Part shown: positions 1-64,000 of the stretch, one piece after another
Position numbering within the stretch: position 1 is the first letter of the stretch
Layout: each line of letters opens with the position of its first letter
Program-made: the position numbers and the translations under genes
Assembly (NCBI RefSeq): GCF_040183065.1
Contig: NC_091119.1
Span: 68,390,392 to 68,454,391, forward strand
Length of the DNA stretch: 64,000 nt
Direction: 5' to 3'
From: Periplaneta americana
Lineage: Eukaryota > Arthropoda > Insecta > Blattodea > Blattidae
The notes under the pieces: generated by a model
The model's input: only the letters and a program-made list of their open reading frames with translations
Told to the model about the DNA's origin: nothing
Databases searched by the model: none

Positions 1-44
<44 letters not shown>
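1..44. repeat. (CAG)n microsatellite at the window edge
   Basis: About 14 perfect CAG units open the window, so the true length is unknown. No reading frame or neighbouring coding signal is visible that would make it a polyglutamine tract. Confidence 0.9.
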
Positions 45-45
<1 letters not shown>

Positions 46-975
46 GAGCTTGTGCAATTAATTTTTTACTACAATTAAATTCTTCTAAATGATCAAATAC
101 AACTTCAGATATTCTTTCGGCAATCCTGTCATCTGAAAGTCTTGTTAATTCTTGTGTTTTATTATAGCTATTTGATTTATTTTTATGTGATTTTGGTTTT
201 TATTCACTTTATTTTTTATATTAGGTTATATCATTGTAAATTATTTATTATTTCGTTTATTCTATACTTTTAACATGACCAATGAACTGCATTTAAGGAG
301 GCTACAAGGGTACTTGACAATTTGTATTGTAGTCTCTGACAGGGTTTCCACACCACCACCCAGAAAGAAGGGTCGCAGTATTAGGATATACGGTCATATC
401 CTCAAACGCAGTTTAAGTCAAGCCATACCCCACCCTCCGCACTCACCCCTGTCCATAACTTCACTGCTAGAAAAAAAATAGTTTGCTATAAGATACCTGA
501 ATGGTTCCTCGGAAAGTATTCCTAAGGTCTAAGATGTGCAGTGGCGACAACTCATGACAGAAAGTGGAAGTTTGAAGAAAATTATTACATCGGGACACAT
601 TAAAAATAAAATCTGTAATTAAAATCTTTTCTATCCTCAGAGGCACGAAATTAAACTGTAAGACCGTCCTCATATCCTTCATGGAGGAATCGCCATTGTT
701 GAGAGTGGCAAAACAACACTACTGAATTTTATTGACAACTGTGGTTACACCAGAATTTTTAATTTAGAGGGAAATAAGATATGCAGAACTTAATCAATGT
801 GGGCAATTCTTCAATCGTCCCTACTCCCCCAACATAAGTAGACATTGCAAGATTATAACTAGAAAAGGCAAATATTTCAAGCTTTTTTTTTTTTTTTTGT
901 AAAATTAAATTTAAGAAGTTATGAGTAAAAGTCCATATTTAATTTACACTCTGTACATTTATTTGCTAGAAGTGT
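45..975. other. AT-rich gene-free stretch
   Basis: I see no gene, domain or recognisable repeat here apart from a T run near 884-898. Short open frames have no family resemblance. Confidence 0.5.
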
Positions 976-1560
976 GACAGCTTCTGAAGCAGAATTGTGG
1001 ATAGTACAATGAGTGCCAGCTGATTTTCCTGGTGTTTGTCAGCTGATAAACAGCACATCACCACTACTATCATCACTGCTTGTTCCCGCGAACTCACGGT
1101 GCTCTGCCAGATTAGAACTTATGTACTATGTGACATTTATAAATTTAATAAGTTTCCAAAATTGGACATCGCTGTTTTATGATAAAAGATATCTATTCGA
1201 TTATTCTCACAAAGCTCGTCTCCCATTAGCTGCATGGGTGATAAATCTCCTAATGCTTAACTTGTTTTATCACTCCTGACTGGTGTTTATGTTATACTTC
1301 TGATATCAGCTTTTATTGTGTACATGCCAAGAGAGAAGCAATGAGAGAAAGAGAGATAGAGATCATCACGAGAAAGCTGCACAATTGGTGAATAGTCATT
1401 CTCAAAAATTAGTTGTGTGAATCTGTAGTCTGGTTGGTAAGCGACAATAAACGCATGCAAAGACTCAGCTAAGAATAAGTACAGTTCATTACATTCTGTT
1501 GTGTCTTGCAATGGTTACATTCAGGCAAGAATGTGTAGCTTACACATTTTGAAAAGGTAC

Positions 1561-1713
1561 ATATCGTCCCTCCTCTGGCAAACTAGCGAAAGTGACATAT
1601 TAGCGACTCTGTACTTAAGGTCTATACTGTACTATTTAATAGTACAATATAGACCTTAAGTACAGGGTCGCTAATTTGTCACTTTCGCTAGTTTGCCAGA
1701 GGAGGGACGATAT
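1561..1713. mobile_element. Near-perfect palindromic foldback / MITE
   Basis: The two 74-bp arms are reverse complements with about three mismatches around a spacer of only a few bases (TAAT). The ends read ATATCGTCCCTCCTCTGGC and its complement. No coding capacity. The transcript would form one long hairpin. It could be a MITE or a recent inverted duplication. Because ATAT is present in both ends, a TSD cannot be told from the terminal repeat. Confidence 0.75.
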
Positions 1714-1952
1714 GGAAAAAGAAACTGTGTGGCAGAACAAGGAAAAACTAAAGATAATTTCCTGGCTGCCCTGTTCCATGTAGAAAAACAATAGTAAATT
1801 TAGTGAATAGGTTTAATGAAACAGGTTCTGTGAATGATGTGATGTGAATTATGTATCACACAAGCTGTGCAACACTTCCAGCAGCGACTGTGTGGAGGGT
1901 AAATACCGAATGTTATTAATATAATATAGTATGTTACAAGTTTTAATCTGGC

Positions 1953-2213
1953 GAGTCCACACCTGTGGAGTAACGATTAGTGTGTCTGACTGCGAAACCA
2001 GGTGGCCTGGGTTCGAATCCCGGTTGGGTCAAGTTACCTGGTTGAGGTTTTTTTCAGTGTTTTCCCTCAACCCAATATGAGTAAATTCTGAGTAACTATC
2101 AGTGCTGGACTCTGGACTCATTTCACTGGCATTATCACCTTCACTTCATTCAGATACTAAATAACCTGAGATGTTGATACAGCATCGTAAAATAACCCAA
2201 TAACAAAATAATA
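1953..2213 (+). mobile_element. tRNA-derived SINE, family 1
   Basis: A pol III A-box-like stretch (GTGGAGTAACGATTAG) is followed by a B box GGTTCGAATCC, then a body and a tail (GTTGATACAGCATCGTAAAATAACC). Flanking AATCTGGC at 1945-1952 and 2214-2221 is a plausible 8-bp target duplication. The tail is shared with the copy at 6161-6409. Confidence 0.8.
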
Positions 2214-2481
2214 AATCTGGCAGAGCACTATGAGTTCGCGAGTGCAAGTAGTGGCAGTAGCAGGGGGGGAGGGTGAACCTGCCACTGGTGAGCCAACAGA
2301 AACACCAGGGACATCTGTTGGGACTCACTGCATTACATTTAAATGTTAAATCTGGGGTAGAATCTACAGAAATGGGCATCTTCAGAAGGTCTGCGCAATG
2401 TTCAAAATTTTATAAAACGAGAAATTAGGATAATAGGAGGATGGATGGATTACGATATCAAAATTCTATAACTAACTATAT

Positions 2482-2576
2482 CCATTATCTCCTGGCCTAG
2501 TTGTCTCATAGGTGGTGCTTTGTTGGTATTACTTACGAGGTTCAAACCTGTCTTCGGACAGTTGACTAAACAACAA
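2482..2576 (+). mobile_element. Short tRNA-like SINE, family 2
   Basis: A copy of about 95 bp has a B box (GAGGTTCAAACC) and ends in CGGACAGTTGACTAAACAAC. It matches a second copy at 9128-9210, including the start CCATTATCTCCTG. The tRNA-like half is the whole element. No TSD was resolved. Confidence 0.6.
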
Positions 2577-2589
2577 ACATGGTAAACAA

Positions 2590-2815
2590 ATTAAGTTAGT
2601 ATGGTCTTGCTCGGAGGATGAAGGACGACAAACTATCGAGACAGATATTGAACCGATACCTAAAGGATGGGAAAAGAGAGGAAGACCATGGGTTACATGA
2701 ATATAGAGGAAAATAAGAAAGAAATGCAGCAGAAATGATTAGAAAATGGAGACTCGGAAAATTGAGAAGAGTGGAGAAGAAAACTTTGGGCACAGAAAGA
2801 TGGTCAATTTCCATA
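2590..2815 (+). pseudogene. LINE reverse transcriptase C-terminal fragment
   Basis: The frame reads LARRMKDDKLSRQILNRYLK and continues with KRGRPW and KWRLGKLRR after a shift. This resembles the tail of non-LTR reverse transcriptases (GHV.RM.D.RLP...GRR.RGRP). It is short, frameshifted and 5' truncated. The clade cannot be set from so little. Confidence 0.45.
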
Positions 2816-3385
2816 GTATTACGTCCTTGATCTCTCGTATGTTAAGTTGATAGGAACAAGAGGTGGGGGGTTATAACAGTGCATTAGAATATACACGTAA
2901 GTATCAAACAATTAAAGAAAATGGAGCCTTAGTGGGTGTAGCTTGCAAAGAGAATTACCAAGAATAGTTACACTAAACATCGTTATATACAATTTGATAA
3001 GGCAAATTTAATGAGTATAGACTAGGTACCACTGTGGTAATTATTTACTTTAGCTGACGGCGCGTATTCTCGATCAAATTTATTTCGAACTCCTCGATTT
3101 GACTTGGGGAATAACTTATGTGGAAACTGCATTCAGTAATCAACAAGGGACCGCTGGTCTTTTACAAGGTATGTGACAAGGTTGTGGGTTAGTTGAGGAG
3201 ATATATAAGTGACGTGAGGCCGAGGATCTTAAATCATTGATTTTTTTTTTTTTATATATACGGTATTCCTCAGTCTCCCGTCACTTACAAGCAAACATTC
3301 TCATTGGGGCAGATAGTTATTTTTTTTCTTCCACCATGTTAATAATGTCGAAACACAAATTTTGGCCACTCGAGCGCAATTACGA

Positions 3386-3625
3386 GGGTCGTCCAGAAAG
3401 TAAGTTTGCCTGGGGCCGTTTACAGGAAGAAAACATAATTTCATGGAAAGATTTATTGGAACAGATATAGCGAATTGTTATGTTAAGCTATTTTTCAACA
3501 TATTCCCAACCGGAATTTAGACATTTGTCATACCGTGGGGTCAACAGATAGGTGCAGATGGCTGTCACACACGGGTTCTGGTCCCAGGCAGCAGACTTCT
3601 AAGCCATAGGAATACAAAATTTGAT
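3386..3625 (-). pseudogene. mariner transposase C-terminus with 3' terminal repeat
   Basis: On the minus strand the frame ends RYDKCLNSGWEYVEK and a stop, the hallmark C-terminus of mariner transposases (RYDKCLN...YVEK). It is followed by a 3' UTR and a terminal inverted repeat containing ACTTTCTGGACGACCCTCGT. Only the last part of the gene survives, so no catalytic residues are present. Confidence 0.8.
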
Positions 3626-3765
3626 CCCACTGTATGACAAATGTCTAAATTCCAGTGGGGAATATTTTGAAAAAGGAATCAACAATTCCTGTATCTGTTT
3701 CAATAAATTTTTCCACGAAATTGTGTTTTCTTTCTGTAAACGGCCCTCGTACTTGCGCCCAAGTG
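3625..3765 (+). pseudogene. Second mariner C-terminus, opposite orientation
   Basis: The plus-strand frame reads LYDKCLNSSGEYFEKG without the terminal stop, then a 3' UTR like that of its inverted partner. The terminal repeat is shortened. It is the mirror copy of the neighbouring mariner end. Confidence 0.75.
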
Positions 3766-3853
3766 GCCAAAATTTGTATAAGCACTTGTTCTGACATTGT
3801 TAACATGGAGGAAGAAAAAAATTAACTTTCTTATCTGCTCCCATGAGAATGTT

Positions 3854-4116
3854 GTTGTTGTTGTTATCATCTAATGCCGGGCTTTGGCAACGAAGCCATT
3901 AGCGTTCTTGCTCTCCAATATTTCTTTGTGGTGGATCCATCAGGTAAAACTTCACAGGTTATGAGATGATCTTCAGTCATTTCTTCTTCTTTGTTGCATA
4001 GAGGCCAATTTGGATTTGTGTAAATTCCTATTTTATTCAAGTGTTTGGCCAAATAATCGTGTTCTGTAAGCAGTCTGAATTTTGCTACTGCAGATTTACG
4101 TGGGATTTCTGGAATA
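3854..4116 (-). mobile_element. LINE family A, 3' fragment with RNase H-type element C-terminus
   Basis: The minus-strand frame contains HLNKIGIYTNPNWPLCNKEE and a zinc knuckle (CxxC...H...C), ending at KPGIR. It is followed by a TTAGATAAC / (AAC)n tail, here (GTT)n on the plus strand. ATGAGAATGTT at 3843-3853 and 4117-4127 is an 11-bp TSD, so this is a genuine, strongly 5'-truncated insertion. The same family is at 12956-13769. Confidence 0.85.
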
Positions 4117-4141
4117 ATGAGAATGTTTGCTTGTTAAGTCT

Positions 4142-6150
4142 AGTTAGATATCTCAGTTAATCCACTAAACTTGTTACATACTTGTATAAGTCTGGCGGTC
4201 CTTTGCTAATTACCCTACATTCAGATAGGTACAGTAGTTAAAAAGTAGTTAATTCGAACAAGGACAATAGATCCGACATTCACTTGTCACTTTTTTCTTT
4301 TTGCGCGCGAAGCAACTGTCATAAATCTTTCTCACCATCAAATCCTAGGCGTAACCTTAATGAGAGTAAGGCTACTTGTCACTAATCATCTCATCACCCC
4401 CTACCCAACCTTGCCACTGCCCATAAGGCCACTTATTACTAAGGGTAAGGAGAAGAAGGGGAATGAACGATGTATTCCCGATAAGAACACAAGAGAACGT
4501 CAGGTCGATCCTCCTTCCGTTCAACTTGAAGTTTGCGAGTACCATGCTTTGTTATAGATGTTGTTAAAATAAAATTTTTCGTACGAAATTTAATTAGTAT
4601 CATTATACGTAGGTATACCAATCTAGCAAAAGGCCTATAGCCTACTGAAATAATATTTGTAACTACTGTATCTTAGACCATCATACTTCCTGTATTGAAT
4701 TTATAGCGAATTTAATATTACTTTAAGCATACGGAGAGAAAATATAGCAATATTAAATGTCAGCTTAATGAATTCATACTGATGGCAATCGTAACTTACA
4801 TTATTTTATTTTCTTCAGCTTCAGATCAATTTATCAAGCAACAGCAGGTTATTACGATATTAGTTCCCTACAATTTTAAATGTTTTAAGTAGCCTAGATA
4901 ATTTACTAAATGATTATGTTCTATAAATATTACTTACCATTACCAGTAGAAAGTAGGGGTAGTATTATAAATATACTACTGTAAAACAAGCAAAATTATT
5001 CCAGTATCAAAATTAATGTCACGACAAGAGGACTCCCTCGGGTCACGGTTACGCCCACTTCCATGAGAGTGGAAATATCGTTGTTGGTCGACAGTTGTCA
5101 AGTATATCGAACATCTTCCTGTCGATAGATTCCGACCAACGAGAGAGGAGCTAGCTTTGCTTGCACCAAAGACGTTGTAGTTATATATCTAGACACACAA
5201 TTGGCGTTGGTGTCGTGTACAAATTTGAAACCTCTCGCGCAGGTTCGCGCGACGCCATGTTTTGGGAGCACGAATGATTGTTTCTATAAAGCATTCGGAG
5301 TTTAGAAAATACCACTGAGCATATAGGCGTTTTCTTAGTGGATTTCCTCCTTCACTGCAATATAACTAAACTTATTTACGTATTTTCTAACGTATAATAT
5401 AAAATAAGAGAAGTAAATCTAAATATTGTAACTAAGCATTGTTTTAAAATATAAACGCATTATATTGCTCATAAATACACTTATTAGTTTATTTCTATTT
5501 CCTATGACCGAATACATGGAATATATTTAATTATGGTTTTTTATATACGTTAGAAAATACGTAAATAATTTATTTAAATTATATTACAAAGAGAGGGATG
5601 TCCGCTAAAAATGTCTATATACCCAATGGTATTTTCCAAACACCTAACGCACTGTAATAATAATCCTCAGTGTTTTGAGAATCAGAGGCGATATGACTCT
5701 TCTACTGCAGACATTGATTGCAATTCCCTCATTCTTACATCATTCTCAATGACACAATATTGTGAAAATGTGATTGTATTCATTGCTGGGTTAGTTGTTA
5801 AATAATTAATAAAAATATGGTGTAATAAATCTAAAGACTCAATTTATGGTACGTAACCTAATAGCAGTAAACAAAATCTCCTTTATTTTTTTAACGAAAA
5901 AATAATGGGAGTCTTGTCATACCATCATCTGAGATTATAGAAATATGCCGCTTAAGTGAAAGAGCGATTATACAGATGTTGACAGTTCAATGGCATATTA
6001 CCACCCACTCTTACATCGTGTGAATACAATGTGCTCTAGAAGTAGAACACTTGTACAATCTTTCTACACTTATAGGAACATATTTTAGAAAATGAATCCC
6101 AGATTCCTCCCGAGAATCATATTTTAAACTTGTTAAACTGACCATAAAAG
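4142..6150. other. Gene-free stretch with a small inverted repeat
   Basis: No coding similarity was recognised. A GC-richer patch lies at about 5020-5290. A 30-bp inverted repeat (TTTACGTATTTTCTAACGTA at about 5376, complement at about 5550) spans about 5370-5574 and could be the ends of a small MITE. Otherwise nothing is visible. Confidence 0.4.
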
Positions 6151-6160
6151 TACATAAAGA

Positions 6161-6409
6161 TCTACTGACGTAGATCAGTGGACTAAGGACTGTCGGTCCG
6201 GAGTCGCCCTCTGTCGCTGGTTCGATTCCCGCTGATTTCCTGGTTGGGTTTTTTCTTATATCCCCAACCGTAAGGTGAATGTCAGGTAATCTATGGCGGA
6301 TCCTTGGCCTCGTCTCGCCAAATATCATCTCGCTATCATCAATACCATCGATGCTAAATAGTCTAGTAGTTGATACAGAGTCATTAAATAATCAAATAAA
6401 AGAAAGTAT
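6161..6409 (+). mobile_element. tRNA-derived SINE, family 1
   Basis: The B box GGTTCGATTCCC lies at about 6219-6230, preceded by an A-box-like region. The body contains TGGTTGGGTTTTTTC and GGTGAATGTCAGGTAATC, and the tail AGTTGATACAGAGTCATTAA matches the copy at 1953-2213. The 10-bp TSD TACATAAAGA lies at 6151-6160 and 6410-6419. Confidence 0.9.
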
Positions 6410-6501
6410 TACATAAAGAGCAGATGTTAGCACACAGCTGAAGGTTACCAGTACAACATGACTTTGCATAAAAATGTTGTAAGACAATATTTAACGGAGT
6501 C

Positions 6502-6557
<56 letters not shown>
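6502..6557. repeat. (AAT)n microsatellite
   Basis: About 18 AAT units. The leucine-rich frame on the other strand is just a translation of this repeat. Confidence 0.95.
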
Positions 6558-6559
<2 letters not shown>

Positions 6560-8385
6560 CAATAGGCAAGATGTTGTGTACACTAGGCCTGAGTTCTATT
6601 ATATGACTAATTGACTAATTCATGCATGTGATGTTTATTTCATTCTACAGCTGTGATAATAAGCTATTGCACGGTAGGCCTACTTATATTTCTAACTAAA
6701 ACATTAGGTACGTGTTTCTATTTTGCAGATGTAGGCCTATATTATGTGATATGGAAGCGAATAAGTAATAATTGTTAATTTCTCGTCCACATCAAAGCAA
6801 ACGTGTTTACAATGTAGGCCTAAATGTAACGTCTTACACAGGCAGTGTTTTGTTAGTGATAGTTAATACTAATTAATTTTCATTTCATCTGAACTATTAC
6901 TACAACATGCATTTGTATTTCTGTTCGCTCTATATGTTGTCAAATAACTATATAACATCTTTAGTTACGGTATCAAATTGTTACAGTTTTCTTTCGTTTC
7001 ATGTCAAACTAACAGTAACTAAGCTTGATTATGTCTTTAACGTGGTCGCTTTAAATGTTAATAAGATTTTTTTCATTCATCCATTCAGATTGATTTATAA
7101 GAGACACCAAACATAATATATATTAAACATTTAGGATTGGTATAGTACAGCCGTCTGCTAGCCGGTGCTTCTCCCAAAGCATGGCGGCGGACACAAGCTT
7201 CAATTTGTCCCTACTCTAAACTTCTGCGCAGCCTCGGCTGTAGGGGCTCGGCTTGCACAGCGCTCTAGGTGGTTCGTGGCAACGAGCACAGTGGTGGTTC
7301 CAAGATGAAATATGACAGCCGTTAAATAAGCGCCTTCCGTTGAATAATTTTGCCTGCTTTCCACGTGCTGGATACGGGAGAAAAAATGCCTCGTGTTTGC
7401 GCTGAACATTACTGCATTAGGCCGTCGCACACTTTAAGAGATCTCGCTAGCGAGAAGTTGCCAATGTAGTATGTTGAGCGTTGTGGAAAGAACAGTCTCT
7501 TAATTTCTAAAATATAATATCTCTCTCAGAATATTATTCATGTTAAACAATGACGTCACGTGAAATTATACTGTACCTTTCTCTATTCTGTAGATAAAAT
7601 AAAAAAAAGTATAGGCCTAATTAATATGATCTGAATTTATAATTATTATAATTTCTCAAGTCATATTAAAAAAAACGGGTATGATATAAGTGGACATACA
7701 GCGGTCATGGGATAAAAAAATCTTCCAAAATAAATTAAATTATATACGTATATTGATTCTTGGTACGACCGATAGAGATAAATTTTGGCTCACGATGACA
7801 CCGCAACGGGTTCAGACTGGGAACAAGAGAATACCCTATTTATCGTCAGCTGTCTCTGAAGTTCAAGTGAAAGCATACATAGACATGAAATTACGTGAAA
7901 TGTAGAAATATATCAGCACAGCTTCAAATCAATATACAGGTCTTATAATTATTGGATAAATCGCAATTTAGCGAACGCCACATGAAATGTGCATTCGACA
8001 CAACACTCGCCTATCACGTAGAGTGTATGGTGAGCTAGTAGGGGAAAAGTGGAAGGGGTCGTGGACGGAGCTTCTACATTCGATATATTGCGATTTTCCC
8101 TAATTATTTTTATATATGTCTCTGTACAACATCACATTTGTGGTGGGGAGGAAAGAAGATGGCAGAAAGGTTGTAATGCATTTTAATATGCTGATGCCCA
8201 TGAATAAGATAAGCCACTTGAAATATAATGGTCACTAACCGGCAGAGATAATATATAAGATCTGTAAAAAATTTAGTGAACACTTAATGGGTTTATAGGC
8301 ACCGAGGGATATGTTTTTGTTTTGCTGAACTTCAAGGCAATGCTAGTTCATTTAAGATTTGTGTGACTGTAGCCTTTATATATTT
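6560..8385. other. Gene-free AT-rich stretch with one GC-rich island
   Basis: TAGGCCTA occurs four times (about 6674, 6731, 6815, 7612). A GC-rich patch at about 7140-7445 stands out from its surroundings but gives no protein I recognise. It might be a fragment of a transposon or a regulatory region. Confidence 0.35.
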
Positions 8386-8387
8386 TC

Positions 8388-8697
8388 GTCTGGTTTTACT
8401 TTGTTTATAGTTTGATTTTCTTTTCTATTATTTTATTTGTATTTCTGGTGGTGTGGAAGAGAAGGCCTGTTGGCATTAACCACAGTCTAGGATATACAGT
8501 CACGAAGCTCAATACGTAGTAAATATGCATCCATAGATAGTTGCTAACCACTAGGATCGCTAATATCACCTCATTGCAGACAATGCGAAATAGTACCGGC
8601 ACAGTCTATTGTTCCCAGCACCCTCACAACTCAAGCTTCGCAACTGTATATACTAGACTGTGGCATTAACTATACCAGATCAAATAAATAAATTAAA
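8388..8697 (+). mobile_element. LINE 3' UTR end, split by a MITE
   Basis: The words GGTGGTGTGG.AGAGAAGGCCTG followed by an AATAAA/AAGT-type tail match the 3' end of the LINE at 21600-22145. The tail continues after the MITE (8671-8697, ...CAGATCAAATAAATAAA). Only non-coding 3' sequence remains. Confidence 0.6.
8481..8662. mobile_element. hAT-type MITE, copy 1
   Basis: A 182-bp element with inverted ends CACAGTCTAG.ATATACAGT and its complement. The perfect 8-bp TSD GCATTAAC lies at 8473-8480 and 8663-8670. The 8-bp TSD and the CA...TG ends point to the hAT superfamily. No coding capacity. The copy at 48919-49101 is the same element in the opposite orientation. Confidence 0.9.
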
Positions 8698-9127
8698 ATA
8701 TCCCTCTGATTGAGGTTCTGACTGATACGTATGTCTATTATCAGCCAGTACATCTCACTTGACAATATGTGTCAGAGGAAGAACAATTGAGGAGCACTTT
8801 TGCTAAACTCGATAGATACAAAATTTTTCGAAAATGAGTTACATATCACAATCATATGATGTTTAGCTTCTGTATCACCCCATGCAGTCAGATTTTGCAT
8901 AACTCGGTTCATACCGTGCGTAGAGGATAATTAGAAATATCTCCTTCCCACAACATAAACTGTGTATACAATAAAACTCGTTTTCTGAGAAAAGTAGTTT
9001 TATGCATCTATCGAGTTTAGCAAAAATGCTTCTCAATTGTTTGTATGCATCTGAAATCTGATTAGTGGAATATGTAGCTAATCAGCGACGTATACATTGG
9101 AGGAGGAAAGGAACTGGCCACCCTACC

Positions 9128-9210
9128 CCATTATCTCCTGATGAGTGATGCCTTATTGGTGTTACTTATGAGGTTCAAACCTCTCTTCGGACAGTTGACT
9201 AAACAACAAT
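9128..9210 (+). mobile_element. Short tRNA-like SINE, family 2
   Basis: It shares CCATTATCTCCTG, the B box GAGGTTCAAACC and the end CGGACAGTTGACTAAACAAC with the copy at 2482-2576. The A-box region differs by a short deletion. Confidence 0.6.
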
Positions 9211-9639
9211 ATATATAACTTAATTAAAAACCAGTTGAACGTAACGCATATGATGAAATGTTTTCTTCTCAGTGCCTGATCTACAACCGTTTTAAATTGA
9301 GTTTACCCTGATAGGCATTTGGTTAAGAAGCTTGTTAATTGATGTGACTAGTGAACAGTGGACCCTTCAATGTTAACCCAGACAGCATCCCAAACTATTA
9401 CATTACAAAAGTGATTATCATTCCTGGAGTGGCTAACCGGGAACTGCTTGACAAGCCACCCTGCATAGTCAGGAGGCCCTTGCCCTTCACGGGATTTCGT
9501 GGTTAATTCTTAATTCTTAATGTAAAGATTCATCTTTATGGACGAGAAAAGCTTAGTTAGGCAATTCGTTTTGGTCGTCTATAGTTGAGTTTCCAAGACT
9601 TCTGAGAAGTCTAAAAATCAATTTCATTAAAAATAGTAG

Positions 9640-9680
9640 TAAAAAGGAAAACCCGGCAATGCCGGATGCTTCCAGCTAGT
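9640..9680 (+). mobile_element. Possible Helitron 3' terminus
   Basis: A GC hairpin (CCGGC-AAT-GCCGG) sits about 11 bases before CTAG followed by T. This is the classical Helitron 3' end (hairpin, then CTRR, inserted before T). The 5' end (TC after A) was not located and no Rep/helicase coding is present, so it would be a non-autonomous copy. The match is short. Confidence 0.4.
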
Positions 9681-11479
9681 ACAACATAAAAATTACACTA
9701 TTCTGTTGTGTTATAAAATAAGGGACGTTTTATAATTAAAAGAAAAAATAATGGCATTTCATCAACATCGTCTTGGATTCCAAAATGGACAATATTTTCG
9801 TTGAAATTAATGAATTTTCCAAATGTAAGCTTCGAAAATTCGAATACAATGTTAATTATCAACATTAGTTTTAAAAGTAATTACCTACTAGGTAAATATA
9901 AATTTATTCCAATAATCGTCCAATGTCGAATTAATCTATTTATACTGTATTATTATTTGAAGAAGTTTTGAATCCTACAGAGGTCTCTAAACTGTATTTT
10001 CAATCAGTACCGGTACGTTAATAACCAAATGATTGACACAATGTAGTACCGGTATGATAAAAAACTGTAAAATTTCAACTGTCTACTTCCACTTATTCCA
10101 GAAAAAATGGGGATACATGCAATGAAATGTAATTAATATACAGATGAACACATGGGAAAGTCTGTGTTTTCTTAACTGCAGAGTCACAACATTACGGTTC
10201 ATTTCCTATTGTGAAAACGCAACCAACAAAGTATAGAATGAAGTTTCAGATACAAAATTAATAAAAGAAGAGGAAGAAGAACTTTAAGCCAACGAGTTTT
10301 GAAATTAATATTCTCGGAAAAAGTAAAGATTTGTTATTTTTATTCTGATAAAAATCAAGTAACAGAAATGCAATACATAACTGCATCATAAAATGTATGT
10401 TGTATCAATTTCTTCAGAAAACTTAAAAATACGTTTTAAATATAAAATATGAAAAAGACAATTTAAATTCCCTTGCAACTGGTTGATTTCATTTTAAAAT
10501 CAGGTCGAAAGTTCTCAACCCAAGTACTATCAATTTTCTTATCTACAGCTGTGCTTCTACCGTTGCTTCTACTCACTGATGCTAGATATAATTTTTCATT
10601 CTCTATGGAATTCACGTTCATTGCTCAAGACGTAACAATGCCGTCTTCAACAATGCAAATGACATATTGGACCGCCATTATGATTTTTGATTTCAAGTGA
10701 AGTAAGCAAAGATAGCGCTTTATGGAGAATATGTGTATTGAGGAGCTCGGTTCGATTCTTTTGGGACAACAGGATGAACCTCTTCCCACTGAGGTAAGTT
10801 TTCTAAGTTATATTATTATTCCTGCTTGAAAACTGCAACTATAAGTAGGGAATAAATATGTTTTGTAGCGTCCATGACGATTCTAGGAATAAATGTGTAT
10901 ATTAGGGGCTGATAATTAAGCTTCGACTGGACAGGCACATTTAAAACACTACAGGATGCGCAACGCAATTAATAAATACAGACAAAATAAATCATATAGT
11001 GCAACGCGTCTGAAAGTTTGGAATTCTGTGAGTCGTAAATTGTATTTAAATAGTATTTTAAATTTGGAGAATACCGTACTGAAAAATGTATAAAGTCACG
11101 AGAATACGAACAAGTTAAATAAAAACATGAAGCATTACCAATAATAATTAGCATATAATCGTAATATTACGAAATAAATATAATTACTATATTTAACTAT
11201 TATTAATATCATTAATACTATTAAAGATCTAAAAAGAAATAATATTTATCAGTTTCATATCTGAATTCTCTGCGTATTTATACATAAAAACAAATTACCG
11301 AAATAGGCCAAATGCAGAAGCAGAAATGAGGCTACAGTTTTCCGCCCTAAAATCAGATAATTGTACAAAAAAATGTGTTCCACCCAACTGAACAGTTAAG
11401 TACTACATTTTATATAATTACGTGTATGAATTATTAAATAGCCCTACTATTAAAATATATTAACATTTGTATAGTAAGG

Positions 11480-11517
<38 letters not shown>

Positions 11518-11640
11518 TATTCTTTTAAAGATCTTATAGCAAATGTGCACTTTAAATTAAAATTGAAAATGCAAGTTTTTGACAATGTATGTGCATTAGA
11601 TATTAATATAGTTTCAATGCTACAGTTACACTCACTTCAA
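9681..11640. other. AT-rich gene-free stretch
   Basis: Apart from an ATT microsatellite at about 11480-11521 I see no gene or repeat I can name. Short open frames here have no recognisable domain. Confidence 0.45.
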
Positions 11641-11645
11641 TAAAT

Positions 11646-11670
11646 GTGTGACTGTATATGCTAGACTGTG
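11646..11670 (+). mobile_element. Solo end of the hAT-type MITE
   Basis: GTGTGACTGTATATGCTAGACTGTG matches the right terminal repeat of the MITE copies at 8481-8662 and 48919-49101. The rest of the element is missing. Confidence 0.6.
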
Positions 11671-11969
11671 GTTAACGCCAAAGAAAGGTACAATATGGAC
11701 TCCTTCAATTTGTTCTGGTACAATTTCCTTTTCCCAAATAGCAAGTAGCCTACAAACTTATTTCACCAGATAATGGTTACACCCTCTTCTATTAATTTGA
11801 TTGATACCTGGAGACTTGTACTTTTTCAGATTTTGTATTGCAATTTCGAATTCAGAAAGTGTGGGTTCGTGTATAAATATCTTAGCAGTTTTTATTCTTA
11901 GTACCGGTATTTGTTTCTACCTCATTCAGTTTTTCCATCGAGTAATGGGCCATTCCACAGTATGTACTT

Positions 11970-12490
11970 TGTTAGGGACGGGACACTCAGAAGGGTCATT
12001 ATACAGGAAATAATAGCTGGAAGAGCAATAGCTGTAAATCACAGTGTGTAACGTAAGTACTGCTATTAATAATACCGGTACATCAAAAGTTCCAAAGTAT
12101 AATTGAATAAGTTTCTGAAAATCAATTAAAATAGGTGTGTTAGGGAAGGGACCTTACAAATTTGTAAAAAAAATGAAGATTAAATGTAAATTTTAAATAA
12201 TTGATTAAATGGCGATCTTACTCGTGTTAATTGTGTAAGCATGTGTGGCTTACAGCTGTTTCGGTGCTTCTTCACACCATCCTCAGCAGATTCAACATGG
12301 GTAAATTTTAATTTCACAGCAACTGTAGCAGAGAATCATATAATACAAAATCAAATGATAGTCACATGCATGTAGTAATAATTGGAGAAAGATTAGTATG
12401 TTGCGTTAATGTAGAAAAAAATTATGAAGGCTTTACACTTCGGGTGCACTGTTAGGGAAGGGACACTGACTGTTAGGAACGGGACAATTT
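11970..12490. repeat. Dispersed G-rich word GTTAGGGAAGGGACA
   Basis: Variants of TGTTAGGGAAGGGACA occur at about 11969, 12138, 12450 and 12470. The complement occurs twice at about 17345-17375. They bracket the SD.xGGQN pseudogene pieces and may be subterminal repeats of that element. They are not telomeric arrays, being dispersed and longer than TTAGGG. Confidence 0.55.
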
Positions 12491-12826
12491 AGGGCATAGG
12501 AAACACAACATGATTCTTCCTGTCAATAATTGCTGCTGTTCAGCTTAAATTAAGTCTCTCGCATATAATATTAATAAAAATTGAAAATTTTTCAATCTGT
12601 GATTGGTAATGCATCATTAAAGTGATAACATCCTCGATTGTCAATGGTAGAAACAGGCACAGTCTTTAGAATGTCCTTTATATTTAGAACACTTGGATCC
12701 TCACATTTAAGACATTTCTTCTGACACTCTGAAGAAGTTTGATTTGATAAAATCTGACACTGATTTCTTCATCAGTCACAGATTCTATGAGTTTGTCACG
12801 AAGTTCTACACAACATTCTTTACACC

Positions 12827-12941
12827 CCTCAAAATCTGTGCTTCAGTGGCTGGCCATGATAATATCTTTGAAAAATATTGGAGTGCAAGAGGTCAAATGA
12901 CTTTATTGTCAAACGCCTGGCATTAGAAAACAACAACAACA
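12827..12941 (+). mobile_element. LINE family B, extreme 3' fragment
   Basis: About 115 bp encode the last residues of LINE B (HDNIFEKYWSARGQMTLLSN) and its TTAGAAAAC / (AAC)n tail. ACATTCTTTACACC precedes it (12813-12826) and follows it (12942-12955), a perfect 14-bp TSD. It is among the shortest 5'-truncated insertions one could still recognise. Confidence 0.85.
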
Positions 12942-12955
12942 ACATTCTTTACACC

Positions 12956-13769
12956 GACCGAGTATTGGCGGTATAACCACACCATCAGAAATAGAGGAAA
13001 TGCTATTTCATCTCTTACGCTGGCCTGCCACGGTGTAGAAATGTTCCACAAGTGATGCTTGTGAGAAAGGTCGGTGGACTCTAAAACTCCTCCCGGCCAG
13101 GTCCAATGGACCCATTAACCAACGACAGGTGTGGCCCTCCAGTCATACTGGGGGTTTACGTGAGTGGGTGATGTAACCACCATTACAAACAAAAAATTGG
13201 TGCCCACTTAAAAAACGGTTACACTTATGCTAATTACCCTAATCCAACAACTTCAAAAACTACAGAAAAGAATTCAATTGCAATGGATACCTGCACATTG
13301 CGGAATTGCTGGAAATGAAACTGCTGACTTTCTTGCCAAAAAAGGATCCAATTTAATTCAGAATACAAATACAAGCCTACCTTTTACATCCATCAAAAGA
13401 CTAATTAAAAATAAATATAAAATCAAGCAAAACCAAGCACTGTGTACCAAAACCAAAGATAAAAAATGGAGCATTTTAATAAAAAAACAGAAATTATTCC
13501 AGAAATCCCACGTAAATCTGCAGTAGCAAAATTCAGACTGCTTACAGAACACGATTATTTGGCCAAACACTTGAATAAAATAGGAATTTACACAAATCCA
13601 AATTGGCCTCTATGCAACAAAGAAGAAGAAATGACTGAAGATCATCTCATAACCTGTGAAGTTCTACCTGATGGATCCACCACAGAGAAATATTGGAGAG
13701 CAAGAACGCTAATGGCTTCGTTGCCAAAGCCCGGCATTAGATAACAACAACAACAACAACAACAACAAC
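12956..13769 (+). mobile_element. LINE family A, internally deleted copy
   Basis: The 5' part (about 12956-13190) contains non-catalytic sequence homologous to the 5'/ORF1 region of the LINE B derivative at 52506-53570 (shared CCAATGGACCC, CAGGTGTGGCC, CTGGGGGTT). At about 13200 it jumps to the RNase H C-terminus (QLQWIPAHCGIAGNETADFL) and zinc knuckle (CPLCNKEE-type), ending KPGIR and an (AAC)n tail. Endonuclease and reverse transcriptase are missing. One frameshift splits the coding near 13480. The TSD ACATTCTTTACACC lies at 12942-12955 and 13770-13783. Confidence 0.85.
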
Positions 13770-14902
13770 ACATTCTTTACACCTCCTGTCATAGCGTGCT
13801 TCAGAAGGACTGCAACAAAAGGTAGCTTCTAGAATAGAATTAGTGTTATTTAAGCAAGATTCTGACTTTCTTATTTTTTAGCCCATTCAAGAGGTCAATA
13901 TCTTCATAATACCAATGTAAGCAAACTTCATGGTCTCGTGTAATAGTTACAAAGACATCCAACTTACTGGACGTAGACTGTAAAATTTTGTCTTTCCAAT
14001 TTTCACATCTCCATATTCGTGCTTGAATAGGGCATAAACTTCCTTGATATTGGAATTCAAACGTCTTTTTTGAAGAGTTTTCTTCTCTTTATTATCTTTT
14101 TTTCTCACCAGGGAAGTATTTGACTTATATCATCTCTGTGGCAGAAATCTTCTGTCTACTTTATTAGATCTTCACTTAAAGAATCTTTGTGAAGTGAATC
14201 TGATAATTTGTATCTTTTGAGAGCAAACTGAGAAATTAGTTCACTCTGTTTCTTTGATGATAGATCATATACCGGTAACTGAGAGTTCAAAACCTTAATT
14301 TCTTTCCTGGTGATCTTTGTAAAACTGATTTTACCCTACAAACTGCTCATCCTACTAGTGCCTGAGGAGTATAAAATATCACAGCTGAACCTTCAGTTGA
14401 CTATCTCTTTTTTGTGTCCTTTGCTTTCGTTTCTCCCTCCCTTTTTGGGGGGGGGCTTTCAAGCACTTGTTTTTTTTTCCCCTATCTACACGTTCCTGAT
14501 GTTTACGTTCCTTTTCCTTTGCTTTATAATTAGTATTTCTTTCTTCATTTTCCTTCAGCTTGTTACGCATTTTTCTCATCTTTCTGTAGGTGTTTTAAGA
14601 CTCCAGATTGGTGAATATGAAATAAATATATTCATTCTAAAATGATTTTAAAATTAAGTTAAAGAGCATAAACATTTTCACAGATTGATTTGTAGTGAAA
14701 GCCATAGACAGTATTGTGAAAAAAATTCAGGGTCAGGAATATATTTCCAATGATTGCCAATTACTGAAAAATTACTAATTCTTAATCGTAATTTAGTCCT
14801 TGAACTCTGTACTACATATTGAAATTATCATATCCTACCATCCTGTCCTAAGAGATACCAGTATTGAATTCCCACTTTGAAAATGTATAGTCTATGCCTA
14901 TA

Positions 14903-15506
14903 CTGGGTGTTCAGTTCAAAGTGTGTCATGGCTCGCTGTATCCTGTCATATGGCTAGTCGATGAGCCTAGAGAATTCAATCTTCCTACACTTCCGCAGAG
15001 GTGTGTAACCTATGTGTCAGAGAAGTTGCCTAGCAAGTAAGGCGTTCATTCTGAAGAGTACTTATCGATATGTATGGTAACGCCGGTAGTGGCAGGAATG
15101 TGAACTGTTTAGAAACATGTACTGAGGTGGGTTTTTTTCTTACTGTCGGGATGTGGGGAGAGGGTTAAGACGATTACTTACGTATTTGTTGACATTAACT
15201 TCGACGGACTACATGGACACGGAGCATTTGATTTATATTGTGGAATGTTACCGTACACAACCGATAACAAATACGCTGCATACGACTTGGCAGCGCAAAA
15301 CACAGTTCGAAAGAGATTATGGTAGCACACAGACAGTACAGACCGCCATCTGTTGCTACGACGTTCAAATTATACCGTACACGTTCTCAAGTTCAGATTG
15401 AACGCCTTGATTAATAAGCAAGTTCTCTGACATAAAAGCTGAAACTCGCTTCAAATCTTTGACACGCAACAGTGACGTCATGACACACTTTGAAATGAAC
15501 ACCCAG
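14903..15506. mobile_element. MITE with about 28-bp terminal inverted repeats and TA target
   Basis: The ends CTGGGTGTTCAGTTCAAAGT and the complement of GACACACTTTGAAATGAACACCCAG pair over about 28 bp with one or two mismatches. TA flanks both sides. The 604-bp interior has no protein similarity. The TA target suggests Tc1/mariner (IS630) ancestry. That is inference. Confidence 0.75.
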
Positions 15507-15509
15507 TAT

Positions 15510-16110
15510 AACAGGTAACTAGTATTAACCTATTAGAAAACAATATGGTGTTACCACAATAATTATGACCTATTTCTTTAATGAAGTGTACTTATATATA
15601 ATATATACTTACGTAATTATTTACATATATTATAATCTGTACTGGGTTGTATAGTAAAGATGGAGTATTCTAGAGGATGTGATCATAGCTATGACAAATC
15701 ACATGCGTTTCACTGTTATAATCTCTTCTTAACAATTGACGCTGGTTCCGGAAGAATGGCATATACCCATAAAATGCATTTTGAGATAATGACCTGCAAA
15801 GATGTTGTGTTGCCAGTATGCATTTCAAACACAATTTTGATTTAGTTCCTTATATTTTATAAATTCATCGTTTGTTAATGTGCTAATATGTATATATTAC
15901 ATTTGTAAACCTGTACCGATATTTTGTCACAATAGTAAGTACAGTAGATACGACCTATGTGCCCTTTTTACAAAGATACTTTTATTTGCTTTAAATAAAC
16001 TTAAGGAGTAATGAAAACGAAAGAAGGGTAAAACTATTTACAAAATAATTTCAAATAGAAAAAAAAATAAAATAAAAATATTCACAATCCCATTGTATTT
16101 CAATGAATGT
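15510..16110. other. Gene-free AT-rich stretch
   Basis: Nothing recognisable before the AAT microsatellite at about 16114-16179. A 61-residue frame at 15660-15845 has no family I know. Confidence 0.4.
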
Positions 16111-16113
16111 ATA

Positions 16114-16115
16114 AC

Positions 16116-16179
<64 letters not shown>
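16114..16179. repeat. (AAT)n microsatellite
   Basis: About 22 nearly uninterrupted AAT units. Confidence 0.95.
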
Positions 16180-16429
16180 GCTCATTAACCAACTTATTTT
16201 ACAAAAGTTTATTGTCTATGCATAGGCATAGTACTATTTTGATTTTCTATACGTTATGAGATTCTTCGAGGACAAATTCTAGCCATTTCACGTCGTCCTC
16301 GTTTAAGGACTTAAATAGAGATCTTATGTCGTCAACCTTGGCTTGGCCGATTGTTGGAAATGGAACAATCGTAGGTTTGGTATCATTATACCTATCTCTA
16401 TTCAGTCTGATGAAATAACTGAAGGGAAT

Positions 16430-16920
16430 TCATAAGGGGTTGTAATTTTCGGAGCACAGAAAAATACCATCCACTTTGTATTTCACTATAAAATACTTAA
16501 TAATCGTAAATTTGGGTCTAGGAGATGGAGTCTTCATGAAATAGGGCGTTATAGCTGTATCCCATTCTTTTGTAATAGTATGATCCATTACAACCTCAAA
16601 GTTACTAGGATGTTTTCTGCATGTTGCTATAACTTTCAACCATGGTTTTGCAGTTTCAATGGTTTCTTTCTTTTCATAGCATATCTCACGAGTCCAAAGT
16701 TTCTGTTACATTGTGTAAATGAATGGGCACGAACAGGAGACATGGATTATTTCAACCTGATATATCTTGGCAAACCAAGCAGAAAACTTCAGAAGCGTCG
16801 AATTTCTATTTTGTCCTCCTGTGGCATCAGACATCGTTATGACAGTTTCCAGGTTAGGACATTTTTTAAAGATTTATTTGAAGGCAGTCATACAAAAACG
16901 ATGCCACTGAATTAGCATTC
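16430..16920 (-). pseudogene. C-terminal part of an SD.xGGQN-family transposase-like gene
   Basis: The minus strand reads NLETVITMSDATGGQNRN, FSAWFAKIYQVEIIH, then after a stop EICYEKKETIETAKPWLKVI, ATCRKHPSNFEVVMDH and KPTPRPKF-like SPRPKFTIIKY. The S-D-x-x-G-G-Q-N motif is the signature of this family. It resembles the acidic strand of an RNase H-like transposase fold, which is inference. At least one in-frame stop and one deletion interrupt it. I believe Pfam covers this region as DUF7869, but the name must be checked. Confidence 0.6.
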
Positions 16921-17339
16921 TTTTTTGCTTGAGTTTCCATGAAACAATAGAAGTAGGAGTTTCCCTGAAGCAAAAATAGAACAAAATTACTCCAAGTATC
17001 TTCCATTATTTAATAATAATTACAAGATATGTTTTTAAATTGTTACACATAAAACACTATCACCAATAAGCACATACTCTATAGACCTCAATCTGTAAAC
17101 GGTCGAATCAACTGCACAACGGCGTACGGACAGAATGGTATACCTGTGAGCAGTGAACTGCAAATGCATATGGGATGCTTGATCCTGACCCCTAGCATCG
17201 TTGCATAAACAGCTCTCCTGCCTCGTTGAAGCATAGTCAAGAAACGAAAAGTGGTAGGTATGTTCCTATGAACTCGACGGTCAATTAATGCAATCTTTGG
17301 AAAAAGGACATATGTGCCCTTATTCCGGAACCTGCCTCA

Positions 17340-17385
17340 ATTGTTCCTTCCCTAACACTTGTCCCTTCCCTAACAATTGACTTTA
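17340..17385. repeat. Complement copies of the G-rich word
   Basis: GTTCCTTCCCTAACA and GTCCCTTCCCTAACA lie side by side. They are the reverse complement of the motif repeated at 11970-12490. This could mark the other end of the element carrying the SD.xGGQN gene. Confidence 0.5.
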
Positions 17386-18149
17386 TAAAGTCTAAGAAAT
17401 AATTATTTGTCTAATAGATACACTTATCTCAAATTATTTTCACATTCAGGCAGCTATTAATGGAAAGTATCAGGGATGCCGCCACAACCTCCTGTTGTAA
17501 CAGAAAACTCACAAAACTTTATTAAATGTGTAACAGAACCGAAGTAGAACTAAACTGCAATAATGTGCAACGAAAATGTGATTTAACATAGAGGGCAAGT
17601 GATCTCTGGATGGAAGACAGTCATAAGACAAGAAGAGACGCAGTCGCCTTATTCATATTGGCAAATAGTGAGAACAGACTGCGTGGAAAGACATCTTCAT
17701 CGCCTCAATGTAACGAACTCTGAAAATAACTCCTGATATTATGGTGAGGACATGGATCGTAATAAGAACAATGGTGATGTGAAAGGGACAATAGAAAATA
17801 TTAAGACAATGTCAGAGAACATTAAATGTCGTATAGCTTACTTTCAAGGAAACGAAAATATCATGTTTGAAATGTAACAAAAATTGTCAATAAAATGTAC
17901 ACCTCTAGGGCAGACGGAAAAATATGTACCTGCTGTGATTTATTATATAAATGTAATAACTGCCAGCCTGTTAAGGGAAAAATATATTTTGGCAAATCTT
18001 CAGAATTCATATGGTCCAAACAATTATACCGAGGAAATAATTGACTCAAAAACTAGCAGGAAATGTGAAATTGGAAATGGTTTGCGCAATAACTGAACGG
18101 GATATGATCTCCTCCTTCTTTTGTTCTAAATTAAGGGTGTACAGTAGAT

Positions 18150-18600
18150 TACTGCTGTAACACTTGTTCGCAAATGGCCCCTTGTGCACTCCATACAATG
18201 GAGATCAGCCCAGGAGTCCGTAATGCATCAGCAGTTTTGTTATACTAGTGGAATTAATTTCCTCAGAAGACAATTCTTGTTTCCCGACATAACGGTACCT
18301 GATTGGCATAGATCTGGGCAATCCAGCAGAATGTCAAGTGATAACTCGGTCTCCATCCTACATATCCTACAAGTTGAGTCATCATTAAGGAGTAGATGGC
18401 AGTGTCCGATCAAAATTCCAGTTAACCATCTTAAAAATTCTCCTATCCAATGCCAGAAGTTGTCCAGTTGATTCAGGTTTAGATTATCAATAAGGAGTTT
18501 AGTCTGTTATATGGTTATTGTAGATCTCCAAGCTCGTAGTAAATCTTTCACCAGGTTCTCCTTTATTATACACTTAGAGATGCACTGGGCTCTGGGTCGT
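18150..18600 (-). pseudogene. LINE RNase H / zinc-knuckle C-terminal fragment
   Basis: The minus-strand frame reads WLTGILIGHCHLLLNDDSTC and CRICRMETELSLDILLDCPD. This resembles the L(T)GHC.L...G..DD..CR.C.....H.L..CP tail that follows RNase H in several insect non-LTR elements. It is shattered by stops and no catalytic residues remain. Confidence 0.45.
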
Positions 18601-19259
18601 AGCATTGGATGGAAGTTCTTTGCTTGGTCAATAGGCCGACTTGACTTTGTCATACATTACACTGTGTCCTGGGACACTTGGATATGGTTTTCAGGGTAGT
18701 CGTGTCTTCTTCAACCAGACTGGAGTCGATTCTGTGCGCACTTAGCACACCCTGTGTAGCCTAGCTAAGAGAAAAATAAAGATATTCATGCCTTGGGATG
18801 ATCTATTAAGATTTTATTGAGCGCAAGCTGATATCACAAACACTTCAACTTGCAAAACCGTAGTATATTGACCAGCAGGGATAGATATTCATAAATCCCT
18901 GCTCCAGTACAGCTGTCAATTCCGTGAACCACACCAAACTGCGAGTGGGAATTCATTACTTAAGGTGACCTCCCTCCCATTCTTCCCTTTCAGGAATAAT
19001 ACAAACAGGAGGATTTACATGTTGAACAGGACTCATACTATCCTGCCTCATAACAATAACGGGATTGATATCAGTTGCCATTTTCCAAATACATGAATAG
19101 CTATCCATTGGTCAAGCCCATGGAGTTGAGAGCCAGCTTGTATGACTGGGTTTAGATTGCGAGATCGAGAGGAGGCAAACCAGCAGGACCTCGAGCACTA
19201 ATATCGGTGAAGTCCTCATGGCTCCTACAATGCTTAAACACGTAAACCATTGTACAGAT

Positions 19260-19528
19260 ATTCTCCATATCCACGTTTCAAATGCTTCTATTCGCTTCTC
19301 TTCACTCTGCGTAATGTCCATGTTTCTGCTCCATATAATACCACACAAAGCATTTCATTAGTCTCTTCCTTATTTCTTTTTCCAGAGGTCCGCAGAAGAA
19401 GCTCCTTTTTCTATTAAAAGCTTCCTTTGAAATAACGATCATCCTTTTGAATTCCTGGTAGCAGCTCATGTTACTGCATTTTGTACATCTCAAGTATTTT
19501 AAGCTGTCCACCTGCTCTACTGCCTAAA
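19260..19528 (-). pseudogene. RTE-like LINE reverse transcriptase C-terminal fragment
   Basis: Recognisable words are DSLKYLRCTKCSNMSCYQEF, SKEAFNRKRSFFCGPLEKEI, RKRLMKCFVW and SEEKRIEAFETWIWR. These are typical of the thumb region of an abundant insect endonuclease/reverse-transcriptase LINE (KCFVWSVALYGAETWT... EKR.EAFE.WIWRR). The usual YGAETWT stretch is disrupted. The fragment is truncated at both ends. Confidence 0.7.
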
Positions 19529-20384
19529 TTAGTATTCGCACATTTAGAGTTCATTTTGAAAGGTTCCAATAAGTCAAGTACAAATTAAAACAGAATGCTA
19601 TTTAGTCATATGACTTACTTTAATGTAAATTATAGAATTATAAATTTACATTATATTTAAAAAAAATGTTTCCTAACGTTTTCGCCATTCCGTATGGCAT
19701 CTTAAGACATTGATAATTAGAAATATCTTGTGAAAAAATATACATTGCATTAAAATTGTTGTGAATATGTTAACATAATATCAAATTATAGATAGTTGAT
19801 GTCAATATTAAAATCATTAAAAACGGTGAAACACTTAAATGTACTATCTTCCATCCAGAGTTCACTTGCCCTCTATTCAAGTCATAGTTTCGTTGCACAT
19901 CATTGCAGTTTAGTCTCGTTTCGGTCTTGTTACACATTTAATGAAGCCTTGTGAGTCTTCAGTTACAGCATAAGACTCGTAATTTTCGATTGCACGCATA
20001 AAAATTCGAACGATTCGTAAGTGTTAGGTGTTGCAACTTTCTAAAATAATGGGAATGACGAACATTTTCAAAAACTAATATTCTGAAGTCTATTCTTTAT
20101 CTAAAATGTCTACATTGTTGTAGCATGAAATGTCATTGAATACTGCAGACAATATATAGGATTTATTGTTATTTTATAAATTACAATTTTATCCTTCATC
20201 AGTGTGTTGCAATACTTTTCAAACCTTTTCCTAATGACTGAAATCTGTATTCCAGAAGAGAATCACGACCTGCCATTTTAGTGTACAGAATGTAAGAGTT
20301 CCAAAAACGAAGTTCCAGGAAGTGAAAGAAAATCTTCTTGTCGTATTTTTGCCTCTTTTTCTCGGGGCTGGATATGCTGCCAAG

Positions 20385-20790
20385 TGCTGATTAACATTCC
20401 ACACAAAGCACTTCACTAGACTTTTCCTTAGTTATTTTTCCAGGGGTCCCTTTCCTATTAAAAACTTCATTTTTTACTTCTTTTTACTTCCTGGTAGCAG
20501 CTCATGTTACTGCTTATAGTACACCTTAAGTACAGTATTTGAAGCTGTCCACTTGCTACACTGCCTCATTTAGAATTCGCACGTTTACCTTCTTGATGTT
20601 TCTTCCGATAACTGTGGTGTTTGTCTTGTTCACATTTATCTTCATCCATTCTGCTCACAGCAGTCATTTAGCTTCAACAGCATATCCATTAGTATCATCT
20701 CTTCTTCTGCTAACAACGCCATATTATCAGCAAATCTTGTGCATTTTATTCTTATCCCTCCTACATTGTGAAACATGCAGCACATATTTT
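20385..20790 (-). pseudogene. RTE-like LINE reverse transcriptase fragment with degraded catalytic box
   Basis: On the minus strand: IKCTRFADNMALLAEEEMIL, KLNDCCEQNGMKINVNKTNT and DSFKYLRCTISSNMSCYQEV. The catalytic F/YADD box reads FADN, so an essential aspartate is lost. It then degenerates through stops into a MKCFVW remnant near 20416. Same family as the fragment at 19260-19528. Confidence 0.7.
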
Positions 20791-20799
20791 GGACGAAGT

Positions 20800-21590
20800 T
20801 GATTAAAATAGGACTTTTCTTAGTTACATTTCCCTGTTACATCTTTATGGACTTAATGACTTAAAACATCTTGTTTGCTTGCTGATAGAACACTGATGCT
20901 TCTCAGATAAAAGTCATAGAGTATTTGTTTTATTTCTTCAGTGATCCTGGGCTTGCTGTATGTAGTGTCACGTCCATCACAAAAAAAAAAAATCATATGT
21001 GTCACATTGTTTTTCGGAATATAAACAATGTCAATTAAAATACGAAAATCTGAAGTATTATTTTATTATCTTCAAAATAATGCACATAAACAAACCTAAC
21101 GCATGATTTTTAGTGATGGACGTGACAGCTGAGACAGCCAAACAAGAATCTAATTTAAAGTATCTAAGAAATGCGCACGTGTTTTCAGATTTTTAGAGAT
21201 CTTATGAAGACACTGTCCTTCAATAATTAAGGGCTCCAGTCAGGTAATTCCTTAGTAATTATGAAATAATCATGGGCAACCCAACAATAAAAAATTTACT
21301 TGTGCATACAAAGAGAAACTGCATTAAGATGATGACGAAAAATAGCAAAAATACGAATCTAAAAAATATATTTTTTGCTCTTTGTGAAATTTTAATACTT
21401 TATTAAGGCACTGAAGTTGTATATAGCAGTAATTTTCCAGCTTCAAAATTTTACACACAGACTCATTTACTCATGGAATGCTAGAAAATCCATTACTTTT
21501 TAAATTAATTGAAGTCCTGCATTCCTTAAAATATGTAACATATGGAACTAAAAGTATGTATAAATATTTACTTTAACAAGGTCTGCAAAT
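20800..21590. other. Gene-free AT-rich stretch
   Basis: No recognisable gene or repeat. Confidence 0.4.
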
Positions 21591-21599
21591 ATGCAACAT

Positions 21600-22145
21600 T
21601 TCATGAAGATCAGAGGATGTAAGTTTGTGGGCTGAGAGATTTGGCATGGAATGACTCTTGTGGAATACCCTACCCAGTGACATCACAGACTGTCGGAATT
21701 TGTGTTCAAAAACAATCTCATTAAGCATTTTTTTAGTGCGTAGAGTGCAATGCAGTAAACTGAGTATACTAACTCATTGCAAATGTTTCGAAATTGTTAC
21801 TGTTTTGTTCCGCTTTACATTTGTACAGTTACCTACTTACTTCTAGATATTTAATCATTTTTCTTAATCACTAATATATTAGGTAAATAATATACTGTAT
21901 TAGTAGCTTTTGTACCCATTGTGATCTTATCTTCCTGCTAGTATATATATTTCTCCCATTCTTGCATTTGTGTGTTTTGTATTTGTAGGCTATCTGTAAT
22001 TTTACTTCTATTTCTTATTTCCTTCTTCTCTCAGCATTTATTTCTTGTATATGTCTATATTTTGTATTCTGGTGGTGTGGTAGAGAAGGCCTGATGACCG
22101 TAACTCCGACAGATTAAGTAAGTAAGTCAGTAAGTAAGTAAATAA
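21600..22145 (+). mobile_element. Non-LTR element 3' end (CR1/L2-like)
   Basis: The frame at about 21640 reads MEWLLWNTLPSDITDCRNLC, the WN.LP..I....S...FK C-terminal signature of CR1/L2/Jockey-type reverse transcriptases. A 3' UTR follows (GGTGGTGTGGTAGAGAAGGC) and then a (GTAA)n tail. The 3' UTR recurs at 8388. 5' truncated. Confidence 0.6.
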
Positions 22146-22159
22146 ACTATAAATGTTTC

Positions 22160-22795
22160 ATAGAATCCACTTATTCAGGAATAAGAGTAATTTAACTGCG
22201 TCAACCTACATCATGGGACATCCTACATTATTTTTGTTCTAAAGTGAGCCAAATTACGGGATTTATGGGCCTTAAAACGTCACCCTCGTCGATTAAAATT
22301 TTACCATTTATTATTGCACATTTCCGCAATTTTGTAGGAACAACAGAAGCCTATGCAGTGGGAAGACATCGACATGCAGCCCATGGAGTAGAACCCTGCA
22401 ACTAACCCAGCAGAACATCTGGCTACATCAGGATACCAGCCAATGGATTGGGATACCTAACGGAATTAATGATGATGGACTAAACGTTTCCCCAACAAGA
22501 TAAGACCTAGCGGCTTTCATCTTCTTTATTAGGTCAAGTAATTCAATTAGCATGAACTATTAGTACTCCAGCAGTATTCCTGGTCCGCACTGCAGTAGCA
22601 TGAAACTGAGAATTTAAGATTATTTATCTCTAGAAATACAGGGCTTTTGCTTTGAGAAATATTCATGTTAAATTATTGAATTTTCATAACGTCTTGAACG
22701 GGAAATTCTCCTTAACACTTGAAATTAGTTTGTACAGAGGTTTTGATAGCTTGAATGTTCGAATGTGTGGAAATAATGTACACTTGGTCAAAATG
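22160..22795 (+). repeat. Repeat unit R, copy 1 (first segment)
   Basis: Matches 33225-34110 nearly throughout, for example CGATTAAAATTTTACCATTTATTATT and TATTCCTGGTCC. Copy 1 continues at 26270-27151 and 28396-28500 after two insertions. No protein was recognised. Roughly 85% identity by eye. Confidence 0.8.
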
Positions 22796-22999
22796 AAAGT
22801 GTCCGGCGTCTGAGAGACTAAGTTCGAATCGGGTATTTCCGTGAGCGCTCGGGACAGCCAGGCTTTGTTGAAAAGATTGCGTATATTCTTCTAGTAGTTA
22901 TAATGGGGAACAGAACTATTAATTACTAAAATCTTCCGAGAAAATAATTTATATACGAGATTTAAAACAGGCAGATCGTTCAGAGTACTTAAACATATA

Positions 23000-23158
23000 G
23001 GGCCCTATTCATAGACATTCTTAGCGCGGGCTTTCGGTGGATGATCAGCGAACTAACGTTTTTCGTATTCATAAACCAGTGTTAGCGATATGATATGATA
23101 TGAATCCTGTTTAGCACGCTCGTAGCGCGGGCTAGCGAAATGTCTATGAATAGCACCC
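23000..23158. mobile_element. 159-bp MITE with GGGCCCTATTCATAGACAT ends
   Basis: The ends GGGCCCTATTCATAGACATT and the complement of AATGTCTATGAATAGCACCC pair, with further internal pairing (TAGCGCGGGCT). ATA flanks both sides (22997-22999, 23159-23161). The 3-bp target and GGG ends recall PIF/Harbinger-type elements (inference). Confidence 0.75.
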
Positions 23159-23401
23159 ATAAGGTCTTTGGTTTAAACAGTGAATTTTGTAACACGAACA
23201 CTATGTACTATATAACAGGTTCGCAAGTGGAGTATGACCATTGCCGCTCTTACTGCAATAAAACTCTTAGCATAGTGATAGAGCGTAAGGTGTCTTCGCG
23301 CTACGAGTTGGCACTGGGAGTAGATAGGTGGGATTGGGGAACTTTACGCTACACTCTGACCTGAAAACTTCAGTCCACTTACTTGGCTACAAGGGAACGA
23401 A

Positions 23402-23635
23402 AATAAATAAATATTATGTTTTATTTAACGATGCTCGCAACTGCCGAGGTTATATCAGCATCGCTGGTGTGCCAGAATTTTGTCCCGCAGGAGTTCTTTT
23501 ACATTCCAGTAAATCTACTGACATGAGCCTGTCACATTTAAGCATACTTAAATACCATCGACCTGGCCTGGGATGGAATCCGCAACCTTGGGCATAGAAG
23601 GCCAGCGCTATACCAACTGTGCCAACCAGGCCGAC
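23402..23635 (-). mobile_element. tRNA-derived SINE, family 3
   Basis: On the minus strand the head GGTCGGCCTGGTTGGCACAG (A-box region) is followed by a B box near GGTTGCGGATTCCATCC and the tail CGTTAAATAAAACATAAT. The 12-bp TSD CAAGGGAACGAA lies at 23390-23401 and 23636-23647. Same family as 34916-35150. Confidence 0.9.
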
Positions 23636-24192
23636 CAAGGGAACGAAGTCAGACATAAAAGATTCCGCATCTTCGGTGTTGCCACTATGACAATCATTAT
23701 CACATTTTTAAAAATTGTTGGAATATGATCTGTCCATGACAATCGTCTATTTATGTTCCAGCCGTGTATATTAACTCGAATCTCTCAACAAAGCCATTAG
23801 CCCCACTCCCCTACCCTGAACAAAGTCATTAGCCCCACTCCCCTACCCTGATGGACAACCATGAGTCTTCTGGATACATTTATGGTAATCAAAACTCCCG
23901 TAACATTTTTATCCTGCCAGCACCTGGGAAAAGTTAAAATGGTAGGCCTATCTATCCGCATCTCGTCCTGGTATAAAATCGGTTTTTCCACTTCCCTAAG
24001 CTTTCTTATTTTCTGTAGATATCTTCATATATTCTAATTTACAGTGTTTCCCTCTTCAATTACTTTTTTTCTCGATGCACACTTTTTCCACCTGAAATCC
24101 TTTTCTTTAAGTATTCGTCTTAATGTTGTCTTTCATTTCAAATCAATTCTCTCTTGTAGCAGGGGTAAAAGTTTGTTGCAGTTTGGTACTAC

Positions 24193-24442
24193 TTTTTTTT
24201 TTACTTGCTTATTTAACGACACTGTAATAACTATTAGCTTCTTCAGTGTCAATTGAATTGATGATGGAGAGATAGTATTTTGTGAAATGAAACCATAGAT
24301 TACCTGACATTCGCCTTCCGCTTGGGAAAACCTCGGAAAAAACTCAACCAGGTAGTCAGCTCAACCGGGAATCGAACTCACGCCTGACCACAACTGCAGA
24401 TCAGCAGGAAAACGCGCTACCTCATGAGCTACGCCAGTGGCT
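24193..24442 (-). mobile_element. tRNA-derived SINE, family 1
   Basis: On the minus strand the head GGCGTAGCTCATGAGGTAGC is a good A box and GAGTTCGATTCCCGG a good B box. The TACCTGGTTGAG...TTTTCCGAGGTTTTCCC body and a tail ending ACAGTGTCGTTAAATAAGCA with poly(A) follow. Closest to the family at 1953 and 6161. No TSD was found. Confidence 0.8.
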
Positions 24443-24474
24443 CTCTTTCTTTTTCAAATAAAAACTCTCAATTA

Positions 24475-25166
24475 CAGTAGAACCTCTATTATCCGTGGCA
24501 ATGAAGGGGATTGACTGAACGGTTAATCGAAAAAATAAGATAATCCGTACCATGCAATATTTTTCCAAATTAAGTGAATAACACTGAACTTTCGTCATTT
24601 TCTCCGTGGTCTTGTGTTTAATAAGCTTGGTAGTGAATCAGAAGTTCGCTAATTTAAATTCGGTTGTCAACGACGTGCTTTAAGGGGTAAGAAAAACTTC
24701 TTTTAATGGTTGTCAGCGGAAAGATAGGAATACTGTATTAAAGGTCTCATGTTGTAGATTTACATACTGTATACACTTTATCCTTGACTTTTATTAAATC
24801 GCGCACAGTTGTAACATCAGTCTCGTATTCTGATTCGAGAGGACCCACAATTTCTCTTTCCCCAAACCACTTAATTATTTGCATTTTGTTCGATACTTAG
24901 CACAACACGTTTTCTTTTGACACTCATGGAATTCATTTTATATAGAAGTTGTAGAGTACGGTGACTCGAACAGTAGACCAAACTGTGTAAGTGTAAATGC
25001 TTGTAATAACACTCTGTAGAAAAAATACACATATTAATATACGGTAACGTACAATAGTATCTATTTCATATTATGTTTCTGTAGCAAAAGGAAAAGGAGC
25101 GAGAGAAAGACAGTCGGATAATCCGCCAGTCGGTTAATAGGGTGACGGATAATCAGGGTTCTACTG
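24475..25166 (-). mobile_element. pogo/Tigger-type non-autonomous element keeping the CENP-B HTH coding start
   Basis: The ends CAGTAGAACCTCTATTATCC and the complement of GGATAATCAGGGTTCTACTG are typical Tigger terminal repeats, flanked by TA (24473-24474, 25167-25168). The minus-strand interior reads MSVKRKRVVLSIEQ and GPLESEYETDVTTVRDLIK, the start of a CENP-B/pogo helix-turn-helix, with one stop. The DDE domain is deleted, leaving 692 bp. Confidence 0.85.
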
Positions 25167-25854
25167 TATATCTTTTTTGTCAATCTCCGGTCGAAGTCAT
25201 CGTTAAAATAAACGAAAAACTGCTATAAACCTAAACTAGCAGTATACAATAACAAATTCTATTAACTATATTATTATGAGCACTATTAACACTAAAAGCA
25301 AACGATAACTAAACTAATACAAAGACTTGGGGTATATTGAAAACAATCGTCCTGTTGAAACTAATAAAACACTACAATAAAAAGTCACTATTATTTCACA
25401 AAGTCGCAAAGACTCTTGTAGTGTAGTAGATGTTTGTGAAACAGGAATATTGCAGTGAACAGCGCGGTACGCATGCGCGACTGTTTTCCTTCCGCCCCAT
25501 TTAAGTACTTCTGGCGACTGCTCCTGGCGTGACAGTTGCGAGTTCAGATCTTCGTGGAGCTACTGAACTTTTTTTATTTTGCCTTTTAAATGCATCAGTG
25601 AAAATATAACAGGTTTTCGTCACTTTTTTATACTTTGAATACTTTTCGCTTTATTATTTTTGTCGTGTAAATAGAAACTTTTGACGCTAGATAAAAGCAA
25701 CACTAAAGACGACAATTAGGGGCTTTCATATTAAAATGCTGTGTTAATTATTTTATTAATCCCTGCTGCTTTGTACTCTATTACCTAAGGAACATTCAGT
25801 AAATATGTTGACGGTTAAATAATTGGCAATAACTAATTTGCAAGTTACAGGGAA

Positions 25855-25888
<34 letters not shown>
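25855..25888. repeat. (ATT)n microsatellite
   Basis: About 11 ATT units. Confidence 0.9.
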
Positions 25889-26269
25889 CTAATCTAAATC
25901 CGTAATCATCAGGGCCTAAACATAGTAATTGTGAACAAGAAGAAAAACCATAATTCTGATGACAGAATATATCCTGATTTCCTAGAATTATAACAAGAAA
26001 TATTCACCAATTTTGTAATTATCTGTAAGTAAAATGAAGTAACATAAGAAAAATTATTTGATTATATTACACTAAAACGAGTTGTAAGAAATAAAAGAAA
26101 GGACAAAACAAAAAATTCTCTACAGAGATTCTAATCATGCTGTGGAGGTAGCCCAAATCAGCGCCTTGAATTATGGAGTTAACTAAAGCGGCGCACGGAG
26201 GTTTACGGTAGTGAACTGCACGCTTACCCGAAGGGACTTAGAAAATTTTCACTGCTCAAGAGGCTGGCC

Positions 26270-27151
26270 ACTTTCATTTTAACGACGATAAAACACTACG
26301 TTCTTCCGTATAAGGTTTTGTGTCTTGCAGTTTAGGCAACACCAACTGTTACAAACCATATACAAAAGTATTAACCACAGGTCTACTAGTATGTATAGAA
26401 ACGGAAAAAAAATTGGAGCTCCTTTATTGTATAAGATTCGCTTACAGCACACTACGCATGTGAAGTAAATATGAGCCCCTATATATATGCTACTTGTGTA
26501 CAGCCGTGCGAAACTGTTACCTACATGGTGTGCTCAACAAATATAGAAAGTCGAGAGTAAGATCATTCCAGTATTCATGTTACACAGTGTAACATACACA
26601 AATTTACAATATGAATAATTAATACTAATACTGGGCAACTCTGCAAAGCATAGCCCATAGAAAGTGTCTGAACAGTAGTTGTGTGTTATGCTGACCATCA
26701 CGAGACTTGCAACGTGTAGGCTTACCTGTCTTTAGTGTCAGTCCAAAGATAAGTGCACAACACATAAAAGAATCTTCACACACAATTTCTCGTTTACGTC
26801 AAATGTGAGCTCTGCTAGACATATTTTCACTCAGGGACACCAAGACTCAAAGGGCTTTCGTAGAAAAATCAAAATTACTCCATGCCTATCTGTGTGCCCC
26901 CTACTCCACGTGAATATAAAAAATTGAAGTTAAAACTTTTTTTTCACAATTCTATCAATCCTATAATTATTACTTTAACAAATTATATTCATTTCACGAA
27001 TTTTCCTTTATATTGTTTCACAACTTCTCCTATCACTGCTTAAATTAATACTATATGAGTGTTAGTGTGGTTAATCTTGATAAAAGTTTAACTTCATCTT
27101 GTTCCTGTTTCGCATATAGGTATTACATAAACTGAAAATTACTTAATACTA
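26270..27151 (+). repeat. Repeat unit R, copy 1 (second segment)
   Basis: Matches 34118-34730, for example GGTTTTGTGTCTTGCAGTTTAGG against GTTTTATATCTTTTGGGACTTAGG, and TCTTTAGTGTCA.TCCAAAGATAAGTGCACA. No coding similarity. Confidence 0.8.
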
Positions 27152-28395
27152 GAGGAAAGTGCCCTAAACCGGACTCCTCCCCCTAAAGCGGACCCCCGGT
27201 CTCCTGGCTCTGCATTCTCCTAAACTCTAGCAGGGCTAAGTGTAAATAGTAGTTTAGGCTTCTACCACTCTGCAGCGGAGCACACACGTTGCCTGCTTCA
27301 CTTGTTGCTTATCAGTCTGCAATTACGTGTTTTGACAGTGGAAAAAGTTTTTACATTGTGCTATATTTTTCGTTTTTTTCTCCTAGATATTGGGAGGTAA
27401 GCCATTCGACCTATATATATTCTTAAATGGTAAGGTTTAAGGTTATTGCTTGTCATTAAACCGTTTAATTTAGATGTTTGGTTAAAAATCTATTGAGTTA
27501 ACAAAATGTTGGCTATAGTGGCGTAAATCGGACCCCCTTCAGTTGCCTAAACTGGACCCCTTATTTTTTCATGTTTAAAGTCTACCTGTATTTGTACACA
27601 CTCTTATTCTCTTGGAATTCTGTTCCAAATTTCAGGAGGATAATGGGGAAGGAAGGAACAATCTTTGCAGCGTACCATTCAGGGTGGATCCAAATGAACT
27701 ACTTCACTCAGTGGTTTCGACACTTCATCGAGTTTGCCAATCCTAGAAAGGAAAAACCTGTGCTGTTGCTCTTGGATGGCCACTTTAGCCACACACAGAA
27801 TATTGATCCGATCAACTTGGCAAAAACAAATCACGTTACCATTGTCGCTGCCACCTCACTCTTTACACAAACTACAACCTGTGGACAAAACTTTCATGGC
27901 AAATTTTCGGAAGATTCTAAAGGGGAACGTTGGGTCATGTGCGCTATGTACTGGGACTGAAAAGGACATGAACATCTGCAATTTTTGCCGCTAAACGATT
28001 TAATTCTGTTGTACGTTTTATGTATCTTTTTTGAAAACATCCTCTATCTTTTTTTTTTAAATTAAAACCTGCAATTGTAACATTATACTTATACTTTGTA
28101 ACTAGATTATGTTTTATCTCATTTAATACCTTTTTCCAATTTTTTTTAGTTTTATTTTGATTATTTTTACAAGGGGTCCGATTTCGGCAACTATTTTTCT
28201 AATCGCCAAAGTGTAAGGTTAGTGAAAATAATTTTTTTCATACTAATTTTTAATTATATTTTCTAAAACCAAAATGTAAATGGTGTATAACATTATCAAG
28301 TAAATATTACATGCTTTTAAAACATAATTCTTTACCATTTTATATATTTTTTAAATCAAAAACAAAATGGGGGACCAGTTTTGGGCACTTTCCCA
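27152..28395 (+). mobile_element. pogo-like DNA transposon, internally deleted
   Basis: The ends GAGGAAAGTGCCCTAAACCG and the complement of CTGGTCC... / GGGCACTTTCCC form the terminal repeat. TA lies on both sides (27150-27151, 28396-28397), and the uninterrupted repeat R copy gives the empty site. Words such as CTAAA..GGACCCC recur near both ends (about 27182, 27528, 27550, 28172, 28370), probably transposase binding sites. It carries a broken DDE gene fragment. Confidence 0.85.
27630..27995 (+). pseudogene. pogo-like DDE transposase fragment
   Basis: The frame reads HSGWIQMNYFTQWFRHFIEF, then KEKPVLLLLDGHFSHTQNID, the central DDE_1 block with its LLLDGH..H aspartate. After a frameshift near 27860 it continues LPPHSLHKLQPVDKTFM in another frame (the family has LPPHSTHKLQPLD.. 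with the third acidic residue). The N-terminal HTH and first catalytic aspartate are missing. It cannot make an active enzyme. Confidence 0.85.
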
Positions 28396-28524
28396 TATTT
28401 GTTAATTTAAAAATGGTGTCGCTCTAATAAATCTTATTACTAATGTAGACAGAACATCATGTTTATTTTTCAGTAATAATGTTAACTTTACATATTCAAT
28501 GACATAACTTAATTACTTACAAAA

Positions 28525-29640
28525 GGCTTTTAAGGAACCCGGAGGTTCATTGCCACCCTTACATAAGCCCCCACATCGGTCCCTATCCTCTGCAAGATCA
28601 ATTCAGTCTCTATCATCATATCCCACCTCCCTCAAATCCATTTTAATATTATCCTCCCATCTACATCTCGGTCTCCCCAAAGGTCTTTTTCCCTCCAGCC
28701 TCCCACCTAACACTCTATATGCATTTCTGGATTCGCTCATACGTGCTACATGCCCTGACCATTTCAAACGTCTGGATTTAATGTTCCTAATTATGTCAGG
28801 TGAAGAATACAAGGCGTGCAGTTCTGCATTGTGTAACTTCCTTCATTCTCCTGTAACTTCATCCCTCTTAGTCTAAAATACTTTTCTAAATAACTTATTC
28901 TCAAATACCCTTAATCTCTGTTCCTCTCTCAAAGTGAGTGTCCAAGTTTCACAATCATATAGCACAACAGGTAATATAACTGTTTTATAAATCATAACTT
29001 TAAGATTTATTAACAGCAGACTAGATGACAAAAGTTTCTCAACCGAATAACAGCATTTCCCATATTTATTCTGCGTTTAATTTCCTCCCGAGTGTCATTT
29101 ATATTTTTACTGTTGCTCCAAGATATTTGAATTTTTCCACCTCTTCGAAGGATAGATCTCCAATTTTTACATTTTCATTTAGTACAATATTCTGGTCACG
29201 AGACATAATCATTTACTTTGTCTTTTCGGGATTTATTTCCTAACCTATCTCTTTACTTGCTTCAAATAAAATTACCGTGTTTTCCCTAATCGTTTGTAGA
29301 TTTTCTCCTAACATATTCACGTCATCTGCATAGACAAGCAGCTGATGTAACTCGTTCAATTCCAAACCCTGTCTGTTATTCTGAACTTTCCTAATGGTAT
29401 ATTCTAGAGTGAAGTTAAAAAGTAAAGGTGATAGTGCATCTCCTTGCTTCAGCCCGCAGTGAATTGGAAAAGCATAAGACAGAAGCTGGCCTATACGGAC
29501 TCTGCTGTAAGTTTCACTGAGACAAATTTTAATTAATGGAACTAGTTTCTTGGGAATACCAAATCAAATAAGAATGTTATATAAATTTCTCTCTTAACTG
29601 AGGCATATGCCTTTTTGAAACCTAGGTAATCCTATCATTT
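28525..29640 (-). pseudogene. RTE-like LINE, 3' half with intact YADD box
   Basis: On the minus strand in order: [20 protein letters not shown] (catalytic YADD), EINPEKTK, KIGDLSFEEVEKFKYLGATV, INDTREEIKRRINMGNAVIR, then CETWT-region loss, and finally LHALYSSPDIIRNIKSRRLK, WSGHVARMSESRNAYRVLGG and a GRPR..WEDNIKMDLREVGY end. Stops and frameshifts occur throughout. The 5' end is cut at about 29640, where the next LINE starts. The tail contains a GTAA-type repeat. Confidence 0.85.
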
Positions 29641-30777
29641 GTAATGTAAATGATATCTATATGGCAGTGCAGTTATTCACTGATACCATCAGTACAACCA
29701 TTGACGATACCACACACTCTATTTCAAAGTCACTGGACTTTGAAGATGATACTGATTTGAAATTTATTTTACTAGCTAAATCTAGAACACGAAAGAGGTG
29801 GCAGCACTTTGGGGACACTCAAGCAAAGAGTGCCTTTTATAGATATCAAAGAGCTATTCGAAGAAGACGTCAAACATATATTACAAAATCATTTGAAGAT
29901 AAAATTCATAATGCGAGTTCAAATAGTAAAGATTTCTGGTCTCTTACAAAACGTTTATTACACAAAAATTCCACCAACAAAAATCTCATATCCAAGACTT
30001 CAATGGAGAGATGATATACGATTGACAGAAGAAAGTTGAAATTTTAGCTGAATCTTTACAGGCGAGATTCCAGCCACATCTTGAACCATTGGATCCAGTT
30101 TTTACAAGAGAAACATTCTTGCATTGCCTTCTTTTGAATCAATAACCTTTGTCACTCCAAAAGAGATACTTCTTACAATTAAAAATCGTCCAGCCAACAA
30201 AGCACCAGGACCTGATAAAATTACTCCATTAGCACTGAAAAGGTTGCCTAGAATAGTCGTCACACACCTAACAAAAATTTATAATGCATGTCTTGCACAC
30301 TCCTACTTCCCCACCGCTTGGAAAGTTGCAAATATGGTCTTAATCCTAAAACCACGAAAACATTCAATTTTTGCAAATAGTTATCGACCAATAAGCTTAT
30401 TGAACTTCTTAGGAAAAATCTTAGAAAAGCTCTTTCTCACTCAAATACAACCAATAATAAATTCACCTGATCGGATCCATCATGAACAATTCGGGTTCAA
30501 ATCTCATCATAGTACCAAGGAGGCTCTCTTTCGGCTCACTTCCTTTATCCAGTCTGGCTTCATTAATAAAAAAACACACTGTTGCTTCTTTTTTGGACAT
30601 TGAATAAGCATTTGATACCGTTTGGCATGAAGGTGTAATTTTGAAACTCTATACTTTGAAGACCTCTACAGCAGCGGTGACCAAATCTCGAACGGCAGTG
30701 ATTACACGCGAGAGACGGTTGATGAAGTAAAGAGACGAGGGAGAGGTACTTGGGATGAAAACTACAACCAGTGGTGG

Positions 30778-31620
30778 TTCGTGCACTAACATTGAGTTCT
30801 TCATCAACCCGCTATAAAAATCGCAAGCTTTGCTGTATCAGTAATATCACTACTGTCATCAAGAGCCAATAAAAATATATACAAATTTTCTTGCTGTTTT
30901 TAAATTTTCCTCAGTGAACACAATCAGAAATTTCCTGAATTCTCTTCTGGATATTTAGTCGAGAAAGCGCAGTTTCTTCAAAATTAATTAACAACTTTCA
31001 TTGGTCAAATTATTTCAGCCACCTTGAATTAATTTACTTAGTCTACTTACTTACAAATGATTTTTAAGGAACCCAGAGGTTCATTGCCACCCGTACATAA
31101 GCCCACCATCGGTCCCTATCCTGTGCAAGATTAATCCAGCCTCTATCATCATATCCCACCTCCCTTAAATCCATTTTAATAATACCCTCCCATCTACGTC
31201 TCGGCCTCCACAAAGGTTTTTTTCCCTCCGGTCTCCCAACTAACACTCTATATGCATTTCTGAATTCACCATATGTGCCACATGCCCTACCCATCTCAAA
31301 CGTCTAGATTTAATGTTCTTAATTATGTCAAGTGAAGAATACAATGCATGCAGTTCTGCGTTGTGTAACTTTTGCCATTCTCCTGTAATTTCATCCCTCT
31401 TAGCCCCAAATACCTTGATCATTACGCTTTTAAAAAACTCTCCTCCGTTGGAAGGCTTAAGAGAACGAGCTATTTCGTTCGCCACTAGATAGCTGGCTTC
31501 CTTACATTTTATTTATGTCATTTTTCTGCTCATGACGATGATTTATGGCTGATTTCAGTTCTTGGAGTTTAATAGCTCGTTTCATTACTACACTAGCACT
31601 AATATTCAATGAGTTTCTCT
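30778..31620 (-). pseudogene. hAT transposase fragments (GTF2IRD2-like)
   Basis: The minus strand reads MKRAIKLQELKSAINHRHEQ, SYLVANEIARSLKPSNGGEF and FFKSVMIK, then is interrupted by LINE sequence (31050-31417). It resumes with TALSRLNIQKRIQEISDCV, and after a shift LALDDSSDITDTAKLAIFIA and VDEELNV. These correspond to the SLALDES.D..DTAQL.IFIRG block with the first catalytic aspartate region of this hAT family. Frameshifts and stops make it a pseudogene. The C-terminus is missing. Confidence 0.75.
31050..31417 (-). pseudogene. RTE-like LINE 3' fragment nested in the hAT element
   Basis: The frame contains FGAKRDEITGEWQKLHNAEL, HALYSSLDIIKNIKSRRLRW, then NAYRVLVGRPEGKKPLWRPR and KMDLREVGYDDRGWINLAQD. 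It is the same LINE family as 28525-29640. It joins the hAT frame at its 5' side without a clear TSD. The tail has GTAAGTAAGTAG. Confidence 0.85.
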
Positions 31621-31626
31621 AAATCA

Positions 31627-31649
31627 TTTTTCTTCTTCTTCTTTTTCTT

Positions 31650-31717
<68 letters not shown>

Positions 31718-31930
31718 ACCAATAACTAGTTAATAACTGATAACAGTCATCAAAAGATTAAAAAAAATTGAAATGGAGATATAGCGTAGTGTAATAATTA
31801 TTTTATCCTTCAAGGGAAGATGTAGGCCTATATAATATTCAGGCAGGTATATAAGAATTATGGTAAAACTTGCTGATAAAAATAATAATAATAATAATAA
31901 TAATGATAATAATAATAATAATAACAACAA
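31627..31930. repeat. Microsatellites (TTC)n, (TTA)n and (ATA)n
   Basis: TTC units (about 31627-31678) run directly into TTA units (to about 31716). A separate ATA tract lies at about 31880-31924. Long Leu/Ile frames here only reflect the repeats. Confidence 0.9.
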
Positions 31931-33224
31931 TACCTGTTATGCCTGTGTATTCGGCGTAATGCCCTGTAATGTCGTTTCTATATACTACTACTAATTGAAC
32001 CGTTGAGCAAAGCAACATATTACATTTTCTCCGACAGAACAGCGAATAAATTCCTCTTCCCATTCTGTACGAAGCCTTCTGTTCCTGCTAGAGACAGAGG
32101 GTTTGTAGAGCGACATGGTACCGATACTGCTTACCTTTAGTACGTGAATGAGACAGAGAGCAATGTACAGGAAACTCCCCTTACCAGTATGAATGTCTTT
32201 GATTACACGATGTAATCACGATACCCAGTTTGGTTACCGCTGCTCTACAGTTTCTACACTTCATTCATAATATTATCTACAAGATCGTACTTCCTGTGTT
32301 AAAGGCAACAACACAACTTCGCTCTTTAATCCCATAACAGGAGTGTCTCAAGGTTCCGTCATAGCTCCAATTCTATATTCGTTATACATTCAAGATATTC
32401 CAAAGACCTCAAGAACATCAATTGGTTTATATGCTGATGGCACTGTCATTTATACAGGTCACAAATATTAATACTGCCTATCAACGAATCCAGAGAAATT
32501 TACATGATCTCACTCAGTGGTCCACTAAATGGAAAATAAAAATAAACGGTGAAAAATCACATTTTGTTGTCTTCACTAAACGCTTTCCCCATGCTTTAAC
32601 AAACCTCAGTATTCAGAATCAGACTATTCCATTCAATACATCAACTAAACATCTTGGGGTCATATTAGACAATCGTCTCACCTTCAGACATCATATTCAA
32701 GCTGTGAGGGATAAGTATTTTCAACGGTTTATGGCGCTTTTTCAATTTATCAAAAACAGTTTGCCAATGAACATAAAATTACTGTGAAATTTGGGCACAA
32801 AGTCACATATGTTATCTGAAGAAACTAGATGGAATTCAACGATCAGTTTGTCGAACCATCACAGGAGCGGACTACCTTATCAGAAACACAACTTTATGAA
32901 GATTTGAACATCAGCTTGTTTAGTGACTTTATAAAGTTAAAGAGATCAGTCTTTCTCCATTCCTCAAGCTCTCATATCAATCCATTGATAAAAGAACTCT
33001 TTCCTAATACTTGATTTTTATTTCATTTAGCCTATTTTGTCTAATGCTTTCTTTATTTTGTTCAAGTTGGTAATCTCTGTCTCTGATGGAGTTCTTGTCT
33101 TAATTTCTCACTTTTGTTATATATTTGTACCATTTGCTTTCTTCTTCTGTTATTCTCATTGTAAAAAAGCAAGGGTCCTTTTGACCTGGTACTTAAAATA
33201 AATGCTATGCTATCTCTTTAATAG

Positions 33225-34850
33225 AATCCACTCATTCAGAAATAAGACTAATTTAATTGCGTCAATCTACATCATGGGGCACCCCACTTTATTTTTGTTC
33301 TAAAGTGAACCAAATTACGGAATTTATTGCCCTTAAAACTTCTCCACCGTCGATTAAAATTTTACCATTTATTATTCCACATTTCCGAAATTTTGTAGGA
33401 ACAACAGGAGCCCATGCATTTGGAAGGCATCACCGCCGAGAATGACATGCAGCCCATGGAGTGGGATGCTGTAACTAACCCAGTCGAACATCAGGTTACA
33501 TCAGGATACCAGACTAAGAAATGGAATACTCACCGGTATTAATGGTGATGGAATAAACATTTCGCCAACAAGTTAAGACCTTGCGGCTTTCATCTTTTAT
33601 ACTATACTCCGTTTCTGGAATCTGTGGAGTATAGGAACCGAGTGGAGGGCCCAGTCCAATGACCGCTCTGAGGGAAAGCATTGATTGAAGACTAGCGCCT
33701 AAAATGCCACCCCTACCTATCACCTTCTGTCACGTGCATCTTATCCCTTAGCTGTGAGCTGATGCAGCCCGCAATACACTCCCGCACTGATAGGCTCCGC
33801 CCACTTGGTTGTCATAGGCTCCATCCAAATGCGTCGACTTACTCCACAGATACCAGAAACGGAGTGTAGTCTAGGAAAAATAATTGAAATAGCACGATCT
33901 ATTACTCCAGCAGTATTCCTGGTCCACATTGCAGTAGCTGGAAACTGAGGGTTTAAGATTATTTATCTCTAGAAATATAAAGCTATTGTTCTGAGAAACA
34001 CTCATGTTAAATTATTGCATTTTCATAACATCTTGAACGGACAATTCTCCTTAATTCTTGAAAGTAGTTTGTAGAGGTTTTTTGATAACTTGCATCATGC
34101 AATATGTGGAAATATGTAAATTTTAATGACAATAAAACAGTATGTTCTTCCATATAAAGTTTTATATCTTTTGGGACTTAGGCAGTACCAGCTGTTACAA
34201 ACTGCGTAAAAGTATCAACCATAGATCTACGAGTATGTACAGATAGGAAAAAAAAATTGGAGATCACCTATTGCAGGGCTATAAGTTTCGCAATGTGTAG
34301 GCCTACCCGTCTTTAGTGTCAATCCAAAGATAAGTGCACAGCACATAAAATAATCTTCACACACAATTTCTCGTCCACGTCAAATGTGAGCTCTGCTAGA
34401 CAGATTTTCACTCAGGGAACCAAGAATCATGGGGCTTTCGTAGCACTAATCAAAATTACCCCATGTCTACCTGTGTGCCCTCCACTCCACACGAATATAA
34501 AAATTGAAGTTACAATTTTTTTTTTTCAAAATTCTATTAATCCTATAATTATTACTTAAATAAATTATATTCAGTTCACGACTTTTACTTAACATTTGTT
34601 TCACAACTTCTCTTATCACTACATGAATTAGTAATATTGAAGTGTTAGTTTGCTTAATCTTCATAGAAACTGAATTCATCTTGTCCTTTTTTTGCATCTA
34701 GGTATTGCGCAAACTGAAAATTAATTAATGGTATTTGTGAATTTAAAAATGATGTCGTTCTAGCAATCTTATTATTAATGCAGATAGAACACCATTTTAT
34801 TTTTTAGTAATAATGTTAATTTTACATCACTAGTATTTCAGTCACATTAC
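33225..34850 (+). repeat. Repeat unit R, copy 2 (uninterrupted)
   Basis: It aligns in order with 22160-22795, 26270-27151 and 28396-28500, lacking the two insertions found there. It has its own extra stretch at about 33600-33860 (including a short inverted pair CCGTTTCTGGAATCTGTGGA / TCCACAGATACCAGAAACGG). No protein was recognised. Confidence 0.8.
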
Positions 34851-34915
34851 TTCAATCTTAAATCATCCTTGAGGACTAATTTCTTGGTGTTATGTTCGAC
34901 AAAGATCTTAGTTGA

Positions 34916-35150
34916 AAAATTTAAAATTATGGTTTATTTAACGACGTTCGCAACTGCCGAGGTTACATCAGCGTCAGCAGTGTGCCGGAATTTTGTCCCG
35001 CAGGAGTTCTTTTACATGCCAGTAACTCTACTAACATGAGTCTGTCGCATTTAAACACACTTAAATGCCATCGACCTGGACCGGGATCGAACCCACAACC
35101 TCGAGCACAGAAGGTCAGCGCTAATATCGACTACACTACCCAGGCCGACG
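34916..35150 (-). mobile_element. tRNA-derived SINE, family 3
   Basis: On the minus strand the head GGCCTGGGTAGTGTAGTCGA is the A-box region and GTGGGTTCGATCCCGG a strong B box. The tail is CGTTAAATAAACCATAA. The perfect 12-bp TSD GATCTTAGTTGA lies at 34904-34915 and 35151-35162. Confidence 0.95.
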
Positions 35151-35189
35151 GATCTTAGTTGATCTTTTCACATTGATGATATTTATAAT

Positions 35190-35760
35190 GCTTGAGACTC
35201 AATAAGGGGGGCAAAGGCTAATTAGGATTTCGTGGTCTCTGATCAAGTCAAAAACCCTGATGGAACTGATATTTAACCCTTGCGGTGAATTTCGGTGAAG
35301 TCCGGAGGGCCTAATTAGTCAAATCCACTCTCCTCACCTCCACGCTGGGGCCCCCTGGGATCTTTTAAGATGCGAAAGAGAGAGTGGTGTGCGGAAAGCA
35401 GTGGGAAGCTTCCGCATTTTCCTGCATCCCAAAGGATACGATAAAAAATGCCATGATGAGTCTTTCCCTGGTAAAAAATTCCGGACATAAACTATCCCCC
35501 CAATCGGATGTCCGGGTGGGGGATACTGGGGAAGGACATGTCATGACGAAATCCAACAGACGGAAGAAAAGAAGATCTACAAGAAGACCAACTGCAACGT
35601 GTTACGTGAAGACTCCACTTCTATTAGGTAAGTTGGAAAACTTGAAGGAAGCAATAAGAAGAAACAGAGTGGATGTGATAGGAATATCAGAAGTGAGGTG
35701 GGAAAATAGTGGTGAGTTGATGAGTGATGATGGGGTTCGGAAGTTGATGAAATATCATAT
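35190..35760 (+). pseudogene. RTE-like LINE 5' end with endonuclease start
   Basis: The frame at about 35600-35745 reads GKLENLKEAIRRNRVDVIGI, SEVRWENSGELMSDDG. This is the start of an APE-type endonuclease with the GISEVRW catalytic glutamate block of RTE-like insect LINEs. The upstream GC-rich stretch (35190-35590) is typical 5' UTR. It ends abruptly after MSDDGVR, so most of the element is missing. Confidence 0.7.
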
Positions 35761-35769
35761 TTTTTCATT

Positions 35770-37240
35770 GATATTACACAGACAAAGCAGGATACAATAT
35801 AAACTGGTTTCACTTCAACACGAACCAATACAGCTTACTTTTATTTTGCATTTATTTGCATTTTTTGGTCTTCTATTGTTTACTGGTCATTTTTTTAGGA
35901 AATGTTTTACTTTTCGTTGCATTATTCCTCTTCTCTTCTTTTAAACGAATATTTTTTACTATGTAATCGCAGTCTACATTACAGAATCTACTGCAGATTG
36001 CGTCATGCAGGAATTTGCCTTATGGTTGCTTAATTCATAATCACAAGCTTGCCCCCATTCAACGCAACAGTATAGATACTGTAGCCGCAGTATTTCATGT
36101 TTGCACTTACCGTCTCTGTGATGCAGTGAACATCATTTTGATTACTTACACACAATTACACAGATAAATTGTCGTATATTTTAATATACCTTCAAAATTA
36201 ATCAACAAGAAGTACACAGACATTGCATAACCTTAATGATCGACCTGCTATCTTCTTTAAAGTATCTTTGTCACACAGTTCACCAAACGAATTAATTTTG
36301 TCCATTTGCAACTACTTAATTTGTTGTTGCTCAAATCATTGAACGTATTTCTGTCATCTATTAGCAGGGTTCATTCTTGTTGAGGAATAAGATTACCAGT
36401 ATCTAATCATTCCGGCAAACCTGGAAATATCCTTGTTTCTTTAAATATCCATCTATTTCGAAGGTATTCTTGCACATTTCCTTCTGTCTCTAGAAACATG
36501 TAGGCCTACTAGGTAAAAATCGTTTACTTCAAAGTGTTTAATACAGACAACTGAATGCTTCTTGGCATGAAGACTTTTGTGGTAGACGAGTAGATTCTAG
36601 CCACAGAACTTATCATTTTCAATTGGAAATTTGGAAACAGTAACATAACACTCACTTATAGCACTCTGGTAATTGCTGGTACACACGGGCACACAACATT
36701 TAGAAGCCATTTGTAAATAAAAGAATATCAATAAATTAATGTCATGTTTAATAAAAGTCCTTTATTTCAGTTCCCTGAATTAATTTTTGTTTGAGGTTAT
36801 ACCTATATTAGAAGTAGGTCTAACCGTTACTTAGTGTTTCATCTTTTCTGATTCCTTTACAGACTTTACTTTTATGATTCACTTATTGTTAACAGTTTGG
36901 TGACGTACATGCTGTCTTGCTACTGTCCGTCCGAGTGGTTATATCACACGGTCGTCAAAATGGGGGAAATCACATGACACTTACTTAACAGGACCCTTTT
37001 CTTTAAATTATTTTAAATAATTGTATAATACTACATAAACGTCCAATTCCGTACAGCAAATATTTGCAGAGAAGAGCCTCACAGCTTAGCAATTAGCTCT
37101 TGCAGAGGGGACAGGAGAAACGAGGGGGGCAAACCGGGATGCGACATAACCATTCGGCTGGACAGTAGCCTACCTATTTATCCTCTTCATAGTTAGCAAT
37201 CAGTGTATTATGAAGATTTCAACTCAGAATTACAATGCCT
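35770..37240. other. Gene-free stretch
   Basis: No repeat or gene was recognised apart from one TAGGCCTA near 36501. It may be intronic or intergenic sequence next to the candidate exon at 37246. Confidence 0.35.
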
Positions 37241-37245
37241 TTTAG

Positions 37246-37440
37246 GTCAACATAAATCAACTGCACGCAAGGGGCCAAAGCCCATGATGGTACACGCTGC
37301 CACACCGACCTCGAGCAGCGACCACTTGTTTGAACCCAGCAGCCAGTATGCCGAGTGGGAGGAGAACGTCATGGAGCAGGGGCGGAGGAAGCTGGTGAAG
37401 TTAGAGTCTCATCTTTTTAACTTCGTATACCAATACGAAT
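37246..37440 (+). CDS. Candidate internal exon of an unrecognised host gene
   Basis: A 195-bp segment has higher GC and non-AT-driven codon choice than its surroundings. It is bounded by a pyrimidine-rich acceptor (TGCCTTTTAG) and a strong donor (GTAAGTAA). It is open in one frame and exactly 65 codons long, entering and leaving in phase 1. Residues include RKGPKPMMVHAATPTSSSDH and SQYAEWEENVMEQGRRKLVK, hydrophilic and low in motifs, then LFNFVYQYE. I do not recognise the protein. It could be a true host exon, a transposon-borne exon or chance. No neighbouring exon was found in the window. Confidence 0.4.
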
Positions 37441-38416
37441 GTAAGTAACTGTTCAAATTCTAAACTAGTGGCTCTTTCAGCTATGCATAAGCAGAATCCG
37501 TGGATACCCAGAGTAGCACTACCAGCTAGTCGGTCGCCATTGTTATTCTATATCAAAACGCTTGGGATAGTAGTATTTAAAGTAAAACTCAATTTAGGTC
37601 AGTGTCAACTGTCCTTAAAATTAAAAATATTTGATTCTGATTTAGGCTATATTCATTCCCCATACAAATGCATGTGGCAAATAGCGTGCGCTGTAATAAA
37701 AATAGCTGAATTGTCGGCATTTCCAGCGCAAAGAATTGCGGTACTCTGGATATCGACGCACTCTGTGCACAAGTTCAGGAGACTTGAATTCTTATTGGTA
37801 GCGAATAGGGCAGTTATCCAGTGGTGTCATTCAGCCAGTTCACACCAGTCGCCAGATTCACTTGTTGAATTTGTCGCAATTCCTAGAACCTGTCCTGGAA
37901 TGTTTGAAGTTAAAACAAATTAAGTTCTTGACAGAAAGGAAGAACATTAATTTAACATTTTAACATGAAATTCTCTAGATTTTCAATATGACAGCACATA
38001 TAATCATATCATATTATTAAATCGTTGTTTCTTATCCAAGTGTGCAGCCAGTCAGAACAGGAATACAATATCGCCGGCCCAGCTTGAAAGGGAAAAGACT
38101 CAAAATTCTGTGGTGCCCGGGTAAAGGGGTATAAGTCCAAAAAATCGAAAAATGAGTTACGTATGCCATGATGTTCAGAAAGCCATATTCTATAATTGGG
38201 TAAAGAGACATAAGTCCATCCAGCTCAGAAAAGTATATATAGAGATGTGAAAAAGGGTATTAATCTCAAAAAGCTCATGTTTGTTTGGGTAAAGGGAGAT
38301 AAGTATACTTATATCCATTTACACGATCTGGAATTGTACATACATGTTTGGTACTGAACTTATACCCTTTTGCACAACTTCTAGATGGAGACACGTGTAG
38401 ACCTATAACACCGTAC

Positions 38417-41400
38417 CAAATACTGTAGAGAGCTAATACCGGAAAGCAACGCGATTAACATGGTGTCGGGCGGCGACACGAGAACACTAGCGCTGTCTAG
38501 CGGCTTGGTTTGAACAATGCTTCCAATATGTATTGCTTCAAACACCGTACGAAGGTCTCTACAGTATTTCATTGCGTATATATCTAGGAGGGGTTGGGAG
38601 GAATTGTGGTAGGCCTATATAGTATAACATGAGAGCTAAAGAAATCATTACAGAACGGTCAGATTTACATTCTCGTTAATTTAATTGTCATAACTATTGA
38701 ACGAACATTATGATACTAATAATAATAGTATAAGATGTTTTAAAAGAGATATCACATTGGTGAAAAACAACATTATAGCTACAGTACATACTGCTTAATT
38801 GTCCCATTAGCTCTCTATTCTCCAGGTTACTGATGCATTACTTTTTTAGCCTTTCTGTTCTTTTTTCCAGTCACTGTTGTACAACTTTTTCTGTCACATT
38901 CATTTTTTACAAAACAATTGATCATGACGTTAAGGAACTTATTAACGAAAACATGTTTACAATCTTTACATACTGAATCAGTTTGATCTATTTGTTCAAA
39001 AATAAGGGCCATTAACTTGGTTTTTACACCTTGTCTGCTTGATAAAAGAATTTTTCTGAAGTGCGTGTGAAATGTTGATCGAATAATTTTAGATAAAGAA
39101 ACTGAATAACTTGTGGGAATTAGAAAATTAGCACTGTCATACTTTTTATTTGCAATATGCTGATAAATGCCTGTCAAGTTTTGAGATTTGAAACTAGCTA
39201 GTTCCAGTTTGCATGTCTCATGTGGTATTCTGCTACAAGCCCACCCTGTCACATATGTTAGTGCATTATCTGGAATCATACACTGATCAAGATTGTCCTC
39301 TTCAAGTTCAGCGGTTTCTACAAAACTGTTTTCTGTTGCTAGATAATCACTGCAGATTCTAAATAAACTTTCTTCAATCTCCTTCTTCGTAACTAAAAAA
39401 TCACTGACTTCAATTTCACAGTTGCCTTTCTCTGAAGGTGTTAAGAGCTGGCAGCTCATAATTCCTCTGACGGCGGACTTGAATTTACAGCTGTCAGGGG
39501 TAATGTTATTACCACCCTTAGAACGCACGACAGAGAAAATATTTTCAATACAGTCTTGTGTTATACGTCTTGTAAGCAGGAACCAAAAGTTAAAATTTTG
39601 TTCCAGATCTTTCCACAAGTGACGTAGCGCTGTTATATTTTGTATCCAACCCTTAAAGCAAGGAGGGTTTGTCTTTTTTTCGCTCAGAATTTTCAGTTTT
39701 GAGAACAGACTTTCCAGTTCTTGTAGAGTCGTCCAATGACAAGAAGTAGTTTGTAAAGCCCTGCGTGAGGATTTAGCATCGTTCATGGTCGATGAATTAA
39801 AACAGTCAAATCCACGATCCACTAGCTCTATAAACTCAGCTGTTTGAAGAGCTTCTTCAGGTAGTGACTGAAATGACACATGAGTTTTTATGGCCTTGCT
39901 GACTGAATGACTTAGGACCTGTGCAGCCAGACAAACCCTCATGGGCGAGAAAGGTGGAAGTTCTATATGTTTTTGTCTCAATTTTGGGCATAATCGAGGA
40001 TTCATATCTTTATCCTTATTATACAGTTCAATAACATGTTGCCACTTGTATACTTCATCTTTGTACGAAAGGTCGTGCCGCTTAAAGTTGTTTCGTACTG
40101 ACTTTAGGAGATGTGGTGTGTCATGGAAGAAGTACACAATTTCTCCATCTATTTCAATAAATGGTTTATCAACCTCGCATCCCAATAAATTCCTCATTCT
40201 AATATTACTGGCTGCCTGGTCACTAACGACTACTTTAGGAAAATAGCCACATTTCCTAACCTCGCGGATCGCTTCGGAAAGAAGATCCTTTAGAACATCA
40301 CCGGACGTGGAATTATTAGATAGGAAATATCCTATTATCTGCTTGTAGTTGGTTTGCAAGCCCCTAATCATAAATACTAAAGCCTGATTTGCGGGTTTCA
40401 ATTCTTCACTTTTTGTTTGATTTTGACTCTCGTACGGTCCAAATTCTACAAAGCCATCGAATAAATCGGATTTTGCATCATACGAGAAACTTTGTTTCAA
40501 AGATATCTCGTCAAGTACAATGGAAACAACTCTCTGAGCTGGTGTAAGACTTCTCGATTTTACCTTAAGAAGTTGCATTATTGTTTCATTGAAACCTGGA
40601 CCAACACCCAATTGTTGCAGCCAATTACGTAAGGAGCGAATAGTCGGCAGACAGAAAGTCTTCCTCAAGTATCGATATGCATTCGGTGAAGCATAATGCA
40701 ATGCCAGTGCGAAATTTTTGTCGTACTCTGTATATCGCCTTCCCATAGGTTTTCTTTTTCTTAGCTTCAACTGAGATTTAAGAAATGAATCTTCTACCAG
40801 CGATTGAACACATTCTAAAGATGAATAAGATTTTTTCAATTTTTGTACGTCAGCTCTTAGGGTTTGAATGAGTTTCCTTTGTTTTGACATAATTTTCTGC
40901 GCATTCCTTAGTTTGTTAGTAAGAAATTGTATTTTTTTCTCAGACGAAATTTTTTCTCTTTTAGGAGTTCTAGCATTGTCCAAGTTATCTGTAACAAGAT
41001 AAATCTTGTGCTTTATAAGGCTTACAATATTATATTTCGAAACATTTTATATTGTAATCATATTTGCTAGCAAATAACAATTACGATATTAGGGCCAGGA
41101 AAATAAAAATACAACAATCAGGGCTTACTTAAATATTTGTGACTTTGTAGAATGCATAAGTTATATTAGAACAGGTAGTACTGTATCTTACTTTTGTTAG
41201 AATCTATTTCAGGTAGTTCCAGACAAAGCGGTGTGTCCTCTGGTAACGATACACTTTCTGTGAACCGTTTCTTCGGGCTGCGCCTCTTTGTTTTGTCTAT
41301 TTCTCCTGGCACAGATAGACAAAGGGAAGGAACAGCATTTTTCTTCAACCTAAAGAATTATATTACATATAGGCCTGTGTATGTGAATATAATATATAAA

Positions 41401-42184
41401 GTAAGAGTTTATAATGATTTTTATTTTGTTTTTATTTTTACAACAGACCGCTTACCCTTGACTATGTAGATTCGGGTTTCGGAAGTCTGACTGCTGAAAG
41501 TGTTTGGCGCAGATACGATGAGACTTGTATAAGCGTTCAGATCCTCCTTTCTTAAACACCTCATCTAGATCTGACCTACTGCATTTTTGAACCCACTGAG
41601 CACAACTGTGAGGGAATATACACTATAATTAATTTTTGACATAATTATGAGCTTTGTATTAACTGTATTACCAGTAACTTGGTGACAAATTTATGAAGTT
41701 AACAACCCTGGTAGAAACATGTAGAGCCTAACTTACAACAATCACAAGTTAGAAATAACATCAATTGTTTTTCACAGCTTTTTTGTATGGCTACTGCCTG
41801 CCTTTTGTAATTTAAATTAAATATTAGAGAATACAAGAAAGACTACCAAACATTAAATACCGTACAGTACGTATACAAAAGGATTAAACTTACATATTTC
41901 TGTCGCGAGGGAATCTGAAAAAAGACACCACTCCTCGTTGCCAAGTATAATTCTTACAATGAAACACTGCACAAACAACGCCTGCTTTACACTCCATAAC
42001 AGCTTCTTAGACAGGCAACTATTCTTACTTCTAGCCCGCTGCAGGAAACACAAGAAATGTTTCGATCTCCTCCCACACGGCCGATCCTCTCGTCAACTTA
42101 TTCAAACCCTTCCGCTTGGAGCGCTGTTAGTCGGTGTCGCACATATGAGAGCCAGCTTTCCGGTATTAGTATCTACAGTATTTG
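38417..42184 (-). mobile_element. Complete P element (THAP9-type), 3768 bp
   Basis: The inverted ends CAAATACTGTAGAGAGCTAA / CAAATACTGTAGATACTAAT both continue to TACCGGAAAGC, about 30 bp with few differences. The 7-bp TSD ACCGTAC lies at 38410-38416 and 42185-42191. It contains a four-exon transposase gene on the minus strand and no foreign insertion. With an intact gene and intact ends, it is structurally a full autonomous P element. Confidence 0.95.
38827..41997 (-). CDS. P element transposase, THAP9-like, four exons, apparently intact
   Basis: Exons are 41997-41894, 41605-41456, 41349-41192 and 40988-38827. All introns are GT-AG (donors GTAAGT, GTAAGC, GTAAGA) and the frame joins to 857 residues. 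The THAP zinc finger spans residues 1-95: C9, C14, the invariant W39, C67 and H70 (RICAKHF), and the closing AVPS at 90-93. A leucine-rich coiled coil lies at about 155-190, then an HTH-like block (RRYTEYDKNFALALHYASPN) at about 220. The RNase H-like core has D297 (IVLDEI), D394 (VVSDQ) and E619 (CIENIFSVVRSKGGNN). Between D394 and E619 lies the GTP-binding-type insertion (HDTPHLLKSVRNNF at about 426). The C-terminus is Cys-rich (CKDC, INCF). THAP9 family enzymes bind terminal repeats and cut and paste DNA in the nucleus. The length matches human THAP9 and Drosophila P transposase. Exon structure was inferred by reading, not from RNA. Confidence 0.93.
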
Positions 42185-42359
42185 ACCGTACTTAACATTT
42201 ACTGGCAGTTTGGCAAATATATTGTATCACATAGCAAAAATAACAACATTTTTGCATATCTGATGTCTGCATATATCATTCGAATAATTCATGTGTGGTA
42301 CCAACATTATGCAAGAATATGGCATAACAGCTACATTTTTTAATATCGAAGTATCCATT

Positions 42360-44397
42360 GAGAATTGATGGACAAATGGTTCCTGTATGCAAAAAGTGTT
42401 TCTTGGAAATGTTTGATGAGACTATCTCTTCGTTCTAAATCGATACTGTGGAAATTCGAAGCCAGTAAGTCGCACAGTCTATGAACAATTATTTCATGAA
42501 CTGAATCTAAAAATCAAGCATCCCAAAATACTCGTAGATACATATCACACATGTGATACCCTGAAGGTGAAACTGAATTGTTTATCCGGAGATGGAAAGA
42601 CAGCAGTACAAGCGTCCCTATTGCAATATCAAGATCTGGCTGATAAAGCATATCTTGCAACATCTCAAGGCAAAGAATATGCAATCAGTGGGTTATTATA
42701 CGATGCTGTATCAATATCTCAGGTTATTTCACATCTGAATGGAATGAAGGTGATAATGCCGGTGAATTGAGTCCAGAGTTCAACACTGATAGTTACCCAT
42801 CATTTTCTCATAGTGAACTCTTGTTTGGAGGAGAGTGAAATCCTCTTTTATCTTGAATTATTATACCTCGAACTGAGTCTTTTAACAATCAGCTGCAATG
42901 AGCAAAGAGGCAGTTATCTTTTCCTATGATCAGGGATACAACCTGCACATAAAACACTTCATGATATTATAATAGGCACAATAATTATTACGATTCAATT
43001 TGTAACAAACGTATTGACAAAGTCACATGTTATGTTATAACATTTGACTTACATCAATGTTTACAGACACCAATGTTGAACACTTCTGTTGCTTTCTACA
43101 AGCGTCAAATTTGGACTTTTAATTTGACCGTACATAACTGTAAAGACAGACAAGTCACATGTTTTATGTGGAGTGAAGTTTATGGTGACCGGGGGAGCTA
43201 ATCAAATTGCATCTTGCATTTCAAAATTTCTCTATAATCTGCCTTTCTATGTGAAACATGTAATAGTGTATTCAGACACATGAGGGGGGGGGGGGCAAAA
43301 AAACTTTCACACGCTGACTATGTATCTGTTCTGAAAAATCATCCACACTTTGAAACACTGAGTCGCAAATTTTTTATAAAAAGCCACACTCATATGGAGT
43401 GCGACTCCGACCATGCCTAAATTGAGGGAAAGAAGGAAAACTTGTGACATAAAAATCCACATTCTTCATGACTGAATGCAGCTTGTACGACTTACAGGCA
43501 AAAAGAAGCCATTCAACGTGATTGAAATGAATCAGTCACACTTGCTTCAATATCACTGGTCTACTGTGATTTTGGTACAGAACAAAAACAAATATACCAA
43601 CCCTAAATCGAGTGTGCTGATTACAGATCTGAAGTCTGTTCTTTTGTATCACGCCACAAGTTTAAAATAGTAACATTTTTAATTTTACACTTTAATACAT
43701 TTAGATCCATTTCATTTATTTTATTGTGATTTTGCTACTAAACAAAAACAAGTTGTACCAATCTGATTACAGATCTGAAGTCTGTTTTGTCTGTCACGTC
43801 GCAATTTTAAAGTAATAATATTTTAAATTTTTAATTATGATGTGTGACACTACGCTCAGGTCAAAACTGAGTGTTCTTGAACTCGAAGCTTGGGACACAT
43901 TTGTACTGGTGTCAACTAGGTTTTTAGGAAATTATCGAGCTGATAATTACGCTGAGCTAGTATATAACATGCTTAGAGAATTTCAGAATCTAGGTTGTTG
44001 CATGTCTTTTTTGTAGATCATTGTATTCTGACTTATTCAAAGATGCTCTCGAAATGAAGAAAAGCACAGAATAATGTGAAAGATCTCTCTGTAAAATTAT
44101 GAAGTGGTTCAAATTTACAAAGGCTGTTGACATGGTATTGTTTAAAGAAACACTTGATACATGAAAAGATTTCAAGACATTGAATGTGAGACGAAGAGGA
44201 CAATCACGTAATCTACTCCAGTTACCTGTTTTATATCAGGATCCTGTACCAATTTCTTGTCAAAAGAAGAAAGATTTATTGGACCTGCTACCGGTTGTTC
44301 CAAATATATTTCATTCCTTTTACACTGCACTTCCAACAACCTCAACAGTACGAGACATCCATCGTGACACAATTGAAGAAGTCTTTGAAGATTAGTG
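42360..44397 (+). pseudogene. SD.xGGQN-family transposase-like gene of element X, degraded
   Basis: Plus-strand pieces in order: VPVCKKCFLEMFDETISSF (about 42375), LKVKLNCLSGDGKTAVQASL then QDLADKAYLATSQGKEYA (42570-42690), and [20 protein letters not shown] (about 43040). Next come [49 protein letters not shown] followed by a broken GGQ(N) at 43278 within a G run, and HFETLSRKFFIKSHTHMECD. The C-terminal part is MQLVRLTGKKKPFNV... and NVRRRGQSRNLLQLPVLYQD...VPNIFHSFY to the stop at 44397. The G run at 43284-43294, several stops and frameshifts disable it. The stretch around 43870-43990 (ELEAWDTFVLVSTRFLGNYR) resembles a second uncharacterised mobile-element family. Confidence 0.65.
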
Positions 44398-45267
44398 ATT
44401 TTGATAATGTTAAAGAAAGTGCTTATTAATTCTTATTGTCTATAGTTTGAAAATGTTATCTTATCATTCCTTAGGTATACTGAGGCAGATAATATTTTGA
44501 AAATAACATTTTATTGACATTGAAACATCTAATACTATTGGTGTTATGAACAGTAAAATTTACTTTCCTCTTTAACTTTGCTTAATTTTTTTTAAAGCAA
44601 CTGTACAGCCATCTTGGAATATTTGTGTAATTTTTAATAGTCATTATGTTTCATAATATGAGCTTTGCATGTTTATTCTGTAAGAAATATTTCGGGGTAA
44701 AAGGAGATAAGTTGTATGTAAGTTTGTGTAAAGGGGGATAAGTTGTCCAAACTTACTATAATATAAAAAATATTATGAAAATATTGAAAATAAGTAAATG
44801 TTTGTAATAGAACATGAAAAGCATTAAGCGAAGGACAAAATGACCAGAGTACATTGTAAAAAGAAACACACTGGGATTTACAGATTTGTTGCAAACTTTG
44901 TTTTTGCATTTTCTCAAAAGTTAATTTTAAGACTTATACTCCTTTACCTGGGCACCACAGAATTAAAGTTTGGGAAATCTGCATTTTGAAGCTTTATGTT
45001 GCTGTGAAAAATCAAAGAATCGTTTAACATAATCCAAATTCAAATCATGTTTATAATATGCTCTAAGTTTTAAATTAGAGTTTCGATGTTTCACAGCAAC
45101 ATGAAGCTTTAAACTTCACTTTTCTCAAAAGTTTAAATGTTGAGTTGTTTCCCTTTTGAACTGGCACGTCTATATCACGTTTGCGGTCTGGAATTACTTT
45201 GCCAGTTGCATACCGATCCCCTTTCCTTTTGAGTGTTAATAAGACATACACAACATGAACCATAGTT

Positions 45268-47015
45268 GATTATTCAAAACATAAATAGACTTTCAACTAC
45301 AAAATATACCGAACTATTAAGCACATTAATAATATACTTTGTTTTCCTCTTTTAATACTCCTACAATTTTTACTCCATTTTTAATGGAATAGATTTTTTT
45401 CATTAAAAGTATGGAGAATTCAGAATGCTTCAAGGTCGCCGGGTCGGCAGTAGTCAGTATCATTTAAGTTGCGCTTATGTTTGAATCTAAATCCCACACA
45501 GTAATCAGGGTAGTACAATGAAACATGAAAGCGTTCCATCAAGTCTTCTAAAGGCTGGCTGTTCAAGAACCGACTCATGCGAGGTGCGAGGCCAGTTTCG
45601 TACAAATCCACACTACACGAGCAATTGTGAGTGGTTTGTAAAGCTAAGAGGTGCGCGGTCTGAAGTGAATTGGGACGTTTTCACTTTGACTGTCTCAAAT
45701 TCGGCAATGCTCAGGTGAATCCTCCATCTTGCCATTCAAGAAATGTTTATCATCAGGAAGACTGTTGATGGTCATGTTTCAACCGAGCTATCCCTGGTGA
45801 GAGAACAACAGGATCCAGTCTGCAACAGATCGCCTACCAAGAAACTTTTATCTCCTGAGAGAATACGAAATCTGCCAGACATAGCCTACATGATAACAAA
45901 TCTCTCGCAGTCCAACTAGAAACAGTAAGATTAAACACGCAAAATACTTTCGAAACTCAATAAAGTACTTAGTTACATCAAGATTCTAGATCTAGAATCT
46001 CACACAAAAGATCTAAAATAGAGAATTCTTCAATTAAAAATAAAATGTGTTTGCTAGTAGGTGACAAGGTTCTTCCAATGCCTTGACATGGCATTGAGGG
46101 CCAAAAAACTCAAATTTCAAAAAGTTGTTATTGTTGTTTTCTAATGTCAGGCGTTTGGCAATAAAGTCATTTGACCTCTTGCACTCCAATATTTTTCAAA
46201 GATATTATCATGACTAGCCACTGAAGCACAGATTTTGAGGTGTTCTGAATCCATTTCTTGGTTTGAGTTGCACAATGGACAGTTAGGGGACCGATATATT
46301 CCAATTCTATGCAGGTGTTTGGCCAAACAATCATGGCCTGTTGCCAATCTAAATGCAGCTACAGACGATTTTCGTGGTAAATCGGGAATTAACTGTGGAT
46401 TTTGATGCAGAGAGTTCCATTTTTTCCCTTGGGATTGTGTTATCAAATTTTGTTTGTTGAAGTCTAAGTATGTAGATTTAATAAATCTTTTCACAGAGTA
46501 ATACGTAGATTTAGTAACAGGTCTGTAAGTAGCAGTGCTGCCCTTCTTTGCTAAAGCATCCGCATTTTCGTTTCCCAGGATTCCACAATGGGATGGTATC
46601 CATTGGAATACAATTCTTTTATTGAGTGATATTAATTGAGAGAGCATTTTAGTTATTTCTGCTGTTTGAGATGAAGGTGTGTGTTTAGAGACTATTGATA
46701 GAATAGCTGATTTGGAGTCTGACAATATAACTGCATTCCTAAATTTATTTATGTGGCATAGGAGATTCCTGAGACTTTCCCTTATTGCAATGGAAATTCA
46801 AAAAGTAAAATTCCCACAAGTCTAATATCATGCATAAATGTATAAAACAAGAACAAAAATTTCACTAAAAGTACCAGGGCTGAGAGGTTTATAATTTGTA
46901 ACACAGTAAAAGAAAAAAAGTCGGAGCAACTTTTGAAGGAGTTGGGAACTCTTGTTGGTATTTGTGTTAAAGATGAAGAAGAAACTGTTTCTATTCTTCA
47001 TCTTCGTCAATGCCT
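45268..47015 (+). repeat. Dispersed repeat S, copy 1
   Basis: Aligned in order with 52443-55795: TTCAACTACAAAATA, AAGCACATTAATAA, GAGTGGTTTGTAAAG.TAAGAGGTGCGC, GAGAGAACAACAGGAT and the end TTCATCTTCGTCAATG.CTCATTG. Copy 1 is interrupted only by the LINE B insertion at 46126-46793. No gene was recognised. Confidence 0.75.
46126..46793 (-). mobile_element. LINE family B, 5'-truncated copy with part of RNase H
   Basis: A frame on the minus strand runs from the third acidic position of RNase H (MSDSKSAILSIVSKHTPSSQ) through FQWIPSHCGILGNENADALA (last catalytic aspartate), KFIRKSSVAAFRLATGHDCL-type sequence and a zinc knuckle CPLCNSNQEMDSEHLKIC. It ends near QMTLLPNA and a TTAGAAAAC / (AAC)n tail. 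Nearly identical TSDs AAATTTCAAAAAGT (46112-46125) and AAATTCAAAAAGT (46794-46806) flank it. Repeat S copy 2 shows the empty site. Confidence 0.9.
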
Positions 47016-48915
47016 CATTGTAGTTGTTAAATTAACGTGATGTAACAAAAGTATGTGTGCAGATACATCTTCAGATAGTATAGTATTTCCTTTAACTACT
47101 TATGTGGAGCATAGGGCAGCAACAAACAAGCGCCACTTTATCCTATTCCTGGCTGGGAGCACCTTGAGATAATTCAAATAATATATCGGTGTGGACAGAT
47201 ATTCAAAGCTAGTTAGCTGGTGCTGTTGTGTGGACTTCTCACACTTTATAATATCTGCCGTTATTGTATTGAAGATAGCAATGTTGGGAGAAAGGAAAAA
47301 AGACTCTGCGCATGTCAGAATAGCACTCCACCCACGCTGCCGCACTTCCAGGAAACATCATTTGTTTTTGAGTAAGAAACGCGTGTGTCTACCTTGTGCT
47401 TATAAACACGTGTATTTCTTGCTTTTGTTGTTTTTATTAATTAATTTCTGTATATAGTATAATGCTATTTGTACATATAATAGTATAGTAGGTATGATAA
47501 TTTATATGATATGATGTTTCTCTAGTGAGGCAATCCTCCGCCGCTGAGCGCATACATGAAGTGTCAGAAGTTTACTCCCCTTCTTCGTGACGCGAGTCAA
47601 AATTTTAAATTATGAAAATAATTTTGTTATGCAAGAACATGTTGGATTGCATTTTTTCATTATGTGTATTATTACGTCACTTAATATTTTCAAATTTTCG
47701 GTCATTAGGGGAGAGAATCAGTTGTTAAAAAATTAGAATGACACAACTGGATATATCTAGAGTTAAGATGTTAGAAATTTTCAAGCAGACGTCACATTTT
47801 AACAGTCCAGGTTACAATGTTTATTATAAGAAGGGTATACATGCAGATGGGGCTCATTGCAATTTTACGAAAAATTGGTTTATTGGCTCCGTCTATAGCA
47901 TTTTCAGAGGACTTTCATTTAACATAAAGTGAACTGGAAAAAAAAAAAAAAAAAGACTAACAGCGATTAGTTCATTTTAAAAAACACTGAAATTTAAGGG
48001 GACCTGGTAAGCCAAAAAATCTTGAATTTTTCATTTTTCATTTATCTTTCAGATGAGCCATGATTTAAGTTTGTATCTTATTCCTAAGTATTTTTTTTTT
48101 CGGTTTAAATGAACAGTGACATTTAAGTGGGCGTGTCCATAGGCGGAGAGAGAACCATTTCCTTGGGGAGGCAAAGGAAGACATAATTAATTACCTCCTC
48201 CTCCGTTATAGCTTGACTGTGGTACAGTATATTGGAATATGATCAGTTAATAAAGGTATTTTCGGGGGGAGGGGCATGTTTTTTACAGTGTTACATCCAT
48301 ATCGGCGATGTTTCAAACCGAGTTGTATAGGGCTTGAACTGTAGGTCTGCTACAAATTATAATAGGGCATAACTTAAAACAATCTCCCTCTTTTTCTCTC
48401 TCGTGCAGAAACACATGCATACATCAATAAAACTACGTAACAGTGCTAACAGAAATATTTTTATATGAAGCTTACCTTCCGAAGATATATGAAATGTAAT
48501 TTCTAATAATTATTTTATTTAATCTCATTTTTTAAGTTTACACATTATACTGGGATCACTTTTCTTTTTCCTGCATTGTCGTGCAGTATGTTATTCATAC
48601 ATTTCGAAGTGGTGGCCTCAACAACTGCAGACTTCAAAGACAATAGTACAGGCTGTTACGAAAGAAACATTACAGTGCTTCCATTCCTCAAATGAGGTAG
48701 TATAGGAATTCTTATACATTCAGAAATTTAAAATAAATACAGTATTATAGTCCAGGCACATGATCAGAAGACATTAATTCATCAATTTAAGCACAAAAAC
48801 AAAAAAAAAAAAGATCTTTTGAATTCAATAGAATAATAGAAAAAAAAAAAAGAGATCAGACAAGTTGGCCCCCATTACTCCGCCTATGGGCTTGTCTCCT
48901 GTTCATCTAGCACAC
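47016..48915. other. Gene-free stretch
   Basis: No gene was recognised. A-rich runs lie at 47939-47954 and 48802-48852. A 64-residue frame at 47738-47932 has no family I know. The part just upstream of the Mutator-like pseudogene may be the 5' flank of that element, but no terminal repeat was found. Confidence 0.35.
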
Positions 48916-48918
48916 TAC

Positions 48919-49101
48919 CACAGTCTACTATATACAGTCACGAAGCTTGAGTTTTGAGGGTGCTAGAAACAATAGACTGTGACTGTACTATTTTGTATTG
49001 CCTGTAATGAGGCGATATTAGCGATCCTAGTGGTGAGCAACTATCTAATGTTTGCATATTTACTACGTATTGAGCTTCGCGACTGTATATACTAGACTGT
49101 G
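48919..49101. mobile_element. hAT-type MITE, copy 2
   Basis: A 183-bp element matching the reverse complement of 8481-8662 throughout, with ends CACAGTCTACTATATACAGT and complement. The flanks ACACTAC / ATACTAC are a TSD with one mismatch. No coding capacity. Confidence 0.88.
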
Positions 49102-49333
49102 ATACTACTATGTTAGTTTCAAATTTTGCGCCTTATGTGCGAAATTTTTTCATTGTAGGGAATTTATGTGTATTGGTACACCTGGTTTACCGTCTGAGCT
49201 TTGTTTCGTAGCAACGGATTTGTTTACAGTGTTGTGATGTTATACACGTGCTGTACGGAGTTCTATTATTAATTGTGTTACGATACAGTTCAGTTGCATT
49301 ATAGAGGTGCATTTTGTGATATTTTCTTACAAT

Positions 49334-50590
49334 ATGGGTTACAAAAGTAGCTTGAAAGTATTTAAGAAGAGAAGAAATGTTGGTAAACGTAAGAACTCTC
49401 TTCTTAAATACTTTAAGGTGAATTCTAACCTACAACCCTCTAGCACACGTGGTCAGTGTGAATCTGTAAATAGTGGCTGTGCATCAGGAAAGAAACTTGA
49501 AGATTCTAAAATCAGATATGAAACCCTCAAACAAGAACACAGTGTTAGTGATACCAATGGGGTTATAGATGTTGGCATATTATCTAGTGTACTGCAAAAT
49601 AATGTATTCTGTAAAGGCTGTGGCAAAGGTGGGATATTTCTTGAGGTAAAAAAGCACATTGGTCTTGCTGCAGAATTAGTTTTAAAATGTAAATACTGTG
49701 CGTATGGTGTAAATTTTTACAACTCTTCATCTATTGATATTTCAAAGATAAACCCAATAACATGTAAACTCTACACAATAAATGTTAGACTATGTATGGC
49801 CTTAGGGCTATAGGAAAAGGTAAGACAGGTGGAGAGACTTTATGTGGCATTTTGAATTTGCCACCTCCTCCAACCAGGTCTACTAGATATAACATAATAA
49901 TTGGATCTGCGATTGAAAATGTTGCATTACATAACATGAAGGTTGCTGTGGAAGAAGCAGTTGCAGAAAATGATAATGTCAGAGGCATATCAGCTGCCTT
50001 TGATGGGACGTGGCAGAAAAGGGGTCACATTTCACTAAATGGCGTTGTGACGGCAACTAGTGTGGACACTGGCAAGGTAATTGATGTTGCTATATTATCA
50101 AAACATTGTAGGTGTGAAGGTAGAACAACAAATAAACATGAAACCGATTGTGAATGTAATTACAGTGGGTCAAGTGGTGGAGTGGAGGTTGCAGGTGTGA
50201 CGAACATTTTCAATCGGTCACTCAGTTCATATAATGTGAGATATGTGAAATATTTAGGAGATGGGACTCTAAGTCATTCATTGCTGTTGAGGAATTGAAA
50301 CCACATGGGAATGACGTACAAATTAGAAAATTAGAGTGCATAGGCCACATACAGAAAAGAATGGGGATTTTGAGGAGACTGAAAACCAGTGTGAAGGGAC
50401 AAAAATTATCGGATGGTAAGGGTTTATTAGGAAAGGGGAGGCTAACTGTCTCAGTTATAGACAAAATTCAAAACTATTACGGCATGGCCATAAGACTTCT
50501 ATTTACTATTTTCCCGAAACACATAACCACAGTGGACCATATGACGATTCACCACTGTTATTCTCATCCCAACCGACACTTGAGACAGGC
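49334..50590 (+). pseudogene. Mutator-like transposase, frameshifted
   Basis: The start MGYKSSLKVFKKRRN is typical for insect Mutator-like transposases. A zinc-binding-type CKGCGKGGIF and CKYC follow, then (after a frameshift at about 49805) RAIGKGKTGGETLCGILNLP, GISAAFDGTWQKRGHISLNG (first catalytic aspartate), CRCEG and HETDCECNYSGSSGGVEVAG, and VRYVKYLGDG (second aspartate). After another shift near 50280 come VEELKPHGND, LECIGHIQKRMG (C..H block) and KLSDGKGLLGKGRLT to YYGMAIR. The reading then leaves the family, so the C-terminus is lost. Two frameshifts make it non-functional. No terminal inverted repeats were found. Confidence 0.85.
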
Positions 50591-51074
50591 ATTGACAAGA
50601 ACCGAGTTCTGAATGGGAGAAGTGAAGGCTGATGGGTGGGGGAATACCTGCTAGGCCACGAGGCCACAAGAAATGTATCTCAGTTTCAGCTTTCCCAGTG
50701 CAACCATAAAACCCGGGGAAATGCAGAAGCCAGACACGGCATGAGTGATCCTGGCTTCAGGAACAAATTTTACTGCAAGACAGGTCTATATACATCACAA
50801 GGTTTTCTACTTCTACAACTCTATATGCTTCATTGAAAGAACTAATATAATAGCTATGATATATACGACTAAAAACCACTAAAATTTTGAGTTTAAGAAA
50901 ACAAAGTGACTGAGGCCCAGCATCACTTGCCTCAGCCAATCAGCCGCCACTGTACAAATCTACCAACATGGAATTTCATCTCAGACTAAAACCTGTCTTG
51001 ACCCTTTATACCCATTGGTGACTGCACATGATAAGGTCGCAGGGCAGATCTTGCCTCCTCTGCTATACCAGATA

Positions 51075-52190
51075 ATGTTGTTGTTGTTGTTTTCTAATGC
51101 CAGGCGTTTGACAGTAAAGTCATTTGACCTCTCCCACTCCAATATTTTTCAAAGATATTATCATGGCCAGCCACTGAAGCACAGATTTTGAGGTGTTCCG
51201 AATCCATTTCTTGGTTTGAGTTGCACAATGGGCAGTTAGGGGACTGATATATTCCAATTCTATGCAGGTGTTTGGCCAAACAATCATGGCCTGTTGCCAA
51301 TCTAAATGCAGCTACAGACTATTTTCGTGGTAAATCGGGAATTAACTGTGGATTTTGATGCAGAGAGTTCCATTTTTTTTCCCTTGGGATTGTGTTATCA
51401 AATTTTGTTTGTTGAAGTCTAAGTATGTAGATTTAATAAATCTTTTAACAGAGTAATACGTAGATTTAGTAACAGATCTGTAAGTAGCAGTGCTGCTCTT
51501 CTTTGCTAAATCATCCGCATTCTCGTTTCCCAGGATTCCACAATGGGATGGTATCCATTGGGATACAATTCTTTTATTGAGTGATATTAATTGGGAGAGC
51601 ATTTTAGTTATTTCTGCTGTTTGAGATGAAGGTGTGTGTTTAGAGACGATTGATAGAATAGCTGCTTTGGAGTCTGACAATATAACTGCATTTTTAAATT
51701 TATTGATGTGGCATAGAAGATTCCTGAGACTTTCACTTATTGCAATGATTTCTCCATCAAAACTTGTTGTTCCATATCCAAGAGATCTATAAAGTGAGAA
51801 GAGACAGCACGTAACACCTGCACTGGCACCTTGTTCTCTGGAGATCAAGGATCCGTCGGTGTATAAATGAAGCCAGTTTTGTGGAGGGTACCTAATATTA
51901 ATTGTCTCTAAAGACAATTGTTCCATTATTTCAGTGTTTACTTCTGATTTCAGTATTTCTTCTGTTAAATTTAGATTATATTCTATATTTAATAGAATTA
52001 AGGGGTTTGGTTTAATTTGTAAGTTTTCTTTTAAATTTGGGATATTGATTTTCTGTTTCAATTCTTGAAATTGTGGAGAATTTAGAAAAAATTCTGGTGG
52101 TGTACAGTGCAGATAATTATAATAAAGTCTGAGCATGGAACTGAATTTCAATAACTTAAAATGAGTAATCTTGATATCAATAATCATTAT
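51075..52190 (-). mobile_element. LINE family B, 3' copy with complete RNase H domain
   Basis: The minus-strand frame (52187 to about 51370) includes HLYTDGSLISREQGASAG, SFDGEIIAIS, AVILSDSKAAIL and GILGNENADDLAKK, giving the D-E-D-D set of RNase H. One frameshift in an A run (about 51370) and a stop near 51320 separate it from the zinc knuckle CPLCNSNQEMDSEHLKIC and the end NAWH, then an (AAC)n tail. It is cut at the 5' side after the RT domain (no RT motifs). RNase H removes the RNA strand during reverse transcription. Clade: I-like, by domain order. Confidence 0.88.
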
Positions 52191-52505
52191 TTCATTAGTT
52201 TCAATATATTAAATTTGTGCAGCTCTGTTTATAAATATAACATAGTATTCTTTTTTAATGTTTAAACATACTTTTTTGTGCGTATTTTTGTGTATAACTA
52301 AAAATTTCAGTGAAAGAAATAAGTATGATACGTTGATGTGCCTAAAATGCCTATTTTCATTAAAATAGAGCCTAATTTTACAAATTTTGAGCTTATTTTA
52401 GGCGCCTAAAACTGCAATTTTTAGTGCCTAAAAATCCGATGTCTATTCATTATTCAAAAACATAATTTAAATAAATAAATAGATTTTCAACTACAAAATA
52501 CATTA

Positions 52506-53570
52506 TGTTGTTGTTGTTTTCTAATGCCAGGCGTTTGACAATAAAGTCATTTGACCTCTTGCACTCCAATATTTTTCAAAGATATTATCATGGTCAGCCA
52601 GTGAAGCACACATTTTTAGGTGTTCATAATCCATTTCCTGATTTTCTGAGAGTATATTGGCTAGTTCAGTCTTCTTAGCTGATATTATACCACCAGCATT
52701 CCATTGTAGGATATTTAGTTGATTCTGTACGATTAAAGTAGTCCCCCCCCCCCCCCAGAGATCCGATTGGGGGACTATTTTACCTCCGGATAATTTTACC
52801 TTAATGGTACTCATTTCATATTGGAGTTAAATGGCAAGTTGTAGCCGATTTAAGTGAACACCATATTTTAACGTTTTGGTGACTACTTCATTCACACACA
52901 ACCCCCAGAATGTCTGGAGGCCACACCTGCTGTTGGTCGACGGGTCCATTGGACCTAGCTGGGAGATCTTATTGATCACCAGCTTTCCCTCCTTAAGCCA
53001 CTGGAGGACAATTTTAGTAGAAAGAGGAGGAAGGAAAGGGAAATGAACCCCAAGGCCTCGAATGCTCTGATACCGTTGGGGTCGAAGAAAGTAAGAGTTC
53101 AATCAGAGGACTGGATAGGAAAGGGTAAAGAGGGAATTAGGTATTGAATAGAGGAAAATTATACCAAATTCAGTCATTAACTCATCAAGCTGACCAGTGC
53201 TAATTGATGAGTAGCCCCTCCCTTTAAAATATTGTAGGCCTATTAATTAGTATATGATTTAGCCTAAAATCTTTAACCAAACAGATTACCGCTGTCTAGA
53301 CAGTTCTCAATAAAAATCTTAAATACATTTTGGGGGCAAAAGCTTTAGTTTCGACTGTAAAGAAGAGACAATATATGAAAGTAAAAAAATGTTCAGTCAA
53401 TGTAAAAAATCTCTTGCATATGTCTCACTAATAACGAAGGTAGACCTAAATTACAATCACAAAACAAGGCAGCTTGTTCTTGTCTTATTATAAAAGTTGA
53501 ATTAAAATTTTATTTAATTTATTTCTCAAAAATATATTTTAAAGCATGCGGCAACTAACAGTTACAAAAA
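52506..53570 (-). mobile_element. LINE family B, internally deleted derivative (5' end fused to 3' end)
   Basis: On the minus strand a long 5' region (ORF1-like QLGPMDPSTNSRCGLQTFWG) leads to a new frame MSTIKVKLSGGKIVPQSDLW and LNILQWNAGGIISAKKTELA, the first strand of an APE endonuclease. Then, within the same frame, it jumps to EMDYEHLKMC, the zinc knuckle at the far C-terminus, and ends NAWH and an (AAC)n tail. Endonuclease core, RT and RNase H are deleted. The insertion lies in repeat S copy 2, with TACATTAT near both edges as a possible TSD. Confidence 0.8.
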
Positions 53571-53601
53571 TGTGTACATTATTAAGCACATTAATAAGAT
53601 A

Positions 53602-53839
53602 GGGTAAAGGTTGGTAATATCGTGATATGAGTAATATCGTGATAGTTGGTATGAGAATTTATTACAATTTTACTTATCGAGACAAAAATCTGTTTTTTGT
53701 GACAATGTATTAAGGACAAGTTCGTGGACAAGTTGCTGCATGAAATCGGTCTTTCTTTCACTCTGTAAAAGCATGATAAGAAGCTATCAAACACAGTATC
53801 ACGATATTACTCTTATCACAATATTAACAAGATTTACCC
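53602..53839. mobile_element. 238-bp MITE with repeated TAATATCGTGATA ends
   Basis: Left end GGGTAAAGGTTGGTAATATC, right end the complement of GATATTACTC...AAGATTTACCC. The word TAATATCGTGATA occurs twice at each end. TA lies on both sides (53600-53601, 53840-53841), and copy 1 of repeat S (45330) reads straight through as the empty site. No coding capacity. Confidence 0.85.
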
Positions 53840-54239
53840 TACTTCGTTTTCCTCTCTCCTACAATTTGTTATTCCATTTGAATGAAATATATTATTTCCT
53901 TCTTTTAAAGTATTGACAATTCATAGGGAATGGAATATTTCTCGAATTTTGGAAAAAAAATATTTCTCAACATCTAATTACAGTAAATATACATTCTTCA
54001 ATTCATTTATGCCTGATTTGAATTCGTGAAACATCGCGAAATCCGTATCAAGTCGGGAATGGGGTTTTTTAAGCAATTAGCGAATTATGTGCGCGAATTT
54101 TCAATTTTTAATTTTTTTTACTGCAATCGATAGTCGATAGCTGTCGCACAGATAAGGTCGATATTTATGGTCACTAGTATTGCACATTCGATTCTGAATC
54201 TGTTTTAGTCAACGGTCAACGAGCTAGAAGGTTTTAATT

Positions 54240-54730
54240 CAAATACCTGGTCTAAACACACTCCTGACATCATATCTGATATATGTAGCGATGTGCGAGA
54301 ATCGTATTGTGAGCGTTGTGAGCCTGCTGAATGCATATTACTTTGGAGCGTGTTGAGTGTGTTTGTTTTATTTATTTATAGTGTCACACATAGGCGAAAT
54401 AACATTATTGTGTTCCCGTGCAAGTGAGGCTACAAGAATGCTTAATAATAAAATAGCTCCAATAGAGCTTTCCAGTATATAAGGCATAGGTTTTATTGCA
54501 CAGACAAAAGTACAGTCATGTGTAAATTTTGTAATTGTGAGGTCTCGTGGGAAAGAAGAGATACTGTTGAGAAAGATTCGAAGTTGGTAAAACATGCATC
54601 GGCAATTAATTTTCGCAAGGAAGACGAACAATCTCTTGTGCTGACTTCTATTGCCACTTGTTTTTGCAGTGTGCAAAACAAAAAGAAAACTTGCGAATAT
54701 CTGGGAAAAAGTGTTGGAAAGACTTTATAA
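54240..54730 (+). pseudogene. BED-type zinc finger fragment, possibly from a hAT element
   Basis: The frame at 54518-54730 reads MCKFCNCEVSWERRDTVEKD and KLVKHASAINF, a BED-like CxxC...H....H finger in which the first histidine appears replaced by aspartate. It lies within the 930-bp block missing from repeat S copy 1. It resembles N-termini of CGGBP1-like or hAT-type transposase genes. Nothing after it is recognisable. Confidence 0.4.
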
Positions 54731-56125
54731 AAATGAACATACCAATTTCCAAGCTCGAAAACGAACAATGTGAAAATACTGAAAAATTCAATTGAAAGCA
54801 CCGATTTTCCCATTTGAAAATCCCACATTTTGCACTTTGAACTCAACAAAAAATTCCAGTCTCTAACGATTCAGAATGCTTTATGGTTGCTGGGTCGTTA
54901 GTAGTCAATAACATTTAAGCTGTGCTCATGTTTGAATCTAAATCCACACAGCAATCAAGTCTTCAAAAGGCTTGTTTTTTAAGATCCGATGCATGCGAGG
55001 TGAGAGACCACACTATACGAGCAATAGTGAGTGGTTTGTAAAGTTAAGAGGTGCGCAGTCAGAAGTGCGTTCCACCTTGATTGTCTCAAATTCGGCAATC
55101 CTGAGTATGAGGCTTTTACATGAGGTGGGTCCTTCATCTTTCCAGGTAAGAAATGTTTATCATCAGAAAGATTGTCAAGGGGTGACAGTACAAAAGTTCA
55201 TGTCAGTTCACATCATGTTTCAACCAAGCTATCACTGGTGAGAGAACAACAGGATGGAGTCTGCAATAGATCGCCTACCAAGAAAAGTTTATCTTCTGAG
55301 AGAACACTAAGTCTGCCAGAGATACGTACATGATACCGAATCTCTTACAGTCCAAATAGAAACAGTAAGATTAAACATGCAAAATACATTCGATACCCTC
55401 AGTCAAGTACTTAGTTATGTCAATATTCTAGAATCTGACATAAGAGATCTAAAAGACAACTCTTCACTTAAAAATTACATGTGTTTGCTAGTAGCTAACA
55501 GAAATTCCTCCAGTGTCTTGACATGGTAGTGTGGTGCAAAAAACCGAACTTTCAAAAATTCAAATTCCCACAAGGCTAATATTATGCATTAATGTGTAAA
55601 ACAAGCACAAAAAATTTCATTAAAATATTACCATTTACAAGTTGCTCCAGAGGTGAGAAGTTTATAATGTGTAACATAGTGAAAGAAAAAAGTCAGAGCA
55701 GCTTTTGAAGGAGTAGAAAACTCTTATCAGTGTTTGGATAAAAGTTATAGAAGAAACTGTTTCTATTCATCTTCGTCAATGTCTCATTGCACTTTTGGAA
55801 CAGGTTGATAGTGCGTTCTGTTGTGTCATTTACTACTTTCGTCTAAGAGGAGCAATCACGAAGTTCCTTGAAAACCACTCTGTAGGAAGTCTGTGCAGGA
55901 AAGATTGAGATTTGTCTCTTCCTATTTCAATCTTCAAATAAATAACCGGTTCTTAATGTTACAGGATTCTCCAATTTCAGGATTTCCAATTTAGCCATGG
56001 TCTGTAGTCATTGAGGAGTATCAGGTTTCTGTGGAGGCTGCAAGTTTGTTACTATATTTTCCTTTTTTGCTGGTTTAACGAATTGAGTCCACAACAGACC
56101 ACATTATCTAAAGCCTGTTTAATAA

Positions 56126-56160
56126 ATGATGATGATGTTGATGATGATGATTTTTCTTTT
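56126..56160. repeat. (GAT)n microsatellite
   Basis: Short GAT-rich tract, slightly interrupted. Confidence 0.7.
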
Positions 56161-56619
56161 TCTCTGTGGTCACTTGGTCATCAAAAAAGCAACTAGATGC
56201 TCAGAGAGAAACCAAAGATGTTGGCAAAATGCCATAATAGCCTATAATTGTTCTTTCTTATCTACAGTTTGGTTGGGATATTTCTTATGGAGAGTAAGAA
56301 GCTTGTGGACTTTGAATACCAACAAATACTCTCTAACATTAATACTGGAAAGCTTCCCTGTTTAGCATTGCAAGCGGCGGCGAAAAGTAACAATGCTGCC
56401 ATCTAGTGGCTTGAAACGTTCACACACTCTGTGCGCCGTGCTGGATTACGTGAGGAAAAGAGGAGAGGTGTGCATTTGATTTCAATAAGAAGCTGCAAAG
56501 CAATAAATAGTGTACTTTAGAGTCACTTTGTTCATAACATTTTTAATTAATAACAAATTACAAAGTTATTAGAATAGAAATGAATTGATAAATTCTCATA
56601 TTTTCAAATTTGATGAAAT

Positions 56620-59555
56620 TTAGTTGTGTATGACTTTAGCAGCTTTCATACATCGCTTGTTTTGTTTTTTAGCTGTATGGTTGTCCATTTTATTTTTGCT
56701 GTAACAATTTATTAACACATTGAAATATTTATCAATGAAGACATTGGCACAGTCACTGCAAATGGACATGTTAACAGGGAGCACTACCATTTTAACTAGT
56801 TCTTTTTTTACACCAATTCTAGTTTTATAAATAACATGATCAATTTCTTTAAAAACATCAGAACACAATTGGCTGAGCATTAGAGAAACATCATTAGGAA
56901 AAACAATTTTTGAATCTTTACAGTATTTTTTATTTGCGATGTGCGTTGTTACGTCATTGTTGGGGTTTTCTTTACAAGATAAATTTCTCCGACAAATTTC
57001 GTGATTTATTCTGCTACACACCCAACCTGCAACATAAGCCCTTGCATTTTCTTGCAACACGGTTTCTTCATTTGTATGCTGTACATTTTTGTCATCAACA
57101 GTTACATCTAAATCAGAGACATCTGTAATGCCTGGACTGCAAAAATTCAATTTAGCTGCCTCGATATCTTCTTTCTTGAGTAAGAAAGAAGAAACGTCAG
57201 CTTCACAGTTGCTTGTTTCAGGAGGACTTAGGAATTGTTTCGTCATGGTTGCCCGAATTGTAGCTCTAAACTTCGATTAGTCTGGAGTTACGTTGTTTCC
57301 ACCTTTAGATCGAATAATAGAAGAGAGATTTTCTATGCAGCCTTGTGTTAATCTTCTTGTTATTAAAAATTTAAATCCATAATTATAATGCAATTCTTTC
57401 CATAGCAGTTTTAAAGATTGTAAATTTTCTAGCCAGCCATTTATACATCTTGGGTTCATTTTCCTATTGTTTATTACCTGAATATTTCCAAATGTTTTTT
57501 TCTATTTCATTAAAAAAATTCCAGTGTGTGGAATTTTCACTTAGTGGCCTATTTAAGGCTTTACTAGTTTGGAAACTAGAAGAGTTAAAACAATCAAAAG
57601 CTTTATCCATAAACAGGATGAAGTCTGCAGTAGGTTGAGCCTCCTCTGGTAACTGAATTTTATGAGTGATGCCATAGCTTTTCCTACAGAATGACTTAAT
57701 AACTGTGTAGCAAGGCACACTCGCATCGGTGTGAATGGTGGTAGATTCAAGTGATTAAGTTTTACTTTAGGACAAAGTCGGGGATTCATATCTTTATCTA
57801 TAAAATAAAGTTTTTCTAGGTATTCCCACCTAATTAATTTATCAAATAGCTTAAAATTATAATGTTTTAAATTATTCCTTACGCTCTTAATCAAATGTGG
57901 TGTATCATGAAACAAATAAATTTTTTCACCATCGTGTTCAAAATAGGGCTGTACTTCATTACATCCAAGCAGTCTTCTCGATTTAGTGTTGTTCGATCCT
58001 TGGTCTGAAACAATCACTTTAGGGATAAATCCCGTATCTTTTATTTTATTTATTACATCAAGCAGATGTGATTTTAAAATCTCTGCAGGCATGGCATCTT
58101 TCGATAGAAAATAACCAATGGTTTGCTTAAAATTTTTACACATTCCTCGAATCATAAAAACCATTGCTTGGTTTGCAAGTGGTACCTCTGAATCTTTTAC
58201 ATTAGTTTGAGATTGTTGGTTAGGGCTGTGTATACCCAATTCAATGAATCCCTAAAAAATGTCCACTTTAGCATTGTACGTTATATTTTCCTTCAAATAC
58301 ATTTCATCTACAATAATTGTTACTACCTTTTCATTTAGTGGCAGCATTCCAGACTTTACTTTTAATAATTGTAAAATGGTGGGATTTATACCGGGGCCTA
58401 TACCAAATCCATGAAGCCAATTTCGGAGAGATCTGACTGTTGGCAAACACAATTTTCTCCTTAAAAATCTGTAGCCCTGAGGTGAGCAATAATGGACTGC
58501 AATGCAAAACTTTTATCGTAACTGGAATACCGCCTTCCCATTTTTTTCTTTCTTTTTAAACGCACTTGCGACATAATGAATTCATCATTAGAAACAATTT
58601 TGATTAAATCAGTATTTGAACTGGTTGTCTTCAGAGCTCTCACTTCCGCCCGAAGAGATGAAATAATTTTTTTGTGTTTAGATACCAACTTTTGAGCTGG
58701 AATCAATTTCTTAGAAAGTGTCTTTATCTGAAGATCTTGAGCCATCTTTGATCTTTTAGGATTTCTTGCATCTTAAAAAATAAACAGGGACTTAATTTAG
58801 TGAAATATTAATAACGTCTTGAAAGTCTAGGGCTAGGTAAATAATATTTTCTGAATAACTAACTGAATCAGTTTTTATGAGAAAACATGAGTTCACACAC
58901 TTTCTTCAGAAAATCAATAATTCGTATTTTTATGTTGCGTATCACAATATGCGTCTATTTAGTTTGAAAAAGTCATGACTTTCAGTATTTTGTATGGAGA
59001 AACTATAAAGAAATTGTGTTTGGTATGATGGAAGTAAAGTAGTTTTATGCAGTTTAATAACTGATTCACTTAGCACAGAGAACATGTTATTGCTAATGTA
59101 CTATCTGGTTATGAGGTACCTGGTAGAGGACTATCGTCGTTTCTGTCTGGAATCGGAGAACCTGTCGCCTCCTCAATGGAAGGTCTAATGCGTTTCTTTG
59201 GGGACCTTCGTGGTTCTTTCATTGTACTTTGACCCATATTTTCGGAAGAAGGCGCTGTTAAATTCAGTGAAGGAATAGCTGTTCTCTTCAGTCTGTTATT
59301 AAAAAAATATATTAAAAATTAACAGGTCTATGACTCATTTGAAACTTCGGTACTTTTCCAATTACACCTTATTTTTACTTACTCCTGACTTTTCAAATTA
59401 GGGTTATTGAAGTCCAATAATCTAAAGTGATCTGAACATATTCTGTGATTTTTGTACAGATACTCTGTTCCTCTAGTTTTAAACGTTTCGTCTAGGTCCT
59501 GTCTTTTACATTTATTTACCCATATGGCACATCTATAAGACAAAAACAAATAACA

Positions 59556-59606
<51 letters not shown>

Positions 59607-59995
59607 TGATGATGATGATGGTGAGGACACGAGACCTGTCATGTGAATCGTGCAAGTGGGAAAAGAATGAGCTAGCAGAAAGAGAGTTTGTTCCATGATT
59701 AAAATTATACGAATCTACTGACACGAAAGTTCATCTCAGACTAATTATCTTCCTTCTCCATACCCATTGGTGAGAGCCACAACACATGATAAGGTCACAG
59801 AACAAGTTATCTACTGACTCTACTGTAATAATCATCATCATCATCCTGTGGCAGAAAAGTAATAGACTACTTGTATTTACATGACTACTCACTCACCTAC
59901 TCACTTCGGAAATCTGAAGAACGATCTAGCATCTTTTTGCCAAGCGTAGTTTTTACAGAAGAACACAGAACAAACAATTCCACTTTCCCTGACAT
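56620..59995 (-). pseudogene. P element transposase pseudogene, THAP9-like
   Basis: The exon pattern is conserved: exon 1 to 59905 (GIVCSVFFCKNYAWQ, SFFRFPK), exon 2 59532-59383 (CAIWVNKCKRQDLDETF, HRICSDHF; 150 bp as in its relative), exon 3 59292-59120 (LKRTAIPSLNL) and exon 4 from 58771. THAP C, C, W, C, H residues are present. Catalytic residues survive as IIVDEM, VIVSDQ and CIENLSSIIRSKGGNN. Lesions: the exon 1 ATG is out of frame with the finger, a frameshift near 58455, a stop near 58255, frameshifts near 57710 and 57460, and a stop near 57280. It cannot make a full enzyme. Intron 1 carries an AAT microsatellite. Confidence 0.93.
59552..59625. repeat. (AAT)n then (GAT)n microsatellite in P element intron
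   Basis: About 16 AAT units followed by four GAT units. Leu- and Tyr-rich frames here are repeat artefacts. Confidence 0.95.
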
Positions 59996-60505
59996 GTTGT
60001 GGAACAGCCATGAGAATAATCCTTACGACTTACACCACGTGTTGAAGTACAAAACTCTTGTTAGATGCAGTTTACCACGCTATGTGCCACGTTATCCTCA
60101 CTGTCAACATTCCCTGCTGCTAGATAGCACTGATGAGTCATTCGCCTCTCTTATCGTGAACTGTCCAGTATTAATGTTAGAGAGTATTTGATACCAATAG
60201 ATGCTTTGTTCCACTCTCTAATGTTATCTAGTGTCTCAGCAATGGCTCCAGCTACAAATACTGTTGCACAATCTGGAAGACTGACTCTATCCAAGGCACT
60301 GACTACTTTAGGTGACTGGAATATGTTGTTAGGGACGCTAGGTGTGAGGAGGGAACCTTTGAAGCAAGTAATAATGTTGAAAATCAAGATAATGGTTCAG
60401 ACAGTCGATATGCATTCTTGCTATCAGATGTACTAGGTGATTAACATGATGAAGAGGGTCGGTTGCTCTTCCTTTCATGGATATAAATTCACTTCTTCAT
60501 GTCCA

Positions 60506-60850
60506 CCAAGTTAGTGCTGTGGTAATGCGACTGCCTTCAAACTAGCCGGCTCAGGTTCGATTCTCAGCAGGTTCAGAAATTTTCATGTAAGATTTCTACC
60601 TCGGGACTAGGAGAGATGGTGGTGCACAACTTTTACTCAATAAATTGTGCAGCAGTATGCCTGAATTAAATCCCAAATCTGTCCACGTGCATATGAAAAG
60701 AAGGCATATGTCACTGTTGATAGAGATTCACCCATCGGATGGGGACATTAAGACTGGTGGTCCCCTGGGTGCTATCAACAGGAGTAGGCTACGTGTCAGC
60801 ACCGGGTTTCCCCCTTTCTTTCTTCCTCACCTTTGTCATCGTCCTCATCA
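60506..60850 (+). mobile_element. Probable tRNA-derived SINE
   Basis: AGTGCTGTGGTAATGCGACT is an A-box-like stretch and CAGGTTCGATTCTCAG a good B box about 40 bp later. The body includes GATGGGGACATTAAGACTGG and GTAGGCTACGTGTCAGCACC. The 3' end and TSD were not resolved, so the right boundary is approximate. It is not a member of the other three SINE families by eye. Confidence 0.5.
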
Positions 60851-61411
60851 TTTCCTACACTACACTTACACATATACTCACTCTAATACACGACGTAACT
60901 CTTAACAGATACACATTATGCATATTGTGGTCTGTCGAAGTGGTGTGCAACTTGAAAATGGATCACAGTCCTGTCATCTATCCGCGGTATGCAAAATCAC
61001 GCAAGTGAAGTGGGTAGGCTTAGACACACACAGATTTCACTTCTTCGTACCGAGCTCTCTTCATTCATTCTTGGTTTCTTTTGCAGCTGTTTGACATCAC
61101 TACCTTCCATGCTACTTCAAAATACTTTTCTCTTTGCTTTTCAAGAAACATCTGGTCCTCCTCATTTCCAATCTCTTTCATTGCATGTGTCAAACAACTT
61201 GCCCAGATCTCTTTAATGTGTTTTGTTTCATTATATTACTTCCTTGCTGTCTAGCTCTTTTTTTAGATCCAGATATTTATCATAGTTTGGGAAGTTTCTT
61301 AACACACAAATCTATTCACAGAGTTGGAATCCTTGCATGCTCCCTTAGATCAATTTGTAAGTATGTTGGAGGGGCTTGTCTTTGTCCAAGTGATGAAACT
61401 GTACACTTGGA

Positions 61412-61900
61412 CAGTGGCGTGCGGTGACCATTCAGACAGCCGAAGCACTGAATATTATAATTGTTAGATAAATAATAGTAAATCAAGGGGCTTGCCTTGA
61501 TAAAATCACAACTGATAATAATTTAAAAGAACATATATTAAAATAAGTAGACCTAATATCAATTTAAATTTCTTAAAGCTACCATTATACAACATTTGAT
61601 ATAAAATAACAAGCTTCTGGCTTTAAACTCACCCTTGGCACTTCTCACAGTAAGATCAACGGAACTGAAATTCAATCCTTCTCTCCTGGGAAGCAAATTT
61701 GGTAACCACCTCATCAAAGAACTCTTTTTTTTCTTCCTGAGTTCTCCTAGTAGGCATGCTTCAATTGGAATAATTCTAACATGAGATAGTCTCTCTTCTC
61801 CAGTAGAATTTCGAGAGTAGCTTTTGATTCTCTTCAGCATTGAAAACGACCTTTCTACTAAAGACGTACTCACAGGAATTGTACAGTCACGGAAGAAAAA
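61412..61900 (-). pseudogene. hAT transposase C-terminus with 3' end
   Basis: The minus-strand frame reads MSTSLVERSFSMLKRIKSYS and GEERLSHVRIIPIEA, the hAT dimerisation block (..SVERSFS.LKRIK...R...GE.RLS.L). A hAT-like terminal word CAGTGGCGTGCGGTGACC lies at 61412, placed as the 3' end. The rest of the gene is absent beyond about 61900. The family resembles ZMYM1/FAM200-type hAT genes. Confidence 0.7.
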
Positions 61901-62443
61901 TCTGGCCGATGAGCAGCAAAACTCATAATGTTACTTATGCCGGTTTTGTTGTGATTATCACAGTACAGAGTGTCTAAGAGGGATAGTGTTTACCTCCCTT
62001 CGAAGTTCCTGGGCTAGGAAGGAGAGGCTTTCGGACTCTTTCTGTTCAGAATGTCTAATAGGGACACTATTGACTTCCCCTCATAGCTGCTACGCTTCGA
62101 GAGACTGACGTTTGGAATGGTTTTGTTTAAAGTCTATAATATACTGTATTTGTATAATTGCAATGTTTGTTGTGTTTTAGTCGACATATAGAAAGTTGTT
62201 TTGCCATTGGTTTTGCCATTGCGGATATGAAGAATGTTGTTAATGTAATTTTCATCCCCTATGTTCGTCTGTCTTCACTCTACAGGCATACTACGTTTAT
62301 GATTTATGACCACTGTATAGCCTACTTCGTGTTTTTTCTAGAGTCCTAGACACGTGACCCTGTCCATCTTTACCAACAGATTTTGTCTATAAATAGCCAC
62401 AACCACTTCGAAAATCATCATTAGTTTTTCAGTTCGATAGCTA

Positions 62444-63440
62444 TGGACGTCAAAGCCAAAGTAATTGCACTGATCGAGGAAGGCGGATTTAGTGCGGCGC
62501 AAGCTGGAGAACGCTATGGAGTTGCGACTAGAATAGCGTCCAGATGGTGAGCGCAGTATCAAGAGCAAAGATACGTAACTCGTAAACCTTTTAGCGGAAG
62601 ACCCAAGGCATCAACACCACAACAAGATCTTATGTTAATAGAACGTTCGAGGCACTTTCCATTTCACACTTCTAAAATGCTTGTTGCCGACACGGGATTT
62701 CCTGCTTCCAACAGAACGGCTTCTAAAAGGCTCAATGGTGCCAATATTGCGCCGAGAAGAGTGGCGGTAAAGTTCTGACTGAAGACCATCGAATTGATCG
62801 TGTCGCATTTTGCCAAATGCATTACAACTATCCATGGCAAGAGGTCATCTTTTCGAATGAGAAAGTGTTTATGAACCACAGCACAGGGCCAGTGCAAGTA
62901 TATCGACCGAAACAATCCAAGAGATTTGACCCTGAATATGTGGTCCAGAGGCAACGCATTGGTCGTTTGTCCATGTCGATGTGGGGATGGATTTCTGGTT
63001 ATGGTGGCGGCGCGCTATGGAGGATTCATGGGCATATGAATGGGCATCAGTACACCAATATACTGGAAAATGTGATGCTACCTAGTGTGCGTGTGTTTCA
63101 GCCCGAAAACAAAATAAAATTCCAACACGACTTTTCTTCCGTACACACATGTGTTGCCGTGTAGCGGTGGTTCAACATTCACAGGGATGATGTCGTAGAG
63201 GTTCCATGGGTGCCAAAAAGTCCTGACTTAAATCCCATAGAAAATGTGGGGCGGAAGTGTAACGCGGTGTTAATGAACAACTACAGGGTCGGCGTCCTAG
63301 GTATACGGACGAATTGTGGGATCTCGTTTCAGATGCTTGGGATGATGTTGCATTGTCAGATAGATATATCCACAACCTTGTTAATTCTGTACATAGAAGA
63401 ATGCATACAGTGAACAATGCCAATGGTTTCTGGACAGATT
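62444..63440 (+). pseudogene. Tc1-like transposase, degraded
   Basis: The N-terminus MDVKAKVIALIEEGGFSAAQ and AGERYGVATRIASRW is a paired-like HTH, followed by a stop. Later come EDHRIDRVAFCQMHYNYPWQ, EVIFSNEKVF, WGWISGYGGGALWRI, KIKFQHDFSSVHTC and VPWVPKSPDLNPIENVG. The first catalytic aspartate (FSDE in the family) is asparagine here (FSNE), and the second region (QQDNA.xH) is altered. Stops at about 62549 and 63164 and shifts near 62775 and 63245 confirm a pseudogene. Terminal repeats were not found. Confidence 0.85.
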
Positions 63441-63444
63441 ATTA

Positions 63445-64000
63445 AGTCCAGAAGGAAACTATTGTATATCACTAGAGCTACATAGAAAGAAGAACATTTT
63501 AATTTGTGATAAAAAGAACATTCAATATTAATTATTTTACTTTAGGAATGTATATTTTCCCTTATTTTCAGAACTAAAGTAAATACTGTAGGTTTAAAAA
63601 TAGAATAAATAAATGAGTTATAGTAAACCGCTTATATAATCAAACGTTTCCTTAAATCGCACAAAAATTATTTCTAATTAACAAATCTATTTATGTTCCT
63701 CTTTCGTCACTATTATTAATTGTTTACCTAAATTAATTTATATATATTTATTTCAATTTATTTTAATGTTCACTTATACCGTTTGTATTGGATTACTTCA
63801 ATCAATTTATATTTATTCTACTTTATCTGACTGTTGACTTCTATATCGTCTTAGAACGAAGTTCCTATGTATTGTATCTTTCTCAATTTTGTTTACTCTT
63901 CGTCATATTGGCAGTCTGTTTTGCCAGGAAGATATTAAAATAAGAATAAACCATAAATAAATGTAGTATGAATAATTTCAAGGGGAAATTGTTCCGGGGC
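63445..64000. other. AT-rich gene-free end of window
   Basis: No gene or named repeat. Confidence 0.5.

Follow-up and report, generated by a model that had tools for sequence, protein, structure and literature searches.

In the window, by which we mean the whole analysed stretch of 64,000 nucleotides from the cockroach Periplaneta americana, lies a 3,768-bp DNA transposon of the P superfamily (E1, positions 38417-42184, transposase gene on the minus strand), very probably a full-length and recently inserted copy, which may still function, of an autonomous cut-and-paste element. Its ends, its intact reading frame and its dispersed copies with different target-site duplications together lead us to regard E1 as having been autonomous and recently mobile. 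The preliminary description of this DNA had proposed an element that is "active or recently active"; of these two, it is recent mobility that is borne out, by dispersed near-identical copies, by their different duplications and by paralogous empty sites.

The element is enclosed by a perfect 7-bp target-site duplication, ACCGTAC, on its left (38410-38416) and right side (42185-42191), and is bounded by terminal inverted repeats of 31 bp on the left (38417-38447, plus strand, the 3' side of the gene) and 30 bp on the right (42155-42184, minus strand, the 5' side of the gene); the inverted ends of about 30 bp and the duplication reported in the preliminary description were thus both located. Aligned to each other, the two ends show 93.5% identity across 31 alignment columns with one gap, and their outermost 13 bases are identical. 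Among the 12 full-length or near-full-length copies of the family, the left repeat is unchanged in all and the right one in 11 (one difference occurs in L019); since 23 of the 24 ends match the corresponding end of E1 with zero differences, the mismatches between its left and right ends are fixed in the family and are not a sign of decay. When the window was scanned for 10-bp inverted ends with a 7-bp duplication immediately outside, in pairs 0.5-10 kb apart, two pairs were returned, namely E1 and a second P element (E2, see below), compared with one pair in ten block-shuffled windows combined, so that chance alone would not account for the structure. The outer 13 bp of E1, with up to two mismatches, occur at 10 places in the window against 3.2 expected, a number that one of 100 shuffles reached. 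The outer end sequence recurs in inverted orientation within the element, some 137-153 bp from its left end (38553-38569; 17 bp with 94% complementarity, repeat pair I3), adjoined by the 10-mer AACACCGTAC (38541-38550), which is also present in the left flank of the insertion site (38407-38416). The internal copy and AACACCGTAC possibly constitute a candidate binding site, or they may reflect chance.

On the minus strand, four exons separated by GT-AG introns join in frame, according to predicted splicing, to 857 residues ending in TAA. This gene structure had already been put forward in the preliminary description and was confirmed, and the zinc ligands C9, C14, C67 and H70 as well as the D297-D394-E619 set are present as it had claimed. 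Exon 1 (41894-41997) contains the ATG and the THAP residues C9 and C14, exon 2 (41456-41605) the second part of the THAP domain with C67 and H70, and after exon 3 (41192-41349) follows the long exon 4 (38827-40988), which encodes the helix-turn-helix (HTH), the RNase H domain with D297, D394 and E619, the GTP-binding insertion and the C-terminal part. Intron 1 (41606-41893) measures 288 bp; intron 2 (41350-41455, 106 bp) has the donor GT in 11 of the 12 copies and TT in L020, and intron 3 (40989-41191, 203 bp) has both GT and AG in all 12. By motif scan alone, a possible poly(A) signal, ATTAAA, is placed 3' of the stop codon (38680-38685, minus strand). If intron 3 were retained, the frame across exon 3 and this intron (40989-41349) would stop shortly past exon 3 and yield a short protein with THAP alone; intron retention in flies gives rise to a truncated repressor (described in part in PMC7776569).

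Five Pfam families were identified in the E1 protein, all above cut-off and in P-element order: THAP (8e-15), the HTH of Tnp_P_element (4.4e-13), RNaseH_N (7.4e-34), the GTP-binding insertion (8.3e-20) and RNaseH_C (3.8e-6). Three sequences of solved structures match the protein, namely 6p5a and, through their THAP domains, THAP1 and THAP11. The first of these, the Drosophila P transposase, aligns to residues 174-646 (E 1.5e-41), so that D297, D394 and E619 stand opposite chain residues 230, 303 and 531 (hand-counted on the alignment), and of eight GTP-contact residues taken from PMC7776569, seven are identical in E1 in this alignment, with one K to R replacement. A DDE triad and a D(2)H motif are given as traits of the P superfamily in PMC4168063, and the latter is present in E1 as DTPH at residues 427-430, including H430. 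Having the transposase domains, the DDE residues, the D(2)H motif, inverted ends and a duplication within the range of 7-8 bp, E1 belongs to the P superfamily. Structure prediction of the transposase was poor (mean pLDDT 42). Judging by homology to the Drosophila P transposase, the spliced 857-residue protein would bind the element ends via its THAP and HTH domains, would pair these ends with GTP bound in the insertion domain and would cut the DNA with its D297/D394/E619 centre; integration at palindromic GTANTAC-like sites would then create the 7-bp duplications.

The window's own genome (3.23 Gb in 91 contigs) was searched with E1 as query, and 40 of 192 first-pass candidates were scored, so that copy counts are lower bounds: at least 84 matches and at least 11 places spanning positions 1-3768, E1 included. 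Forty copies were fetched with flanks of at least 400 bp, among them the 12 full-length or near-full-length ones (L009 is E1 itself; in L020, about 58 bp close to the left end are missing). Both ends are present in 30 of the 40, and the other ten, in which an end is missing or too altered (L021, L026, L039-L045, L048), were left out of the duplication count. A perfect 7-bp duplication flanks 27 of the 30 two-ended copies, all 27 being distinct; L015 and L036 have one mismatch each, and L031 shows no in-register match. The preliminary description had named a lack of close copies at other target sites as the result that would speak against it; 11 further full-length or near-full-length copies, with different 7-bp duplications, were found. 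Empty sites, the counting of which it had also suggested, were sought in the window and the fetched loci with the two flanks of each of the 27 insertions joined as query, and for three insertions, uninterrupted related repeats span the junction: for L011 in L008 (94.8%), for L038 in L002 (95.1%) and for L046 in the window at 23408-23635 (90.4%) and 34927-35149 (86.6%, the 7-mer differing by one base). In each case the match is a paralogous copy of a host repeat and not an allele. The two intervals in the window are members of one host repeat. An empty site of E1 itself was not found in the window and the fetched loci. Pattern searches for relatives yielded 4 matches in viral_contigs and 12 in genome_contigs, of which none could be confirmed, as expected for an animal transposon.

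An intact four-exon frame and a complete domain set would also be seen in a THAP9-like host gene that descends from a P element, is kept for a host function and is a transposon in appearance alone. Such an origin is, however, highly improbable, given the complete ends and duplication, the 11 other full-length or near-full-length copies and the neutral character of their changes (see below). Identification of E1 as a domesticated THAP9 gene was accordingly rejected, as it has ends, duplications and dispersed copies.

E2 (56323-60190, minus strand, 3,868 bp), likewise of the P superfamily, has an exon layout similar to that of E1; its duplication is ATACCAA (56316-56322 and 60191-60197) and its ends of 30 bp are alike at 29 of 30 positions. 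It matches the exons of E1 in the same order, with a protein identity of 40% over 679 alignment columns, and it is dead, the transposase being broken by three in-frame stops over the aligned codons and by a frame change between its two exon-4 matches. Differences between E1 and E2 by codon position (0.43, 0.30 and 0.62) point to constraint on the protein while the two lines were diverging. Searching with E2, we scored 40 out of 3336 candidates and obtained 29 matches, E2 itself not counted, that extend over all or nearly all of its length; 13 of the 29 were fetched, namely the three top-ranking and the ten bottom-ranking ones. Twelve of these 13 copies have the duplication and flanks of E2 in common (1.5 kb at 98.3-99.5% in L050-L052 and 254-401 bp at 88-100% in L053-L061), and L062 is the sole fetched copy with a duplication of its own, GTTATAT. 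No stop-free stretch of more than 289 residues was seen in 14 E2 copies, E2 included. Based on the common duplication and flanks, E2 therefore owes its copy number chiefly to being carried along within a larger amplified repeat. Outside the window, the E2 matches among the 40 scored cluster in a few contig regions and on small contigs, in a manner resembling a regional repeat (C12, 1.5-17.5 Mb; C15, 134-181 Mb; small contigs).

E2 thus provides a precedent for the view that the copies of E1 as well were spread by duplication of larger repeats bearing one old insertion, and not by transposition. For E1, we nevertheless consider this scarcely credible: its 27 perfect duplications all differ, flank matches between its copies are few, partial and like those of shared host repeats, and paralogous empty sites were found. 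The contrast between the two elements illustrates that copy number alone is no proof of transposition and that target duplications need to be compared. The neighbourhood of E1 is rich in transposons. Beside the two P elements, the window contains a piece of a Mutator-like transposase (49789-50295, Pfam PF20700, 3.8e-30), a DDE_1 transposase piece (27502-27957), a reverse transcriptase piece (30085-30600) and an RNase H piece (46150-46797).

Transposition being our preferred explanation for the spread of E1, its timing can be approached through the 12 full-length or near-full-length copies. Three of them contain an intact coding sequence (E1, L010 and L011), and nine are broken by frame-changing indels, some of them with stops in addition; L020 also is without one splice donor. 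At the seventeen checked sites, which are catalytic, zinc-binding or GTP-contacting, 8 of the 12 show no change at all. Seven copies form a star-like burst in the tree, each with 7-13 substitutions and thus 0.19-0.35% from the majority sequence, which at the rate of ~3e-9 substitutions per site per generation known from flies places the burst roughly a million generations ago. No identical pairs exist among the 12 copies, the nearest relatives of E1 being 99.4-99.5% alike, and hence nothing in this sample points to very recent insertion. In the coding sequence, 39 silent, 82 replacement and 9 stop changes occur as singletons; 39 silent ones out of 130 compare with 27.4% expected (p 0.49), and the shared coding changes (11 of 34 silent) show no difference from the singletons. 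Because the singletons fit neutral change, the intactness of E1 should not be taken as evidence for selection on E1. In simulated neutral decay at 0.5% divergence, the frame stayed intact in 52% of runs that modelled substitutions only and in 19% of those that also allowed indels; three intact copies therefore require no selection. E1 differs from the family majority by 6 residues, none of them at the seventeen checked sites; it has decayed neutrally since its insertion and is intact owing to its youth.

Whether the family still has a working transposase is a separate question. We give even chances to the explanation that it was recently mobile and now is extinct or silenced, with no copy providing a working enzyme in living animals: nine of the 12 copies are broken, the three intact ones are 4-6 residues off the majority, and no identical copies were seen among those aligned, whereas the retention of all seventeen catalytic, zinc and GTP sites in the three intact copies speaks against it.

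Besides the full-length copies, an internally deleted form of the family has been amplified, from which the start codon, exons 1 and 2 and most of exon 3 are absent (41208-42027, based on match coverage). To within about 10 bp, this form matches the element at positions 1-2791 and 3612-3768, with the junctions shown in four copies, and the stretch of about 2792-3611 is missing in 16 of 18 aligned deleted copies, L046 and L047 having a different deletion pattern. Of the 18, twelve resemble one another at 99.0-99.6% and group in the tree as a star; the burst of these 12 copies without THAP exons is similar in age to the full-length burst. Exon 4 is broken in all 18 deleted copies checked, yet all 18 have both ends and 16 are each flanked by a separate, perfect 7-bp duplication, and it was therefore most likely the transposase of the intact copies that mobilised them. 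Differences in exon 4 between the full-length and the deleted majority (26 silent, 40 replacement and 2 stop) suggest constraint that is weak at most.

Together with their reverse complements, the 27 perfect duplications give the target consensus GTANTAC (G27 T45 A27 N T27 A45 C27 of 54), with a mean match of 3.67 out of 6 compared with 1.64 for random 7-mers of the window (largest of 2000 samples, 2.41); GTANTAC was picked after viewing the duplications, so that this comparison is not blind, and the palindrome is visible in the raw counts. Known systems with which E1 can be compared are Galileo, 1360 (also called Hoppel) and the P elements of D. melanogaster, Anopheles gambiae and zebrafish. 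Galileo is described from six Drosophila genomes with the same consensus, GTANTAC, and duplications of typically 7 bp (PMC4168063), and it further resembles E1 in its THAP/DDE transposase, but its inverted ends are long and Foldback-like (PMC4168063), whereas those of E1 measure about 31 bp; with such short ends E1 is not a Galileo element, despite the shared 7-bp GTANTAC target. In D. melanogaster, the modal duplication length is 7 for 1360, as in E1, and 8 for P (Table 3 of PMC3276498). Compared by descriptions of duplication and motif, 1360 differs from E1 in its target motif ANAGT/ACTNT, which it has in common with P (PMC4168063). The D. melanogaster P element is like E1 in the order of THAP, HTH and RNase H with GTP-binding insertion, in its DDE residues, in its ends of about 31 bp and in having internally deleted derivatives (PMC7776569); it differs in its 8-bp duplication and its length of 2.9 kb (PMC7776569), compared with 7 bp and 3.77 kb in E1, and the common deleted form of the E1 family is one that loses the THAP exons. 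E1 cannot be classed as a canonical P element, as none of the 30 two-ended copies has an 8-bp duplication. The preliminary description recorded the length of 7 bp without remarking on this difference from canonical P. The P subfamilies of A. gambiae, with ends of 27-31 bp, autonomous copies in a non-drosophilid insect and non-autonomous relatives, likewise have 8-bp duplications (PMC1562414) in place of 7 bp. Zebrafish Pdre2/zfTHAP9 offers a full-length THAP9-type gene with ends and duplication as well as internally deleted copies, but with ends of 13 bp and a duplication of 8 bp (PMC10983969), compared with about 31 bp and 7 bp in E1. Petersen et al. 2019 list the P element superfamily for every arthropod species surveyed (PMC6327564), and the superfamily of E1 therefore is to be expected in this genome. 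Considering this survey and the published Anopheles and zebrafish P elements (PMC1562414, PMC10983969), the preliminary description put the rarity of active P elements in such a setting too strongly. A search of the open-access literature for cockroach or Periplaneta together with P element found no paper.

We would put forward with reserve, as a rather unlikely reading, that E1 represents a still-active P lineage outside flies, which has short ends, targets 7-bp GTANTAC sites as Galileo does, and whose intact copies drive both themselves and the THAP-less deleted form. Were this true, the GTANTAC rule would go far back in the history of the P superfamily, and the canonical P, Anopheles and zebrafish elements, with their 8-bp rule, would represent a separate state. 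Having intact copies, deleted satellites and a target like that of Galileo, this recently mobile family usefully extends the known P superfamily. The E1 family and its matching burst of deleted copies in a genome of 3.2 Gb provide a test case for the life and taming of P elements outside Drosophila, and the 7-bp GTANTAC target common to E1 and Galileo makes the evolution of target choice in the P superfamily testable.
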